DNA of 64,000 nucleotides from Hyphomonadaceae bacterium ML37 (GTDB lineage: Bacteria; Pseudomonadota; Alphaproteobacteria; Caulobacterales; Maricaulaceae). A program made the translations under genes and the position numbers. Shown here piece after piece: positions 1-64,000 of the stretch. Location: positions 2,604,396 to 2,668,395 of the forward strand of contig CP091241.1 in the NCBI GenBank assembly GCA_027627685.1. Reading direction: 5' to 3'. The notes under the pieces were generated by a model that ran no database searches, was not told the DNA's origin, and saw only the letters and a program-made list of their open reading frames with translations. Each line of letters starts with the position of its first letter. Position 1 is the first letter of the stretch.

Positions 1-8
1 AGGGAGGG

Positions 9-842
9 CTACTCCTCCCCTTCCCCCGCATCGGGCACGCCGACGACATGGAAGCCGGCGTCCACGTGCAGGACCTCGCCGGTGCACGATTTGCCGAGAT
101 CGGACAGGAGGTAGAGCGCCGCGCCCGCGACGCCTTCCATCGTGGTGTCTTCTTTCAGGAGCGACCAGTCCTTGCCGGTCTTCATCAGCTGGCGCCCGCC
201 GCTGATGCCGGCCATGGCGAGGGTGCGCATCGGACCGGCGGAGATGGCGTTCACGCGGATGCCTTCAGGGCCCAGATCGCGGGCGATATAGCGGGTGCTG
301 GCTTCCAGCGCGGCCTTGGCGACGCCCATGACATTGTAATTGGGCACCACGCGTTCGGCGCCCAGATAGGTCAGCGTCACCATCGCGCCGCCGCCCTCTT
401 CACGTGACGGCATCAGGGCGCTGGCGCGCTTGGCCGCATCGACGAAGGAGAAGGCGGAGATGTCCATCGCCCGCTTGAAGCCTTCGCGGGTGGTGTTGTG
501 GGTGAAGGAGCCCTGCAGCTCGTCCTTGCCGGCGAACGCGATGGCGTGGACCAGAAAGTCCATCTTGCCCCATTTGGCCTTGAGCGTTTCGAAACAGGCG
601 TCCATGGAGGCGTCGTCCGACACGTCGGCGGTGACCATGAAGGGTTCATCACCCAATGATTCGACCAGCGGCCGCACGCGCTTTTCCAGCGCCTCGTCCT
701 GGTAGGAGAAGGCGAGCTCGGCGCCTTGCGCATGCAGCTGGCGGGCAATCCCCCAGGCGATGGAATTCTTGTTCGCCACGCCCATGACAAGCCCGCGCTT
801 GCCCTTCATGAGTGCGCCCGCCGGAAATTCGCCTTCAGCCAT
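9..842 (-). CDS. fabI: Enoyl-ACP reductase [NADH] FabI
   Basis: FabI catalyses the last, NADH-dependent reduction of each fatty-acid elongation round in the cytosol. The 277-residue product is an SDR of the FabI subtype: nucleotide-binding GVANKNSIAWGIA at residues 21-33, and the catalytic set Tyr159, Tyr169 and Lys176, spaced as in E. coli FabI (Y146/Y156/K163). The conserved NAISAGPMRTLA stretch follows. I chose the ATG at 842 because a GGGAG Shine-Dalgarno lies just upstream and the longer reading frame to 923 adds an unconserved tail. It is divergent from the desaturase gene, so two lipid genes share a 256-bp promoter region. Confidence 0.95.
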   Translation of the reverse strand: MAEGEFPAGALMKGKRGLVMGVANKNSIAWGIARQLHAQGAELAFSYQDEALEKRVRPLVESLGDEPFMVTADVSDDASMDACFETLKAKWGKMDFLVHAIAFAGKDELQGSFTHNTTREGFKRAMDISAFSFVDAAKRASALMPSREEGGGAMVTLTYLGAERVVPNYNVMGVAKAALEASTRYIARDLGPEGIRVNAISAGPMRTLAMAGISGGRQLMKTGKDWSLLKEDTTMEGVAGAALYLLSDLGKSCTGEVLHVDAGFHVVGVPDAGEGEE

Positions 843-1098
843 TGCCTGCTCCCTGCCTGTTATTTCAGGGCTCTGACAGCCATCGCCGCCCGCCCTGTCA
901 TCCTGCCTTCGCCAATAGCGCACACGCGCGCCTGCGTCGAGCGCCGGCCGCGACCCGCCTCACTGCGCTGTGACCGGCCCGGACGCACGAAGGCCTGTTT
1001 TTCGCCGCGAAGCCATGTCAATCTCGCCAGCAGAAGGGGGAGGTCTTGCCCGCAGACGCTTGTGTCATCGCTGGCAGGCAAAGCAACAGAGGTCTTGC

Positions 1099-2025
1099 AT
1101 GAAAGCCTTGCCGACGCCGCGGTCGGTCGCCATCCGCAAAAGCTGGTCTAATCTCGACTGGGCCAGCGTCTTCGCCGCCATCATCTATCCCGCCCTGGGC
1201 GTCATCGGCCTCATCGCCGCCGCCATCATCGGCTGGTCCTTCTCCGGGGTGACCCTGGAATGGTGGTACATCCCCCTCGCTCTCCTGTCCGGCGCCGTGA
1301 CGCTGGTGATCTGCAATGTCGGCATCGGCGCGCTTCACCGTGTCTGGCAGCACAAGGCGGGCGAGCTGCGCTGGCCGGCGCAGGTGCTGACCACCTTCAA
1401 CTGCGTTGTCGCCATGCAGGGCCGGTTCCGGGACTGGGTGAATTATCACAGCCAGCACCACCGCCTGTCGGACCGCCCCGGCGATCCGCACAATCCGGCC
1501 GAAGGCAAAATGTGGGCATGGCTGGGCTGGCTGTTCTGGCGCGACCCCAATGATCTCAAGCGCCCGCTGGCCATGTGGCTGCGCGATACGCGCTCGGTGG
1601 TGGTCTTTGACCGTCACTATTCGCTGATCTCGGTGGCGGTGCACCTGGTGCTGCCCGCCGCGATCTATGCGCTGGTGTGGGCGCTGGGCGGATCGCTGAT
1701 CCTGACCCTGATCCTGCACGCCAGCGCCGTGGTGGCGCGCGGGGTGCAGTTCCACGCGACGATCCTGGGCGTGAACGTGTTCGGCCACCTCAAGACGCCG
1801 GCCTGGGCCGACTATCTGCTGGCGCTGCTCACGGGTGGCGAAGCGTTTCATGACCACCACCACGACGAGCCGTCCAGCGCCCTGCACCTGCCCCGGCGCG
1901 GCCTGTTCAACCGGGTGTTCGACTATAACGGCACAGCGCTTTTGATTTTCGAGAAACTGCGCTGGGCGCGTGATCTGCGCATCGCGCCGCAATTTGCAGC
2001 CCAACCGGCGGTCACGCCCGGTTAA
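1099..2025 (+). CDS. Membrane fatty-acid desaturase (acyl-CoA delta-9 type)
   Basis: The 308-residue integral membrane di-iron desaturase probably introduces a cis double bond into acyl chains to adjust membrane fluidity. Three histidine boxes are visible: HRVWQH at residues 80-85 (HX4H), HSQHH at 117-121 (HXXHH), and HDHHH late in the protein (HXXHH). Hydrophobic segments lie around residues 23-48 and 55-75, and two more follow the second box. The ATG at 1099 is preceded by AGAGG; starts at 970 and 1015 are in frame but add a basic, unconserved leader. It is divergent from fabI and followed at once by a strong terminator. Substrate (acyl-CoA, acyl-ACP or phospholipid) cannot be read from the sequence. 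Confidence 0.88.
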   Translation: MKALPTPRSVAIRKSWSNLDWASVFAAIIYPALGVIGLIAAAIIGWSFSGVTLEWWYIPLALLSGAVTLVICNVGIGALHRVWQHKAGELRWPAQVLTTFNCVVAMQGRFRDWVNYHSQHHRLSDRPGDPHNPAEGKMWAWLGWLFWRDPNDLKRPLAMWLRDTRSVVVFDRHYSLISVAVHLVLPAAIYALVWALGGSLILTLILHASAVVARGVQFHATILGVNVFGHLKTPAWADYLLALLTGGEAFHDHHHDEPSSALHLPRRGLFNRVFDYNGTALLIFEKLRWARDLRIAPQFAAQPAVTPG

Positions 2026-2052
2026 CCGCGCCGCTTAAGTGCGCCTTAAAGC

Positions 2053-2084
2053 AAACGGCGGCTCTATGGGGCCGCCGTTTTTTT
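2053..2084 (+). terminator. Rho-independent terminator after the desaturase
   Basis: A perfect 10-bp stem (AAACGGCGGC paired with GCCGCCGTTT), an 8-nt loop and a run of seven T. It lies 28 bp after the desaturase stop and 24 bp before the phosphatase start. Confidence 0.9.
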
Positions 2085-2107
2085 CTTGCCCCAAAGGGAT
2101 ATCCATC

Positions 2108-2581
2108 ATGGCGCGCCGGGCGATATCGGTTCTGTTTGTCTGCACCGGGAATATCTGCCGCTCGCCCCTGGCCGAAGCGGTCGCGACCACTCTGGCGCAG
2201 CGCGCCGGCAAGCCAATGGCCTTTGAGTCCGCCGGAACTGGCGACTGGCATGCCGGCGAAAGCGCTGATCCGCGCGCCGCTGCGGCGGGTGAACGACGCG
2301 GCTATGATCTGTCCGGGATCACGGCGCGGGCAGTCACAGATGAGGACTTCGAGCGTTTCGATCACCTGATCGCGCTCGACAAGGGCCACAAGCGCTGGCT
2401 CCTTTCCGCGCGCGATTACCGCCGCCTGCCCGAGCGCGCGAAAATCTCGCTCTTGCTCGACTGGTCTGTGGGTATGGCCGGACAGGACGTACCGGACCCG
2501 TACTACGGCGATGAAACCGATTTCAACCGCGCCCTCGACCTGATCGAGAAAGGCTGCGAAGGCCTGATCCGACGGGTTTGA
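2108..2581 (+). CDS. Low-molecular-weight protein tyrosine phosphatase
   Basis: The 157-residue product is a cytosolic LMW-PTP hydrolysing phosphotyrosine or another low-molecular phosphoester. The P-loop CTGNICRS (C-X5-R, Cys12 to Arg18) is at the N terminus, and the general-acid motif DPYYG has its Asp at about residue 130, as the family requires. The start at 2108 is preceded by AAGGGAT; the longer frame to 2039 runs through the upstream terminator and was rejected. It stands alone between terminators, so there is no operon partner suggesting a substrate. LMW-PTPs often act in exopolysaccharide control or arsenate reduction; nothing nearby supports either. Confidence 0.9.
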   Translation: MARRAISVLFVCTGNICRSPLAEAVATTLAQRAGKPMAFESAGTGDWHAGESADPRAAAAGERRGYDLSGITARAVTDEDFERFDHLIALDKGHKRWLLSARDYRRLPERAKISLLLDWSVGMAGQDVPDPYYGDETDFNRALDLIEKGCEGLIRRV

Positions 2582-2623
2582 CCCCGCCGGGCTGAGGCAA
2601 CACGCGCTGCAGACGCGATTCCC

Positions 2624-4195
2624 CTAGCGGGCCGTCTCCGGCGTGCGTTCAGCGTCGCCTGCGCCTTGGGCCTCCGCCTCACCGGACTGCAGCGCAGCGT
2701 TATCGCCCGCAGGCGCAGCGAAGGCGGGCGCGGCCCCGGTCTGAGGCGCCGGCATGGGCGGGGGCGCGGGCAGGACAATGGCGCGCGCGGCATAGCGCGG
2801 ATCATCGCGCAGGCGCGCTTCCTCGGTGCTGTCGGCGTCGGCCGGCGCGGCCTCGGCCGCAGCCGGGGCGGGGGACGCAACCGGAATGGCCGGGGCGGTG
2901 TCCACGCTCAGGTCCGGATCCACAAATCCATCCGCTTCGATGGCGTCAGACGCCGTCTCGGCCGTCGCGTTGTGGCTCACCGGCGCTGAATTGACCGGCT
3001 CGGCCGCCTCGGCAGGCGCCTCAGCCGTAGCGTCCGCGGTGTCCGCAGGCGTGGAGACGCTTGTCTCCGCGGCGCCGGTGGTTGCCGCCTCGGGCAGCGT
3101 TTCAGCGGCGGCTGTTTCTGTCTGGGCTTCTGCGTCCGAGGCGGGTTCAGCCTCGACTGTCACTGCGGCGCTGGTGGCCTCGGCCGCCGGCGCATCGGTC
3201 TGAACGTCCGTGCCGGCGTCGATCGCCGTCTCTGCCGCCTCATGCGGCGCCGCCGGTTCGCGCAGAGCAGACGCGGTGATGGTGCTGGCGCCGATCCCGG
3301 CCGCAGCAGCCTCCGGCAGGCGCGAGGCGCGTACATGCTCGACCGGGGCCTGGGACACCAGATGGTCGGCCAGCAGCGCGATACGCTGGTCCAGCCGCGC
3401 CTCGTCGCGCAGGCGATTGGTCATCCCGCCCACCACAAACAGCAGCGCCGCAACGCCCAGCGCGGCCAGAGCCGGGCCTTCAGCGCCGGCCGGCCCGTTC
3501 AGACCGATAGCCCCCGCCACCGCCAGCGCCACAAACACCGGCGCCCAGACCAGGCGCCAGGAACGCGCCGCATAAACCAGCACCGCGAACGCGGACACGA
3601 TGGCGGCGAAGACGATCATGCCGGTCTGGTCCGCGAGACCGGGTGCGGCGGAGTCCAGCAGAGGGGCGAGCCCGGCTGCGGCGTCCGACCAGCGGAATGT
3701 GTCGAGACCGGGCACGGACGCCGCGGCCAGCGCAAACAAATCCGGCGCCGGCAGGGCGGCGATGCGCCCGGGCGCCAGCTCCACCAGGAAGGCATGCAGA
3801 TAGGGCCACACCATCGCCAGCGCCGCGAGGGTAAACAGCACCATGGTCAGCCACCAGTTCACATTGCGTGATACGCCGGCGCGCGACAGCAGGGCCGCGA
3901 CGCCCGGATGGGTGCGCGACCAGCTCTGGGCCGAGGGGCTCGCCACCGCGACGGGGCGCGAGCGGCGTTCCGGTCCGGGCTGCAGGCGCAGCACGCTGGC
4001 GCTGTCGCCCGGCTCGAGCCGGTAGCTCTTTTCCATCAGGCGCAGCGTGTGACGCGCGCCATCGAGATCCTGAATGCGGCGTTCCTCGGCGCGGGCGCGC
4101 GGGTCAGAGCCGACGACTTCGCCGGTGACAGCGTAGAAGTCGATGGTCTTGCGCCCGAAACGCAGGCTGGCATAGGCCGTCGGCAAAGTCGCCAT
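2624..4195 (-). CDS. Membrane protein with Ala/Glu-rich C-terminal tail, function unknown
   Basis: The 523-residue protein is not recognised. The soluble N-terminal region (about residues 1-80) contains a GRKTIDFYAVTGEVVG stretch. A hydrophobic segment at about 113-137 follows, then three more at about 200-280. After NRLRDEARLDQRIALL the last 220 residues are low-complexity (Ala, Glu, Pro, Thr) and probably disordered. The start at 4195 has AGGGGA upstream and begins MATLPTAYAS. It is divergent from ahcY, with 290 bp between. The architecture suggests a membrane-anchored protein with a flexible soluble arm; nothing points to an enzyme. The compositionally biased tail makes its reading frame compatible with long shadow ORFs, but this strand has the start and the membrane segments. 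Confidence 0.72.
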   Translation of the reverse strand: MATLPTAYASLRFGRKTIDFYAVTGEVVGSDPRARAEERRIQDLDGARHTLRLMEKSYRLEPGDSASVLRLQPGPERRSRPVAVASPSAQSWSRTHPGVAALLSRAGVSRNVNWWLTMVLFTLAALAMVWPYLHAFLVELAPGRIAALPAPDLFALAAASVPGLDTFRWSDAAAGLAPLLDSAAPGLADQTGMIVFAAIVSAFAVLVYAARSWRLVWAPVFVALAVAGAIGLNGPAGAEGPALAALGVAALLFVVGGMTNRLRDEARLDQRIALLADHLVSQAPVEHVRASRLPEAAAAGIGASTITASALREPAAPHEAAETAIDAGTDVQTDAPAAEATSAAVTVEAEPASDAEAQTETAAAETLPEAATTGAAETSVSTPADTADATAEAPAEAAEPVNSAPVSHNATAETASDAIEADGFVDPDLSVDTAPAIPVASPAPAAAEAAPADADSTEEARLRDDPRYAARAIVLPAPPPMPAPQTGAAPAFAAPAGDNAALQSGEAEAQGAGDAERTPETAR

Positions 4196-4485
4196 GATGA
4201 ATCTTCCCCTCATGCGAGCCAATCCGCGGCGAAAATGCCGTGCAGGTCAGCTGAAACCCCTCCCGCGATGGCGCACGCATCCCCTCCGAACGCCCGCACC
4301 ACCGGTTACCGAAGAGTATATACAAGATTAGGACCGTTTTAAGAATTTTCCTGAGTCGCAAGGAATTTCGCCCGTGGCGCGATGCGCGTTTGCGCCGATA
4401 TGCACTTTCCTTTATATGATCGGCGTCCCGATCCGGGACGAATGAGACACTCTCCCCACGACTGGCGAAAAGGCCCTTGTAAACA
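4196..4485 (+). promoter_or_regulatory. Divergent promoter region and ahcY leader with a short perfect hairpin
   Basis: This 290-bp region separates the divergent membrane-protein gene and ahcY. A possible sigma-70-like element for ahcY is TTGCGC, 17 bp, TATATG (about 4390-4418). Downstream of it, 4424-4440 is an inverted repeat of 7 bp with a 3-nt loop (CGTCCCG, ATC, CGGGACG) and no T-run, 45 nt before the ATG. SAM- or SAH-responsive leaders are known upstream of methyl-cycle genes, but I cannot match this one to a described class. Confidence 0.35.
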
Positions 4486-5904
<1,419 letters not shown>

Positions 5905-5927
5905 GCCTTACGCCTGCGCGATACAGA

Positions 5928-5960
5928 AAGCCCCGCCGGAGCGATCCGGCGGGGCTTGTC
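5928..5960 (+). terminator. Terminator after ahcY
   Basis: A perfect 13-bp stem (AAGCCCCGCCGGA with TCCGGCGGGGCTT), a GCGA tetraloop and a T-rich tail, 24 bp after the ahcY stop. Confidence 0.88.
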
Positions 5961-6007
5961 ATTTGAGCGTGCATCGGCGTAAGTTTTCCCCTTGAAGAGG
6001 GGTTTTC

Positions 6008-6484
6008 ATGGCTCGTTCCGGCGCTGTCAGCGCAGTGCTCATCCTGCTAACCGTGATGGCTGCCGCCCCTGCCGAGGCGCGCCAGCGCGGCGGGGTTGTG
6101 GATGTGATCCCGCCCGACGAGGTGGAGCGGATATTCCAGCAGGGTGATTGCGGCCACGCCCATGCGACCGATGAGGACGTCAGATTTTTTTCTGATGGTT
6201 ACCGCTCTGCGGGGTCGCCGACCGTGCCCAACAGCATCATGGAGTTCTGGCGGGGTTCGGTGACGGTGGACTTCCTGTTTGATATCGACAGCGATAACCG
6301 GACCACCAACGCACGCATCACGCGCTATACCTATCATGATCGCGCCCGGCATTTCACACGCGGCCAGCGCCAGGTCCTGGAGGCTGAATTGCTGGACTGG
6401 ATCACCTGGGAGCGGTTTGAGACCGCCTCTCCAGACCGGCCCCTGACAGGCTGCCATACGACGGCGCAGCTGACCGTCCGATAA
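6008..6484 (+). CDS. Small secreted protein with TonB-C-like region
   Basis: The 158-residue protein has a clear signal peptide (hydrophobic stretch to about residue 22, cleavage near AEA). The mature part contains a segment (about residues 80-145, VDFLFDIDSDNRTTNARI and on) whose beta-alpha pattern resembles TonB C-terminal domains found in stand-alone periplasmic proteins. Two Cys (in GDCGH and TGCHT) may form a disulfide. GAGGGG precedes the ATG. The next gene is another small secreted protein in the same direction. The TonB-like reading is my inference; no transmembrane TonB anchor or proline-rich arm is present, so it is not a canonical energy transducer. Confidence 0.65.
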   Translation: MARSGAVSAVLILLTVMAAAPAEARQRGGVVDVIPPDEVERIFQQGDCGHAHATDEDVRFFSDGYRSAGSPTVPNSIMEFWRGSVTVDFLFDIDSDNRTTNARITRYTYHDRARHFTRGQRQVLEAELLDWITWERFETASPDRPLTGCHTTAQLTVR

Positions 6485-6556
6485 CCCGCCGGCAGGCTTT
6501 GCCAGCGGACCAGGACTGGATCATACTGCGGTCAGGTCCACATACCGGAGACACCC

Positions 6557-6976
6557 ATGTCCGTTCTCGCCACACTCGCCGCCGCCGCGCTTCTGGCCGG
6601 CCAGTCAAGCACCATCGCCTTCATGGACGAGGCCGAACAGGCCGCCCTGCTCGCCAGCGCCGACTGCACGACCGCGGACGGAGTGGCTGAGGGTTTTTCG
6701 GCCTGGTCGGGCGAGACGCCCCGGCTGCGCAACACCGCCTGGATCGGCGCGGCGCGCTATGTTTTCGCCTATGATGTCAGCACCAGCGGCTCAACGTCCA
6801 ATCTGCGCCCGATCATGCTGGCCTTCCCCGAAAGCCAGCCAGTGATGACCCGCCAGCAGGCCCGCGCCGCCAATCGCCAGTTGCGCGAACAGCTTGCCCA
6901 ATGGCGGCTGACGCCCGTCGAAGGCGCCCGCGCACAATCCGGCTGCCTCGGCTGGGTGGACGTGTCGGCGCGCTAG
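6557..6976 (+). CDS. Small secreted protein, possible relative of its upstream neighbour
   Basis: The 139-residue product has a weak signal peptide (about 16-20 residues, alanine-rich) and two Cys (in ADCTT and SGCLG), as in the preceding gene. The middle shows alternating beta-strand pattern (AARYVFAYDVSTSGS) and the end an amphipathic helix followed by a WR-containing strand, similar in order to the upstream protein. It may be a diverged paralogue. GGAG precedes the ATG. Its TAG stop overlaps the stop of lptM on the other strand in the palindrome CTAG at 6973-6976. No function is recognised. Confidence 0.6.
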   Translation: MSVLATLAAAALLAGQSSTIAFMDEAEQAALLASADCTTADGVAEGFSAWSGETPRLRNTAWIGAARYVFAYDVSTSGSTSNLRPIMLAFPESQPVMTRQQARAANRQLREQLAQWRLTPVEGARAQSGCLGWVDVSAR

Positions 6977-7197
6977 CCCGGCGCGCGCCAGTCGTCCGGG
7001 TCGAGGAAATCGTCCTCCTCTTCATCCGCATCCTCGTCGTCATCCTGAGCGGAGTCCGGTTCGATCTCCCGGGGATCGCCCCAGAGCGGCGCGGGCCGCT
7101 CCAGCCCACCGCGCACGCCGCACCCGGTGAGCGCGAGCGCCGCCAGAGCGCAGGCGGTGAGCCCCGCGATGCGCTGCCATGTGATGTCGGCGGTCAT
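6973..7197 (-). CDS. lptM: LptM-like small lipoprotein
   Basis: A 74-residue lipoprotein with a hydrophobic signal and lipobox ALTGC (Cys26), followed by GVRGGLERP, the pattern of the LptM/YifL family (LTGCGxKGPL). Family members bind the LptD outer-membrane LPS translocon in enterobacteria; a role in LptD maturation is inferred here. The rest is very acidic (Asp/Glu run) and ends DDWRAPG. The ATG at 7197 has a GGAG that touches the argH stop, so the two genes are co-transcribed; argH-lptM linkage (often with lysA next) is common in proteobacteria. lysA is not here: the next gene is convergent. Confidence 0.82.
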   Translation of the reverse strand: MTADITWQRIAGLTACALAALALTGCGVRGGLERPAPLWGDPREIEPDSAQDDDEDADEEEDDFLDPDDWRAPG

Positions 7198-7208
7198 GGT
7201 CGGTCTCC

Positions 7209-8621
7209 TCACGCCTGCAGGCGTTGTTTCCAAACGGCGATCTGTTCGCGCACCCGCACTGGCGCCGTACCGCCAAAGCTGGTCCGGCTCTCCATCGAGG
7301 CGCGCGCGGACAAGACCTCGAACAGGCGCGCATCAATGCGCGGCTCGATCTCCTGATAACGCGCCAGCGGCAGGTCCTTCAACGCCAGACCGGAGGCTTC
7401 GGCGGTTTTCACCGCAGACCCGGCCACGTGATGGGCGTCGCGGAAGGGCATGTTCAGCTCACGCACCAGCCAGTCGGCCAGATCCGTGGCGTCCGAATAG
7501 GCTTCGCCCGCCGCCGCTTCCAGCGCATCGCGGTTGAATGTGAGATCGCCGGCCATGCCGGTCATGGCGGTGATGGCGAGCATCAGGTCGTCAAACGCGG
7601 TAAACACCAGCGCCTTGTCTTCCTGCATGTCCTTGGAATAGGCCAGCGGCAGGCCCTTCATCACCAGGATCAGCCCCTGCAGCGCCCCGGCGATGCGGCC
7701 GGGCTTGGCGCGCACCAGTTCGGCGGCGTCGGGATTGCGCTTTTGCGGCATGATGGACGAACCGGTGGAAAACGCATCCGACAGGCTGGCGAAGCCGAAA
7801 CGGCGCGAGGTCCACAACACGATCTCTTCAGCAAAACGCGACAGATTGATCGCCGTGATGGCCGCCCCCGACAGCGCCTCCAGCGCAAAATCGCGCGAGG
7901 ACACCGCGTCCAGCGAATTGGCCATGGGCCGGTCAAAACCCAGCACTTTCGCCGTCATCTCCCGGTCAATCGCGAACGCCGTGCCCGCCAGCGCCGCGGC
8001 GCCCAGCGGCGACTCATTCAGCCGCGCGCGCGCATCCAGCAGCCGCCCACGGTCGCGCTCGGCCGCCTCCACCCAGCAGAGGAGGTGATGGCCCAGGCTC
8101 ACCGGCTGGGCGGTCTGCAGATGGGTGAAGCCGGGCATGACCCAGTCGGCGTGATCATCAGCGCGCGCAACCAGGGCCCGTTGATAGGCCTGCAACGCGT
8201 CGGCCGCGCTTTCGAGCGCCTCGCGCAGCCAGAGGCGGAAGTCTGTGGCGACCTGGTCATTGCGCGACCGGGCCGTGTGCAAGCGGCCAGCGGGCGCGCC
8301 GATGCGGTCGCGCAGGGCCGCCTCGATATTCATGTGCACGTCTTCCAGCTCGGCCTTCCATTCAAACCGGCCGGCGCGGATATCGGTGCGGATCGCGTCC
8401 AGACCGCGCGCAATCGCCTCACCGTCCTCCCTTGAAATCACGCCGCAAGCGGTCAACATCGCAGCGTGCGCCAGCGATCCGGCGATGTCCTGTTCAAACA
8501 GGCGCTTGTCGACATCCACCGAGGCGTTGATGGCCTGCATCACGGCGGACGGTCCGGCGTCAAAGCGTCCGCCCCAGATGCCGCTGGCGGACGGGGACGA
8601 GGCGGGGGCGTCAGTGGTCAT
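7209..8621 (-). CDS. argH: Argininosuccinate lyase
   Basis: ArgH splits argininosuccinate into arginine and fumarate, the last step of arginine synthesis. The 470-residue protein has the near-start IWGGRF motif and the lyase-superfamily signature [12 protein letters not shown] at about residue 280, whose loop carries the catalytic Ser. The start at 8621 gives the family length; the frame stays open to 9053 but that extension is unconserved and overlaps the divergent thioredoxin gene. It is followed by lptM, 11 bp on, and is divergent from the TlpA-like gene with 70 bp between, an arrangement common in alphaproteobacteria. Confidence 0.96.
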
Positions 8622-8691
8622 GGGCGGGGCGGCGTCCTGTGCGTGAGCGGGTGTTCGGCGGTGTGCCGGCATTAGGAAGAGGAAGTGCGTC

Positions 8692-9285
8692 ATGCGCAAG
8701 CCGCAGCTGAAGCTGTCCCACGCCATCGTCGCCATGATCGTCATCGGCGCCGGCGCCGCCATCTGGACGCTGGGCGGGGCCTTTTTCAGCGGCCCGGCGC
8801 CCGCTGCATTATCGAGTTTCACAGTGGGCGAGATGAGCGCGTTTCGCAGCGTTGCGGGCGCGCCCGCCCAGCCGCGCGGGCCGATCCTCACCGCCGAGGG
8901 GCGCGAGATCACCCTGGCCGACAAGCGCGGCAAGGTGATCCTGGTCAATTTCTGGGCCACCTGGTGCCCGCCCTGCGTGGTGGAGATGCCGGCGCTTGAC
9001 GCCCTGCAGGCCCAGCTGGGCTCGGATGATTTTGAAGTGGTCGCCATCTCCATGGATCGCCGGGTCGAGGATGCTGAAGCGTTTTACGCCGAGCGCGGGC
9101 TTGGTCATCTCGCCCTGTATTTCGATCCCAACATGAATCTGGGCTTCGCCGCCGGGGCGCGCGGCCTGCCGCTGAGCGTGCTCTATGACCGCCACGGAAT
9201 CGAGATCGGCCGGCTGGACGGCGACGCGGACTGGGCGAGCCCCGAGGCGGTAGCGCTGATGGAAGCGGCCATCGCGCGCTTTTAG
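8692..9285 (+). CDS. TlpA-like membrane-anchored thiol-disulfide reductase
   Basis: The 197-residue thioredoxin-fold protein is anchored by one N-terminal membrane helix (residues about 10-33), with the catalytic domain in the periplasm. The redox motif is WCPPC (Cys92, Cys95) within [10 protein letters not shown], and the cis-Pro region is [10 protein letters not shown]. TlpA relatives reduce metallochaperones or cytochrome-c apoproteins for oxidase or cytochrome maturation; the substrate here is not evident. AGAGGAA precedes the ATG. Its stop overlaps, on the opposite strand, the stop of the sulfotransferase-like gene (9282-9285). Confidence 0.88.
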
Positions 9286-10223
9286 GCGCCCGCGTCCGCC
9301 GGAGCGCCGCGCGGCAAAGGCGGCGAGGCCGGATCAGGATTATAGTCCAGCCGCGCACACAGCCGCTGATAGGCCGGGCTGGTTGAGGCTTCCTGCGCGA
9401 TCCACTCCGGCACGGCGGCGCGAGGGCGCGGGCTGACGGCATCGCCACTCCGGCCACTGGCCCCGGACAGGCGTATGGCGCCCACCAGATCGTCCCAGTC
9501 GGGATTGAAGGCCAGCTCCAGCCATTCGCAGACCCAACCCATCATGGCGTGCGGATCAGCCGCGACGCTTTCATACTTCACCACCCGCCCGGCATGGGGC
9601 TGATCAATGAAGGCGAGAGAACGCCGTGCATACTCCTCCAGCGTCCGCGGCTGGAAGTGCACCCATTCATTGGCGTTCAGCGACATCCAGGAATCCAGCG
9701 GGTGGCGCACCAGGGTGAGCGTGCGCACCGGCAGGTCGCGCGCCACCAGCTCGGTCACGCCGGGGCGCGAGGCCCAGTCGCGCGCGGTGCAATATCGGGT
9801 ATGGCTGTGAGCGCGCACCACCAGGCGAGAACCCCGGCGGTCATAAGCCGCGTGGAGGGCGCGGAGACTGGCGCTGAAAACCTGCGCGCGCACGGCGTTA
9901 TCGACACTGCCCGTTGCGGTTTCGGCCAGATACAACAGATCGGTGGGCGCAAACTCCGGAGACCGGCGCGGACGCGATGCGAACGGGTCCACTTCGCTCA
10001 GCACCACCACATTGGGCTGGGCCTGCAGCGCGCGGGCGAACATTGTCCCGCCAACGCAGGCGAGCTGGCGGATCACCCGCACCGGCTCGGGACCGGCATG
10101 GGCGCGCGCCTGGCTACGCGCCCAGCATTGTTCGAGCAACTGGCCCAGCGGCATCCCCGCCGAGCCGCCGCGCGCCGCCGGCGGATAACGCCCCTGCAAC
10201 AACTCCAGCGCTTCTTCGACCAT
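9282..10223 (-). CDS. Sulfotransferase-like protein, surface-glycan island
   Basis: The 313-residue protein shows the two landmarks of PAPS-dependent sulfotransferases: an N-terminal strand-loop (VRVIRQLACVGGTMFARAL) where the GGT loop stands for the phosphosulfate-binding site, and VRHPLDSWMSL, matching the 3'-phosphate-binding RxPxDS motif. It would transfer sulfate to a glycan or small hydroxyl acceptor. It lies directly downstream of the FkbM-like/coiled-coil gene and opposite an ABC polysaccharide exporter, so surface-glycan modification is the likely job. The ATG at 10223 is used; an in-frame TTG at 10271 would overlap the upstream stop and is possible. Assignment is by motif only. Confidence 0.62.
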   Translation of the reverse strand: MVEEALELLQGRYPPAARGGSAGMPLGQLLEQCWARSQARAHAGPEPVRVIRQLACVGGTMFARALQAQPNVVVLSEVDPFASRPRRSPEFAPTDLLYLAETATGSVDNAVRAQVFSASLRALHAAYDRRGSRLVVRAHSHTRYCTARDWASRPGVTELVARDLPVRTLTLVRHPLDSWMSLNANEWVHFQPRTLEEYARRSLAFIDQPHAGRVVKYESVAADPHAMMGWVCEWLELAFNPDWDDLVGAIRLSGASGRSGDAVSPRPRAAVPEWIAQEASTSPAYQRLCARLDYNPDPASPPLPRGAPADAGA

Positions 10224-10258
10224 CACAGGCAAGCCTGGTGCGGTTTTGGATTGCGCGT

Positions 10259-11608
10259 TCAATGGTCCCAATCCGCCTGCGCCCCGGAGCGAGCGATGCC
10301 GAGCCGGGCCGTAGCGGCGCTTGTCAGCCGGTCGGTCAGCTGTCGCAGCAACCCATCCAGGGCGTTGCGATCATCCAGAAGCGCGCTGTAGCGGTCCTGG
10401 AGCTCCGACAGGCTCGCCTGGGCCAGGCGCTGGCCTTTGATCGCCAGGCGTAGATCGTCTCGCGCCGCTGTGATCTGGGCCGTCAGGGCGCGCTCGCGCT
10501 CGGAAGCGGCGCGCGCCGCCTCCAGATGCCGGTCAAGCTCGCGCTGAAACCGGACAGCGTCTTCGCGCAGGGCGGACTGATAGCCGTCGCGATCCCGCGC
10601 GGGTTGGCGGGCGCTTTGCAATTGCGCCTCGGCGCTGGCGCGCGCCGCCTCGGCCGTTTGCAGGGCGCGCCCCAGCTCCAGCGCCCGCACGCGCGCCGCC
10701 TCGAGCTCGGCCACCAGTTCTTCGCGCCGCGCCTGGCTGTGCGCCTCGGACTCAGCGGCCGCGCGGCGAACAGCTTCCAGCTCACCGTCCGCCTCAAGCC
10801 CGGCGCAGCGGGCCTGACTTGCGCGCAGCTCGTCCATCAAACCTGCGCGCTGCTCAAGCCAGCGCGCTTCGGCGTCGCGGGTTGCGGCGCGATAGGTTTC
10901 CAGCGCCGCGTCCAGTTCAACCACGCGCGCGGCGTGCGGCGCCGGACGGTTCTGCTCCGGCCCGGCGCCGGATGCAGGCTTGCGCACCGGGCCGATCCAG
11001 GCGCGCCATGCATCCGCGCCGCCCTGTCCGGGCAGCGCCAGCATCAGCCATCTGCGGGCCTGCGCCCAGTCCGCCACATCGCCGCGCGCCTTCGCGTGCC
11101 CGGGCGGCGGGGCCTCTTTGACCCGGACAATCACATGATCGAACCGCGCCAGCCAGCCAGCGGCGTCAAGGGCGTCCAGCACATCCACAGCATCGTCGGC
11201 GGCGTCGATCAGGAGGATGTGTTCGCCCTCGCCATCAAAATCGTCAGGTTTAAGGATCGAATCCGCCGCGATGCAGTCCACGACACAGTCCGCGTCGCGC
11301 TCAATGGCTGCAGCGAGGTCACGAACCAGACCCTGCGCGCCGGCCGCGCCCATGGCGTGGGTGAAGGCGTGCGCCCGGCGCCACGGCATGCGCCCGGCGG
11401 CGCGGGTGACCGCTCCCTCTATCAGCCGCACAGACGGCGTGGCGCCGTAGCGTATGCGCAACTGCTCCGCCCGGTCCGGATCCGGCTCGATCAGAATTGC
11501 AGCGCGCGCTGACTGCGCCAGCGCGCCCGGCCCGTCCGGCCCGGCGCCCACATGGACAATCAGGCCGGGGCGGCCATAGACAATGCACTCAAGGTGCAGC
11601 GGGCGCAT
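10259..11608 (-). CDS. FkbM-like methyltransferase fold fused to a long coiled coil
   Basis: The 449-residue protein has two parts. Residues 1 to about 210 resemble an FkbM-type SAM-binding fold: LIVHVGAGPDG near the start, IEPDPDRAEQLR at the second strand, and FDGEGEHILLIDA in the place of the FkbM LKIDVEG motif. Residues about 235-430 are a nearly continuous Ala/Arg/Glu-rich coiled coil. GGAG precedes the ATG at 11608. In O-antigen systems exported by ABC transporters, a methyltransferase joined to a coiled coil (WbdD) caps the chain and measures its length; the neighbouring ABC exporter makes that analogy attractive. Whether the domain is catalytically active is unclear. Confidence 0.6.
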   Translation of the reverse strand: MRPLHLECIVYGRPGLIVHVGAGPDGPGALAQSARAAILIEPDPDRAEQLRIRYGATPSVRLIEGAVTRAAGRMPWRRAHAFTHAMGAAGAQGLVRDLAAAIERDADCVVDCIAADSILKPDDFDGEGEHILLIDAADDAVDVLDALDAAGWLARFDHVIVRVKEAPPPGHAKARGDVADWAQARRWLMLALPGQGGADAWRAWIGPVRKPASGAGPEQNRPAPHAARVVELDAALETYRAATRDAEARWLEQRAGLMDELRASQARCAGLEADGELEAVRRAAAESEAHSQARREELVAELEAARVRALELGRALQTAEAARASAEAQLQSARQPARDRDGYQSALREDAVRFQRELDRHLEAARAASERERALTAQITAARDDLRLAIKGQRLAQASLSELQDRYSALLDDRNALDGLLRQLTDRLTSAATARLGIARSGAQADWDH

Positions 11609-12101
11609 CGGGGTCACTCCAGGCGCGCGCAAACGGGCGGCGCAGATCAAGGAACAGGGCAGGCAAAGGGGTAGTCGCCCAGTGAGCGGCTCCCGCAAGG
11701 CTTAGCCCTGCGCCAGGTGTTTTGAACGCCACGTGCGTCACACCCTGCTTCCCCGTGTTGTCTGCGGAGCCAGTCTGGCTCGAAATTCCCCAGCCGCCAC
11801 CCGGCTCAATACAATCTATACGTTTTGAGTCGAGTAAAATACCCGATAAGACTAACCTTTTCAAACCTTAGCGTCCATCCGCGTGCGCAGGTCGCCCGCC
11901 TCAGCCTTGGCGAGTTGCATAGGCGGGCCATTGCGCCCTACAAGAGCCGCTGATGCAGCGCAGCGATCGGACACGGCGCGTCGCGGGGACGCTGCCGGAA
12001 CAGGCGACAGGCATGGCCGCAAAGTCCATTTCACTCAGGCGCCGCCTGATCGCGCCCGCGCCTTTGCGCCAGGCGCCTCCGACCACGGACGGGGTCAGTC
12101 C
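11609..12101 (+). promoter_or_regulatory. Divergent promoter region of the glycan export island
   Basis: This 493-bp region between divergent genes holds no convincing gene; the open frames across it lack a Shine-Dalgarno and are overlapped by opposing frames. It contains an AT-rich block at about 11806-11870, the likely core of divergent promoters, and a GAGTC site (GANTC, the CcrM methylation sequence) at about 11828. Confidence 0.4.
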
Positions 12102-12929
12102 ATGAGCACCAGCGTCACCGTCCGCCGAACGGCCAGAGACGGGGAAATATCCAGCTTCTTCGCCGACCTCGCTGCCGGTTTGCGCATGACCGATCTCTGG
12201 CGCACCTTTGCCTGGGACGAGATGCAGCAGCGCTACCGGCGCAGCATACTGGGCGTGGCCTGGATCGTTGTCTCCTACGCCATGTTTGTTGGCGGCGTAT
12301 CGATCATCTTTTCCGGGTTTTCCGACCGGGGCGGGGAATTCTTCGTCATTCACGTCGCGATCGGCTTTGCGGCGTTCAGTTTCATCGTGGGCAATGTGAC
12401 AGACGGATGTACCGTGTTCACAGGGGCCAGGGTCTGGATCCAGTCCATCGCCTTGCCGCACTCGATCCATATCTATCGCAGCATCTGCCGGTCGATCTTC
12501 ACCTTCGCCCTGCAATTCATTGTGGCCGCAGTCATCATCATCGGCGCCGGCTGGCAGCCTACCCTGGTCAATCTCTGGGTCCTGCCCGCGATCGCCGTCT
12601 TCCTGCTGAATGCGGTCGCGATCCAGTACCTGATGGGGCTGATCAGCGCGCGTTACCGCGACGTCACCCATCTGGTCGGCTCGATCACGCGCCTCCTGCT
12701 GTTCGTCACGCCGATCTTGTGGATACGGTCCGATCTCGATACCGGGCGCAGCAATTTCGCCGATTTCAATCCGGTCGCCCATTATGTGGAGGTGTTCCGC
12801 GCGCCGCTCATGGGTCTTGAGCCACGTCCGCTGAGCTGGATCGTGGTCGGGGTCCTGACCGTGGTGGTGTGGATCGCGGCGGCGATCGTCGCGTCGCGCA
12901 TGCGCCGCCGCCTGGCCTACTGGCTGTAG
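12102..12929 (+). CDS. ABC-2 type polysaccharide exporter, membrane subunit
   Basis: The 275-residue permease has a cytoplasmic N-terminal segment with DLWRTFAWDEMQQRYRRSILG (the amphipathic region before helix 1 in Wzm/KpsM/TagG permeases), then six hydrophobic segments, and ends RRRLAYWL. It would export lipid-linked polysaccharide across the inner membrane with the ATPase encoded 12 bp downstream. The start at 12102 (MSTSVTVRR) removes a Pro/Arg-rich unconserved leader of 73 codons. Neighbours on the opposite strand are candidate glycan-modifying enzymes. Confidence 0.87.
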   Translation: MSTSVTVRRTARDGEISSFFADLAAGLRMTDLWRTFAWDEMQQRYRRSILGVAWIVVSYAMFVGGVSIIFSGFSDRGGEFFVIHVAIGFAAFSFIVGNVTDGCTVFTGARVWIQSIALPHSIHIYRSICRSIFTFALQFIVAAVIIIGAGWQPTLVNLWVLPAIAVFLLNAVAIQYLMGLISARYRDVTHLVGSITRLLLFVTPILWIRSDLDTGRSNFADFNPVAHYVEVFRAPLMGLEPRPLSWIVVGVLTVVVWIAAAIVASRMRRRLAYWL

Positions 12930-12941
12930 GAGCGCGCTGCC

Positions 12942-14006
12942 GTGTCCCATATCCGCGTCGAGAATCTTTGCGTGAACTACCCGCTGTACGGCCGCAGCCG
13001 CGCCGCAGCGGGCGTGCACGAGATTGATCCGGACCTCGATCGCATGGTACGCGACCGCAAGAACCGGGTGGTCGGCGTGCGTGCGTTGCAGGGCGTCACC
13101 TTTGAGGCCGGGTCCGGCGAGCGCATCGCGCTGATCGGCGAGAACGGTTCGGGCAAGACTACGCTTTTACAGGTGCTTGCAGGCATTTACTCGCCCGACG
13201 CGGGCGAGGTGGAGATCGAGGGCCAGACCACCGCCCTGGTCAATATCAATCTGGGCATGAACGCCGAAGCCAGTGGCCATCGCAATATTACCCTGCGCGG
13301 CCTGGCGGCCGGACGCACCCGCGCCGAGATCGAGGAGCGCCGCGCGGAAATCGCCGCCTTCTCCGAGCTGGGCGATTTCCTGGCTCTGCCGGTGGAGACC
13401 TATTCGGCCGGCATGCGCATGCGGCTGAGCTTCGCCATCGCCACAGCGTTCGAACCCGACGTGTTGATTCTCGACGAGTGGCTGTCGGCCGGCGACGCCG
13501 CCTTCCGCAAGAAGGCAACCGAGCGCATGCAGGCCTTCGTGGACAAGGCCGGGATCCTGGTGCTCGCCTCGCACAGCCCGTCGCTTCTGATCGACACCTG
13601 CAAGCGCGCCCTGTGGCTGGATGCCGGCCGCGTGCGCGGCGATGGCGATGTGAGGGACATCCTCCAAGCCTATGGCGAAGAGATGGAGCGCCGCCAGGTG
13701 GGACGCGATGAGCGGGCGCAAGTCCAGATCGCCGCCGCGGTGGAAGCCCGCGAAGCCGGCCGCCTCAAGGCGGAAGCCCGCAAGGGCCGGCGCCGGCCCG
13801 CCGCGGATGCGCCGGCAGACGCCGGGGCGGTTTCAATCCCCGAAACGGCCCCGGACGGCGCCGCCGCCACAGGCGCAACGAACGGCGCCGCGACCCACGA
13901 GGCGTCGCCCCCTGCCCAGGTCCCCGCGCTGGCTCACGCCGAACCCGACCCCCACAACCCCATCGCCCGCCTGGTGCGGCGCGCTGCGCGGGCGTTTGGC
14001 TGGTAG
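12942..14006 (+). CDS. ABC-type polysaccharide exporter, ATPase subunit
   Basis: The 354-residue partner of the upstream permease. Walker A GENGSGKT is at about 66-73, the signature YSAGMRMRLSF near 155 (noncanonical but typical of the KpsT/Wzt/TagH branch), and Walker B LILDEWLSAGD near 173. After the NBD (to about residue 250) there is a basic, Ala/Pro-rich tail ending RLVRRAARAFGW. It is not a recognisable Wzt carbohydrate-binding domain, so export is probably not gated by a reducing- or nonreducing-end cap recognised by this subunit. Start is GTG, with TAGGAG (permease stop) as Shine-Dalgarno. Confidence 0.88.
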   Translation: MSHIRVENLCVNYPLYGRSRAAAGVHEIDPDLDRMVRDRKNRVVGVRALQGVTFEAGSGERIALIGENGSGKTTLLQVLAGIYSPDAGEVEIEGQTTALVNINLGMNAEASGHRNITLRGLAAGRTRAEIEERRAEIAAFSELGDFLALPVETYSAGMRMRLSFAIATAFEPDVLILDEWLSAGDAAFRKKATERMQAFVDKAGILVLASHSPSLLIDTCKRALWLDAGRVRGDGDVRDILQAYGEEMERRQVGRDERAQVQIAAAVEAREAGRLKAEARKGRRRPAADAPADAGAVSIPETAPDGAAATGATNGAATHEASPPAQVPALAHAEPDPHNPIARLVRRAARAFGW

Positions 14007-14077
14007 CGGGCTTCGCCGTTCGCGGCGGGACGCCCGGAGCAGCTGAGCGGTTCTGATTGCGAGCTCGAAGGAAAATC

Positions 14078-14154
<77 letters not shown>

Positions 14155-14249
14155 TGATCGGCCAGACGAGGTGCATACAGGAGGCGGGCGGCCGGTTCAA
14201 TCGTGTCGCGCGCCCGCCCGCAGGGTCCGGCGCGCCTGTCGCGCCTTGC

Positions 14250-14840
14250 TCATCCGGAGATGAGGCGGGCCAGGACAAAGCCGGCCATGCCGCCCAGCGC
14301 CAGCAGGCTCCACAGCCACACGCGCGCCCCGCCCTTGCGCACCGGGGCCTCGCCCTCGACGTCTTCGGCGTCGGGCTCGGGCAGGGTCCAGGCGAGCCAG
14401 GCCGCGGGCATGATGAAGCTGTAGATCAGCACGCCGAAGAAGATCGCGTTCCAGTGGGCATAGCCCTGCGGCGCCCAGAGGGTCAGGCGCGTGTCATCAT
14501 TGGCGACAGCCAGATAGAACACCGCCGCAGCGGCCAGCGCGGTGAGCACAGTGTAGGAGAAGGCGTAGGCGCGGTGACGCAGATCACGCTCCACGTCATC
14601 CAGAGCGCTTGGGACCTCGCCGGCGATGCGCTGGACATAGGAGGGCGCGACCCAGAAGAACGCCAGCACGCTCACCAGCACCAGAAACAGGCCGAAGATA
14701 TCCAGCGCCACGTGCAGCGCGATGAGCTGCACGATGCAGCCCACGGGATAACCGATGAGCACCAGGATGACGGCGGCGCGCACCGAGGCGCGCGAGCGGT
14801 AGGGAATGCGGCCCGAGGCCGTGCGCATATAAAAGGACAT
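14250..14840 (-). CDS. Four-helix membrane protein paired with an XRE regulator
   Basis: The 196-residue protein has about four transmembrane segments (near 20-45, 48-70, 100-120 and 130-155) and a fifth at the C terminus (about 175-192). It is of unknown function. Its start codon follows the XRE gene's TGA by one base, so the two are translationally coupled. Pairs of a small XRE regulator and a multi-helix membrane protein recur in bacteria, where the membrane protein may sense the signal; here this is only context. Confidence 0.72.
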   Translation of the reverse strand: MSFYMRTASGRIPYRSRASVRAAVILVLIGYPVGCIVQLIALHVALDIFGLFLVLVSVLAFFWVAPSYVQRIAGEVPSALDDVERDLRHRAYAFSYTVLTALAAAAVFYLAVANDDTRLTLWAPQGYAHWNAIFFGVLIYSFIMPAAWLAWTLPEPDAEDVEGEAPVRKGGARVWLWSLLALGGMAGFVLARLISG

Positions 14841-14841
14841 C

Positions 14842-15096
14842 TCAGTCGCCTTTGCCAGAGGCAGCCATGCGCGACAGGGGCGTGAAAGGCTGCAGGGAGA
14901 AGATCATTTCTACTGGCAGCTCGAAATACGCCGCCAGCTTCAGCGCCAGCTCCAGCGACGGGTTGTAATCGCCCCGCTCCAGATAGCCGACGGTCTGATA
15001 ATTGACCCCGAGCGCCTCGGCGAGCGCCTTGCGCGACAGGCCGCGCTCGGCGCGCAGCACAGGCAGGCGGTTATGGATGATTGCCGTGTCGTTCAC
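14842..15096 (-). CDS. Small XRE-family transcriptional regulator
   Basis: The 84-residue protein is essentially one Cro/CI-type helix-turn-helix: RAERGLSRKALAEALGVNYQTVGYLERGDYNPSLELALKLA spans residues about 15-55, followed by FELPVEMIFSLQPF, a tail typical of YozG/Cro-like regulators. Start is GTG. It overlaps the following membrane-protein gene start region and probably regulates the pair. Confidence 0.85.
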   Translation of the reverse strand: MNDTAIIHNRLPVLRAERGLSRKALAEALGVNYQTVGYLERGDYNPSLELALKLAAYFELPVEMIFSLQPFTPLSRMAASGKGD

Positions 15097-15259
15097 GCGC
15101 CTGGGCTCCGGGTCTTCGCGCCGCGCCGGACCAACCGGCTGTGGCGCGTCTTGTCCCTTATCTAACCCGCATTGATGGAGGGCGCAATCAATTCATTGCG
15201 TATGTACAACATTTCATCTTTGACCTGCGGCGTCAGGCGGACGCCCTGCTGAGATCGTA

Positions 15260-15550
15260 TCAAAGATCGAGTTCGTCCTCATCGCTCTGGCGTGCGCGGT
15301 AGCCCAGACCCACCATCATGCCCGCGCCGGTGCGCTCGGGATGGGGCGCAGAAACGCCCGTCGACCGCATCAGGCTGCCATAAATGATGAGGCCCGCCAG
15401 CGCCCCGGCGAAGGGCAGGCCAATGAGCAGGACCCAGCCGCCTGCGCCTTCCGGCCGCATGTAAAACGCCAGCCAGAGCGAGACGCCAAAGACGCTGAGC
15501 GCCAAAATCAGCGCCAGAAACCGGGTGAACATGCGTGCGATGAAGCTCAT
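15260..15550 (-). CDS. Small two-helix membrane protein
   Basis: A 96-residue protein with two hydrophobic segments (about 8-30 and 38-60) and a polar C terminus ending DEDELDL. It is not recognised. It lies 41 bp downstream of the orphan ABC ATPase on the same strand and could be co-transcribed, but with two helices it is too small to be the missing permease. Confidence 0.55.
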   Translation of the reverse strand: MSFIARMFTRFLALILALSVFGVSLWLAFYMRPEGAGGWVLLIGLPFAGALAGLIIYGSLMRSTGVSAPHPERTGAGMMVGLGYRARQSDEDELDL

Positions 15551-15590
15551 ACCGCCAGCATAGCCTCAAATACGGCGAAGTGACGGCCCG

Positions 15591-16547
15591 TCAGGCCGCG
15601 CTGTCTGCCTCATAGGTCAGGGCCAGGAAGACGTCTTCCAGATCCGGCTCTTCGGTGCGCAGGTCGGCGATGCGCCCGCCCGAGGCGTGATAGGTCTCAA
15701 TGAGGCGCGCCACCGACGCCTCGCCCACCTTGTAGGTGATGGCCAGCGCGCCATCCTTGCGGATCACCGCATCGGCGTGCTCGAAGCCGGCCGGCACGGC
15801 GGACAGGGGCTCGCCCGGCTCGATAACCAGCGTCTTGCGATTGAGGCGTTTGAGCAGGGAGTCCTTGGATTCGCACGCCACCACCTGTCCGTGATTGACG
15901 ATGGCGATCTGGTCGCACAGCTCCTGGGCCTCTTCGAGATAGTGGGTGGTGAGCACGATCGTCACCCCGGCCTCGTTGAGGCGCACCACATAGTCCCACA
16001 GCTGGCGGCGCAGCTCGATATCCACCCCGGCGGTGGGCTCGTCGAGCACCAGAAGCGGCGGGTTATGCACCAGCGCCTTGGCGACCAGAAGGCGCCGTTT
16101 CATGCCGCCCGACAGCTGGCGCACATAGGCGTCGCGCTTGTCGGCCAGGCCCATGATGTCGAGAATCTCCATGGTGCGCCGTTCGGCCTTGGGCACGCCA
16201 TAGAAGCCGGCCATCAGCTCCAGCGTCTCGAACGGGGTGAAGAACACGTCCATGGCCAGTTCCTGGGGCACCACGCCGATGGCGGCGCGCGCCGCGCGCG
16301 GATGCCGGTCGATATCCTTGCCCCAGATGGCGCCGCGCCCGGCAGTCTTGGTCACCAGGCCTGCGAAGATATTGATGAAGGTCGATTTGCCAGCGCCATT
16401 GGGCCCCAGCAGGCCGAAAATCGATCCGCGCGGGATCGACAGATCCACGCCGCGCAGCGCGTGCTTGGCCGGGCTGTTCTTCGCGGCCGGATAGGTCTTC
16501 TCCAGCCCTTCGGCTTCAAGCGCGTAGTCGGGGAGGTGATCGGTCAT
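15591..16547 (-). CDS. ABC transporter ATPase (NatA/CcmA-type), no permease adjacent
   Basis: The 318-residue ATPase of the DRA/ABC-2 exporter type has Walker A GPNGAGKST, signature LSGGMKRR, Walker B LLVLDEPTAGVD and an H-loop TTHYLEEAQ; after the NBD comes the C-terminal domain typical of NatA-like proteins (EPDLEDVFLALT). ATG at 16547 is chosen; the frame continues to a TTG two codons upstream. The matching ABC-2 permease is not next to it, so it must pair with a membrane subunit encoded elsewhere. It is divergent from the zinc-finger gene. Confidence 0.9.
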   Translation of the reverse strand: MTDHLPDYALEAEGLEKTYPAAKNSPAKHALRGVDLSIPRGSIFGLLGPNGAGKSTFINIFAGLVTKTAGRGAIWGKDIDRHPRAARAAIGVVPQELAMDVFFTPFETLELMAGFYGVPKAERRTMEILDIMGLADKRDAYVRQLSGGMKRRLLVAKALVHNPPLLVLDEPTAGVDIELRRQLWDYVVRLNEAGVTIVLTTHYLEEAQELCDQIAIVNHGQVVACESKDSLLKRLNRKTLVIEPGEPLSAVPAGFEHADAVIRKDGALAITYKVGEASVARLIETYHASGGRIADLRTEEPDLEDVFLALTYEADSAA

Positions 16548-16695
16548 GGGCAATCCCGTCGGGTCAGAGCGGTGCGCGGCGCGGCGCGCAATTGACGCCA
16601 GCGCGCCGCGCGCCTAGGTACGGATCGACGCAAACTAGACCCGCGCTGACCGGCGCGTCCACGCCGGAACGCCGCGCGGCCACAAGCGGAGCGCT

Positions 16696-16917
16696 GTGCC
16701 AACCATGTCCGCCCGTCCCGATTCCACCGCCTTCCCGCCGCCCGAAGTCATCGTGGTGACATCCAAGAAGGTGATGTGCGATGGCGGCGGCGGCGCGCTG
16801 GGCCATCCGAGGGTCTGGTACGATATGGGAACGGACACTTGCGTGGAATGCGGCTATTGCGACCGACGCTTCGTGCTGCAGGGCTCGAGGGACGATCCCG
16901 GCGCAGCCGCCGCCTGA
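16696..16917 (+). CDS. CHCC zinc-finger protein (NDUFS6-like)
   Basis: A 73-residue protein with the zf-CHCC pattern: [18 protein letters not shown] then [13 protein letters not shown], giving Cys-His-Cys-Cys zinc ligands. Alphaproteobacterial homologues of mitochondrial complex I subunit NDUFS6 have this form, and a complex-I assembly role is inferred. A GTG start at 16696 sits 5 nt after GGAG; an ATG nine bases later is the alternative. It is often called a hypothetical protein, but the motif is unmistakable. Confidence 0.85.
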
Positions 16918-17031
16918 CGCTTTCCTGCCCGCACCAGCCCATAGCTGGTTGACCCGCGCGGCCTGGCCGCCACAATCAGCCCATGCGCGGCCCTGATCGC
17001 CGCAGGCGAGGGCAGCGGGGGGCGCGAAAGC

Positions 17032-18549
17032 ATGACCGGATTCTGGACGGCAAAGCGGATCGGGCTGATTCTGGGGCTGGCCCTCGCCCTCATCATCCAG
17101 CTCCTGCCGGTGCCCGAGGGCGTCTCGCGTGAAGCCTGGATCGTGGCGTCTATCGCCGTCCTGATGGCGTGCTGGTGGGCCACTGAAGCCATCCCCATCG
17201 CCGCCACCGCTTTCATACCTCTGGCGCTGTTTCCGGTGTTCGGCGTCTTGTCCACCCGCGACGCGGCCGAACCCTATGCCGACCCCATCGTCATGCTGCT
17301 TCTGGGCGGGTTCATTGTCGCGCTGGCCATCGAGCGCTGGAATCTGCATGCGCGCATCGCGCTGAACGTGGTGGCGCGGTTCGGCGGCAAGCCGGCGCTT
17401 CTGATCCTCGGTTTCATGCTGGCGACAGCGCTGTTGTCGATGTGGATCTCCAATACCGCCACCACGCTGATGATGATCCCCATCGCCTTCAAGGTCGCCG
17501 AGAAAATGGCCGATGAGGGCGTGGAGCTGAAAATGTTCGCCCCGGCGCTGGCGCTGGCGGTGGCGTATTCAGCCAGCGTCGGCGGGTTGGCGACGCCGGT
17601 GGGCACGCCCACCAATTTGATCGCCATCGGGTTTCTGGAGCGCGAGTTCGCCGCCTCCATCACCTTTGTTGAATGGATGATGCTGGGCGTGCCGGCGGTG
17701 GCGGTGATCCTTCCCGTGATGTGGATCATCCTCACCCGCTTCACCTTCAAGGTCAGCGCCAGCGCGCCCAATGCGGCGGGCCATGAGGAAGTGCTGCGCC
17801 AGAAGCGGGCGCTGGGGCGCATGACCACGCCGGAATGGCGCGTGGCGCTGGCGTTCGGGACCGTCGCCCTGCTGTGGATGGGACGCGAACTGCCCGGCGC
17901 GCTGATCTTCCGGCCCGAGATCAGCTTCGGCTGGAACCCGCTGCTGGCCTGGCTGTCCGAGGCTCTGGCCCTGCCGGTGCGCCTGGCTTTGTCCGACGCC
18001 CAGATCGCGATTCTGGGCGCGGTGGCGGTGTTCCTGATTCCGGCCGGCGGGGACGCCAGCAAGGGTCAGGCGCTGATGGACTGGGAGACGGTCCAGCGCC
18101 TGCCCTGGGCGGCGGTGATCCTGTTCGGCGGCGGACTGTCGCTGGCCGCTGCGATCCAGGCGACCGGGCTGGCGGGCTGGATTGGTGGTCAGCTCAGCTG
18201 GGTCGCCGCCCTGCCCTTGCCCCTCACCGTGCTGATCCTGGTGTTCATGGTGATCTTCCTGACCGAGCTCACCTCCAACGTCGCCACAGTGTCGGGCTTC
18301 CTGCCCGTGCTGGCGGCGATCGCTGTGGAGGCCGGCGTGCCGCCCGCCCACCTGATCGTACCGCTGGCGCTGGCGGCCAGCTGCGCCTTCATGCTGCCCG
18401 TCGCCACCGCGCCCAACGCCATCGTCTACGCCTCGGGCGCGGCCAGCATGAGCCAGATGATCCGCGCCGGCCTGCGCATCAATATCGTCATCGCCCCGCT
18501 TATCACCCTGTTGGCGACGCTGCTGACGCCGCTGGTGTTTGGGGAGTGA
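17032..18549 (+). CDS. SLC13/DASS-family anion symporter
   Basis: The 505-residue inner-membrane transporter has about eleven hydrophobic segments, the first SNT-type motif (MWISNTATTLMMIPI) and TPVGTPTNLI in the first half, and TELTSNVATVSG in the second half. These are the Na+/substrate sites of the divalent anion:Na+ symporter family (dicarboxylates, sulfate). Substrate is unresolved from sequence. It converges on pyrF with 4 bp between the stops. Confidence 0.9.
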   Translation: MTGFWTAKRIGLILGLALALIIQLLPVPEGVSREAWIVASIAVLMACWWATEAIPIAATAFIPLALFPVFGVLSTRDAAEPYADPIVMLLLGGFIVALAIERWNLHARIALNVVARFGGKPALLILGFMLATALLSMWISNTATTLMMIPIAFKVAEKMADEGVELKMFAPALALAVAYSASVGGLATPVGTPTNLIAIGFLEREFAASITFVEWMMLGVPAVAVILPVMWIILTRFTFKVSASAPNAAGHEEVLRQKRALGRMTTPEWRVALAFGTVALLWMGRELPGALIFRPEISFGWNPLLAWLSEALALPVRLALSDAQIAILGAVAVFLIPAGGDASKGQALMDWETVQRLPWAAVILFGGGLSLAAAIQATGLAGWIGGQLSWVAALPLPLTVLILVFMVIFLTELTSNVATVSGFLPVLAAIAVEAGVPPAHLIVPLALAASCAFMLPVATAPNAIVYASGAASMSQMIRAGLRINIVIAPLITLLATLLTPLVFGE

Positions 18550-18553
18550 GGGA

Positions 18554-19240
18554 TCAAACCCCCGCCATCTCCGCCGCAATCGCCTCCGCCGCCATGCGAG
18601 GATCCGGCGCAGAGCTGATGGGGCGGCCCACGACGAGGTGGGTGGCGCCCGCGCGCAGGGCCTGGGCGGGGGTGGCGGTGCGTATCTGATCGCCCTTGTC
18701 GGCACCGGCGGGCCGTACACCCGGCGTCACGATCAGGAAGCCTTCCGGCACGCGCGCGGCGATCTCGGCGGCTTCCTGGGGCGAGGCGACCACGCCGTCC
18801 ATGCCGCACTCGATCGCCTGCTCCACCCGGCGCAGCACCAGATCGCGCGCGCCCATGCCGTAGCCCATCTGCGCCAGCATGGCGTCGTCATAGGCGGTGA
18901 GCACGGTGACGGCGAGGATTTTGAGGTCTGATCCCGCCCGGCCGTCCGCCGCGGCGCGCATCACCGGCGGTTCGGCGTGGACGGTCAGCAGATCAGCGCC
19001 CGCCCCGGTGATGGAGCGCACGGCTTTTTCCACCGTGGCGGGGATGTCGTGGAGCTTGTAGTCCAGAAACACCTGCGCGCCCCGGTTCTTCAGCCCCGCC
19101 GCCAGCGCCATCCCGCCCACGGGCAGGAGCTGGAGCCCGATCTTGTAATGGCTGCAGGCCGGGCCCAGCCGCTCCACCAGCGCTTCAGCCTCGGCGACGG
19201 ATGGCAGGTCCAACGCGGTGATGAGACGGGGGTCAGCCAT
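18554..19240 (-). CDS. pyrF: Orotidine 5'-phosphate decarboxylase
   Basis: PyrF decarboxylates OMP to UMP in pyrimidine synthesis. The 228-residue protein begins LITALDLPS (the substrate Asp), carries the catalytic DYKLHDIP with the Asp-Lys-Asp array, and has VTPGVRP and VVGRPIS for phosphate binding. Length and motifs fit the bacterial type-1 family. It stands alone on this strand, convergent with the DASS transporter. Confidence 0.96.
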   Translation of the reverse strand: MADPRLITALDLPSVAEAEALVERLGPACSHYKIGLQLLPVGGMALAAGLKNRGAQVFLDYKLHDIPATVEKAVRSITGAGADLLTVHAEPPVMRAAADGRAGSDLKILAVTVLTAYDDAMLAQMGYGMGARDLVLRRVEQAIECGMDGVVASPQEAAEIAARVPEGFLIVTPGVRPAGADKGDQIRTATPAQALRAGATHLVVGRPISSAPDPRMAAEAIAAEMAGV

Positions 19241-19326
19241 GGCGCGCTCCTTGATCTTGCGGCGCGCACATTAATCCGCCCGGGCCAACGGGTCGACGCC
19301 TGACGCGCGGCTTGCCGCAGGCCGCC

Positions 19327-20175
19327 TCAGCGCAGCGTGCGCGGCTCGGGCGCGTCGAAGATTTCCAGCTGGGCGGGATGGGTCAGGATGATCATCGGGC
19401 CGTTCTCATCCTGCATCCAGCCGCGCACGCGTACCTGCGCGCCCTCCAGCGTCTCGAGCTGCACGCCCGCCGCCTCGAAGCGGTTGCGCGCAGCACGGCT
19501 GGCGCTGGTGGTGAAGTCGGTGCGCCAGTCAGCGCCGAAATTGAGAAACACCCGGCCATTGCGCGCCTCGCCGGTGCTGGTCACCCGGCCCTCCACGATC
19601 TGGGCGCTGTCGAGATGCTGGGCGAGCCTGTCCGGATCGGGATCGCGGATCGCAAACACGCCCAGCCCCCAGGCGCCGCGCGCGCCGGCGCGGGCATCCC
19701 CCTCGTACGCCAGAAAATCCTCCAGCGGCAGGTCAAGACCGTCGCGCGGCCAGACCAGCCCCCAGCCCTGGGCAATCAGGTCCGCGCCCACATCCAGCTC
19801 TTCGGCGCCGCGCGTAAAGACCGCCCGCGCCTGCACCCGGCCGTAGCGGTCCAGGCTGTCGCCGTCCGCCACGGGGATGAGGGACAGGCCCGCCCCCGCC
19901 TCGCTCAGCAGGCCATCAAGATGCGCGCGCGCCAGCGCGGCGGCCTCGGGCGCGGCCTCAGGGCGCGGCGTGGCGACGCCGGCCAGAATGACCCGGGTCT
20001 CGGTCCCGTCTTCTGCAGGAATGGTGAAGGCGTGGGCGGACGCCACTTCGCCTGCGGCGCGCACCAGGACCGGCGCTTGCGGCGTTTGCGCAGCTTGCTC
20101 CACGCGCTCTCCACACGCTGCAAGCAGCGCCGCCGCCAACAGTACACCCAGCCCGATCCGCACGCCCCGCGCCAT
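19327..20175 (-). CDS. Lipoprotein with staphylococcal-nuclease-like domain
   Basis: The 282-residue product has a lipoprotein signal (LAAC lipobox, Cys21). Residues about 60-150 resemble the SNase (thermonuclease) barrel: VILAGVATPR, ARAHLDGLL, and DRYGRVQARAVF, the counterpart of the family GR(L)xAYV strand. Catalytic residues are not convincingly kept: TPRPEA stands where the family D-PE segment would be. A second beta-rich region with FLNFGADWRTDFTTS follows (OB-fold-like). A non-nucleolytic, SNase-derived envelope protein is likely. The ATG at 20175 follows AGGG. Confidence 0.72.
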   Translation of the reverse strand: MARGVRIGLGVLLAAALLAACGERVEQAAQTPQAPVLVRAAGEVASAHAFTIPAEDGTETRVILAGVATPRPEAAPEAAALARAHLDGLLSEAGAGLSLIPVADGDSLDRYGRVQARAVFTRGAEELDVGADLIAQGWGLVWPRDGLDLPLEDFLAYEGDARAGARGAWGLGVFAIRDPDPDRLAQHLDSAQIVEGRVTSTGEARNGRVFLNFGADWRTDFTTSASRAARNRFEAAGVQLETLEGAQVRVRGWMQDENGPMIILTHPAQLEIFDAPEPRTLR

Positions 20176-20232
20176 GACGCCCTCCCCTGAAAGGGGAATA
20201 TCATGACGCAGAACGCGCAAAAGGGAAATGCA

Positions 20233-20616
20233 CTATCGAAGGAGCAAGTCCGCCGCGAAGAAGGCGAAGAAGGCGCCGATCACCATGAGGATGAGCGCAC
20301 TCCACAGCGCCCAGCCGCCGATCCTGCGCAGCCGCGCGCAGGCCCTGGCCTGAGCGGGGTCCGCCGGACAGGGTGCGTTGCGCGTGGCCCAACGCATGGC
20401 GAAGGCCCCTGCCAGAACGAGGGCCGCGATCGCGAACACCCATTCCTTGTTTGCGGACAGAAAGATCAGGCCCGGCGCATTGGACGCCAGACCCGCCATC
20501 ACCGCGCCCGCGCCAATGGTGACCAGCAGGGCCGGCAGGGCGCAGCAGATCAGCGTCCCGGCGCTGGCGAAGAGCGCCAGCGCCGGAGCTGCGGTTTCTC
20601 TCAAGGCGAGCCGCAT
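20233..20616 (-). CDS. MerT-like metal-transport membrane protein
   Basis: A 127-residue inner-membrane protein with three to four hydrophobic helices. Helix 1 holds a vicinal Cys pair (Cys24-Cys25 in TLICCALPALLVTIGAGA), the position of the Cys pair in MerT, and the cytoplasmic loop holds a second spaced pair (PCPADPAQARAC). In MerT these pass Hg(II) from the periplasmic MerP to the cytosol. Its ATG overlaps the TGA of the MerP-like gene (ATGA), so the two are coupled. No merA or merR is in the window, so the metal and the direction of transport are open. Confidence 0.72.
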   Translation of the reverse strand: MRLALRETAAPALALFASAGTLICCALPALLVTIGAGAVMAGLASNAPGLIFLSANKEWVFAIAALVLAGAFAMRWATRNAPCPADPAQARACARLRRIGGWALWSALILMVIGAFFAFFAADLLLR

Positions 20617-20978
20617 CAGGCGTCATCCCCGCGGCGGATGTCGCCGGCGAGCTGATAGCCCGAACGGCGCACCAGATCGGTGATGGTCGCGTCGTCCAGC
20701 GTCTGACCGTCGCGCACCACCAGCTGGAGCGTCTTGTCATCGAGATCGATGTGCACGGCGGCGACCTCGGCCCGGCGCCCGAAGGTGCGGGTCATGGCGA
20801 TAGCGCAGAAATCACAGACCATGCCGAGGATATCGGCGCTGACCAGCGTGCCGCCTTCCTCCACAGCGGCGGCGAGTTCCGGGGTGGCATAGGCGTGGTC
20901 GTCGGCCATGGCGGCCGGAGCGAGCGGCAGAGTGGTGAAAAGCAGGGCGGCGATGGCCGCGTTCAGGATACGAAACAT
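20616..20978 (-). CDS. Periplasmic heavy-metal-associated (MerP-like) protein
   Basis: A 120-residue secreted protein: signal peptide to about residue 24, then an HMA ferredoxin-like fold with the metal site GMVCDFC (Cys55, Cys58) and a second half (AAVHIDLDDKTLQLVVRDGQTLDDATITDLVRRSGYQL) showing the beta-alpha-beta order of HMA domains. AGGAGA precedes the ATG at 20978. It is coupled to the downstream MerT-like gene and follows an outer-membrane-like protein gene 23 bp upstream. Confidence 0.82.
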   Translation of the reverse strand: MFRILNAAIAALLFTTLPLAPAAMADDHAYATPELAAAVEEGGTLVSADILGMVCDFCAIAMTRTFGRRAEVAAVHIDLDDKTLQLVVRDGQTLDDATITDLVRRSGYQLAGDIRRGDDA

Positions 20979-21001
20979 GGGATCTCTCCTTTTGAGGATC
21001 A

Positions 21002-21640
21002 TCAGAAACGATAGATGAAGGTGACAAGGGCCTCGTCGACAACCGGCGTGTAGCCCAGCTCCAGCAGGGCCGGACCCCGGAAGAAGCGCACCAGCGGCGT
21101 CACCGCCACGGGCGTGGCGTCTTCGGGATGGTGGTCGACCTCAACCATCAGCCAGGTGTGCAGCTCGCCAAAGCCCGCGATATAGGGCGCGACCCCGGCG
21201 CGAGCCGCCTGCATGGCGTGGCCGCCCTCGCCCATATCGCTGACCCGGCCCATGTAAGACAGGAACCAGCGCCGGGTCTCCCAGTCGGCCATGATGCCGG
21301 CATAGCCCGCGCCGGTGGCGCCGCGATCATTGTCGTTGATGCCCTGAGCCACCCCGGCGCCCGCGAAGGCGTAGAGATTGGCCTGATAGTCCTCGCCGAA
21401 CCAGCGCTTGGCCAGCCAGGTCGCCTGGGCGCCGTTGAACAGAAGATCGTCGGTCCGGTCCCATTCGGTCTTCACGCCGATGGAATAGTCAAAACGCGGG
21501 GTGTAGTGGATCAGAAGACCGGTATTCATCCGGTCTGACTGGGCGATGGTGGTCCATCCCCCTTCATAGGACACCGGGCGGGCGTCAGCCGCGCCAGCAC
21601 CCAGCGCGATACACGCGCAGGCCGTCAGTAAATGTCGCAT
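21002..21640 (-). CDS. Outer-membrane beta-barrel-like protein of the metal operon
   Basis: A 212-residue protein with a signal peptide (cleavage near ADA, residue 20) followed by alternating amphipathic strands rich in Tyr, Trp, Phe and Gly, and ending LVTFIYRF with a terminal Phe, the outer-membrane insertion signal. This suggests an eight-stranded barrel. The operon places it with MerP- and MerT-like genes, so it may be a metal pore or sensor; no recognised family. Confidence 0.68.
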   Translation of the reverse strand: MRHLLTACACIALGAGAADARPVSYEGGWTTIAQSDRMNTGLLIHYTPRFDYSIGVKTEWDRTDDLLFNGAQATWLAKRWFGEDYQANLYAFAGAGVAQGINDNDRGATGAGYAGIMADWETRRWFLSYMGRVSDMGEGGHAMQAARAGVAPYIAGFGELHTWLMVEVDHHPEDATPVAVTPLVRFFRGPALLELGYTPVVDEALVTFIYRF

Positions 21641-21697
21641 GAACTGTCATACGCTCCCATGCCGGGTAAACGAAGAACGCGAAAACTCGTGTCGCGG

Positions 21698-22042
21698 TCA
21701 GCGTTTCGGCGGGGGCGGATCGGTGAGGCGCAGGACAGACGGCGCCGGGTCGGGCGCGAAGGCGTGTCCCGGATCCGCCTCTGGCGAGGCCGGTCCGGCG
21801 GCGGGCGGGCTCTCGAGAGCCGCCAGCAGGACGCAGGTCCCGCAGGCCGCGCCGCCCATGCATTCGGAGTGGGTGTCTGAGTCCGGGGTCTGCGCCGGCG
21901 CGCCATGGCAGTCGGCTGTGGGCACCGCTTCGCCCTCAAACGCCTGCGCATGCGCTGTCCCGTCCAGCATGCCGGGGCAAAAGCGTGCGCCAGCCTCGAC
22001 GAGGACAAGCACCGCCAGAAGGGACATGAACCAGCGCATCAT
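21698..22042 (-). CDS. Small secreted Cys-rich protein heading the metal operon
   Basis: A 114-residue protein with an N-terminal hydrophobic signal (MRWFMSLLAVLVLVEAGA). It carries spaced Cys/His residues (FCPGM, DCHGA, THSECMGGAACGTC) that could bind metal, then a Pro-rich tail. It resembles small periplasmic proteins found in copper or mercury operons in general plan, but I cannot name a family. It lies 57 bp upstream of the barrel gene, which may share its promoter. Confidence 0.55.
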   Translation of the reverse strand: MMRWFMSLLAVLVLVEAGARFCPGMLDGTAHAQAFEGEAVPTADCHGAPAQTPDSDTHSECMGGAACGTCVLLAALESPPAAGPASPEADPGHAFAPDPAPSVLRLTDPPPPKR

Positions 22043-22116
22043 GCTCGCTTATACGCGCAAAGGCCGCGCCGCGAAAGCCGGGCGCACTCACAGATCCGTG
22101 ACGCCCCCAACGCAGT

Positions 22117-22149
22117 CGGGGCGCGGAAGGTCTCCCCTTCCGCGCCCCG
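22117..22149. terminator. Strong 14-bp hairpin between the metal operon and the TonB receptor
   Basis: A perfect 14-bp stem (CGGGGCGCGGAAGG with CCTTCCGCGCCCCG), 5-nt loop, 30 bp beyond the TonB receptor stop. No T-run follows on the minus strand, so it may be a weak terminator or an mRNA 3'-end stabiliser. Confidence 0.55.
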
Positions 22150-22178
22150 CTGGCAGGCTGGTGATCGGCTTGGCGCTT

Positions 22179-24950
22179 CTAGAAGTTGAAGCGCAGGCCG
22201 CCGAACAGGGTGTAACCGAACGCTTCGCGCTCAAGCACGCGGCTGCGGTCACCCACGTAACGCACACCCTCGGTATTGGTCAGGTTCTTGGCTTCGAAGA
22301 ACACGCCCAGACGCTCGCTCACATCGTAGCTGGCCGAGAAGTCCAGCTGGCTGCGGCCTTCCCAGAACTCGTCCAGACGCGAGTCCTCGCCATCGACATC
22401 ATCCAGATAATCGGAGCGCTCATTCCACGACAGACGGGCGCTGAAACGCTCGGTTTCGTAGAACACGGCGAGGTTCAGGATGGTGTCCGACTGACCCGGA
22501 AGGATGCGCGTGCGGCTGCCCGAAATCGGGGCCGCCAGCGTGATCTCTGCATCGGTCCAAGTGTAGTTGGCGAACACGCCGGTGTTCGACAAGAAGCCCG
22601 GCAGGTTAACGAACTGCTGCTGATAGGTCAGCTCGATCCCGCGGATATAGCCGTCCGGCGCGTTTTCCGCTTGGGAGATTTCCGCAGGAAGCCCTTCATA
22701 CGTGCCGTCGCGGTTCAGCGTGAACTCGTAATTCTCCAGATCCTTGTAGAACACGTTGACGGCCGCCAGGCCGAGCGGAGTGAAATAGTATTCCAGGCCC
22801 GCGTCGAAATTGTTCGACAGGGTTTCGCGCAGGTCCGGATTACCGCGGTCCACTTCAACCGGCAGCGAGGTGCGGTCGCCTTCTTCCACCCGCGGCACCA
22901 CGTCCTGGTAGCGCGGACGGCTGATGGCGCGGGTCAGCGCGACACGGCCGATGAAGTTGTCGGCAAACTCGTGACGCACGGTCAGGTTCGGGAACCAGTT
23001 GGTGTAATCCCGGCTGACCGCGTTGATGCGGATGTTGTCATTGTCGTCGATGAACGGGGCCGAGCCTTCGAACTCGGTGTGCTCGACGCGCAGGCCGGCC
23101 ACAATGCGCGTGGCGCCGGCTTCCACCGTGGCCATGCCGTAGGCGGCGTAGATCCGCTCTTCGGCGTCATAGTCGGCTGTGGTCGATTGCGGCACGCGGC
23201 GCACCGCCGGCTGGGTGGAGGTCGCCTGAATGGCGTTCCAGTAGGCGGTCACCAGGGCCGGGTCGTATTTCTGGCCGAGGAAATAGCCGAAATTCTGCGA
23301 GCGCTCATTGCCCAGGAAGGCCGAGATCGGCTGGCCCGGGTTGGCGACGCCGCGGCGGTCGCGATACTGCTCGTTATCATTGGTGACGTCGCGGTTGCGC
23401 ACCGACGCGCCGGTGCGGAACTCGGCCGGATTGGCGAAAAGCGAACTGCTGAAGGCATAGTTGATGCGCGCGGCAATCTCGTCCTGCTCGGTGGTCTGGC
23501 CGCGTGACACGTTCTCGCGGAAATTATAGGCACCCAGGTCGAGGTGCTCGTTGGTAGTGAACAGCGACAGGGCCGGATTATCCGCATCGGCGTAGTCATA
23601 GCTCAGCGTCGGACGCAGCGAGGAGCGGAACAGGAACTGGGCGCGGCGCGGGTTGAACTGTTCCGAGCGCGAATAGGACACCGAGTAATCCAGCTCGCCG
23701 GCACCCAGAAGATGCTCGCCGCCCGCCTGGAGCGTGGCGATCTCGTTCTGCACAATACGGTGGCGCAGCTCTTTCTCTATGCGGGTGTCGCTCCAGGTCG
23801 CATTACCGTTACTCGCGCCCGGCTCCAGATCGCCGGCAGAGTAGTCGACGATCAGCGTGTTGCGGAATTCGTCATCGCGGAAGCGCGAATAGCTGCCGGT
23901 GATGAAGAAGCGGGTTGCGTCGTCGGGGCGGAATTCCAACGATCCGGTCAGAGCCGAGCGCTCACGCACCGTGTCATAGTCCTTGAACTCCTGGTCTTCG
24001 ACAACGAACACATCCTGGCCGCCGATCTCTTCGATCGCCCAACCCGATTCGATGTTGTCGACCTGACGGTCGGTGCGCGAATAGCTCGCCGAGAGCAGCG
24101 CGCCGAAGCGGCCGTCGGCGGACGTGTTGGACACCGTGCCCGAGGCGCGCCGGTCATTGCCGCCGCCGAACTCGTTATAGCTCACGCCGCCCTGGCCGGT
24201 GACGTTGAAGCCCGGACGGTCGAACGGCGAGCGGGTCACCAGGTTCACCGAACCGGCGATGGAGTCGGCGTCCTGATTGGGAAGCAGGGTCTTGGACACT
24301 TCCAGCGAAGCAACGATGTCGGACGGGATGGTGTCCAGATCCACCGCGCGGGTCTCCGGATCGGGCGAGCCCACGGCCACGCCGTCCACGGAGATGCCGG
24401 TGAAACCTCCGGGCGCGCCGCGCAGATTGATGAAGCGGCCTTCGCCCTGGTCACGCGCGACCGCGAAGCCCGGCACGCGCTGCAGCGCCTCGGCGATGTT
24501 GGCGTCGGGGAAGCGGCCGATGGTGTCAGCCGAAATGATGTTGGTGGTGGCGTCATTGGTGCGCTGCTGGTTCAGGGCGCGCGCCGTGGAGTCCAGAATC
24601 TGGCCGGTGATGACGATGCGGTCCACCGCCTCGCTGTCTGACAGGGTGAAGGTGATGAAGTTCGCATCGGTCGGCGACACGCTGATCGCGTTCACGGCGG
24701 TGGGCAGGCCCAGATAGCTGACTTCCAGCTGGGTTTCGCCGGCCGGCAGCGACAGGAAGGTGAATTCCCCCTGACGGTTGGTCGCGGTGGACAGACCCAG
24801 TTCGCGCACGCGCACCTGCGCGCCCGGCAGCGGCGTGCCGCGCTGGTCGACAACCACGCCCGACACGGCGTGCTGGGCGTAGGCCGCCCCCGAAGCGGCG
24901 CAAAGCGCCAGAACTGACGCTGCACCAAGCAGCGCGGCATGAAATTTCAT
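22179..24950 (-). CDS. TonB-dependent outer-membrane receptor with carboxypeptidase-like N-terminal domain
   Basis: The 923-residue protein has a signal peptide (to about residue 26), a carboxypeptidase-regulatory-like beta-sandwich (about 27-110, VSGVVVDQRGTPLPGAQVRVRE), a plug domain (LQRVPGFAVARDQGEGRFINLRG) and a 22-strand barrel ending GGLRFNF with terminal Phe. It takes up a large or scarce nutrient using TonB energy. The plug style belongs to the SusC-less TonB receptors abundant in Caulobacterales-like bacteria. Its promoter region has a Pho-box-like triple repeat (25041-25069), so phosphorus-related uptake is possible. The substrate is not readable. Confidence 0.9.
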   Translation of the reverse strand: MKFHAALLGAASVLALCAASGAAYAQHAVSGVVVDQRGTPLPGAQVRVRELGLSTATNRQGEFTFLSLPAGETQLEVSYLGLPTAVNAISVSPTDANFITFTLSDSEAVDRIVITGQILDSTARALNQQRTNDATTNIISADTIGRFPDANIAEALQRVPGFAVARDQGEGRFINLRGAPGGFTGISVDGVAVGSPDPETRAVDLDTIPSDIVASLEVSKTLLPNQDADSIAGSVNLVTRSPFDRPGFNVTGQGGVSYNEFGGGNDRRASGTVSNTSADGRFGALLSASYSRTDRQVDNIESGWAIEEIGGQDVFVVEDQEFKDYDTVRERSALTGSLEFRPDDATRFFITGSYSRFRDDEFRNTLIVDYSAGDLEPGASNGNATWSDTRIEKELRHRIVQNEIATLQAGGEHLLGAGELDYSVSYSRSEQFNPRRAQFLFRSSLRPTLSYDYADADNPALSLFTTNEHLDLGAYNFRENVSRGQTTEQDEIAARINYAFSSSLFANPAEFRTGASVRNRDVTNDNEQYRDRRGVANPGQPISAFLGNERSQNFGYFLGQKYDPALVTAYWNAIQATSTQPAVRRVPQSTTADYDAEERIYAAYGMATVEAGATRIVAGLRVEHTEFEGSAPFIDDNDNIRINAVSRDYTNWFPNLTVRHEFADNFIGRVALTRAISRPRYQDVVPRVEEGDRTSLPVEVDRGNPDLRETLSNNFDAGLEYYFTPLGLAAVNVFYKDLENYEFTLNRDGTYEGLPAEISQAENAPDGYIRGIELTYQQQFVNLPGFLSNTGVFANYTWTDAEITLAAPISGSRTRILPGQSDTILNLAVFYETERFSARLSWNERSDYLDDVDGEDSRLDEFWEGRSQLDFSASYDVSERLGVFFEAKNLTNTEGVRYVGDRSRVLEREAFGYTLFGGLRFNF

Positions 24951-25342
24951 AGGAAAGCCCCCGTTTGTGAAATCCTCAGCCCCTGGCGACCGCTTCAGAA
25001 GAAGGGCGCTGGCCGATTGGTGGCTAGATAGCCGGATTTCGTGACAGGCTGATCACTGAACCATGACAGTAATTCTGCGCTTATGTATCAGGAATGCGAC
25101 CGAGACCCTTAGGCCTTGAGGCCTGCAACCCGACCTGCTTGATTTGGCGAGAGCCGTGTATTGCCAGCTAGCCTGATCGCCTCGCCAATGCGTTGTTCAC
25201 CTGATGGCGCAGCGCCGCGCGATTACCTGGACAGTGTGCCCTGGCGGCAACAATCAAACGAACGGGCGTGGGCTGACCGCCTGCACAGCGCCGCCTGCCA
25301 TCTCGCCAAAACGGCCCTCCCGCGCTATACCGCGCTGGCTGC
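24951..25342 (-). promoter_or_regulatory. Non-coding upstream region of the TonB receptor
   Basis: This 392-bp stretch between the receptor start and tRNA-Arg holds no gene I can support; the short open frame at 25161-25352 lacks coding signs. It contains the Pho-box-like repeat described separately and an AT-rich zone near 24998-25075, likely the receptor promoter. Confidence 0.4.
25041..25069 (-). promoter_or_regulatory. Pho-box-like triple heptamer repeat
   Basis: Read on the minus strand: CTGTCAT (25069-25063), 4 nt, CAGTGAT (25058-25052), 4 nt, CTGTCAC (25047-25041). The three heptamers are spaced 11 bp apart, the phase of PhoB boxes (CTGTCAT-N4-CTGTCAT). The middle copy is degenerate. 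It lies 91-119 bp upstream of the TonB receptor start. Confidence 0.45.
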
Positions 25343-25419
25343 GTCCCCGTAGCTCAGCAGGATAGAGCACCAGATTCCTAATCTGGGGGCCACAGGTTCG
25401 AATCCTGTCGGGGACGCCA
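25343..25419 (+). tRNA. tRNA-Arg(CCT)
   Basis: A 77-nt cloverleaf: acceptor GTCCCCG/CGGGGAC, D arm GCTC/GAGC, anticodon stem CCAGA/TCTGG with loop TTCCTAA (anticodon CCT, reading AGG), T arm ACAGG TTCGAAT CCTGT, discriminator G and encoded CCA. Confidence 0.97.
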
Positions 25420-25787
25420 GAATTTTCCTGTGCTCACGCCCGTCCGGGCGTTCGCGTCCTCGCTAAAGCTGCGGGCGCGCGGTCGCGCTTGCGAACTCTG
25501 AAGAGTTCGAGGGTTTATTGTGCTCAGACCCGCCCAGGTTTTCGCGCTCTCGCCTCGCCGAAGCCGGGGCTTCGCTCCGGCGTAGCCGGGTGCGAACACT
25601 CTCGGGTTCGGGGGCACACCCTGCCCCCCTCTTGCCATTGTGCGCTGCAACATATATCCCCACGGCGATTCACGCGTCCCCGCTCGCCCCGCGCGGTGCG
25701 GCGCTCAAGCTGACATCGACGTCCGGCCATCAGGCTTGCCTGCCTTCAGGCGGCCCGCGTCGCGCCATTGCTGAAACGAGACCCGAC
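25420..25787 (+). other. Non-coding stretch between tRNA-Arg and the SulP gene
   Basis: A 368-bp stretch without a supportable gene. It is rich in short inverted repeats (for example AGCCGG and CCGGCT around 25560-25595). No integrase, transposase or duplicate of the tRNA 3' end was seen nearby, so an attachment site is not supported. Longer starts for the SulP gene run into this stretch but without conserved sequence. Confidence 0.4.
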
Positions 25788-27308
25788 ATGACCCTGCCCC
25801 GGATTCCCCTGCCCGACCTGGATTTCGACAGTCTGCGCCGCATCCGGGCGGAATGGTTCGGCAATGTGCGCGGGGATGTGCTGGCGGGACTGGTGGTGGC
25901 GCTGGCGCTGATCCCGGAGGCGATCGCGTTTTCCATCATCGCCGGGGTCGACCCGCAGGTCGGACTCTACGCCAGCTTCTCCATCGCCGTGCTGATCGCG
26001 TTTACCGGCGGGCGCCCAGGCATGATTTCGGCGGCGACGGCGGCCACCGCCGTCTTGATGGTCACGCTGGTGCGCGACCATGGCCTGCAATACCTGCTGG
26101 CGGCCACCGTGCTGGCCGGCCTTATCCAGATTGGCGCCGGCGTGCTCAGGCTCGGCTTCGTGATGCGCTTCGTCTCGCGCTCGGTGCTGACGGGCTTCGT
26201 CAACGCGCTGGCCATATTGATTTTCCTGGCCCAGATCCCTGAGCTGACCAATGTGACCTGGGTCACCTACGCCATGGTCGCCGCCGGGCTGGGGATCATT
26301 TACGGCTTTCCCTATATCACCAAGGCGATCCCCTCGCCGCTGGTGTGCATTGTGGTGCTGACTGGCCTTGCTATGTGGCTGGGGATGGATGTGCGCACCG
26401 TGTCGGACATGGGCGAACTTCCCTCCACCCTGCCGGTCTTCCTGATCCCGGACATTCCGTTCAATCTCGACACGCTGATGATCATCCTGCCCTACTCGCT
26501 GGCGGTGGCGATGGTGGGCCTGCTGGAATCGCTGCTGACGGCGCAGATCGTCGACGATCTCACCGACACAGCCAGCGACCGCAATCGCGAGTGCATCGGC
26601 CAGGGCGTCGCCAACACCGCCACCGGCTTTATCGGCGGCATGGCGGGGTGCGCGATGATCGGCCAGTCCATCATCAACATCAAATCGGGCGGGCGCGGGC
26701 GGCTGTCGACGCTGATGGCGGGCCTGTTCCTGCTGTTCATGATCCTGGTGCTGGGCGAGTGGGTGGGGCTGATCCCGATGCCCGCCCTGGTGGCGATCAT
26801 GATCATGGTGTCCATCGGGACATTCTCCTGGCGCTCGGTGAAGAATTTGCGCGACCACCCCAAAAGCTCCAGCTTCGTGATGATCGCCACCGTCGCCACG
26901 GTGATCTTCAGCCATAACCTGGCCATCGGGGTGGGCGTCGGCGTCTTGCTGTCAGGGATATTCTTCGCCTGGCGGGTGTCGCGCAATTTCGCCGTCACGA
27001 CCATGGCCAGCGAGGACGGGCGCGAACGCACCTACACCGTCACCGGCCAGCTCTTCTTCGCGTCGTCCGAGGACTTCATGAAGGCCTTCGACTTCAAGGA
27101 AGCCCTCGACAAGGTGACCATTGATCTGTCGGCAGCCCATATCTGGGATTTGTCCAGCGTGGCCGCTATCGATATGGCCGTGCTCAAATTCCGCCGCGAC
27201 GGCGCGGAGGTGGAGCTCAAGGGCATGAATGACGCCAGCCGGACCCTCGTCGACAGGCTGGGCATTCACGACAAGCCGGGCGCGCTCGAGCGCCTGATGG
27301 GCCATTAG
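25788..27308 (+). CDS. SulP-family anion transporter with STAS domain
   Basis: The 506-residue inner-membrane transporter has the SulP core: [24 protein letters not shown] near the N terminus (the SulP signature), then about a dozen helices and a C-terminal STAS domain (about residues 400-500, [22 protein letters not shown]). SulP proteins carry sulfate, bicarbonate or other anions with Na+ or H+. ATG at 25788 fits the family N terminus. The universal stress protein gene follows after 12 bp; SulP-Usp pairs are common and link anion transport to a nucleotide-sensing cytosolic protein. Confidence 0.92.
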
Positions 27309-27320
27309 GAGGCCGCCGCC

Positions 27321-28175
27321 ATGACCCATATCACCGCCCTCATCGACGGCTCGGTCTATGCCAGAAGCGTCTGCGATCACGCCGCGTGGGCCGCCTGGCA
27401 AACCTCGGCCAGCGTGGAGCTCCTGCACGTGCTGGGCCGGCGCAGCACAGGCAGCCAGCCGGCGAATTTGTCCGGCAATCTGACGCTGGGCGCGCGGTCG
27501 GACCTGCTCGACAAGCTGGCCAGTCACGATGCTGAGTACGCCAAGCTGGCCAGGGAGCGCGGCCGGGTCATCCTGGACGCGGCCAAGGCCGAGCTTGAGG
27601 CTGCAGGGGTGAGCGAAGTCACGGCGCGCCTGCGTCTCGGCGATATTGTCGAGGCGATCAAGGATGTAGAGGCCGACGCGGCGCTGATCATTCTGGGCAA
27701 GCGCGGCGAGGCGGCTGACTACGCCAAGGATCATCTGGGCTCCAATCTGGAGCGCATCGTGCGCGCAGCGACCAAGCCGGTGCTGGTGGCGTCCCAGGCC
27801 TTCAAACCGGTCGCGCGCGCCCTGATCGCCTTTGATGGCGGCCCCAGCGCGCAGAAAGCGGTGGCGCATCTGGCCAAGGGGGCCCTGCTCAAGGGCGTCG
27901 CCATTGATATCGTCTCAGTGGGCGAGGAGGCGCCTGAGCGGCGCGCGCCGCTGGAGACGGCTGCTGAGGCGCTGCGCGCGGGCGGGCTTGACGCCACGGC
28001 GCACATCCTGGCGGGCAAGCCGGAGGACGCCATCGCCGGACACATCAAGGCGCACGATATCGATCTGCTGGTGATGGGCGCCTATGGCCATTCGCGGCTG
28101 CGCAATCTGTTCATCGGCAGCACCACGACCGAAATGCTGCGCTCCAGCCCGGTCCCGGTGATGCTGTTCCGCTAG
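27321..28175 (+). CDS. Tandem universal stress protein (UspA type)
   Basis: The 284-residue cytosolic protein has two Usp domains. The C-terminal one carries GAYGHSRLRNLFIGSTT, matching the ATP-binding G-2X-G-9X-G(S/T) motif; the N-terminal half keeps LGKRGE and LGSNLERIVRA in place of it and may have lost nucleotide binding. It is co-transcribed with the upstream SulP gene and probably modulates or senses for it. Its stop is 4 bp from the rfbA stop on the other strand. Confidence 0.9.
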   Translation: MTHITALIDGSVYARSVCDHAAWAAWQTSASVELLHVLGRRSTGSQPANLSGNLTLGARSDLLDKLASHDAEYAKLARERGRVILDAAKAELEAAGVSEVTARLRLGDIVEAIKDVEADAALIILGKRGEAADYAKDHLGSNLERIVRAATKPVLVASQAFKPVARALIAFDGGPSAQKAVAHLAKGALLKGVAIDIVSVGEEAPERRAPLETAAEALRAGGLDATAHILAGKPEDAIAGHIKAHDIDLLVMGAYGHSRLRNLFIGSTTTEMLRSSPVPVMLFR

Positions 28176-28179
28176 AGCG

Positions 28180-29067
28180 TCAGGACGGATCGGCGGGCCG
28201 CCCGGCCTTCACCAGCGTGGCGAGATAGGCGCCGTAGCCGCTGCGCCCGATCTCGCGCGCAGACGCCGCCAGCTGCTCATCGGTCAGCCAGCCATTGCGC
28301 CAGGCCACTTCTTCGGGTGCGCAGATCGACACGCCCTGACGCTCGGTCAGGCTGGCCACAAAATTGGATGCATCCAGCAACGAGGCATGGGTGCCGGCGT
28401 CAAACCAGGCATAGCCGCGTCCGAAGCGCTCCACAGTCAGGGCGCCCCGGTCGAGATAGATCCGGTTGACGTCCGTGATCTCCAGCTCGCCCCGGCGCGA
28501 TTGCGTCAGGTGAGCGGCGATATCGACCACATCATTGTCGTAGAAATAGAGCCCGATGACGGCGAAATTGGACTTGGGCTTTTTCGGCTTTTCTTCGATG
28601 GAGACCGGGCGGCCCTCATCATCAAACGCGATGACCCCATAGCGCCCCGGGTCAGCCACCTGATAGCCGAACACGGTGGCGCCGGACCGCTTCGCGGCGG
28701 CGGCGGAGAGGATGTCTTTCAGCGCGTGGCCGTAGAGTATGTTGTCGCCCAGAACCAGCGCCACGGGATCGCCCCCGATGAACTCGCGCCCGATCAGAAA
28801 CGCCTGCGCGATCCCGTCCGGCCTGGTCTGGACCGCATAGCTCAGCGTCACGCCGAAACGCGATCCGTCGCCCAGGAGCAGGCTGAAGGCCTCGTGGTCG
28901 CGCGGCGTGGTGATGATCAGGATCTCGCGCACCCCCGCCAGCATCAGAAGCGAAAGCGGGTAGTAGATCATCGGCTTGTCATAGACCGGCAGGAGCTGTT
29001 TGGAGACCGCCAGCGTCACCGGATGCAGGCGCGTGCCCGCGCCGCCGGCCAGAATAATGCCCTTCAT
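28180..29067 (-). CDS. rfbA: Glucose-1-phosphate thymidylyltransferase
   Basis: RfbA joins glucose-1-phosphate and dTTP to dTDP-glucose. The 295-residue protein starts [18 protein letters not shown], the nucleotide-binding signature, then [21 protein letters not shown] for Mg binding, and [13 protein letters not shown] at 29067 has a GGAGGGG Shine-Dalgarno and overlaps the rfbB stop as ATGA. rfbC and rfbD are not adjacent, so the sugar made from the 4-keto-6-deoxy intermediate is not defined here. Confidence 0.95.
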
Positions 29068-30140
29068 GTCCCCTCCGGGCCGGCCGGGGCCCCCAGACCC
29101 AGGCGCTGCGCGCCGCCCGTGCGCGCCAGCAATCGCCGCCACCATGCCTCGTGGCCGAGATACCAGTCCACGGTCGCGATCAGCCCGTCCTCGAACCGCC
29201 GGCGCGGCGACCAGCCGAGCGTGCGCTCCAGCGCCGTGTAGTCCATGGCGTAGCGAAAATCATGCCCGGGCCGGTCCGTGACGAAGCTGATCTTGTCCGC
29301 GTGGGGCGCGCCGCCGGGCCGGCGCGCGTCCAGCGCCGCGCAGATCGCCTCGACCACCTGCAGATTCGTGCGCTCGGCCCCGCCGCCAATGCAGAAGCTG
29401 GACCCGGGGCTGGCGCGGTCGAGGATCAGGTGCAGCGCCTCCACATGATCCTCCACATGCAGCCAGTCGCGCACATTCAGCCCCGTGCCGTAGACCGGCA
29501 GGGTGAGGCCGTCCGCGCCGCGCGCGATCATGTGGGGGATGAGCTTCTCGGCATGCTGCCAGGGGCCGTAATTATTGGTGCAGTTCGACACGATCACCGG
29601 CAGGCCGAAGGTCTCGCCCCAGGCGCGCGCCAGATGATCGGAGGCCGCCTTGGACGCCGCATAGGGCGAGCGCGGATCATAGGGCGTGGCCTCGTTGAAC
29701 GCCGGGTCATCGGGACCGAGACTGCCATACACCTCGTCTGTGGAGACGTGCAGGAAGCGGAAATGCGCGCGGGCTTCGCCAGCCAGCCCCTCATAATGCG
29801 CGCGGGCGGCCTGAAGCAGGGTGTAGGTCCCGTTGATATTGGTGTCGATGAAGGCGCTCGGCCCGTCGATGGAGCGGTCCACATGGGTTTCCGCCGCCAG
29901 ATGCAGCACCCGGTCAGGCTGGTGCGCCAGGAACACCGCGCGCACCCGCTCCTCATCGCGGATATCGCCGGTCTCCAGCCGGTAGCGGCCCGATGCGGCG
30001 CATTCGGCCACGGCGTCGGGCGAGGCCGCATAGGTCTGCGCGTCCAGCACCACGACCCGGTCGGTGGTTTCGCGCACAAGGCGGCGCACCATCGCCGACC
30101 CGATAAAGCCGAGTCCGCCTGTCACGAGTGTCGTGGTCAT
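29064..30140 (-). CDS. rfbB: dTDP-glucose 4,6-dehydratase
   Basis: RfbB converts dTDP-glucose to dTDP-4-keto-6-deoxyglucose. The 358-residue extended SDR has TGGLGFIGS at 7-15 for NAD, the catalytic TDEVYG, and [11 protein letters not shown] with the YxxxK pair. ATG at 30140 begins MTTTLVTGG; the open frame continues upstream without conservation. It is coupled to rfbA. Together they feed deoxysugar synthesis for surface polysaccharides, possibly for the exporter at 12-14 kb. Confidence 0.94.
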
Positions 30141-30295
30141 TTTGAGGACATCTGCTCGACCGCCATGCTGCAGTCTTAGCGCGCTCCAGCGCGCATTTGA
30201 AACGCCGATTGCGGCAAGCGGCATATCCAAGGCCGGTTTTACATCGGGCGGGGACATTGGCTGAAGGCGGGTTTGGTCACAGGCTGGCGGACGCC

Positions 30296-31255
30296 TCAGA
30301 TCATCTCGGTCAGGGCGCCATCACCTTCGCGGTGCTGGCCAATGACCGGCGCTGCGGCCACAGCGATCAGGCCGGCGATATCAGCGCCCCGGTCCTGCCT
30401 CAGCACGCAATCGGTGAGCGTCGCGCCGGCAAAGCCTGCACTCGCCAGCAGGTCCGCCAGATAGGCGCGGCCATGGGCGAAGCGGCGGCTTTCGCGCAGG
30501 ATGACGCCCGCCTCACCCGCCTCACCCGCTTCCACCGCGAACACCAGCCGTCCGCCAGGGTTCAGCGATCCGGCGCACCAAGCGATGATGCGTTCCAGCG
30601 CGCCCACATAGGTGAACACGTCCGCCGCCACGATCAGATCATAGCGCGGCTCGTCCAGCGCCAGCGTGTTGAGGTCGGCCTTGTCCAGCTGGTCATAGAG
30701 GCCCTTGGCCTTCGCCCGCGCCAGCATCCCCGCGGACAGATCGATCCCGCCCAGCCAGTCGCACCGGTCGCGCAAAACCTCGCCCATCAGCCCGGTGCCG
30801 CATCCCAGATCCAGCGCCCAGCCGGCCCGGCCGAACCCGGCCTGATCCAGCGCCTCGCCGATCAGCTGCGGCGCGCGGTAGGCGAGCTTGCCGGTCAGGG
30901 CGGCGTCAAAGCGAGGTGCGAACTGGTCGAACAAGGTCTCCACAAAGGCCGCCGGCAGGCTTTCCGAGACTGGCTGACCGGTCAGGAGATCCAGCCGCGC
31001 GCCCGCGCCCAGCGCATCTTCGGGGTCCAGCGTCAGCACGCGCCGCCAGGCCAGTTCGGCCTCCTTGCCTTGGTCAGCCCCGGCGCACCAGTCGCCCAGC
31101 TGATACCAGCCCGCCGCCCAGTCGGGCGCAAGCTCAAGCGCGCCTGTCAGCACGTCGATGGCGCCGGCGAAATCGCCGCGCGCGGCCAGCGCTTCGGCGA
31201 AGGCGAACCGGCTGTCCGCTCTCGCGTCGCCGGACAGAAACCGCGCATCGGTCAT
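30296..31255 (-). CDS. TPR-containing SAM-dependent methyltransferase
   Basis: The 319-residue protein has an N-terminal TPR pair (about residues 10-85: FAFAEALAARGDFAGAIDVLTGALELAPDW and following) and a class-I methyltransferase domain, with motif I LDLGCGTGLMGEVL and GIDLSAGML as the acidic strand 2. It would methylate a small molecule or protein; the substrate is unknown. The ATG at 31255 is used (MTDARFLSG); an in-frame ATG two codons earlier is possible. It lies 81 bp downstream of hslV. Confidence 0.82.
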   Translation of the reverse strand: MTDARFLSGDARADSRFAFAEALAARGDFAGAIDVLTGALELAPDWAAGWYQLGDWCAGADQGKEAELAWRRVLTLDPEDALGAGARLDLLTGQPVSESLPAAFVETLFDQFAPRFDAALTGKLAYRAPQLIGEALDQAGFGRAGWALDLGCGTGLMGEVLRDRCDWLGGIDLSAGMLARAKAKGLYDQLDKADLNTLALDEPRYDLIVAADVFTYVGALERIIAWCAGSLNPGGRLVFAVEAGEAGEAGVILRESRRFAHGRAYLADLLASAGFAGATLTDCVLRQDRGADIAGLIAVAAAPVIGQHREGDGALTEMI

Positions 31256-31336
31256 GATCATCTCGACAAGCACACCGCCCACAGGCGGCGGGCCGCGAGG
31301 AGGTAAGGCGCCGCCGCGCCGTGCGCCAGAGGCGTT

Positions 31337-31888
31337 CTAGCCGAGCGTTTCGACGGTCAGATTATTGTTGGAGAAGACGCAGATTTCCGACGCGATCTCC
31401 ATGGCGCGCCGGGCGATGGCTTCGGGATCATCCAGGTGATCCATCAGCGCGCGCGCCGCGGCCAGCGCGTAATGCCCGCCCGACCCGATGGCGGCGATGC
31501 CGTGCTCGGGCTCCAGCACATCGCCCGCCCCGGTGAGCACGAAGCTTTCCTTGGCGTCGGCCACGATCAGCATGGCTTCCAGCCGGCGCAGATACCGGTC
31601 CGTGCGCCAGTCCTTGGCCAGCTCCACACAGGCCCGCGCCAGCTGGCCGGGATATTGCTCCAGCTTGGCTTCGAGGCGCTCGAACAAGGCAAATGCATCC
31701 GCCGTGGCGCCGGCGAACCCGGCCACCACCGCGCCGCCGGCCAGAGGCCGCACCTTGCGGGCGCGTGACTTGATCACCGTGTTGCCGATGGACACCTGGC
31801 CGTCGCCCGCGATGCACACGCGGCCGCCCTTTCGCACGCACACGATGGTGGTGCCGCGCCAGCCGGGGAAGGTCTGGGTCTCGCTCAT
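31337..31888 (-). CDS. hslV: HslV peptidase subunit (ClpQ)
   Basis: HslV is the proteolytic double ring of the HslUV ATP-dependent protease. The 183-residue precursor has [22 protein letters not shown], with Thr13 as the mature N-terminal nucleophile, so a 12-residue propeptide is removed. [15 protein letters not shown] and other proteasome-beta elements follow. Its ATG overlaps the end of the NDUFA9-like gene (ATGA). hslU is not downstream; a methyltransferase follows instead. Confidence 0.95.
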
Positions 31889-32868
31889 ACGCCTTTCCGC
31901 TTTGCGGCGAACTGGCCGCCCTTGCGGTAGCGCGCCAGATAGGACGGCACAATGGCCTCGATGGCTTCGGGCGTCACGCCGAACGCATCAATCCGGCCCA
32001 GCCCCTCGCCGCCCGCGCCGACCACGTTGTCCTGCTTCAGGAGGGTGACCTGGTCACGCGTCAGGAAGGGCTCGACGAAAGGCAGCGCGCCGGCGATCTC
32101 GCCGCCCAGACCCATCAGCGTGGCGATGGGAAACGGCACGGGGATCAGCAGGCGCTGGCGGTCAATGGTGGTGAGGATGTAGGTCATCAGCTCGCGGAAT
32201 GTGTAGACCGACGGCCCGCCCAGCTCGAACACCTGGCCGCGCGCGGCCTCCATCTCCAGGGCGCGCACTGCGCACTCGGCCACATCGCCGCAATAGACCG
32301 GCTGGAACTGCGTGGCGCCGCCGCCGATCAGCGGCAGGGCGGGGACAAAGCGCGCCATGTCGGCAAAGCGGTTGAAGAACCCGTCTTCGGGTCCGAACAC
32401 GATGGAGGGGCGCAGCACCACCGCGCCGGGCAACGCCTCCAGCACCGCCGCCTCGCCCGCCGCCTTGGTGCGGGCATAGCGTGACTTGCTCTGCGCGTCT
32501 GCGCCGATGGCCGAGACCTGCACAAAGCGCTCGATCCCGGCGGCGTGTGCAGCTTCAGCGATGGTGCGCGCGCCGTCAGCCTGCAGCGACTGGAAGGTCT
32601 GGCGGCCGCCTTCGGCCAGAATGCCCACCAGATTGACCACGCCATAGGCGCCATCCACCGCGCGGGCCACCGAATCCGCGTCGCGCAGATTGGCCTGGGC
32701 CAGCTGGACCTGCCCCACAACGCCCATGGGCTTGAGCTCATGGGCCAAATGCGGGCGGCGCGTGGCCGCGCGCACCCGGTAGCCCGCCTTGGCCAGACGG
32801 CGCACAACGTACCGGCCGATAAAGCCGGAGGCGCCAAACACCGTGATCATCTCGTCGCGTAACGCCAT
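31885..32868 (-). CDS. NDUFA9-like complex-I-associated NAD(P)-binding protein
   Basis: The 327-residue atypical SDR has [17 protein letters not shown] at the N terminus and no classic YxxxK catalytic pair in the usual place, although YARTK is present. The C-terminal region ([23 protein letters not shown]) is typical of the alphaproteobacterial/mitochondrial NDUFA9 family, which binds NAD(P)H tightly and stabilises complex I. It is coupled to hslV by a 4-bp overlap. GGGAGA precedes the ATG. Confidence 0.82.
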
Positions 32869-33157
32869 GGCGGGTCTCCCGGTGAGCAGCGCCGCGAAAG
32901 GCCTCGCGCGCTCGTGTCAGGGCATCAGAAACTGGTTGTCCCGCGATAGACCAAAAATCCCCGCGCCTGTCCATGCGCGCTGCAGGCGCTGTGACCATGT
33001 GACCGGGCCGGATCACACACCCGGCCGGCGGCGGGGCGCGTGCGGCGGTGGCGACGCCTCCAGACGCAGCCCATGTGCATATGCCCGCCCTGGCGCCCGC
33101 GTGCGGGCGTTGACACCCCGCCCCGCGCGCCGTATCACCCGCGGCCTCTGTTGCCTT

Positions 33158-33244
<87 letters not shown>

Positions 33245-33685
33245 CAGATTGTCTTGATCCGTTAAATTGGATGAAATTTCAGAGGCGAGACCTTCATGGG
33301 TCCGCCCTGGAATTCAGCGTCCGGGCGTCACTGGCGGCATGGCGCGGCGGCAGCTCCTGCGGACCTGGTTTCAGCGCCAGCCTCCTCTCCGGTCACGCTC
33401 TGCAGGCCTGCAAACACGGCGCCCTCGAACGCGTTGTTGCTCCCGGCCTCTCTTCATCATCCGTCTGCAGATGCCTGCACGCTTATAACAGACTCATTGC
33501 GGGAGCCCCGGCCTGCCCGCTTGTGCCGGGCGATAGAGTGCGCGCCGGCGTGCATCGGATGCTTTAAAAAGTTTCGCTTGTTCCTGGGAAAACTTTCCGT
33601 GATGATCGCCGCAAATTGAACTTTGGCGATGACCTTCATTTTCAGGTCCATCTAGTAATGCATTTTCATAAATCCGGGGGGGTCC
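33245..33685 (+). promoter_or_regulatory. Non-coding upstream region of the YadA-like adhesin
   Basis: A 441-bp stretch with no supportable gene; open frames overlap in several phases and lack Shine-Dalgarno sites. Base composition becomes AT-richer from about 33560 to the adhesin start. The Shine-Dalgarno is a GGGGGG run 5 nt before the ATG at 33686. Confidence 0.4.
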
Positions 33686-36600
33686 ATGTCTACAAAAAAT
33701 TCGATGCTCATGTCAGGAGCTGCAGCTTTCACTTATGTGAATATAACATTATTTTGCGCAGGCTCAGCCTTTGCAAGTGACGGTTCCAATTTTGACAACG
33801 TGGCGCCCGCAGCCAGTTCTCAATTCAGGCTTCAAAATGTTACCGGCATGCAATCCTCTGATCTTCTGTCGGCCGACAACGCCGCCCGGGAGTTCGCTGA
33901 GGCCGGCCAGCCAGCCGCATCCGGGGCAAACAAGCCGGATACGGCGTCATTTGCAGACTTCAATGTCACACGCCCGCATGACTCTGCCGGTGCAACGGAC
34001 GAACGGGCGCCCAACCGTTTCGCCCTCACCGGATTGCTGAATGGATATTTTGATGCGTCTCAGTCAGCATATCTGGCCGACACGCCCTTCGCCCCCAATG
34101 TGGGGGCGGCCTGTCAGCGCAACAGCAACGTTACGTCCCGGCTACAGTGTGGCGATGGCGCTGAAGCCAGTGGCGCCTTCGCCACGGCTGTGGGCGGCAA
34201 TGCTTCGGCTGCGGGCTCAAGCGGTACAGCTCTGGGCAATGGCGCGTCGGCTGCAGGAGCAGGCAGCACTGCGTTGGGCCGCCTCGCTTCGGCCGCAAGT
34301 CAAGACAGCACCGCGTTGGGCAGCAACGCCTCGGCTGCAGGCACGAGCAGCACAGCCTTGGGCGCGTTCGCGTCGGCTACCGGGCAGAGCACCGCCGTGG
34401 GCCGCAGCGCGTCGGCTGCAGGCACGAACAGCACAGCACTGGGCAGATCGGCGTCCGCTGCGGGTAATGACAGCACAGCCCTCGGCTACTTTGCTACGGC
34501 TTCTGGCCTTAACAGCACAGCACTGGGCACGTTCGCGTCGGCTACCGGGGCCAGCAGCACAGCCCTGGGCACGTTCGCGTCCGCTGTCGGGGGTGACAGC
34601 ACCGCCCTGGGCCGCGGCGCGTCGGCTGCAGGCACGAGCAGCACAGCCCTGGGCCGATCAGCCTCCGCTGCGGGTAATGGCAGCACAGCCGTCGGCTACT
34701 TTGCTTCTGCCTTCGGGCTCCGAGGCACCGCGTTGGGCGCGTTCGCTTCGGCTTCCGGCCTTGACAGCACAGCACTGGGCTACGATGCCTCGGCTGCAGG
34801 CGACTTCAGCACGGCGTTAGGCCGCAGCGCTTCGGCGTTGGGCAACTACAGCACAGCATTGGGGTTCGGCGCCTCGGCTGCTGGCGCTGACGGCACAGCG
34901 TTGGGCAGCAGCGCCTCTGCGGCGGGCGACCGCAGTTCAGCACTGGGCGCCACTGCTTCGGCTTCCGGCCTTGACAGCACCGCCTTGGGCCACAGCGCCG
35001 CAGCCTCGGGCATCAACAGCACCGCGTCCGGCGCTTTTGCCGCAGCAACAGGAGATTCCAGCACGGCTCTTGGCTCCAACGCCCTTGCCACTGGCTTCAA
35101 CAGCACAGCCTTGGGCAATCTGGCGGCAGCCGGCGGCGTCAGCAGCACGGCGTTAGGCCGCGGCGCTGTCGTCAACGCAGACCATCAGGACGCCGTCGCC
35201 CTGGGTCACAACTCACTGACCGGCGCGTCCTTCACCGTCTCGGTGGGCAATGCCACCGCCAATCTGTTCCGCCGGATCACAAATCTCGATGACGGTGTGG
35301 ATGAGCGTGATGCGGTGACGCTGCGTCAGATGAATGCGGCCATCCTGAATGCCGGGATCGAAGGCTTGCAGAACCCGTATGTCGTGATCAACGGGACCTT
35401 GGACGCCAGCGCGGCCGGCGCCGGCGCCATCGCACTGGGTTCGGGCGCTGTGGCGAGCAATACCGGCACGGTGGCTCTGGGCGATGGCAGCACATCAATC
35501 GGGGTGTCGAGCGTGGCCGCTGGCGCAGGTGCAATCGCGTCCGGCACCGGCGCTCTGGCTCTGGGCGCCAATGCTCAGGCGACCGAAGGCCAGACAATGG
35601 CGCTGGGCACGGACGCGCGGGCGACCACTAACCGCGATCTGGCGTTCGGCGTCTCGTCCAGGGCGACAGGCGGCTCGTCGGTCGCGATCGGATCGGACGC
35701 CGTGGCCAGCGGGGCGAATGCATTCGCAATGGGCCGCAACTCCCTGTCCAGCGCCAACAGTTCCATCGCCATCGGGGCCAGCTCGCAAGCGACCGGAAAC
35801 CACGCCTTCGCGTTCGGATTCAATGCCCGCGCCACCGGCGCGCGCTCCATGGCGTTCGGACGCGACACACAGGCGCTTCACACCGGCTCGGTGGCGCTGG
35901 GCTTTGGCGCTGTCACCAGCATGGCCGAGCAGTTCGTGTTCGGCCGGGCCCAGTCGATCTACACCTTTCCGGGCCTGCTCTCGGCCCACAACCAGGTCAC
36001 CAGCGCGGACTGGCTGGTGGTCTCGGACGGGTCTGGATCGCTGAAATCCATGCATATCTCCAACTTCACCATGGGTTCCGGCGCGTCGGCGTCCGCCAGC
36101 GCCTATTCCAGCGGCGCGTCCACGGCCATGGGAAGCGCCATGCCGGGGAGCCAGTCTTCCACAGCCGCTCCAGAACTGGCGGCGCTTCGCGCCCAGAATG
36201 AAACCGTGACCGCTGAAAATCAGATCCTGAACAGCCGCGTTCAGGCGCTTGAAGCCCAGATGGCGCAGATGCAGGCCATGCAGAGCCAGTTGATGGCCAT
36301 GATGCAAAACGGCGGCGACGCTTCGGCGCTGCTGGCGCAGGCCGAGACCCCGGTCCAGTCCGGCGCCCGGCCGGTCACCGGCGACGCGCGCGAGGTCGCC
36401 GACGCGGCCCAGCCGGTCATGCCGGAAGGCAACCGGCCCTATGTGCCGGGCGCGCGCAGCACGATTGACGGGTCGCCCGGGGTGCGCGATCTCGCCCTGG
36501 CTGACGTCCCGGCGATCAGCCCGCAGGCCGAGCTGCGCTTCGCGGGCATCGAGAACAATGTCTCGATCCTGCGCACCGACGTGGATCAGCTGCACACACG

Positions 36601-36859
36601 GGTGGGCCAGCTGGACTCCCGGCTTCGCATCGCCGTTGACGGCGCCGCGGTCGCCATGGCCATGGCCGGCGTCACCCATCTGGAAGCGGGCGAGCGTTAC
36701 GCGGTCAGCGCCAACTGGGGCTTCTTTGACAGCGCCAACGCGTTCGCCTTCTCCGGCGCGGCGCGGATCAACTCCCAGGTGTCGTTCAACGGCGCTCTGG
36801 GCGTCGGGGCCGACACCGGCAAGGTCGGCGCCCGCGCCGGCCTGCGCTTCGGCTGGTAG
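33686..36859 (+). CDS. YadA-type trimeric autotransporter adhesin
   Basis: The 1,057-residue protein is a type Vc secreted adhesin. A signal peptide (to about residue 31, FASDG) is followed by a non-repeat region, then a long array of 14-residue YadA head repeats of the STALGxxASAAG type (about residues 160-490), a neck-like segment (DERDAVTLRQMNAAI), a second shorter head array (AIALGSGAVASNTGTVALG and on, to about 740), coiled-coil stalk (NETVTAENQILNSRVQALEAQM), and the C-terminal membrane anchor, four strands ending GLRFGW. The N-terminal 90 codons are AT-richer than the rest. It would form a trimeric lollipop for attachment or cell-cell contact. Confidence 0.9.
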   Translation: MSTKNSMLMSGAAAFTYVNITLFCAGSAFASDGSNFDNVAPAASSQFRLQNVTGMQSSDLLSADNAAREFAEAGQPAASGANKPDTASFADFNVTRPHDSAGATDERAPNRFALTGLLNGYFDASQSAYLADTPFAPNVGAACQRNSNVTSRLQCGDGAEASGAFATAVGGNASAAGSSGTALGNGASAAGAGSTALGRLASAASQDSTALGSNASAAGTSSTALGAFASATGQSTAVGRSASAAGTNSTALGRSASAAGNDSTALGYFATASGLNSTALGTFASATGASSTALGTFASAVGGDSTALGRGASAAGTSSTALGRSASAAGNGSTAVGYFASAFGLRGTALGAFASASGLDSTALGYDASAAGDFSTALGRSASALGNYSTALGFGASAAGADGTALGSSASAAGDRSSALGATASASGLDSTALGHSAAASGINSTASGAFAAATGDSSTALGSNALATGFNSTALGNLAAAGGVSSTALGRGAVVNADHQDAVALGHNSLTGASFTVSVGNATANLFRRITNLDDGVDERDAVTLRQMNAAILNAGIEGLQNPYVVINGTLDASAAGAGAIALGSGAVASNTGTVALGDGSTSIGVSSVAAGAGAIASGTGALALGANAQATEGQTMALGTDARATTNRDLAFGVSSRATGGSSVAIGSDAVASGANAFAMGRNSLSSANSSIAIGASSQATGNHAFAFGFNARATGARSMAFGRDTQALHTGSVALGFGAVTSMAEQFVFGRAQSIYTFPGLLSAHNQVTSADWLVVSDGSGSLKSMHISNFTMGSGASASASAYSSGASTAMGSAMPGSQSSTAAPELAALRAQNETVTAENQILNSRVQALEAQMAQMQAMQSQLMAMMQNGGDASALLAQAETPVQSGARPVTGDAREVADAAQPVMPEGNRPYVPGARSTIDGSPGVRDLALADVPAISPQAELRFAGIENNVSILRTDVDQLHTRVGQLDSRLRIAVDGAAVAMAMAGVTHLEAGERYAVSANWGFFDSANAFAFSGAARINSQVSFNGALGVGADTGKVGARAGLRFGW
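34160..35165 (+). repeat. Tandem 42-bp repeats encoding YadA head units
   Basis: About 24 imperfect in-phase 42-bp units. Some pairs are nearly identical in DNA (for example the units near 34333 and 34621, both reading CGGCTGCAGGCACGAGCAG). One unit near 34381 is shortened by a codon. Copy number could vary by recombination without loss of frame. Confidence 0.85.
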
Positions 36860-37009
36860 GACAGGCGTTCATCAGGCGGGCGCGCTCCCTAAGGGGCGCG
36901 CCCGCTTGCTCGTTTCAAGTCCCCGCCGGGGCATTGCCCCGGCCAATCCCTCTTGTCCACCCGCACGGCGCCCGGTGGCGTTCGCGGTCTGATCAAGTCC
37001 GGGGGGACG

Positions 37010-38011
37010 ATGACGATGTTTCGGGTACTCGCTACTGGCCTTTTGCTGGCTGTCGCTGCCGCCGCGTCGCACGCGCAGACGCCGGACGACGATATCGCGC
37101 TGGCCGAGCGCAATCACCAGCTTTGCCAGGCGGGTGATAAGAATGGCTGCGCGAATCTCGGGATCCAGCACGTGGAGGGTCGCAGTGTGACACAGGACGG
37201 CGCCCGCGCGGTGGAGCTGTTCCGGCAGGCCTGCGAGGGCGGATCGCCGGACGGCTGCCACAATCTGGCGGTTTCCTATTAGTATGGCCGCGCTGTCGCG
37301 CAGGACTATGGTCAGGCCGCCGGGCTCTACAGGCAGGCTTGCCAGAGCGGGCATTCGAGAAGCTGCAGCAATCTGGGATACCTCTACGACAATGGCCTCG
37401 GGGTCGCGCAGGATGCGGCCCGCGCCTATGGGTATTATCGCCTGTCCTGCGACAGTGAGGACATGGACGGTTGCTACAATGCCGCCGTCCTGCTCGCTGA
37501 CGGCCGCGGCGTCGCGCAGGACGAGGCAAGGGCCGCCGAACTGTACGAAGCCGCGTGCGATGGCGGGGTGGCTCTGGGCTGCCTGAATCTCGGGGTGCTG
37601 CATCGCAATGGTCAGGGCGTCGCGCAGGATCAATCGCGCGCCGCCATACTCTTTGGCCAGGCCTGTGACGCCGGCGACGACACCGGATGCGTCAATCTCG
37701 GGGTGATGTATAGCCTCGGACAAGGGGTCACGGCCGACGAGACGCGGGCGGCGGCCCTGTTTCGACAGGGTTGCATGAGCGGCATAGGGCTGGGCTGCTA
37801 TAATCTGGCAGTCTCTTATTTAACGGGCAGTCGCGGGGAGCCCGATGGCGTGTCCGCCCTGACTTTCCTGATCATCGCGGCGGACATCGGCCATGACCTG
37901 GCGAACCGTGACCTCGACCGCCTCGCTGATGACCTGACGCCGGACCAAATCGCCCAGGCCATCGCCCGGGCGGAGCGTTGCACGACGAGCGGGTTTGCTG
38001 ATTGCGATTAG
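37010..38011 (+). pseudogene. Cys-rich Sel1/Hcp-like repeat protein interrupted by an amber codon
   Basis: The frame encodes a secreted protein of about 333 residues: signal peptide (cleavage near SHA), then about seven Sel1-like repeats, each with a C-X7-C pair (ACEGGSPDGC, ACQSGHSRSC, SCDSEDMDGC, ACDGGVALGC, ACDAGDDTGC, GCMSGIGLGC), as in Helicobacter cysteine-rich proteins. A TAG at 37280-37282 (codon 91) falls inside repeat 1-2, replacing a residue between NLAVSY and YGRAVAQDY. Reading in the same frame before and after the stop is fully open and in register. A one-base change from a sense codon explains it. It could be a pseudogene, a readthrough or a sequencing error. Confidence 0.82.
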
Positions 38012-38087
38012 GGTCGCGACCCGTCGCCGGGATCACCAGATCGACCGGGGCGAGATTTAGACGCCCTGAAAGGCATGGGTGGAGACC

Positions 38088-39689
38088 CTAATCCCCCTCC
38101 CCCACACACAGCCATCGCGTCGGATTGATCACCCGGGCGTGGGCGGTCCAGCCTTCGACGCGCGGACTGACAAGGGCGCGCTGGTTTTCGAAGAAGACCG
38201 GGATGTAGTGGGCGCTGTCGAGCAGCCTCTGCTCGGCCTCAGCCAGCAGGGCGCCGCGCTCTCTTTCGTCCAGCTCGAAATGGGAGCGGGTCAGCAGGGC
38301 GTCGAATTCGGGGTCGGTCCAGCGCGAGTAATTATACTCGCCCGCCGCGCTTTCGGTGACCATGAGATAGCCGTAGGCATCGTCGAAATAGGGCGCCCAG
38401 CCATCGCTGGCGATGTCGAAATCGCCCGCCTGCATCTGGGCATAATGGATCGGCGTGTCGGCGGTCTCGATCTCCACGCTCACCCAGGGCGCGATGGCGG
38501 TCAGATCGGCCTGGATCACCGGGGCGAGGCGCGGCCAGCTGGCCGCAGGCTGGTGGGAGAAGGTGAGCCGCAAGGGATTGTCCGGCCCCCAGCCGGCCTC
38601 GGCCAGCAGCGCCCGGGCGGCGATGCGGCGCGCCTCCATGGGCTCGTCCGCCTGGCTCATCCGCGCCGGGCCGGTGCGTCCGGGCACGTCATCGGGCATG
38701 AACTGAAACGCCGCGCGGTCGGCGCCGGCCAGCACCTGATCGGCGATGAAATCGCGGTCGATCGCCAGGGCCACCGCGCGGCGCGCCCGCACATCGTCAA
38801 ACGGCGGCCGGGCCGTGTTCAGCGTCAGCATGCGCAAAACCCGGCCCGGGACCGAGCGCACCAGATCCGGCGCCTCGCGGCGCAGGAAGGCGTCATTGCT
38901 GGCGAGATAGTCCGTGTTCAGGTCGAGCTCTCCATTGCGCACCCGGCGTTCGGCGGCGGCGGCGTCAACAGTGGGGTAGTAATACACCGTGTCGATGCAG
39001 GCGGCGTCCGCTTCATGGAAGGCTTCATTGCGCACCAGGCGGATATGTTCAAACGAGCGCCAGGACGCCAGCCGATACGGCCCGCTGACCACCATGTTCT
39101 CCGGCCGCGTCCAGTGCTCGCCATGCTCGGCGATGACCTGCAGGGGCACGGGCACGGCGGTGCTCTGCATCAGCACGTCAAGCAGGTAGGGGGCGGGATA
39201 AGCCAGCGTCAGCCGCACGGTGCGCGGGTCGATGGCCTGCGCCCCCAGCGCCTCGGGCGGCGCCTCGCCGGCATTCACCGCCGACGCATTCTCGATGGAG
39301 AACAGCAGCGCTGGAAACGGGTTGAGCGTCGCCGCGTCGAGCGTGCGGCGCAGGCTGCCGACCACGTCATCCGCCGTGATGGGCTGGCCGTCGGACCAGC
39401 TCGCCGCGCGCAAATGAAACACCCATTCGAGGCCATCCTCGCTGACGGTCCAGCTGTCCGCGAGACCGGGGACCGGCCGCCCGTCGGGGCCGGGCTGGGC
39501 CAGGCCGAGGAAGAGATCATAGATGATCGCCTGCTCATTGGTGATCAGCGCCCGGTGCGGATCGAGCGTGCCCGGTTCAATCGTATTGCCGCGATGCAGG
39601 ACCGCGCCATCATCGCGTGATGGCTGTCCGCAGGCGGCCAGCGCCAGACAAAGCGCCGCGGCGGCGGCCCGACAGGTCCAGTGGGTCAT
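38088..39689 (-). CDS. Oligopeptide-binding lipoprotein (OppA family), orphan
   Basis: The 533-residue lipoprotein has a LAAC lipobox (Cys20) and the SBP family 5 layout: HRGNTIEPGTLDPHRALIT at the start, LADSWTVSEDGLEWVFHLR, the SGPYRLASW hinge, RARRAVALAIDRDFI, and a C-terminal lobe with FDIASDGWAPYFDDAY. It binds peptides or similar solutes in the periplasm for an ABC importer. No permease or ATPase genes are adjacent, so it is an orphan; some orphan OppA-like proteins work with peptide importers elsewhere or in sensing. Confidence 0.9.
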   Translation of the reverse strand: MTHWTCRAAAAALCLALAACGQPSRDDGAVLHRGNTIEPGTLDPHRALITNEQAIIYDLFLGLAQPGPDGRPVPGLADSWTVSEDGLEWVFHLRAASWSDGQPITADDVVGSLRRTLDAATLNPFPALLFSIENASAVNAGEAPPEALGAQAIDPRTVRLTLAYPAPYLLDVLMQSTAVPVPLQVIAEHGEHWTRPENMVVSGPYRLASWRSFEHIRLVRNEAFHEADAACIDTVYYYPTVDAAAAERRVRNGELDLNTDYLASNDAFLRREAPDLVRSVPGRVLRMLTLNTARPPFDDVRARRAVALAIDRDFIADQVLAGADRAAFQFMPDDVPGRTGPARMSQADEPMEARRIAARALLAEAGWGPDNPLRLTFSHQPAASWPRLAPVIQADLTAIAPWVSVEIETADTPIHYAQMQAGDFDIASDGWAPYFDDAYGYLMVTESAAGEYNYSRWTDPEFDALLTRSHFELDERERGALLAEAEQRLLDSAHYIPVFFENQRALVSPRVEGWTAHARVINPTRWLCVGEGD

Positions 39690-39770
39690 GACAGACTCCC
39701 TTTGCGCCAGACTGGACGCAGCTCAAGGGCGCAGCAAGAGCGAGGAAGCGCGGCGAGGCATGCCAGGACA

Positions 39771-39801
39771 TAAAACCCCCCGGAACGCCGGTTCCGGGGG
39801 G
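39771..39801 (-). terminator. Terminator of the second TonB receptor
   Basis: On the minus strand: an 11-bp perfect stem (CCCCCCGGAAC paired with GTTCCGGGGGG), GCCG-type loop, then TTTTA, starting 24 bp after the receptor stop. Confidence 0.85.
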
Positions 39802-39824
39802 CCTCACGTTCCGGCGAGCCGGCC

Positions 39825-42644
39825 TTAGTAAGTGAACTGGAACCCGAACAGGGCGGTCCAGCCGTATTCCTCGTACTGGGAGCTCAGATTGCGTCCGCCC
39901 TGATTGACCACGGCGACGAAGGGCTCGTCACGCAGGTTCTTGAATTCCAGGAAGGCGCGCAGCTGCTCGGTGAAGCGGTACTTGACCGAGATGTCCAGGC
40001 CGAGATGGTCCTGAGCGAAGCGGTCGATGCCGTCCCCGCCCTCATTGATCCCGTCCAGGAAGCGGTCGCGATAGGTGGCCGCGGCGCGCAGGTCCAGCGG
40101 TCCGTTTTCATAGCCCAGCACCAGGCTGGCCACGTTCTGCGCCTGTCCCGGCACGGTGATCGTGCGGCCATCGGGAAGGGTCACTTCGGAGTCCACCCAG
40201 GTGTAGTTGGCCGAGACGATCAGGTCCGAGAGGGGTCCCGGCAGCATGGTCAGGGCCTGCTGGTAGTTGAACTCGATCCCGAGGATTTCAGCGTCATCGA
40301 GATTGATGAAGGTCGACACTTCATCGAAGGTCACGCCGTTGACGACGGTGTTGTCGAACGTGGTCTCGCCGATGAAGTTTTCGATGCGCTTGTAGAACAG
40401 GTTGGCCGACAGCACCGAGTCGTTGTTGGGATAGTATTCGAACGCCAGATCGAAATTGTCCGCCTGGGCGCGCACCAGATCGGGATTGCCCGCCTCGCCT
40501 TCGACATCGCCGCCGGAGCGCTCGATGGCCACGCGCGCCGTCGCCTGCTCCGGGTTCGGACGGACGATAGACGCGAAATAGGCTGCGCGGCCGATCAGCC
40601 GGTCATTGAACGCGTAGCGCAGGTTCACGCTGGGCAGCCAGTCGGTGTAGCGATTGTCGGCGGTGATCTGGGACACCAGCACCGTATCATCGGCGTAGAA
40701 CACGCCATTGACCGTCTCGCCACCCTCGATGATGTCGACCTGGTTGCCGGTGGAGGTGAAGTCGGTGCGCTCGACCCGCACGCCGTAGACAATGCGCAGC
40801 GCATCCACATCCAGCGTGTGCATCAGATAGCCGGCGAACACGTCTTCCTGCGCCGAATAGGTCTCGGCATTGCTGTCGATGGCCGTGTCGATGTCGTTGA
40901 TGTCGAACTGGCTGCGATTGTTGTTGAAGAAGGTGCGGATCGCCGGACCGTCCACCGCCGGACCGAACGGCGCCAGCGAATAGTCCACCTCTCCGAGGAA
41001 CTGGGACAGGAACAGATCGCCGCCCGCGAAATCCTCAAAGAAGGTCACATCGGCCTCAAAGCCCTTCTCGCGCAGGCGGATCGCGCCGCCGAACTTGATC
41101 GAGCCCGGGCCGCCGAACAGATAGGTTTCGCGTTCGGCGTTGAAGTCGAATGACCACTCCTCGTCGCGGCTCGCGCCATCGACCAGTTCGAACCCGTCGA
41201 ACTCATAACCCGAGGCGTCATTCCAGGCCGCCGACGCGTCGCCGTCGAGGGAGATGCGCGGCAGCTCGCCATTGCGCGAGTCGATGGTGAAGGCGCCGGC
41301 GTCGAGCTCCTGGACGAACACGCTGTACAGCGCGTTGTCCTCGATCTCTTCCGCCTGCGAGTACGCGGCCTGGGCGTCGAAGGTCCACAGGCCGGCGGTG
41401 CGCTCGCCGCCCACCGCCACCGAGTAGATGCGCTGGATTTCCAGACGGTCCTTCAGCTCGCGCTCGATCTCGATCTCGTCGCCCGGCTCGGCGCGGATGA
41501 TCGCGGTATTGCCCGCGCTGGACGGATCCAGCACGCCGTCCTCGAACGGGATCACCGCCGTGGTGCGGTATTCCTGGTCGGAGAAGTCGGAGTACAGCGA
41601 GCGCAGGTAGATGCGGGTGTTGTCATCCGGCGCAAAATCGAGATTGAGCGCGAAGGTCGTGCGCTCGCGCTCGACCAGATAGTCGCGCAGCTCCACTTCC
41701 AGCGGGTAGAAGGCCGGGTTGGTCTCCCATTCCGCGCCGGTCTCGAAATTGTCCGACCCAAACGGGCGGTTCTGATGCGCCAGCGACGCCGCGATCCCGA
41801 AGCGGCCATCGGCGAACTGGTCGGCGAAGGTCAGCGAGCCGCGATACCCGGTCTCGTCCACCAGATCGGTGTAGATGCCCGCCGCGTTCAGGCGCACGAG
41901 GCGGTCATTCCGGCTCAGGCCCGAGAGCGTTTCAATATCGATATTGCCGCCGACCGTGTCGCCGTTCATTTCCGGGGTCAGCGTCTTGGAGATGGCGATG
42001 GATGACAGGATTTCGGAATCGATCACGTCCAGCGGCACCTGGCGGTCGCCCGCCTCCGGCGAGGGCAGGCGCACACCGTTGAAGCTCGACGTCACGAAGT
42101 TCGGATCCAGGCCCCGGACAGACACAAAGCGGCCTTCGCCCTGGTCGTTGAGCACGTTGACGCCCGGCGCGCGGCGCGCCGCCTCGGCGACGTTCTCGTC
42201 CGGGATGGCCCCGATGGCGTCAGACGACAGCACCGTGAGCACCGAGTTCGACGAGCGCTGGCGATTGATCGCGCTGGTGAGCTGGCCGCGCTGGCCGATG
42301 ACCAGCACGTTGTCGGTGACTGACAGGTCCGCGCCGATGCGGAAGCTGGTTTCAACCGTCTCGGTTTCGGTCGAGAGCACCACGCCGCGCGTCATGTCCT
42401 CCGCGCCCAGATAGCTCACCACAACCGTGTAGTCGCCCGGCCGCACATTGGCGAAGCGGTAGGTCCCATCCTGTTGCGTCGTCGCTGTCTGGCCGGTCTC
42501 GACGATCCGGATGATCGCGCCCTGAAGGCCGATCGTACCCGTGGCTTCGGTCACCCGCCCGGTGATCTCACCGGCATTGGCCGCTGCGGCGGTCGCGAGC
42601 GCCAGCGCGGACGCGGCCCCAAGCATGCGTGCAAGTCGTGTCAT
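39825..42644 (-). CDS. TonB-dependent outer-membrane receptor with carboxypeptidase-like N-terminal domain
   Basis: The 939-residue receptor has a signal peptide (to about residue 23), a CarboxypepD_reg-like domain (ITGRVTEATGTIGLQGAIIRI, about residues 25-105), a plug (AARRAPGVNVLNDQGEGRFVSVRG) and a barrel ending FGFQFTY. It is clearly a paralogue in type of the receptor at 22-25 kb (same DQGEGRF plug motif). GGGGG precedes the ATG at 42644. The gene is monocistronic, ended by a terminator, and lies beside the orphan oligopeptide-binding lipoprotein gene, which suggests peptide uptake as one option. Substrate unknown. Confidence 0.9.
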   Translation of the reverse strand: MTRLARMLGAASALALATAAAANAGEITGRVTEATGTIGLQGAIIRIVETGQTATTQQDGTYRFANVRPGDYTVVVSYLGAEDMTRGVVLSTETETVETSFRIGADLSVTDNVLVIGQRGQLTSAINRQRSSNSVLTVLSSDAIGAIPDENVAEAARRAPGVNVLNDQGEGRFVSVRGLDPNFVTSSFNGVRLPSPEAGDRQVPLDVIDSEILSSIAISKTLTPEMNGDTVGGNIDIETLSGLSRNDRLVRLNAAGIYTDLVDETGYRGSLTFADQFADGRFGIAASLAHQNRPFGSDNFETGAEWETNPAFYPLEVELRDYLVERERTTFALNLDFAPDDNTRIYLRSLYSDFSDQEYRTTAVIPFEDGVLDPSSAGNTAIIRAEPGDEIEIERELKDRLEIQRIYSVAVGGERTAGLWTFDAQAAYSQAEEIEDNALYSVFVQELDAGAFTIDSRNGELPRISLDGDASAAWNDASGYEFDGFELVDGASRDEEWSFDFNAERETYLFGGPGSIKFGGAIRLREKGFEADVTFFEDFAGGDLFLSQFLGEVDYSLAPFGPAVDGPAIRTFFNNNRSQFDINDIDTAIDSNAETYSAQEDVFAGYLMHTLDVDALRIVYGVRVERTDFTSTGNQVDIIEGGETVNGVFYADDTVLVSQITADNRYTDWLPSVNLRYAFNDRLIGRAAYFASIVRPNPEQATARVAIERSGGDVEGEAGNPDLVRAQADNFDLAFEYYPNNDSVLSANLFYKRIENFIGETTFDNTVVNGVTFDEVSTFINLDDAEILGIEFNYQQALTMLPGPLSDLIVSANYTWVDSEVTLPDGRTITVPGQAQNVASLVLGYENGPLDLRAAATYRDRFLDGINEGGDGIDRFAQDHLGLDISVKYRFTEQLRAFLEFKNLRDEPFVAVVNQGGRNLSSQYEEYGWTALFGFQFTY

Positions 42645-42704
42645 GAATGCCCCCGTACAGGGCGCCCGATGCACCCGATCGGAGCCAGACCATAGTCGGC
42701 GAAT

Positions 42705-42733
42705 TTGACAGCACCGCTTCACGTCGGTGACGG
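42705..42733 (-). promoter_or_regulatory. Weak Pho-box-like repeat upstream of the second TonB receptor
   Basis: On the minus strand, CCGTCAC (42733-42727) and CTGTCAA (42711-42705) are 22 bp (two 11-bp turns) apart; the middle position (GTGAAGC) does not fit. Included only because of the stronger copies at two other receptor promoters. Confidence 0.2.
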
Positions 42734-42798
42734 ATCAATGAACAAAATGGGACACGGCGGGGAAAGACAGACAGTATCTGAGGCCGGCGCCCGGCCCA

Positions 42799-42840
42799 TA
42801 AAAAACCCCGCGCGCCGGATGTAATCCAAGGCGCACGGGG
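42799..42840 (-). terminator. Terminator of the phosphoesterase-like gene
   Basis: On the minus strand: an 11-bp stem with one mismatch (CCCCGTGCGCC with GGCGCGCGGGG) followed by TTTTTTAT, 32 bp after the stop of the phosphoesterase-like gene. Confidence 0.8.
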
Positions 42841-42871
42841 CTGTCAGGCAGGCTGTCTGAGGCTGACGCGT

Positions 42872-43930
42872 CTAGCGCGTCTCGCCGTTCAGAGAGAAGC
42901 GGTAGGCGTGACGCGCCAGCGGCTCGGCGACGCCCGTCTGGTAGGTGTCCACCCAAACCTCGCCGTCATTCGTGACGGTGAACACGCGGAACATCGGCGT
43001 GTGATTGGTCTCGTCTGGGATTTTGGTGCGCTCCAGCCCGGGGATGTGGAAATAGTGCACGCCCTCGATCTCCAGCGAGTGCCGCACCCGGTCCATGTCC
43101 ATGTGCAGATCGCCGGAAATCACCGCGGCCAGATTGGGCTCGGCGACGATCTCGAGGAAGCGCGGGTTCTCCACGCCTTTGTCAGGGTTCTCCGCATACA
43201 CGCCCACCTGCGCGCCATGCACCACCAGGAAGACCGGGCGCGGCGCGGCGGCGCGCACCTGTTCCAGGATCCAGTCAATGCTCTCATCGTTGAACTGGCG
43301 GCTGAAATCGGGTGAGGCCATCACGAAGGTCACCGGCCCGCGCTCCAGCGTGTAGCTGGCCTCGGTCACTTCAGGGTTCCACTGGCCGGCGAACTCCAGG
43401 AAGCGTTCGACCGTATCGCCATGCTCCTCATTGCCCATGATGGGATAGAAGGGCGCGGTCAGCGATTGCAGGGCCGGGGTGACGTTCTCGTACTGGATCT
43501 CCGTGCCCTTGTGGGCGAGATCACCGACGCCGAGCACGAAATCGATGCGGCCCGCTTGCGCCAGCGCGTTCACGTCCAGCACCGCCGCTTCCACGCCGGG
43601 AAACAGCGCGCACGGCTTGGGCTCGGCGTCGCCCAGAACCGCAAAACGCACTGCGATATCATCCTCGGCGACCGTGGCGCCGCTCGGACCGGCAGGATCT
43701 GCCGCAGGGGCCTCTGCGCTGGCAGGCGCGTCGTCCATGGCCGGGGCCGTTTCGGCAGGGGCCGGATCGCCAGCCGGCATGTCCCCATTGGAAGGTGCAT
43801 CCTGAGTGGCGGGGGGCGCGTCCGGAGCGTCCGCCGGCGGCGCGGCGTCCGGCGAGCAGGCGGCCAGGAACCCGGCTGCGGCCAGCGCGCAGGCGGCGCG
43901 AATCCAGGGCATAGAGAGTGTGCGAATCAT
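42872..43930 (-). CDS. Calcineurin-like phosphoesterase-fold lipoprotein with altered active-site motifs
   Basis: The 352-residue lipoprotein (LAAC, Cys25) has a long Ala/Pro/Asp-rich linker (about 27-90) and a metallophosphoesterase-like domain: AVLGDAEP at about 97-104, LGVGDLAHKG near 133-142, IMGNEEHG near 165-171, VFLVVHG and ISGDLHMD. The order matches the calcineurin-like family, but DxH reads DAE and GNHE reads GNEEH, so canonical metal and catalytic His residues appear shifted or lost. It follows the glycerophosphodiesterase gene after 169 bp. Activity is therefore uncertain. Confidence 0.72.
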   Translation of the reverse strand: MIRTLSMPWIRAACALAAAGFLAACSPDAAPPADAPDAPPATQDAPSNGDMPAGDPAPAETAPAMDDAPASAEAPAADPAGPSGATVAEDDIAVRFAVLGDAEPKPCALFPGVEAAVLDVNALAQAGRIDFVLGVGDLAHKGTEIQYENVTPALQSLTAPFYPIMGNEEHGDTVERFLEFAGQWNPEVTEASYTLERGPVTFVMASPDFSRQFNDESIDWILEQVRAAAPRPVFLVVHGAQVGVYAENPDKGVENPRFLEIVAEPNLAAVISGDLHMDMDRVRHSLEIEGVHYFHIPGLERTKIPDETNHTPMFRVFTVTNDGEVWVDTYQTGVAEPLARHAYRFSLNGETR

Positions 43931-44099
43931 GGCGTCGGCTTTCTGTCGTGAGCGTGATGTAGGCCTGCGGGATACCCCATCCGCGCGAAAAACTGAAGCG
44001 CGCCGAGGCCGGATTCGCGCGCTGACCGGCGAGATTTCGGGCAAGCGTTTGAATGCGCAACGACGTTTTTTTCCCGTGGGCGATACCGCCGCCCGTCGC

Positions 44100-45092
44100 T
44101 TATCCCGCCGTGCAGGCCCGGAACGCGGCCAGCGTGTCCTGGCGTTCACTGAGCGCCTCATAGGCGGTCCAGTGGATGTCGGTGGCAATGACCACCACGC
44201 CGCCATCGGCGATGTCGCGATAGATGGAGACATCCCCGCTCTCGCGCACATCAGCATCGATATACCAGAGCGCGCCGAACGCGACCGGGATGTCCGCCGC
44301 ATGCAGCATGTCCCAGATGTCAGGCACGGGTGCACGGTGCACCCCGGTCCAGGCCATCAGACGCTCCGGCGCCACTCCGGCAGCCATCAGCGTATCGAGA
44401 CGGTCCTGATCCTGGACCTCCACCGAAATCGCCACGCGCGGGTCCACGCCTGCGGCGCGGATAGCCTCTTCGGCGGAATAAACAATCACGGCGGCGTAGC
44501 CGATGGCGTCAGCCTCCACCACGGCGGCGGCCACCTCTTCGACGGGCACGCTGGACTTCACATCCAGCTGGACGAAAGCCCGTCCGCGCGCCCAGTCCAG
44601 CACTTCCTCCAGGGCAGGAATGGCGAAGTCCGTCACTGCCCCGTCCTGGTCGACCAGGCGCACATCGGCCAGATCAGCGAAATCCATCTCGCTGACCGCG
44701 CCGGCGCCGTTCGTGGTGCGCTCCAGCGTGTCGTCATGCAGGGCGATGATCACCCCGTCCGCTGTACGCCTGACATCGATCTCCAGAATCATCGGTCCGC
44801 GCGACAGGGTGTAGGCGGCGGTTTCGATCGCGTTCTCCGGATAGCCTGGACCCCAGCCGCCGCGATGGGCGCTGATCAGCGCCGCGCCCTGACTATGCAG
44901 GCAGCGCAGCACGTCCGGGATGATCTGACCGTCCGGCGTCACAGCCGGGATGAGCGGTTCAGGCAAGGCCGCACGGGCGGGCTGCGCCGTCGCGGGCGGG
45001 GCGGGCGCCACGCCCGGCGCGCCTTCGGGCGCCGAGCAGGCCGCGAGCCAGAGGCAGGAGAAGGCGGCGGACGCCTGTAGGATCGTCTTCAT
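44100..45092 (-). CDS. Glycerophosphodiester phosphodiesterase-family lipoprotein
   Basis: The 330-residue lipoprotein (LAAC, Cys19) would hydrolyse glycerophosphodiesters to glycerol-3-phosphate and an alcohol at the cell envelope. The GDPD barrel has ISAHRGG (His76, Arg77), PENAIET (Glu86), LEIDVRRTADGVIIALHDD with Glu104, Asp106 and His119, and LERTTNG. All catalytic and metal residues are present. It lies 45 bp downstream of the TonB receptor, in an apparent operon, suggesting that the receptor imports or presents a phosphodiester. Confidence 0.88.
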   Translation of the reverse strand: MKTILQASAAFSCLWLAACSAPEGAPGVAPAPPATAQPARAALPEPLIPAVTPDGQIIPDVLRCLHSQGAALISAHRGGWGPGYPENAIETAAYTLSRGPMILEIDVRRTADGVIIALHDDTLERTTNGAGAVSEMDFADLADVRLVDQDGAVTDFAIPALEEVLDWARGRAFVQLDVKSSVPVEEVAAAVVEADAIGYAAVIVYSAEEAIRAAGVDPRVAISVEVQDQDRLDTLMAAGVAPERLMAWTGVHRAPVPDIWDMLHAADIPVAFGALWYIDADVRESGDVSIYRDIADGGVVVIATDIHWTAYEALSERQDTLAAFRACTAG

Positions 45093-45137
45093 CGGATCAT
45101 CCTGTCCATGGCTGTGGGTCTGCAGTCGGTCAGAACT

Positions 45138-47159
45138 CTAGAACCGCACTGAAATGCGCACATCAAACGTGCGCCCATAGGTCCCGTCGCCCAGCTTGTA
45201 CTCATACTCGGTGTCGAGAATATTCTTCACCGCGCCCTGCAGGGTGACGGCGTCATTGAGCTGGTAGCGCACCGACGCGTTGAACAGCTCAAACCCCGGC
45301 ATCTCGAAGGTGGAGGGGAAATCTGACAGGAAATCGCTGCGCGCATAACCATCAAAGGTCAGGTTCAGGCGTTCGGTGGCGCGGGCGGTGAAGGCGAAGC
45401 TGAACTCGTGCTCAGGCCGGCCGAACAGCTGCACGCCGGTGGCGGCGATCACGGAACGGGCATTGGTGTAGGCCAGGGTCAGATCGAGCCAGTCGGTCAG
45501 TTGGGCGCCGGCCTCGACCTCGATCCCGTCCATCTCCACCACGCTGGCGATGTTCTGCGGGCTGCTGACGCCGAGCGCCGGATTGAACACCGAGAAAATG
45601 CCATTGTCAGCTTCGCCGATATAACCGGTGACCGAAAGGGAGTAGCCCCCGCCCGGCGAGATGAGGTCGATGCCCGCGTCCACCATCCAGGTCTCTTCCG
45701 GCAGCAGATCGGGATTGCCCTGGAAGGTCGCCGACTGACCCAGCAGCTGGCGCAGGCTCGGCGCCTCGCGGCCCGTGCCATAGGAGGCGCGCAGCCGCAC
45801 GCTTGCCTCGCCGGTCAGGCTCTGGGGCACGCCCCACGACACCGCCGCACGGCCGGTGCGCACGCCGCCGAACAACTCGTTCTCGTCATGGCGCCCGGAC
45901 AGGGAAAGGAACAAATCTTCGGCGATCTGCCAGTTGAAATTGGCGTAGACGCCCAGATTATCGACACTCTCGTCGATCGCCGCGAACGGCGCGCCGCGCA
46001 GGCTGCGGAACTGGGCGCTGTCGCTTGTGTGGTTCACGCCCGCCAGGAAGAACGACTCCGATCCCAGATACGGGCCGGCGCCATCAAATTGCCAGGTGGC
46101 GAAGTACTGGATCTCGCGCCGCTCGCCCACGCTGTCGGACGCGCTGGCGGGCGCCTCGCTCAGGCTGTCCAGGCGGGTGTAGGCGATCTGGCCGTCATGG
46201 ATGAGCCGCCCGCCGAGCGAGTCAGCGGTAAAGCCCGCATTCACGATCAGCTGATCGCTGTCGATATAGCCCTCTGAATCCTGAAACAGGAAGTTGGGCA
46301 GCACAGGATCGCCGAACAGGAAAGCGTTGTCGGTCTCATTCACCGCCTGCGCGAACCGCACGCCGCTGCGCAGCTCCAGGCCCTCGCGCGGGCGATAGTC
46401 GAGATTGAACGAGGCCGTCGTATTGCGATAGCCGTCATCCTCCACATTGCCCGGCGCGCGGCTGGCGATGGAGATGCCGTCGGTTTCGATGAAGGAGACT
46501 GAGGCGGCGTAGCCGAAATCGCCAATCTCGCCCTGCGAGCCGATGCCGGCCTGGACCGTGTTATGCGTGCCATACCCGCCCATCAGGCGGAAGTCCGGTT
46601 CGCCGCGCCCGCGCTTGGTGGTGATGGAGATCACGCCGGCCACCGCTTCGGCGCCGTAGAGGCCCGATTGCGGGCCGCGCAGCACTTCAACCCGCTCGAT
46701 CATGTCCAGCATGACGTGGGAAATGCCGAACTGGTTGGAGAACTCGGACGGATTATTCATTCGTACGCCATCCACCAGGATCAGGGTGTGCTTGGTGGTG
46801 AAGCCGCGCATGCGCACCTGGGTGTTCTGACCGAACCCGCCCGAGCGCGTGACCGCCACGCCCGGCAGGCGCTGCAGCACGTCGTCCAGCACCCGCAAAT
46901 CCTGCAACTCGATATCCTCGGCGGTGAACAGGCTGGCGGCGGACCCCACCTGATCCAGGCGCTGGGGCACCCGGCTGTAGACCGTGATGGTGTCGGCGTC
47001 GGGCGTCTGGCGCACGGGCCGGGCGTCCGTCTCCTCGCCGGCAGCCGCCTGGACGGCGGCCTCGATGGCGGCGTCGGAGTCGGCGAAAGCCCCCGGGGTC
47101 AGCGCGCTCACGGCGATGAGGCAGCTGGCGAAACGAATGGCGGTCTTGAATCGGGTCAT
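45138..47159 (-). CDS. TonB-dependent receptor (BtuB/FepA-like size), organophosphate operon
   Basis: The 673-residue receptor has a signal peptide (to about residue 26), a TonB-box-like stretch (ADTITVYS), a plug (LDDVLQRLPGVAVTRSGGFGQNTQVRMRG, LILVDGVRMN) and a barrel ending TFDVRISVRF. It lacks the carboxypeptidase-like domain of the other two receptors and is of the smaller vitamin/siderophore size class. AGGAGGGG precedes the ATG. Co-transcription with a glycerophosphodiesterase and a phosphoesterase-like lipoprotein, plus a Pho-box-like repeat upstream, point to phosphorus scavenging. No cobalamin riboswitch was recognised upstream. Confidence 0.9.
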   Translation of the reverse strand: MTRFKTAIRFASCLIAVSALTPGAFADSDAAIEAAVQAAAGEETDARPVRQTPDADTITVYSRVPQRLDQVGSAASLFTAEDIELQDLRVLDDVLQRLPGVAVTRSGGFGQNTQVRMRGFTTKHTLILVDGVRMNNPSEFSNQFGISHVMLDMIERVEVLRGPQSGLYGAEAVAGVISITTKRGRGEPDFRLMGGYGTHNTVQAGIGSQGEIGDFGYAASVSFIETDGISIASRAPGNVEDDGYRNTTASFNLDYRPREGLELRSGVRFAQAVNETDNAFLFGDPVLPNFLFQDSEGYIDSDQLIVNAGFTADSLGGRLIHDGQIAYTRLDSLSEAPASASDSVGERREIQYFATWQFDGAGPYLGSESFFLAGVNHTSDSAQFRSLRGAPFAAIDESVDNLGVYANFNWQIAEDLFLSLSGRHDENELFGGVRTGRAAVSWGVPQSLTGEASVRLRASYGTGREAPSLRQLLGQSATFQGNPDLLPEETWMVDAGIDLISPGGGYSLSVTGYIGEADNGIFSVFNPALGVSSPQNIASVVEMDGIEVEAGAQLTDWLDLTLAYTNARSVIAATGVQLFGRPEHEFSFAFTARATERLNLTFDGYARSDFLSDFPSTFEMPGFELFNASVRYQLNDAVTLQGAVKNILDTEYEYKLGDGTYGRTFDVRISVRF

Positions 47160-47313
47160 GGGTCCCCTCCTGGGCCGAATGGCGGGACCGGTTTGCATCA
47201 TTGTTGTGACAGGCGCGCCAAGGCGCCGAAAACTTTCCGTAACGCAAGCGCCTATAACCGCCTGCGCGCCTGCAATACGTTCAGGGGCGGGACCGGCGGG
47301 ACTGCGCCAGGCG

Positions 47314-47335
47314 TCACACGACTGTCACATGACAG
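47314..47335 (-). promoter_or_regulatory. 11-bp direct repeat (Pho-box-like) overlapping an inverted repeat
   Basis: On the minus strand, CTGTCATGTGA is followed directly by CAGTCGTGTGA, matching at 9 of 11 positions, the form of a PhoB box. The same bases also contain a perfect inverted repeat, CTGTCA-CA-TGACAG (47322-47335), which could instead be an operator for the HTH regulator whose ATG is 35 bp away at 47370. Confidence 0.45.
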
Positions 47336-47369
47336 GTAGACAATGGGACCAGCGAGCAAGGAGGCTTCC

Positions 47370-47990
47370 ATGATCGAGGGGGAAAGCTACTGGCCGCGTC
47401 TGATCAAGAGCGTGCGCTCGCGCGAGAACCTGACACAGACCGCGCTGGCGGCCTGGCTGGGCGTGGATCAGACGACGGTGTCGCGATGGGAACGCGGCCA
47501 GGACGCGCCCGCCTTCAGGCTGCGCCAGCGCATCCGTGACCTCTACCGCCAGCGCGCGGCGGGCAAGCAGGACCTGGTGGCGCGCGCCCGGGTTCGCAAT
47601 GCGCTCTGGCCGGCGTCTCTGGTGGGGCCCGGCGCCGTGTTCATCGAGTTCAACGCCCGCGCCCTGAGCGAGATTGGCGTCGAGGCCAGCGACCTGCGCG
47701 GACGCAGCATCTACGGCCTGTTCGGGCCGGACGTCGATTGCGTGACCGAACGTTGGGAAAGCACCGGCATTTTCCAGGGCGAGCTGGCCATGACCGTGTC
47801 GCTCAACCGGATCGAAAGCCCTGGCCGCACCGCCTACATCAAGACGCTGGACACGCCGCACTTTACCTGGGACGGCGATATCTGGTGCCTGTGCGAAATC
47901 CAGCGCATCAGCGAGAGCGAGCACGCCCGGCTGATGGCGGAGTTTGGCGGCTCCAATTTCACTTTGGCCTTCGACGCCTTGCATCCTTGA
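47370..47990 (+). CDS. XRE-type HTH regulator with PAS-like sensor region
   Basis: The 206-residue protein has a Cro/CI-type HTH (about 10-45: LTQTALAAWLGVDQTTVSRWERG) and a C-terminal region of about 120 residues resembling a PAS domain (FIEFNARALSEIGVEASDLRGRSIYGLFG). The start at 47370 has AAGGAGG at ideal spacing; an ATG at 47343 is in frame without one. It is divergent from the TonB receptor/phosphodiesterase operon and is its likely regulator or a co-regulated sensor. The upstream inverted repeat CTGTCA-CA-TGACAG is a candidate operator. Confidence 0.78.
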   Translation: MIEGESYWPRLIKSVRSRENLTQTALAAWLGVDQTTVSRWERGQDAPAFRLRQRIRDLYRQRAAGKQDLVARARVRNALWPASLVGPGAVFIEFNARALSEIGVEASDLRGRSIYGLFGPDVDCVTERWESTGIFQGELAMTVSLNRIESPGRTAYIKTLDTPHFTWDGDIWCLCEIQRISESEHARLMAEFGGSNFTLAFDALHP

Positions 47991-48034
47991 GCGCGGCCGG
48001 TCCGGGACGTTCAGTCGTGCGAACGCACCGGCTC

Positions 48035-49441
48035 TCACGGCGTGTCGGGCGTGTCCTGCTCAGGGGCCGGCGCCTCAGCCACTGGCGCGCTCTCCACCGG
48101 TTCCGGCGCGCGGCGCGCGGCCACGACGGCGTTGGCGAAATCGCCTGCCCCGGTGCGCTGGTAATTCGTTGCGCCCAGGCGCACCACCACAAGGTCTTCA
48201 GCGGGGACGACAAAGGCGTTCTGGCCCTGAAATCCGCTCATGATGAACGTGCCCTCGGGCAGGCCCGTGGGGAACATCCAGAAGCCCGATCCGTACTGAC
48301 CATCCGATCCCGGCGTGGGCTCGGAGACATAGGCGGCCCAGTTTTCCGGAATGATCTGTGTCCCGTCCGGCGCGCGCCCGTCATTGAGATAAAGCTGGCC
48401 CAGCCGCGCCCAGTCGCGGGCGCTGGCGTACATGTAGCTGGACCATTTCTGGGTTCCGGACTCGTCCGCTTCGAGAATGGCCGTGTTCATCGACAGCGGC
48501 TCGAACAGCCAGGCGCGGACGGTTTCGATGACGGCCGCAGGCGAATCACCGAGATACGGCTCCAGCGCCGAACCGGCGAGAATCGTGTTGCCGGACTGAT
48601 AGTCCCAGCGCTCGCCGGGCGCGGCGATCACATCGCGCGTGGCGGCGAACATGGCCATGTCGCTTTGGGTGAACAGCATCTGCGACGTGGGGTCCGTGCC
48701 GTCATTGCCTTCATACCCGGCCAGCCCGCCGGTCATGCGCAGCAAATGATCGATCGTGGTCTCAGGCCGCCCGGCCTCGGCCAGCGCCGGGACCTGGCCC
48801 TGGGCATGAATATCGATCAGGCCGCGCTGGACCAGCACGCCGGCCATGGTGGCCGCCAGCGATTTAGTCATCGACCAGCCATGCAGCGGCGTCTCGTGTG
48901 TGACGCCGTCGGCATAGCGCTCGGCGACGATCCGCCCGTCATGCATCACCAGAGCCGCCAGCGTGTTGCGGCCATCGTCCGCGAACGCCGCGTCCAGCGC
49001 GGCGTCAAGCGCCGCAGCGTCGAAATGCGCGTCACGATGGGCGGCGTCGATCTGCGCCGAATCAGCCGGGCGTTCCGGCATGGACAGGGCGGCGTCAAAA
49101 GCGCCCGATCCATGCACCAGCGTGCAGCCGAGACCGTCGCGGTATACCGCGCGCTGGCGCCAGGCGAGCCCGAGCACGCTGGCCTGCGCCTCGCGGGCGG
49201 CCTCATCCACCGACACGCTCACCAGCGGCAAGGCCGGGCCCAGCAGCGGATCAGTGTACAGCGCCTGGGCCCGTTCGGGCTCAAGCCCCGACACGAAGAC
49301 CAGCGAGCACACCTGCTTGGCGGTGATGCCGGTTCCGCTGGGCAGATAAATCTGCCCGATCGTGGACAGATTGACGTAGAGCGCGCCCGCGCCGATCGCC
49401 ACGGCCACGATGCCGGCCGCGCCCAACAGAAGTTTTTTCAT
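48035..49441 (-). CDS. Serine hydrolase, class C beta-lactamase-like
   Basis: The 468-residue secreted or membrane-tethered protein (N-terminal hydrophobic helix MKKLLLGAAGIVAVAIGAGA) has the beta-lactamase/penicillin-binding serine hydrolase motifs: SMTK (SxxK) and YQSGN (YxN), plus HGWSMTKSLAATMAG. Members include esterases, peptidases and beta-lactamases; nothing shows true beta-lactamase action. The tail is Pro/Ala/Glu-rich. It borders the photosynthesis cluster and is divergent from bchI with 188 bp between, but is probably unrelated to it. Confidence 0.88.
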   Translation of the reverse strand: MKKLLLGAAGIVAVAIGAGALYVNLSTIGQIYLPSGTGITAKQVCSLVFVSGLEPERAQALYTDPLLGPALPLVSVSVDEAAREAQASVLGLAWRQRAVYRDGLGCTLVHGSGAFDAALSMPERPADSAQIDAAHRDAHFDAAALDAALDAAFADDGRNTLAALVMHDGRIVAERYADGVTHETPLHGWSMTKSLAATMAGVLVQRGLIDIHAQGQVPALAEAGRPETTIDHLLRMTGGLAGYEGNDGTDPTSQMLFTQSDMAMFAATRDVIAAPGERWDYQSGNTILAGSALEPYLGDSPAAVIETVRAWLFEPLSMNTAILEADESGTQKWSSYMYASARDWARLGQLYLNDGRAPDGTQIIPENWAAYVSEPTPGSDGQYGSGFWMFPTGLPEGTFIMSGFQGQNAFVVPAEDLVVVRLGATNYQRTGAGDFANAVVAARRAPEPVESAPVAEAPAPEQDTPDTP

Positions 49442-49581
49442 GATCCCCGCCCCTTTGACGGCGTGGAGGATCGCGGCGTTGCATATGATGGTCAAGCCTG
49501 CATCGCGCGCGAATCGTCAATGACAGCGGAATTTGAAAAACCGCGCGACGCGCCGGTGTCAGACGAAAAAAATTGTGCGAG

Positions 49582-49599
49582 TGTCCAATTTGCTAGACA
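49582..49599 (+). promoter_or_regulatory. PpsR/CrtJ-type box upstream of bchI
   Basis: The sequence TGTCCAATTTGCTAGACA is a perfect TGT-N12-ACA palindrome (TGTC-N10-GACA), the consensus operator of the redox/light repressor PpsR (CrtJ) of photosynthesis genes. It lies 30-48 bp upstream of the bchI start. Confidence 0.8.
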
Positions 49600-49629
49600 C
49601 TTCCCATTCTGACGAACCGAGGCGCATCC

Positions 49630-50637
49630 ATGACCCTATCCTTTCCCTTCCCCGCCATTGTCGGGCAGGAGGAGATGAAGCAAGCTCTGCTGATCGCTTG
49701 TGTCGAACCCAGAGTGGGCGGGGTGTTGATCTTCGGCGACCGCGGCACCGCCAAGTCCACCGCCGTGCGCGCGCTGGCCGGCCTGCTGCCCGGGATCGAG
49801 ACCTATGAGCACTGCCCCTATAATTCGGCGCCGGGCTCCGATCCCATTGGCGGAGACGCCAAGTCGCGCGGCTCGGTGGTGCGCAAGCCGACCCCTGTGG
49901 TCGATCTGCCGCTGGGCGTGACCGAGGACCGGGTGGTTGGGGCGCTGGATATCGAAAAAGCGCTGCGTAAGGGCGAGAAGGCGTTCGAGCCCGGCCTCTT
50001 GGCGCGGGCCAATCGCGGATTTCTCTATATCGACGAGGTCAATCTGCTGGAGGACCATATCGTCGATCTGCTGCTGGACGTGGCGGCCACCGGCGAGAAC
50101 GTGGTGGAGCGCGACGGGCTGAGCGTGCGCCATCCGGCCAAATTCGTGCTTGTCGGCAGCGGCAACCCGGAAGAAGGCGAGCTGCGCCCGCAATTGCTCG
50201 ACCGGTTCGGCCTGTCGGTGGAAGTCGCCACGCCGCGCGATATCGAAGACCGCATCGAAGTGGTGCGCCGCCGCGATGCGTTCGAGCGCGATCCTCTGGC
50301 CTTCTGTGCGACATGGACTGAAGCCGGCGACGCGCTGCGAGAACGCGTTGCCGCCGCTCAGAAGCTGGTCGTGAAAATCGGCACGCCGGACGCCGTGCTG
50401 CGGCGCGCCTCGGAGATTTGCATGGCGCTGGGCGCGGACGGGCTGCGCGGCGAGCTGACCCTGATCCGGGCCGCGCGCGCGCAGGCCGCGCTGGAGGGGT
50501 CGGAAGAGATTTCGCTGGAGCATTTGCGCGCCGTGGCGCCCGCCGCCCTGCGCCATCGCCTGCGCCGTGATCCGCTGGATGAGGCCGGCTCGTCCGTCCG
50601 CATCGAGCGCGGCCTTGCCGAGGCGTTCGCCGCGTGA
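49630..50637 (+). CDS. bchI: Magnesium chelatase ATPase subunit BchI
   Basis: BchI is the AAA+ motor of magnesium chelatase, which inserts Mg into protoporphyrin IX, the branch point to bacteriochlorophyll. The 335-residue protein has Walker A GDRGTAKST (36-44), Walker B FLYIDE (131-136), and the I-subunit sequence GSGNPEEGELRPQLLDRFGL with the sensor and arginine-finger region. It opens the operon bchI-bchD-bchO-DUF3422; its stop overlaps the GTG start of bchD. A PpsR-type box precedes it. A cobalt chelatase relative would lack the adjacent bchD/bchO and photosynthetic context. Confidence 0.95.
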   Translation: MTLSFPFPAIVGQEEMKQALLIACVEPRVGGVLIFGDRGTAKSTAVRALAGLLPGIETYEHCPYNSAPGSDPIGGDAKSRGSVVRKPTPVVDLPLGVTEDRVVGALDIEKALRKGEKAFEPGLLARANRGFLYIDEVNLLEDHIVDLLLDVAATGENVVERDGLSVRHPAKFVLVGSGNPEEGELRPQLLDRFGLSVEVATPRDIEDRIEVVRRRDAFERDPLAFCATWTEAGDALRERVAAAQKLVVKIGTPDAVLRRASEICMALGADGLRGELTLIRAARAQAALEGSEEISLEHLRAVAPAALRHRLRRDPLDEAGSSVRIERGLAEAFAA

Positions 50638-52391
50638 GCGAGACCGCCCATATGCGCGATGGCTGGGGCGAAGCGCGCCTGGCCGCCGCGCTGCTGGCGG
50701 TGGATCCGGGTCTCGGCGGCGCTGTGCTGAGAGCCCGCGCCGGACCGGCGCGGGACGCCTGGCTGGAGACGCTGCGCGATCTGGTCAACGAGACCGCGCC
50801 CTGGCGGCGCATCCCGGCGGGCGTGGGTGATGAGGCGCTGCTGGGCGGCGTCGATCTGGCCGCCACCCTGAAAGCCGGACACGCCGTGCATCGCGCAGGC
50901 CTGCTGGACGAAATCCAAAACGGCGTTGGCGTGCTGGCCATGGCCGAGCGCGCCGAGACCGGGCTGGCGGCCCGTCTGGCCCTGGCGCTCGACAGCCATC
51001 CGGCGCCCATGATCATCGCCCTTGATGAAAGCGCCGACCCGGATGAGAGCGCGCCCGGCGCGCTTCTCGAGCGCCTGGCCTTCCATCTCGATCTGTCCGG
51101 CGTGTCCCTGAGCGATCTCAATACCAGCGCGTTTGATCTGGACCGCGAGGCCGTGGCCATGGCGCGGGTGCGCCTGCCCCACGTGCTCAATGGCGATGTG
51201 GACCGCGCCCTGACCCAGACCGCCGCGGCGCTGGGGATCAACTCCCTGCGCCCGCCCCTTCTGGCCCTGCGCGCCGCGCGCGCCGCAGCGGCGCTCGACG
51301 GTCTGGACGAGATTGGCGAGGAACAGGCGGCGCTGGCTGCAAGGCTGGTGCTGGGGCCGCGCGCCTTGCATCTGCCCCACGAAGACCAGGCGGACGACCA
51401 GCCGCAGGACAACGAACCCGACGCGCCGCCCCAGGACGACGAGGCGCAGAACGACAATACCGAGCCGGATGATCAAACCGACGACCAACCCGATAACGCC
51501 CAGACCCCGGATGAATTGACCGAAATCACCACTGAAGCCGCCAAGGCCGCGATCCCACCCGGCTTGCTGGCGCGCCTCGAAGCCGGCGTGTCGACCAGCC
51601 GGGCCAGCAGCGCAGGCCAGTCGGGCGCCACGCGCAAGAGCGGCCAGCGCGGACGGCCCGCCGGGACGCGCCGCGGCGATCCGGGCGAAGGGCGCAAGCT
51701 GGATGTCCTGGCGACCTTGCGCGCCGCAGCTCCCTGGGGGCGCGTGCGGCGGCGCGGCTGGGACCGGCTGAAATCCGGCCCGGCGCTGGAGGTCCGCCGC
51801 GAAGACTTCCGCATCAAGCATTTCAAGCAGAAAGCCGAGACGCTCACCGTCTTCGTCGTGGACGCCTCGGGCTCTCTGGCGCTCAACCGCCTGTCCGAAG
51901 CCAAGGGCGCGGTGGAGCTGATGCTGGCCGAATCCTATGTGCGGCGTGATCAAGTGGCGCTCATCGCGTTTCGCGGCAGCACCGCCGAAACGCTGCTCCC
52001 GCCCACCCGTTCGCTCACCCGCGCCAAGAAATGCCTGTCCGCCCTGCCCGGCGGCGGCGGCACGCCGCTGGCCACCGCCATTGAGGCCGCTGAAGCGCTC
52101 GCCCACGCCGCCGCGCGGCAGGGACGCACCGTGACGCTGGTTTTCCTCACCGACGGGGCCGCCAATGTCACGCGCGCCGGAACCGGCGGACGGGATGTGG
52201 CCCAGGCTGAAGCGCATGATGCCGCACGGCGCCTGCGCGCGGCGGGCCATGCCACCATCATCGTCGATGTGTCCAAGCGGGGCGCAGATACAGCCAAATC
52301 GGTCGCCCAGAATATGGCCGCGCGCTATGTGCGCCTGCCCGCGGGCAATCCCGGCGCGCTGGTTGATATCGCCCGGACGGCCGCCGCATGA
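50634..52391 (+). CDS. bchD: Magnesium chelatase subunit BchD
   Basis: The 585-residue BchD couples BchI to the catalytic BchH. It has a degenerate AAA+ half (Walker motifs eroded), an acidic Asp/Pro/Gln linker (about 245-300, DDQPQDNEPDAPPQDD and on), and a C-terminal von Willebrand A domain with the MIDAS motif DASGS at about 410-414. Start is GTG, four bases before the bchI stop ends (GTGA). The TGA of bchD overlaps the bchO ATG. bchH is not in the window. Confidence 0.95.
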   Translation: MSETAHMRDGWGEARLAAALLAVDPGLGGAVLRARAGPARDAWLETLRDLVNETAPWRRIPAGVGDEALLGGVDLAATLKAGHAVHRAGLLDEIQNGVGVLAMAERAETGLAARLALALDSHPAPMIIALDESADPDESAPGALLERLAFHLDLSGVSLSDLNTSAFDLDREAVAMARVRLPHVLNGDVDRALTQTAAALGINSLRPPLLALRAARAAAALDGLDEIGEEQAALAARLVLGPRALHLPHEDQADDQPQDNEPDAPPQDDEAQNDNTEPDDQTDDQPDNAQTPDELTEITTEAAKAAIPPGLLARLEAGVSTSRASSAGQSGATRKSGQRGRPAGTRRGDPGEGRKLDVLATLRAAAPWGRVRRRGWDRLKSGPALEVRREDFRIKHFKQKAETLTVFVVDASGSLALNRLSEAKGAVELMLAESYVRRDQVALIAFRGSTAETLLPPTRSLTRAKKCLSALPGGGGTPLATAIEAAEALAHAAARQGRTVTLVFLTDGAANVTRAGTGGRDVAQAEAHDAARRLRAAGHATIIVDVSKRGADTAKSVAQNMAARYVRLPAGNPGALVDIARTAAA

Positions 52392-53290
52392 CCCTCGCGC
52401 GCATCCCCGATAACTGGCCACACCGCGCCTCCAGCGAGATGGTCGCGGCCGGCGGGGTCAGCTGGCATGTCCAGCGCGTCGGCAAGGGACCGGTCCTCCT
52501 GCTCATCCACGGCACCGGGGCCTCGACCCACTCTTTCGCGCATCTGGCCCGCGACCTCAGCGGCGAGTTCGAGATCATCATGGCCGATCTGCCCGGCCAC
52601 GGCTTCTCCGGACAGATGGAGGCGCCTGAACTGCCGCTGGTGGCCCAGGCGCTGGGCGCGATGATGGCGCGCCTCGACACCGCGCCCGCCCTCGTGGCGG
52701 GCCATTCTGCCGGGGCGGCCATCGCCCTGCGCATGGCGCTGGACGGGGTGATCAAGCCCAGAGCGCTCATTGGCCTCGCCCCGGCGCTGCAGCCCTATGG
52801 CGGCGCGGCAGACGGCATCGCCTCGAAACTTGCCCGGATGGCTTTGCTCAACCCGCTCACCCCGCGCCTGTTCTCCATGCGCGCCGACAGCGCGAGCGTC
52901 GCCCGCCTGATCGCCAAGACCGGCTCCCGCCTCGATGAGGCAGGGGTGGCGCTGTACCAGCAATTGCTCAAACAGCCCGGCCATGTGGCCGGGGCCCTGC
53001 GCCTGATGGCGCACTGGAAGCTGCGTCCCCTGCTGGCTGATCTGTGCCGGGTGACCACGCCGACGACCGTTGTGCTGGGTGAGAACGACCGGGCCACCCC
53101 GGCTGCCGAAGCCTGGGCAGCGGCCCGCCGCATTCCGGGCTGCCAGGAGGTCCGGCTGCCGGGCCTCGGCCATCTCGCCCATGAAGAAGACCCCGGCCGC
53201 ACGGCCGGTATCATACGCCTCGCTGCACAGGCCGCAGGGCTCGACACAAGCGCCAGCGCGCAAACGCGCCGCATGGCCGGAGGAAGCTGA
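52388..53290 (+). CDS. bchO: BchO, alpha/beta hydrolase of the Mg-chelatase operon
   Basis: The 300-residue alpha/beta hydrolase has the oxyanion region LLIHGTGAS, the nucleophile elbow GHSAG and the late Asp (ENDRATP) and His (LGHLAHEED). BchO is a conserved partner of bchID in purple bacteria; its exact reaction is not established. It overlaps bchD (ATGA) and the following DUF3422 gene (TGATG). Order and overlap show a single translationally coupled unit. Confidence 0.9.
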   Translation: MTLARIPDNWPHRASSEMVAAGGVSWHVQRVGKGPVLLLIHGTGASTHSFAHLARDLSGEFEIIMADLPGHGFSGQMEAPELPLVAQALGAMMARLDTAPALVAGHSAGAAIALRMALDGVIKPRALIGLAPALQPYGGAADGIASKLARMALLNPLTPRLFSMRADSASVARLIAKTGSRLDEAGVALYQQLLKQPGHVAGALRLMAHWKLRPLLADLCRVTTPTTVVLGENDRATPAAEAWAAARRIPGCQEVRLPGLGHLAHEEDPGRTAGIIRLAAQAAGLDTSASAQTRRMAGGS

Positions 53291-54594
53291 TGCCTGCCCT
53301 CACCTTGCCTGCCAACCATCCGCGCCGCGTCGATCTCAGCGAGGAGGTTCATGCCCGCCCGCCCCAGCCGCTCACCGCGCCACTCAGCGCCTCCTATCTG
53401 GTGCTCTATACCGGCCCGGAAGAACAGGCCGCCGACCGCGCCGCCATCGCCGCCCTGGCCGCGCGCTTCAGCGCCGCCGAGCCGTCTGAAGGCGCCACGC
53501 ACTACAACGCTCATCTCGGCCCCGTGCGCGTGATCTGGGAGCGCCATACCGAGTTTACCCGCTACACCTTCATCCGCCAGAAGGGCGATGAACGCGCCCC
53601 CTTCGACAATCCGCCCATCGCCGAAGCGCCCGCCGACTGGCTCGCCAGCCTGCCCGGTCAGGTGATTTTCGCCGCCCATGTGCTGATGCTGGACACCGGC
53701 GAGGACGACTCCTCCCTGGATGAGACCGCCCGCCGCCTGTTCGGCGACGCCGAGCTGGTGGGCTCGCGCATTGCGTCCGGCGGCGCGGTGGCGCTGACCA
53801 GTTTCCGCAGCCATGGCGACGGCTTTAACCGCTATCTGATCCGCAATCGCAATCTGTCGGCGATCCAGGCCGGGCGCCTGATGCGCAGCCTTCTGGAGAT
53901 GGACACCTACCGGATGATGGCGCTGCTCGGCCTCCCGGCGGCGCGCTATCTGGGGCGGGTCATGACCGACCGCGAGCAGGAGCTGGCGGGCATCACCCAC
54001 GAGATGGCCGATGGAATCCATTCCGACGAAAGCGGCCTGCTGGACCGGATCACCCGCCTGCAGTCGGACATCGAGCGCCGCCACTCCCAGCACCGCTACC
54101 GGTTCGGCGCGTCGGCGGCCTATTACGGCATCGTCCAGGCCCGCATCGAAGAGCTGCGCGAAGAGCGCCTGGAAGGCCTGCAGACTTTTGCCGAGTTCGT
54201 CGAGCGCCGCCTGGCGCCGGCCATGAGCACGGTGGAGGCGGTCTCTGACCGGCTGGAATCCATGTCGGAGCACCTGGCGCGGGTCACACAGCTCTTGTCC
54301 ACGCGCGTCGCCCTGACCCAGCAGCAGGACAGCCGCAAGCTTCTGGCCGCCATGGCGCGGCGCGCCAAGATCCAGCTGCGCCTCCAGCGTACGGTGGAAG
54401 GGCTCTCGATCGCGGCCATCACCTATTATCTCGTCGGCCTGGTCGCCTACTTCGCCAAGGGCACAGAGGTGCTCGGCCTGCCGCTGGACGCCGCGATCAT
54501 CACTGCCGCCGCCGTTCCGCTGGTCGCGTTGGCGCTGTTCATCGGCCTGCGCCGCGTGCGCGGACGGCTCGGCAAGTCGGCGAAGGAGGATTGA
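53290..54594 (+). CDS. DUF3422 membrane protein coupled to bchIDO
   Basis: The 434-residue protein matches the DUF3422 family: HARPPQPLTAP near the start, HTEFTRYTFIR, and two C-terminal membrane helices (about 360-385 and 395-420) after a long helical region. Family function is unknown. Its ATG overlaps the bchO stop, so it is co-expressed with magnesium chelatase here. DUF3422 is widespread in proteobacteria without photosynthesis, so the role may be general (envelope stress or transport). The association with bch genes is notable. Confidence 0.82.
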   Translation: MPALTLPANHPRRVDLSEEVHARPPQPLTAPLSASYLVLYTGPEEQAADRAAIAALAARFSAAEPSEGATHYNAHLGPVRVIWERHTEFTRYTFIRQKGDERAPFDNPPIAEAPADWLASLPGQVIFAAHVLMLDTGEDDSSLDETARRLFGDAELVGSRIASGGAVALTSFRSHGDGFNRYLIRNRNLSAIQAGRLMRSLLEMDTYRMMALLGLPAARYLGRVMTDREQELAGITHEMADGIHSDESGLLDRITRLQSDIERRHSQHRYRFGASAAYYGIVQARIEELREERLEGLQTFAEFVERRLAPAMSTVEAVSDRLESMSEHLARVTQLLSTRVALTQQQDSRKLLAAMARRAKIQLRLQRTVEGLSIAAITYYLVGLVAYFAKGTEVLGLPLDAAIITAAAVPLVALALFIGLRRVRGRLGKSAKED

Positions 54595-54608
54595 CGCGCT
54601 GAAGCCGC

Positions 54609-55370
54609 TCAATGTCCGTACGTCGCCAGCCTTGACGCCTTGCCGACCCTGAACCGCCGACTGACCTGGCGACGGTAGTACAGGATCAGGCCGAGCCCGA
54701 TCAGCAAAGGCACAGCCCAAAGCACGGGCGCAAGCGCCAGTTCGGGAACCAACCGGACCGCACCAAAGGCAAAGAAGGCCGTATAGACCGATATCCCCGT
54801 TCCAACGATAGCCTTTATGTGCTCCAGCAACCACTCGACCGGTCCGGGGCTCCGCCTCAGAAGGAACCAGAGATTGGTGCCCACAGTGGCGAATCCCACA
54901 AGCGACATCCCGATCATCATCGGTTGACCCAGATTGAAGCCCTGCAGGGCGCATTGGGCTGACGCGACAAGCAAGACCAGCTGCAGCATGCCGTTGACCC
55001 AGTCGCGATTGCGCGTGTGATTATGCTTGTTGACGGCAGCCCGCCAGCCGTACCAGGCCAGATTGATGGTCAGGATGGACAGGTAAAGCATCATCCAGCC
55101 AAATATCCCCCGCACCAGCGCCGGATCGGAGAACTCTGCATGCTCGGCCAGGTGGGGGTGGGTCTCCATGGGCTGCCACAAGGTCAGGCTTGACATGATG
55201 GCCGCGGCCAGCGCGGTTATGAGCATGGCGATGGCGAAGAGTCGGCCTGACAGGCGATGAAGCTTGCCGCCTTTCCGGGCGGCGACGGGCACCCAGAAAA
55301 CGATCAGTCCTGGCGCACCCGTGATGATGTGAAGGACGATGAAGACAACAAAGATGTCATGTGCAGACAT
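54609..55370 (-). CDS. DUF2306-like multi-helix membrane protein
   Basis: The 253-residue protein has about seven hydrophobic segments. The HDIFVVFIVLHIITGAPGLIVFW start and conserved His residues (HDIF, LHII, LHRLSGRLF, HPHLAEH) recall DUF2306/YoaI-like or cytochrome-b561-like membrane proteins, which may bind heme; this is inference. ATG at 55370 is used; the frame stays open to 55595 over the P450 start region. It is divergent from the P450 gene with only 52 bp between, so the two may share a promoter region. Confidence 0.68.
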   Translation of the reverse strand: MSAHDIFVVFIVLHIITGAPGLIVFWVPVAARKGGKLHRLSGRLFAIAMLITALAAAIMSSLTLWQPMETHPHLAEHAEFSDPALVRGIFGWMMLYLSILTINLAWYGWRAAVNKHNHTRNRDWVNGMLQLVLLVASAQCALQGFNLGQPMMIGMSLVGFATVGTNLWFLLRRSPGPVEWLLEHIKAIVGTGISVYTAFFAFGAVRLVPELALAPVLWAVPLLIGLGLILYYRRQVSRRFRVGKASRLATYGH

Positions 55371-55422
55371 GGATTTAGCACCAACCAGTTGAAGTGTTCG
55401 TATCAGGACGGAGGCGACAGGC

Positions 55423-56808
55423 ATGCCAGCAGGAGATTTCAGGCCGCCGCGGCCATCGCGGCTTCCGGCAATCCTGTCGCTGATGCGCACTGTATGGCAC
55501 GGGGACGGCGACCTGCTCAGCCTGCTTCCCGGCGAGGCGTTCTCCATGAAGGCCGGCGAGCTCGGTTTTTCGCGCCGCTCCATCAAGCTTTTCAATGATC
55601 CTGACCTGGTGCGTCAGATTCTCAATGAAACGGACGGGCTTTATCCCAAGAGCGACCTGATGGTGGGGGCGCTGGAGCCGCTCATCGGCGATTCCATTTT
55701 CGTTTCGGACGGTCCCAAATGGCGGCGCCAGCGCGCCATGATCGATCCGGCCTTCTCCAAGATGCGCCTCAACCTGGCTTTCGGCGCCATGCAGGCGGCA
55801 GCGGCAGATTGCTGCGAACGCCTCGGTGCCGCCGCTGAGGCGGGCGCAACACTCTCCCTCGATCAGATTATGAGCGAGCTCACCGCAGACATCATATGCC
55901 GTACGGTTTTCTCCATCTCGCTCTGCTCCCAGATCTCGCGGGACGTGTTTGAAGATTTTTCGATCTTCGAACGGGGCGTCGCTCAGGTGAAGATATGGCG
56001 GCTTATCGTCGACCCGGCCTGGACCCGGGCGGAGCAGGACCCGGATGTGCTGGCGGCCTGCTCCCGGATTCGCAAGCACCTGGGCACCTTGATCGACACC
56101 CATTTGGAAGCGGGAGACGGCACCTATGATGACATCGCCAGCGAGGTGATCGCCGCGCGCGACAGCGACACCGGCCAACCCTTTGACCGAGAGGAGCTGA
56201 TCGACCAGCTGGGCGTCTTCTTCCTGGCCGGACATGAAACCACGGCCAGCGCGCTCACCTGGGCTTTTTACCTGCTGGCCATCCAGCCCGATATACTGGC
56301 TCGGTTGCGCGCCGAGGTCAGCGTCGTGTCCGACGGGGGGGGCATCAGCTTCGAAGCCGTGCGCAGATTGCTTTTCACGCGCAGCGTGTTCCGTGAAACC
56401 CTTCGCTTGTACCCGCCGATCACCTTCATGCCGCGCGTGGCCATGCGGGCGGGACGAATAGGCCCCTACGCAGTTCGAAAAGGGGCGCTGCTGATGATTT
56501 CGCCCTGGACGCTGCAGCGCCACCGGCAATACTGGTCCCGGCCCGATCATTTCGATCCGGATCGCTTCATGCCTGGCCGGGAGGCCGAGATAAACCCCCA
56601 CGCCTATATCCCCTTCGGGTCCGGTCCGCACACCTGCGTCGGAGCCGGCTTTGCCACGCTGGAAGCGGTACTGATTCTGGCCACCCTGGCGCAGCAGTTT
56701 GATTTTGACGTCCTGGGGCGCGACCAGGTCCGCCCCTCCGCCCGCCTTACGACGCGCCCCGCTGAGCAGATCCATGTGCGGGTGAGGCGTCACAACGCAG
56801 GCGCCTGA
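55423..56808 (+). CDS. Cytochrome P450 in the carotenoid cluster
   Basis: The 461-residue heme monooxygenase has all P450 landmarks: C-helix WRRQR (100-104), I-helix AGHETT (269-274), ExxR with Glu325 and Arg328 (RETLRLYPP), and the heme-binding FGSGPHTCVG with Cys405. The GHETTASALTW I-helix is the form seen in CYP97/CYP175-like carotenoid ring hydroxylases and CYP4-type enzymes. It has no N-terminal membrane anchor. It stands between bch and crt genes and converges on the ATP-grasp gene (19-bp overlap of stops). Oxidation of a carotenoid or of another lipid is the likely role; the substrate is not readable. Confidence 0.85.
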   Translation: MPAGDFRPPRPSRLPAILSLMRTVWHGDGDLLSLLPGEAFSMKAGELGFSRRSIKLFNDPDLVRQILNETDGLYPKSDLMVGALEPLIGDSIFVSDGPKWRRQRAMIDPAFSKMRLNLAFGAMQAAAADCCERLGAAAEAGATLSLDQIMSELTADIICRTVFSISLCSQISRDVFEDFSIFERGVAQVKIWRLIVDPAWTRAEQDPDVLAACSRIRKHLGTLIDTHLEAGDGTYDDIASEVIAARDSDTGQPFDREELIDQLGVFFLAGHETTASALTWAFYLLAIQPDILARLRAEVSVVSDGGGISFEAVRRLLFTRSVFRETLRLYPPITFMPRVAMRAGRIGPYAVRKGALLMISPWTLQRHRQYWSRPDHFDPDRFMPGREAEINPHAYIPFGSGPHTCVGAGFATLEAVLILATLAQQFDFDVLGRDQVRPSARLTTRPAEQIHVRVRRHNAGA

Positions 56809-57974
56809 TGTGCCGGCGCGCCGGACTGCAGCAGGACTGGCCCCGCAGGATACCACTGGATGTCCAGCGTCGCTGCGTCGCCGAAACTGCGCCCCTGGAA
56901 GATCACCTGCTTGAGGACGGGCCATGACATGGGCGTCATCAGCGGAAAAACCCAAGGATCGGCCGCTGTCCAGAGCACATCGCGGGCGCTGGCCATGGTC
57001 TTCAACATGCGCCAGAACGCGCCGGGCCTGAGCGCCTGGCTGTAGGCCCGGGTCAGCGCGGTATGACTTTCCTGGTACCGCGGCTGGGCTTTCAGGCGCA
57101 CCTGATGGCCGATGGGCTGTCCCATGATCACCGCCGCGAGGTCATCATGGCGCATGAAATGGAGACCGCTGGTCAGGCGTGGGTTGCACTCGAGGGGCCA
57201 GGGCGTTCCATCCGCGTCAACAATGAAATCAAAAGCGACAAACCCTGTGTACCGGGTCTGCTCGGCAAACCTTGAAACCCATTCATCAATGGCCGCAAGC
57301 GCCACTTGCTCAAAGCACACCGCCACGGTTCCGGAGAAAATGAGACCACGATAATTGACATGCGCCAGCACCTCGCCGTTGCGGCAGAATGATTGTGTGC
57401 TGTGCTCACGCCCCCTGATCCGGCGCTGCACCACCCAGTCTGCAGACCTGAGCTGATCGGGAAGGGCCTGGCCGGCGCGCAGAAAGTGCAATCCCGACCC
57501 CGCGCATCCAAATCGCGCCTTCACGACAGTTTCGCCACACTCCGCCAGCGCCGCCGCCCCGGCGCTGTCGCCCAGGCAGGTCGGCGGCGCCCGCAAGCCG
57601 GCCCGAGCAACGGTTTCCATGAACTCGAATTTGTCATGAAGCGTGAGGATGCGTTCGAACGGTTCGCACAGGAGCTCGGTCGTCTCGGGCAGACGGCCGG
57701 CCAGAGCGGCCACATGCATGACTTCCTCGGAGACGGGAATGACCAGATCCACCGCTTCCTCGCGGATGATCCGGCACAGAGCGTCCAGATAGGTTTCAGG
57801 GTCTGACGCCGGTGCCGGCGTCGTCACGCAGCGCGCGACAGCTCTGGACGGCTTTGAAAGATGCAAGGCGAAGGGGTCCGCAATGATCACCCGGTTGCCG
57901 GCCCCGTGCAGGCATCGCGCCAATTCCAACCCTTTCGGCAACCGCCCAAGGGTCAACAGAATGGTTTTGCCCAT
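56790..57974 (-). CDS. ATP-grasp carboxylate-amine ligase-like protein
   Basis: The 394-residue protein has a Rossmann-like N-terminal preATP-grasp domain (LLTLGRLPKGLELARCLHGAG) and an ATP-grasp domain (VVKARFGCAGSGLHFLR for the nucleotide loop, PLECNPRLTSGLHF for the metal-binding Glu-x-Asn). This resembles CarB-like ligases that activate a carboxylate as acyl phosphate and join it to an amine or other nucleophile. Start is ATG at 57974; an in-frame GTG two codons upstream (57980) is possible. It is divergent from crtI and convergent with the P450 gene. I know no such ligase in the classical purple-bacterial carotenoid pathway. Confidence 0.75.
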   Translation of the reverse strand: MGKTILLTLGRLPKGLELARCLHGAGNRVIIADPFALHLSKPSRAVARCVTTPAPASDPETYLDALCRIIREEAVDLVIPVSEEVMHVAALAGRLPETTELLCEPFERILTLHDKFEFMETVARAGLRAPPTCLGDSAGAAALAECGETVVKARFGCAGSGLHFLRAGQALPDQLRSADWVVQRRIRGREHSTQSFCRNGEVLAHVNYRGLIFSGTVAVCFEQVALAAIDEWVSRFAEQTRYTGFVAFDFIVDADGTPWPLECNPRLTSGLHFMRHDDLAAVIMGQPIGHQVRLKAQPRYQESHTALTRAYSQALRPGAFWRMLKTMASARDVLWTAADPWVFPLMTPMSWPVLKQVIFQGRSFGDAATLDIQWYPAGPVLLQSGAPAHQAPAL

Positions 57975-58179
57975 GTCCACCGCCGATTCGTCCGAGCCGA
58001 CTGGCCCAGCCTCAAAATTGAAACAAATTAGTCAACGCCAGGCAATATGAATTCAACCGGTGAAGGCCTCGCAGCGGCTGCACCTCACTGCACACGGTCG
58101 GGCTGGCAAGGCTGCGCATGTCAATATAGATACTAGAGTGACTGCGCCGAAGCTAAACGATGCGCGGATGGAGGCTACC
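57975..58179 (+). promoter_or_regulatory. Divergent promoter region between ATP-grasp and crtI
   Basis: Contains an AT-rich block (58013-58053) and, near crtI, the block at 58119-58142 with a TGTC half-site that lacks the ACA partner at N12. No full PpsR-type box was found, unlike upstream of bchI and crtE. GGAGG at 58170-58174 precedes the chosen crtI start. Confidence 0.4.
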
Positions 58180-59703
58180 ATGCTCGAACGCACCGATGAC
58201 ACTCCCGCCCAGCAGCCTGGAAAGCCCCATGCGATCGTAATCGGAGCGGGCTTTGGCGGGTTGGCGGCGGCCGTCCGGCTCGGCGCGCGCGGGTATCGCG
58301 TCACGGTGCTTGAGAAGCTGGATGCGCCCGGTGGCAGGGCCTATGTCTTCAGGGACAAAGGCTACGTGTTCGATGCCGGGCCCACCATCATTACCGCCCC
58401 GTTCCTGCTGGAGGAATTATGGCAGCTGGCCGGCCGCACGTTCCAGGACGAGATCGATCTGCGCGAGATCGACCCCTTCTACGCCATCAGGTTTGACGAC
58501 GGCAGCGTCATTCACTGCCCGCGCGATGCCGAAGCCATGCGCGCCGAGGTCATGCGGGTGGCCCCGGACGATCTCGCGGGCTATGAGCGCTTCTTGCGCA
58601 AGAGCAAGGATATCTTCGAAGTCGGCTTCAAGGAGTTGGCGCATGCGCCCTTCCACACGCTCTCATCCATGGCGCGTGCGACACCAGACCTCATCCGCCT
58701 GTCCTCCTATCGGACCGTGCACCAGCTTGTTTCCAAATATGTCAAGAATCCGAAGCTCCAAGTTGCTCTGAGCTTTCACCCCCTGCTCGTAGGCGGAAAC
58801 CCGTTTGCCGCCAGTTCATTCTATTGTCTGATCTCCCATCTCGAGCGTCAGTGGGGCGTTCACTTCGTCATGGGCGGGACGGGCAGGCTTGTGGAGGGTC
58901 TGGTTGACCTGATCAGGGGCCAGGGCGGACAGGTGCTCTGCAACAGCGAAGTGCGTCAGATCAAGGTGGACAACGGCCGGGTCACCGGCGTGGAACTGGC
59001 CAGCGGCCGCCATATCCCGTCGCAGGTGATCGTGTCCAATGCCGAAGTCGGACACACCTACAAACATCTCATGTCCGGCGTCCGGCGCAAGCGATGGACG
59101 GACCGGAAAGTTGATACGGCCCGTTACTCCATGAGCCTGTTCCTGTGGTATTTCGGAACAAGAAAGCTGTACCCGGACGTGGATCATCACACAATTCTGC
59201 TGGGCCCGCGTTATCGGGGGCTGCTCAGCGATATCTTCGAGAAGAAGCACCTGGCGGAGGATTTCAGCCTGTACCTTCACCGCCCGACAGCCACAGACCC
59301 CTCCATGGCGCCACCGGGCTGCGAGGCGTTCTATGTGCTGTCGCCGGTTCCCAATCTGACCGGCGATACCGACTGGGCAAAGATGGCCGAGCCCTACCGC
59401 CAGGCGGTGGAGCAGCGGCTTGAAGAGACCTTGCTGCCCGGCCTGAAGGGCTCAGTTGAGGTCTCGCGGGTCATGACCCCCCTGGATTTCCGCGACCGCC
59501 TGAACTCGGTTCACGGTGCCGCCTTCGGGCTGGAGCCCCTTCTCACCCAGTCAGCCTGGTTCCGGGCCCACAACAAGAGCGAAGAGGTCGAAGGGCTTTA
59601 CTTGGTCGGCGCTGGCACGCACCCCGGAGCAGGCGTTCCGGGCGTTCTGTCGTCTGCACGCGTACTTGACGCCATCGTGCCGGATGCCGCCGCCTATGGC
59701 TGA
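58180..59703 (+). CDS. crtI: Phytoene desaturase CrtI
   Basis: CrtI introduces double bonds into phytoene, giving neurosporene or lycopene. The 507-residue FAD protein has the dinucleotide site VIGAGFGGLAAAVRL (about 20-34), EKLDAPGGRA, FDAGPTIIT, and the C-terminal FAD/substrate signature YLVGAGTHPGAGVPGVLSSARV typical of CrtI-type carotenoid desaturases. The ATG at 58180 has GGAGG at 5 nt; an ATG at 58168 lies upstream in frame. It overlaps crtB by 8 bp. Confidence 0.95.
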   Translation: MLERTDDTPAQQPGKPHAIVIGAGFGGLAAAVRLGARGYRVTVLEKLDAPGGRAYVFRDKGYVFDAGPTIITAPFLLEELWQLAGRTFQDEIDLREIDPFYAIRFDDGSVIHCPRDAEAMRAEVMRVAPDDLAGYERFLRKSKDIFEVGFKELAHAPFHTLSSMARATPDLIRLSSYRTVHQLVSKYVKNPKLQVALSFHPLLVGGNPFAASSFYCLISHLERQWGVHFVMGGTGRLVEGLVDLIRGQGGQVLCNSEVRQIKVDNGRVTGVELASGRHIPSQVIVSNAEVGHTYKHLMSGVRRKRWTDRKVDTARYSMSLFLWYFGTRKLYPDVDHHTILLGPRYRGLLSDIFEKKHLAEDFSLYLHRPTATDPSMAPPGCEAFYVLSPVPNLTGDTDWAKMAEPYRQAVEQRLEETLLPGLKGSVEVSRVMTPLDFRDRLNSVHGAAFGLEPLLTQSAWFRAHNKSEEVEGLYLVGAGTHPGAGVPGVLSSARVLDAIVPDAAAYG

Positions 59704-60727
59704 GCCGTTTGCCAGCCCGCAGGATATTCAGGCCTGTCGCGCAGCGATCAAGGGAGGTTCAAGGAGCTTCTTTGCCGCTTCGTTTCTGTTGCCCAGCGAG
59801 GCGCGGGACAGGGCCTTTGCCCTGTACGGGTTCTGCCGATGGGCGGACGATACAGTCGATCAGGGCGAAGACGCCGCAGCGGCCTGTAGCCTCGTCACCC
59901 GGCACCTGGAGATGATTTACGCCGGCCAACCGGCCGACAACCCAATCGACCGGGCCTTCAGTGATGTGGTGCGCCAATGCGACATACCACAAGCCTTGCC
60001 CGACGCCCTCATCGAGGGTTTTGCCTGGGATGCGACCGGCCGCCAGTATGAGACGCTGTCGGACGTGCGCGCCTATGGCGCCCGGGTGGCGAGCTCGGTC
60101 GGAGCGATGATGTCGCTGGTCATGGGCGCCCGCAGCGCCGAGGCCCTGGCGCGCGCTTGCGATCTGGGCGTGGCCATGCAGCTGACCAATATCGCACGGG
60201 ATGTGGGCGAGGACGCCCGGGCGGGCCGCCTGTACCTGCCGCGCGCCTGGTTTGCCGAAGCGGGCCGCGACCCTGATGCATGGTTGGCCGAGCCATGCTT
60301 TGACGAGCACATCGCCGCCTGCGTCGAGCGGTTGCTAACTGAAGCTGACCGCCTGTACCAACGCGCGCGGCCGGGCATTGCCTTCCTCCCGTCCAGGTGC
60401 CGGCCCGCCATTCACGCAGCGGCCCGGATCTATCGGGAGATTGGCGTGGAGGCCGGGCGCAACCGGTTCGATACAGTCAATCGCCGCGCGACCACGTCGA
60501 CCTTGCGCAAGCTGGGTCTGGCGGGAGCCGCAGTGCTTGATGCCGTGTTCGCCTCCAGCGCCGCAGCCGAAGCGCCGCTGGCCGAAACGCGTTTTCTGGT
60601 CGATGCCGCCCCGAACGTGCCAGCCCCAGACACGCCGCCGCCCTGGTGGCGGGTGGATGAGGAATGGGGGCGGGTGATCGGAATACTGCATGAAGTTAAG
60701 ATGAGAGACAGGGCGGCCGGCGGCTGA
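59696..60727 (+). CDS. crtB: Phytoene synthase CrtB
   Basis: CrtB condenses two GGPP into phytoene. The 343-residue protein has both Mg-binding Asp-rich motifs, DDTVD (51-55) and NIARDVGED, with RLYLP following, as in squalene/phytoene synthases. It starts inside the crtI end and is translationally coupled to it. No strong Shine-Dalgarno is present. A coding alternative 12 bp upstream (ATG at 59684) is possible. Confidence 0.93.
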   Translation: MAEPFASPQDIQACRAAIKGGSRSFFAASFLLPSEARDRAFALYGFCRWADDTVDQGEDAAAACSLVTRHLEMIYAGQPADNPIDRAFSDVVRQCDIPQALPDALIEGFAWDATGRQYETLSDVRAYGARVASSVGAMMSLVMGARSAEALARACDLGVAMQLTNIARDVGEDARAGRLYLPRAWFAEAGRDPDAWLAEPCFDEHIAACVERLLTEADRLYQRARPGIAFLPSRCRPAIHAAARIYREIGVEAGRNRFDTVNRRATTSTLRKLGLAGAAVLDAVFASSAAAEAPLAETRFLVDAAPNVPAPDTPPPWWRVDEEWGRVIGILHEVKMRDRAAGG

Positions 60728-60757
60728 CGCGGCCAAAGACCCGGAGGAACTGCGAGC

Positions 60758-60877
60758 ATGATTCACTATGTATTCTTCGCACTGGAAGCGTTGCTGGCTC
60801 TTGTGGTCATTATCTGGGGCTTGCGCGAACTTCGCCGCATGAAGCGCAAGGACGTCAAGGAGAGCAATAGGGAGTAA
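60758..60877 (+). CDS. 39-residue single-helix membrane protein coupled to tspO
   Basis: A short ORF starts at an ATG preceded by GGAGG at ideal distance and ends in a TAA that shares its last A with the tspO ATG (TAATG). The product begins MIHYVFFALEALLALVVIIW, a single hydrophobic helix, then a positively charged tail (GLRELRRMKRKDVKESNRE). N-out/C-in topology is expected from the basic tail. The strong Shine-Dalgarno and coupling to tspO support real translation. I do not recognise a family; it may be a small subunit or a regulator of the neighbouring membrane proteins. Confidence 0.68.
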   Translation: MIHYVFFALEALLALVVIIWGLRELRRMKRKDVKESNRE

Positions 60878-61341
60878 TGGACGCCCCCTATTGGACCCTT
60901 CTACCATTTGTCGTCACAGTATTCCTCGCGTCCCTGACCGGGGCGATCTTTCGTCCGGGCGCCTGGTACAAGACCCTGAGCAAGCCCCGCTGGACGCCCC
61001 CGGACGTCGTTTTTCCGATCGTCTGGTCCATACTTTACATCGCCATGGCCATAGCGGCCTGGCGGGTGTGGGACCTTGCCGGATGGCATCCTGCGCTCGC
61101 CATCTGGGCCTTGCAGCTGGTGCTCAACGCGCTCTGGTCGGCCGTATTCTTCGGGATGCGCAAGCCCGGACTGGCGCTGGCCGAAGTGGTCCTGCTCTGG
61201 CTGGCCGTGGCGGCCAATCTCTATGCCTTCGCCCAGATCGACGCCATCGCCGGCTGGCTGCTGGCACCCTATCTGGTGTGGGTGACCATCGCCGCCACCC
61301 TCAATCTGGAGATCGTGCGGCTGAACAGAACAAAGGCATGA
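60877..61341 (+). CDS. tspO: TspO/MBR family protein
   Basis: The 154-residue protein has five helices and the TspO sequence (FRPGAWYKTLSKPRWTPPDVVFPIVWSILYIAMA, with the WxPPxxxFPIVW motif). TspO in Rhodobacter is an outer- or inner-membrane, tetrapyrrole-binding modulator that represses photosynthesis gene expression in response to oxygen, and is encoded in the carotenoid cluster there too. It is coupled to the 39-residue ORF upstream. It converges with crtC, with 40 bp between the stops. Confidence 0.93.
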   Translation: MDAPYWTLLPFVVTVFLASLTGAIFRPGAWYKTLSKPRWTPPDVVFPIVWSILYIAMAIAAWRVWDLAGWHPALAIWALQLVLNALWSAVFFGMRKPGLALAEVVLLWLAVAANLYAFAQIDAIAGWLLAPYLVWVTIAATLNLEIVRLNRTKA

Positions 61342-61381
61342 CGAGGGTCTGCGCGGCGCGCCTGGGCAAACAGCTGCCTGT

Positions 61382-62578
61382 TCAGCGCCAGTACGCCCGC
61401 GGCATTCGGAAGGGTAGCATCATTTTCACCACCTGTGACGAGAACCGCGTCAGGTCGAGGCTTTCATGCATCGATGTCCGCCGCGCGCCCAGGAGCTCCG
61501 TCTCGATCAACGAGCGCGAGTAGAATGGCGTATCTTCCAGCGTTTCGATCACCCGCGCCGGCCCGTCCGAGCGCGCGGCGCGATCCACCCGCCAGCCGGT
61601 CTTTGGCAAAGCCTGTACCCGTGGCGCATCGAATGATTCGGCCCGGCCGGCCGGATCGATGCGCAGGGCAAGCGACTGCCCGCCGCCATCCGCCCAGACC
61701 GAATCATACAGGATCGCCGCGCCGCCTTCCGTCGCCGTGCGCGCCCAGTTCCAGGACCGGAACCCCGCTTCCAGCGGTTCGGCGCCGGCATTCATGTCCA
61801 CATAGCCATCGCCGGAAAAACGTAAAGCCGGCGCGTCAAACTCAGCTTCCACCCGCGCACGGGGCCAGACCGGGCGCCAGACATGGCGGCCTTCCGCGTC
61901 CAGCGTAAAGGTCTCGCTTTGCTCCACATCGGGCCGGATCACGACCCGCCCGCGCACGGCCTTGGGCAAAGGCGCACCATGCTCGGCGATGTCATAGATC
62001 AGCGCCCCGTCTTCAAAGCGCACCTGGCTGGGGCCCAGCGCCAGGCTGTCGGCGCTCGCCTGCACCGCGCCGCGCCGCCGCTCGGTCATCGCCCAGCGCC
62101 GTACGCCGGGGCCGTAGAGGCAAACATTAAGCGCGCAATGATTGAGCGGATCACCCCGTCCCGACCAAGCGTAATAGGGTGAGAAGACACTGCCCAGAAG
62201 CGCGATCAGGACGAGGGCGAACCGTCCGTCCTCGCTGACCGCGTCGGCATAGACCCAGCGATATCCGCCGGGTGGAAGCGCCGCATCGAAGCCAAATCGG
62301 CCAAGATCGAGCGTGCCGCGATCCGCCCCGACAGCATCGCCGTGGGCACGCCCGGCCCCGGATGCACGCCGCCCCCCGCCAGGTACAGACCCGGCAGCCG
62401 GGTGCGCGCGCCCGGCCTCTGGAACGCCGCCTGCCAGCCGTGCAGGGCTCTGCCGTATATGGCCCCGCCGGACCCGGGACAGAGCCTGGCGAAACCGTCC
62501 GGCGCTGTTGTGGCGATGCTTTCGAGGTCGAGGTCGAGACCGCGCGCCTGCAACCGGTTGAGTGTCAGATCGAGCCAT
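61382..62578 (-). CDS. crtC: Carotenoid 1,2-hydratase CrtC (start unresolved)
   Basis: CrtC adds water to the psi end of acyclic carotenoids. The recognisable protein begins near 62300 (FDAALPPGGYRWVYADAVSEDGR), then LGSVFSPYYAW, NHCALNVCLYG and RWAMTER, all typical. It would be about 305 residues from there. No ATG, GTG or TTG exists in frame between about 62300 and the ATG at 62578; that ATG would add some 90 residues read out of phase through crtD. A non-canonical start near 62300, an overlapping long start, or a base error are the options. The end is the region SSQVVKMMLPFRMPRAYWR. Confidence 0.8.
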   Translation of the reverse strand: MARSDTQPVAGARSRPRPRKHRHNSAGRFRQALSRVRRGHIRQSPARLAGGVPEAGRAHPAAGSVPGGGRRASGAGRAHGDAVGADRGTLDLGRFGFDAALPPGGYRWVYADAVSEDGRFALVLIALLGSVFSPYYAWSGRGDPLNHCALNVCLYGPGVRRWAMTERRRGAVQASADSLALGPSQVRFEDGALIYDIAEHGAPLPKAVRGRVVIRPDVEQSETFTLDAEGRHVWRPVWPRARVEAEFDAPALRFSGDGYVDMNAGAEPLEAGFRSWNWARTATEGGAAILYDSVWADGGGQSLALRIDPAGRAESFDAPRVQALPKTGWRVDRAARSDGPARVIETLEDTPFYSRSLIETELLGARRTSMHESLDLTRFSSQVVKMMLPFRMPRAYWR

Positions 62579-63774
62579 GCATCCGTCTCCCGGGCCGTAT
62601 ATGTGCGCGCATCGCCATCCGCGGGCGCATTGATCAGAATCAGAAACCGTTCGGGGCCGTCAGGCGGCGGCCCTGCGCCGCGATCTTGCGCGCAAACATA
62701 GACCGTCGGGTCATCAGGAATGCGGCCTTCAGCAAACAAGGCGTCAAACTCGGCGGCATAATTGCTTGAAAAAACAACATTGTGCCGATCCAGCGCGAAG
62801 CCGTGGGGCCGCCCTGTGGCCGTCCATACCAGCGCCGAGAGACTGCGCGGCAGCCGCGCCGCGCCCAGAGCCGGGGCCGCTGCCTGGCCAAGCAGGCCCT
62901 GACGCAGGGCGTCGGGATCAGCATTGGACAGAACCGCGCGCGCAGCCAGAACCTCACCAGATCCCAACCTGACCCCGCAGGCCCGCCCGCCCTCGACAAT
63001 GACCTGCTCGACGGCCTCGCCATAGCGGATCTCACATCCCAGCCGAGCCGCAAAGGCGGCCATGCCGTGCGCCAGCCGGCTCATGCCGCCTTTGACGTAC
63101 CAGACGCCGCGCTGCTCCAGCTCGGCGATCATCATGAGCGTGGCCGGCGCCTGATAGGGCGACGCGCCGCAATAGGTGGCGTAGCGGCCAAACAGCTGGC
63201 GCAGCCGGGGATCCGGAAAGTAATCTCCCAACGCATCCCAGAGGCTGGAGAATGGCCTCAGCGTCAGCGCCCCACGCGGATTATGCCGCAGCATGCGGCC
63301 GGCCAGGCTGACCGGCGACGACTGGGGCATTTGCATGAAGTTCCTGTCCAGAGCCTCATAGAGCCTGCAACCATCCGACAGGAAACGGCGGAACAATCCG
63401 GCTTGCCGCGCCCCGCAGAAACGGCCCACCTCATCAATGGAACGCTCGGGATCTGCAAACAGGTCGAACGTGTCCTCTGCATCCCAGGCATGGCGGGCCA
63501 GGCGCTCGGCCGGGATGAGGCCGACATAGTCTTCAAATGTGGCCCCGGCCTCCTCGAACAGGCGGTCAAAGGCGCTTCGAAGCGTCATCACGGTCGGACC
63601 GGCGTCAATGTCCTGCCCGCCTACATGGAGCGCGCGCATCTTCCCGCCGGGGACGTCAGCCCGCTCGACAAGGGTCACCGGCAAGCCGCGCGACGCGAGG
63701 TCAATCGCGGCCGCCAGCCCGCCGACGCCGGCACCGATAATGACCGCGCCGTGCTCAGACCGCGTCCGCATCAT
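62206..63774 (-). CDS. crtD: Carotenoid 3,4-desaturase CrtD
   Basis: CrtD desaturates the 3,4 bond of hydroxylated acyclic carotenoids (methoxyneurosporene dehydrogenase). The 522-residue FAD enzyme is CrtI-like: VIIGAGVGGLAAAIDLAS at the N terminus, ADVPGGKMRAL, DAGPTVMTL, and LYLAGGGVHPGPGVPTAMLSGRIAA near the end. It is preceded (63793-63810) by a PpsR-type box shared with crtE, and its 3' part overlaps crtC. Start is ATG at 63774 or 63771. CrtI-like paralogues are told apart by context: crtD next to crtC. Confidence 0.93.
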   Translation of the reverse strand: MMRTRSEHGAVIIGAGVGGLAAAIDLASRGLPVTLVERADVPGGKMRALHVGGQDIDAGPTVMTLRSAFDRLFEEAGATFEDYVGLIPAERLARHAWDAEDTFDLFADPERSIDEVGRFCGARQAGLFRRFLSDGCRLYEALDRNFMQMPQSSPVSLAGRMLRHNPRGALTLRPFSSLWDALGDYFPDPRLRQLFGRYATYCGASPYQAPATLMMIAELEQRGVWYVKGGMSRLAHGMAAFAARLGCEIRYGEAVEQVIVEGGRACGVRLGSGEVLAARAVLSNADPDALRQGLLGQAAAPALGAARLPRSLSALVWTATGRPHGFALDRHNVVFSSNYAAEFDALFAEGRIPDDPTVYVCAQDRGAGPPPDGPERFLILINAPADGDARTYTARETDAWLDLTLNRLQARGLDLDLESIATTAPDGFARLCPGSGGAIYGRALHGWQAAFQRPGARTRLPGLYLAGGGVHPGPGVPTAMLSGRIAARSILADLASMRRFHPADIAGSMPTRSARTDGSPSS

Positions 63775-63792
63775 TGACAGCCCAAGCTGAAG

Positions 63793-63810
63793 TGTCCAAT
63801 CATCATAACA
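63793..63810. promoter_or_regulatory. PpsR/CrtJ-type box between crtD and crtE
   Basis: The sequence TGTCCAATCATCATAACA fits TGT-N12-ACA, with three bases of the first half conserved as TGTC. It lies 18-36 bp from the crtD start and 50-67 bp from the crtE start, between divergent genes. Confidence 0.75.
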
Positions 63811-63859
63811 CTTAAAGTGACAGGTATTCTTGACGCTCGCAAGCGATGAGGAGCGGGAC

Positions 63860-64000
63860 ATGGACGCGGACGCACGCATTGAGGCCAAGCTTCACGCCGC
63901 AATCGAGCGGGCTGGCGGCAAGGGATGCCCGCCCCGCTTTTCCGAAGCGCTGGCCTATGCGGTGTTTCCCGGCGGCGCTCGGGTCAGGCCGCAGCTTTTG
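63860..64000 (+). CDS. crtE: Geranylgeranyl diphosphate synthase CrtE (partial, runs off the window)
   Basis: The first 47 codons begin MDADARIEAKLHAAIERAG, and reach AVFPGGARVRPQLL, the FPGG-K/R-RxRP-L motif of polyprenyl diphosphate synthases. It would make GGPP, the CrtB substrate. AGGAG sits 7-11 nt upstream. The gene is divergent from crtD across a PpsR-type box and continues beyond the right edge. Confidence 0.88.
   Translation, partial: MDADARIEAKLHAAIERAGGKGCPPRFSEALAYAVFPGGARVRPQLL

Follow-up and report, generated by a model that had tools for sequence, protein, structure and literature searches.

A cytochrome P450, a DUF2306-like membrane protein and an ATP-grasp ligase-like protein form a candidate carotenoid-tailoring module in photosynthesis gene clusters of aerobic anoxygenic phototrophs

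The window, by which we mean the whole 64,000-nucleotide stretch of DNA analysed here, carries a cytochrome P450 gene and an ATP-grasp ligase-like gene between bch and crt genes. The genes and sites discussed below are these.

49582-49599, no strand: PpsR-like TGT-N12-ACA site upstream of bchI
49630-50637, forward: bchI, named from orthologue searches, position and cross-genome blastp
50634-52391, forward: bchD, named from position and cross-genome blastp
52388-53290, forward: bchO (NCBIfam TIGR03056, over the cut-off)
53290-54594, forward: DUF3422 protein (Pfam DUF3422, E 2e-152), a neighbour outside the module
54609-55370, reverse: DUF2306-like membrane protein, 253 aa, third module member and candidate CrtA substitute
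55371-55422, no strand: presumed promoter region of 52 bp that separates the divergent DUF2306-like and P450 genes
55423-56808, forward: cytochrome P450, 461 aa, core of the module (Pfam p450, E 1e-69; orthologues in relatives)
56790-57974, reverse: ATP-grasp ligase-like protein (Pfam ATP-grasp_3); the reading frame is open to a GTG at 57980
58168-59703, forward: crtI (TIGR02734, over the cut-off); an earlier start is open at 58060
59684-60727, forward: crtB (NF045921, E 3e-117, below its cut-off)
61382-62209, reverse: crtC, start approximate (NF045922, E 4e-80, below its cut-off)
62206-63774, reverse: crtD (NF045637, over the cut-off)
63793-63810, no strand: PpsR-like TGT-N12-ACA site between crtD and the next gene

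A sequence-only reading of this DNA had placed the P450 and ATP-grasp genes convergently between bchIDO and crtIB. Open reading frames and Pfam matches confirm that arrangement, with a 19-base overlap between the two genes. Absent from that reading was the third gene of the module, which encodes the DUF2306-like protein and runs divergently from the P450 gene, and so was the connection to crtA and crtD described below. The module is flanked by bchI-bchD-bchO-DUF3422 on one side and by crtI-crtB-tspO-crtC-crtD on the other; crtD is thus not adjacent to it in the window genome, unlike in most other lineages. The carotenoid genes crtI, crtB, crtC and crtD are present, while crtE and crtF are provisional labels. 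Beyond the window the cluster continues with bchC, pufL and pufM, followed by more genes with provisional labels.

The P450 scores 235.8 bits against a Pfam gathering score of 22.8, and its translation contains the heme loop FGSGPHTCVGAG with C405, the ExxR residues E325 and R328, and an AGHETT stretch (A269-T273). The sequence-only reading had likened it to CYP97-type carotenoid hydroxylases. This resemblance holds to the extent that the P450 profile finds CYP97A3 first in the PDB, at 218 bits against 184 for the molecule ranked second, but it is not specific. When single sequences were ranked against the PDB, the window P450, a crtA-paired P450 (L160) and a control (L162), which is a related P450 whose genome has no pufM match, all returned 7wzl first and CYP97A3 second. 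Because the control shares the same two best molecules, CYP97 likeness alone says nothing about the substrate, and we dropped it as evidence for a carotenoid. Twelve plasmid records match the P450 at E 1e-60 with identities of 33-41%, so plasmids carry no close orthologue.

The ATP-grasp assignment is likewise clear from Pfam ATP-grasp_3 (E 6e-9, 36.7 bits against a threshold of 23.2), and structure matches give a confident ATP-grasp fold. An ECNPR stretch, K117 and K154 are invariant in an alignment of 53 sequences, in keeping with conserved Mg and ATP residues. The alignments of most orthologues begin at MGKT and so favor the ATG at 57974 as the start. Profile searches also match carboxylate-activating ATP-grasp enzymes; a match to NCBIfam PRK06849 falls below the cut-off. 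The third protein scores 21.1 bits against a gathering score of 31.6 for Pfam DUF2306 (PF10067), and for this reason we call it DUF2306-like only; half of its family (30 of 60 members) match DUF2306 at E 0.01. Its model is all-helical (pLDDT 90), with no structural match in the PDB at E 0.001 and no sequence match. His14, His38 and His184 are invariant across 60 DUF2306-like sequences.

Among 41 related genomes, ten carry a P450 orthologue (at least 54% identity), and other P450s (at most 36%) occur in many more. Orthologues of the ATP-grasp protein (at least 40% identity) and of the DUF2306-like protein (at least 422 bits) are found in the same ten; one further genome has a 37-bit DUF2306-like match. 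All ten carry a bchI orthologue. The module is dispensable, since four of the 14 relatives with bchI (G009, G011, G013 and G028) lack all three genes. In all ten carriers the module genes are adjacent, but their position varies. Some lie between the DUF3422 gene and crtI as in the window, others upstream of bchI or between crtD/crtI and crtB, and those of G003 are on a separate contig. A wider sample of the class, 210 genomes of which 15 have pufM, yielded P450 orthologues (at least 594 bits; next match, 390 bits) in four genomes, all of them pufM-positive. In this sample the DUF2306-like gene is present in G000 and G167. A more distant version occurs in G184, an exception that has pufM and no P450 orthologue. 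For the ATP-grasp protein, G000 alone has an orthologue, and G143 has a relative at 139 bits.

We also scanned GTDB contigs with the P450 and kept the best 80 of 380 relatives as named loci. Carriers among these 80 include alphaproteobacteria (Roseibium, Hyphomonas, Anderseniella, Parvularcula, Roseococcus and others) and gammaproteobacteria (Luminiphilus, Chromatocurvus, HTCC2080, NOR5-3 and others). In 77 of the best 80 the P450 gene has the DUF2306-like gene as its neighbour; in the remaining three (L108, L152 and L155) the contig ends beside the P450. A further crt, bch or puf gene is visible in 69 of the 80, leaving 11 with none in view. pufM was detected in 16 of 19 genomes chosen because few or no photosynthesis genes were visible or the contig was short; the misses (L106, L110 and L115) are metagenome-assembled genomes, and this search covered those of the 11 loci other than L152 and L155. 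Association with crt, bch and puf genes, which the earlier reading had proposed to look for across photosynthesis clusters, is therefore kept in many alpha- and gammaproteobacterial phototrophs and is not peculiar to this strain.

The ATP-grasp gene is the least constant member. It is present in 66 of these best 80 of 380 loci, within 400 bp of the P450 gene except in L109. It is codirectional with the P450 gene in 14 of the 66, and also in three genomes of genus g14, so convergence is not general. The 14 genomes whose loci lack it (Halieaceae and kin, again among the best 80 of 380) have no copy elsewhere at E 1e-20, a genome-wide search in which two control genomes were positive; 12 of those 14 loci hold a gene from a cluster whose tested member is fatty-acid-hydroxylase-like. 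Nor was the ATP-grasp gene found in G167 or in two genomes with crtA-paired P450s, G135 and G144. In L091 and L104, crtY lies beside it.

The strongest tie of the module is to crtD. Of the 69 measurable loci among the best 80 of 380, 54 have crtD directly downstream of the DUF2306-like gene on the same strand; the other 15 have crtI (6), bchI (1) or no searched gene within 900 bp (8). Where the DUF2306-like/crtD junction was measured (41 pairs from the same best 80), the reading frames overlap by four bases in 20 and by one base in nine. A separate crtD paralogue beside the module is unsupported, the adjacent copy scoring over the CrtD cut-off in all five loci tested. Comparison of gene neighbourhoods thus shows the P450, DUF2306-like and, mostly, ATP-grasp genes to form one unit, which goes with phototrophs and with crt genes, crtD most of all.

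The partner of the P450 can change. In all six orthologues found without a DUF2306-like gene, which come from two families only, crtA lies directly upstream of the P450 gene, and a genome-wide search of these six genomes returned no DUF2306-like gene. Conversely, crtA (NF045923) had no match in the window genome or in the 31 other searched genomes that carry the DUF2306-like gene together with the P450 (0 of 32). Across the genomes searched (53 for crtA, 47 for the DUF2306-like gene), this comparison shows a P450 clade that pairs with either CrtA or the DUF2306-like protein and never with both. A quick tree places the photosynthesis-linked P450s in a single clade (SH-aLRT 100), within which the crtA-paired P450s branch first, not as one group, and the DUF2306-paired P450s are nested (SH-aLRT 99). 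crtA is also found without a window-type P450 (G076).

With moderate confidence, we favor the view that aerobic anoxygenic phototrophs have in the P450, the DUF2306-like protein and, for most of the lineages seen, the ATP-grasp protein a module dedicated to carotenoid tailoring, which carries out stepwise end-group oxidation and conjugation. The evidence for a link to carotenoids is good; the chemistry is our inference. A tailoring branch acting on a carotenoid was one model of the sequence-only reading, and conservation with crt, bch and puf genes in many phototrophs now makes it the leading one. CrtC, CrtD and CrtA are generally known to act on the acyclic end group, where CrtA makes the C-2 keto group. 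CrtC and CrtD would prepare the psi end group, and the DUF2306-like protein would oxygenate it in CrtA's place, a step we propose because of the gene exchange with crtA, the coupling to crtD and the weak family link. The P450 would oxidise the end group further, possibly to a carboxylate; we place it here because it is present in both the crtA-paired and the DUF2306-paired arrangements. The ATP-grasp enzyme may then activate this carboxylate as an acyl phosphate and join it to a nucleophile, probably an amine, a suggestion that draws on general ATP-grasp ligase chemistry (PurK, L-amino acid ligase and PylC as fold and profile matches). Lineages lacking the ATP-grasp gene would stop at the oxidised carotenoid.

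Several observations weigh against this function: carrier spectra with spirilloxanthin only, a DUF2306 match below the gathering score, a module promoter without a PpsR-like site, the non-specific CYP97 similarity, and the dispensability of the module. To these are added the loci and genomes without the ATP-grasp gene (14 of the best 80 of 380, G167, G135 and G144) and the occurrence in G184 of a DUF2306-like protein without the P450. A more specific form of the proposal is that the DUF2306-like protein represents a second, unrelated class of end-group oxygenase that replaced CrtA in the spirilloxanthin lineage of aerobic phototrophs, yielding a carboxylic acid with the P450 and an amide-linked carotenoid conjugate with the ATP-grasp enzyme. 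We advance it tentatively and think it on balance doubtful; we know of no natural example of an amide-linked carotenoid conjugate.

Alternatively, the DUF2306-like protein could serve the P450 or CrtD as a membrane redox partner, scaffold or isomerase, the alternation with CrtA then reflecting two P450 substrates in what would still be a carotenoid module. No dedicated redox partner was recognised beside the P450 in the best 80 of 380 loci, the invariant histidines could bind heme, and the authors of a fungal DUF2306 study, in its accessible text, leave a scaffold role open (PMC12895699). We nevertheless consider this explanation unlikely, because the crtA-paired P450s manage without a DUF2306-like protein and because that protein is coupled to crtD, not to the P450.

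Regulation and pigment data bear on when and where the product is made. PpsR control of the P450/DUF2306 promoter was considered and rejected. The 52-bp gap of the window contains no PpsR-like site, and across the best 80 of 380 loci TGT-N12-ACA occurs at chance frequency between the DUF2306-like and P450 genes (2 of 77 loci, 2.1 expected) and within 250 bp upstream of the P450 gene (4 of 73, 3.8 expected), and in 1 of 60 within 250 bp upstream of the DUF2306-like gene (3.1 expected). The positive control works, with sites at bchC (25 of 25), crtE (16 of 22), bchI (23 of 39) and crtI (30 of 50). An excess upstream of the ATP-grasp gene (16 of 60 in the same best 80, 3.1 expected) is probably due to neighbouring crtI or crtB promoters. 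Since the module promoter has no such sites beyond chance, expression of the module may be separate from that of the photosystem. Strains of two species that carry it, L. syltensis and C. halotolerans (L107 and L109), showed only bacteriochlorophyll a and spirilloxanthin in absorption spectra, according to the available part of the report (PMC3679898). Spectra of this kind would not reveal a product that is scarce or has an unchanged chromophore, and the module probably yields a polar carotenoid that is minor or conditional, apart from the bulk antenna pigment.

The same data suit a different product, one outside the antenna altogether. The module could make or break down such a compound, for example by carotenoid cleavage to conjugated apocarotenoid acids used in signalling, turnover or as a polar dark pigment. 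The seemingly unchanged bulk pigments of the two carriers (available text of PMC3679898) and the promoter without PpsR-like sites agree with this, as do the unidentified polar yellow-orange pigments, with peaks at 400-420 nm, that C. litoralis KT71 forms in the dark (PMC2654016, accessible part). However, the KT71 authors, in that same part, consider it unlikely that their pigment is a carotenoid (PMC2654016), and alternation with CrtA points to end-group chemistry. We therefore rate this explanation somewhat below that of a redox partner or scaffold, and regard the KT71 pigment as a lead only.

The substrate might also be another isoprenoid of the photosynthetic membrane, such as the bacteriochlorophyll side chain or a quinone, the crt genes being mere cluster mates. 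The photosynthesis clusters in which the module lies do include bch and puf genes, but pairwise identities separate these genes from the crt genes. The module-less G013 is closest to the window in bchI (95%), bchC (96%), bchX (94%) and pufM (99%), whereas its crtI, crtB and crtD are only 76, 66 and 67% identical to those of the window, against 87/81, 73/71 and 71/73% to those of module-less G009/G011. The window crtI, crtB and crtD in turn are nearer to those of module-bearing G002/G010 (80/80, 71/71 and 73/74%) than to those of G009/G011 (75/75, 63/67 and 65/69%); G002, like G003, is a genus-mate of the window genome. Its bchI and pufM do the opposite: bchI is 82/80% identical to G002/G010 and 88/85% to G009/G011, and pufM 80% to G002 and 94/92% to G009/G011. 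tspO and crtF fall outside the crt sorting pattern, and the puhA of G013 departs from the rest of its cluster. Because, within the genus of the window genome, identities of crtI, crtB and crtD track the presence of the module and those of bchI and pufM do not, these three genes appear to have been exchanged together with it. Along with the coupling to crtD, the exchange with crtA and the two loci with crtY beside the ATP-grasp gene, this makes a non-carotenoid substrate improbable.

Chance insertion of passenger genes between bchO and crtI, a possibility the sequence-only reading had allowed and one that G013, where crtI directly follows the DUF3422 gene, might seem to suit, is very unlikely and already contradicted by conservation of the module at differing positions in many families of two classes.

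The carotenoid-tailoring reading can be set against known systems at each of its parts. The window cluster has crtI, crtB, crtC and crtD in common with the spirilloxanthin and spheroidene pathways of purple bacteria. In the available portion of a 2023 review, purple-bacterial carotenoid pathways are called neglected in recent years, CrtC, CrtD and CrtA are described as acting on the acyclic end group, and P450s are mentioned only under ketolases, where CrtA is stated not to be one (PMC10604819). We recognised no description of the P450/DUF2306-like/ATP-grasp module in the open-access literature; the term P450 is absent from PMC2889829, PMC2654016, PMC3176799, PMC3679898, PMC8781829, PMC12654162 and PMC13029026, and ATP-grasp from PMC2889829 and PMC2654016. 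Carotenoic acids may occur in Craurococcus and Paracraurococcus, for which the literature covered here gave no confirmation.

CYP97A3 (LUT5), the plant carotenoid ring hydroxylase that best matches the P450 profile, belongs to a context of cyclic carotenoids, whereas the window P450 sits among genes for acyclic ones. PurK, the L-amino acid ligase BL00235 (3vot) and PylC share the fold of the window ATP-grasp protein (TM about 0.5-0.6) at 15-18% identity. For the DUF2306-like protein the nearest parallel is PraC, a fungal DUF2306 protein which, in the accessible part of its report, is required for terminal epoxidation of pramanicin-A, its authors leaving open whether it is enzyme or scaffold (PMC12895699). 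Both are membrane proteins linked to DUF2306, and PraC acts on a hydrophobic unsaturated chain (PMC12895699, same part); the window protein, however, is bacterial, stands beside crtD in most lineages, and is likened to PraC through a family link that for it is below threshold. Through the module, DUF2306 function could be tested outside fungi. A further comparison is with CrtA, the spheroidene monooxygenase (NF045923), described as an oxygenase of the acyclic end group in the available text of PMC10604819. It adjoins the window-type P450 in the six orthologues without a DUF2306-like gene and has no match in the 32 carriers of that gene, and we hypothesize that the DUF2306-like protein does its job there. 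This alternation presents a concrete opportunity for a genetic swap. That alpha- and gammaproteobacterial aerobic phototrophs share the module beside crtD implies that they make a carotenoid which studies of carrier pigments have not named. Carotenoid P450s, CrtA and ATP-grasp ligases are each of a known kind; finding them together with a DUF2306-like protein next to crtD is, to our knowledge, new.

Among the named loci, the best 80 of 380 relatives of the P450, 14 have no ATP-grasp gene, and one group of similar genes is represented in 12 of these 14. Its member in L131 matches Pfam FA_hydroxylase. This gene may supply another oxidation in place of the ligation step, in which the ATP-grasp protein would join an oxidised carotenoid carboxylate to a nucleophile. 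The carriers are:

L108, L113, L114, L118, L119, L121, L122, L127, L131, L133, L140, L146: gene of this group, no ATP-grasp gene

Other genes recur in these neighbourhoods. Two loci carry a lycopene cyclase gene of a single cluster directly beyond the ATP-grasp gene, and both genomes also have pufM:

L104, 12738-13922: lycopene cyclase gene, TIGR01789 over cut-off
L091: gene of the same cluster

Alpha/beta-hydrolase genes of one cluster occur in 26 loci, mostly flanked by bchI and crtD in Halieaceae, for example:

L127, 6745-7647: alpha/beta-hydrolase gene

A DUF3422 gene, present in 7 of the 80 best-ranked loci (of 380), also occurs in the photosynthesis clusters of several relatives:

Window, 53290-54594, plus strand: DUF3422 gene, adjoining bchO

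Proteobacterial photosynthesis clusters also appear under the record titles Klebsiella pneumoniae, Candidatus Sulfopaludibacter and Acidobacteria bacterium (L156; L095, L098, L100); these records are probably mislabelled or mixed MAGs.

Two further observations concern genomes without the module. In G011, the bchI open reading frame (L067, C1:751446-754406) spans ~990 codons rather than ~340, which may reflect a fusion or a start-choice artefact. G013, a close relative of the window genome, shares 90-99% identity with the window across most bch/puf genes and only 65-76% across crtI/crtB/crtD and puhA (L069-L070); judged by sequence identity, its photosynthesis cluster is a mosaic.
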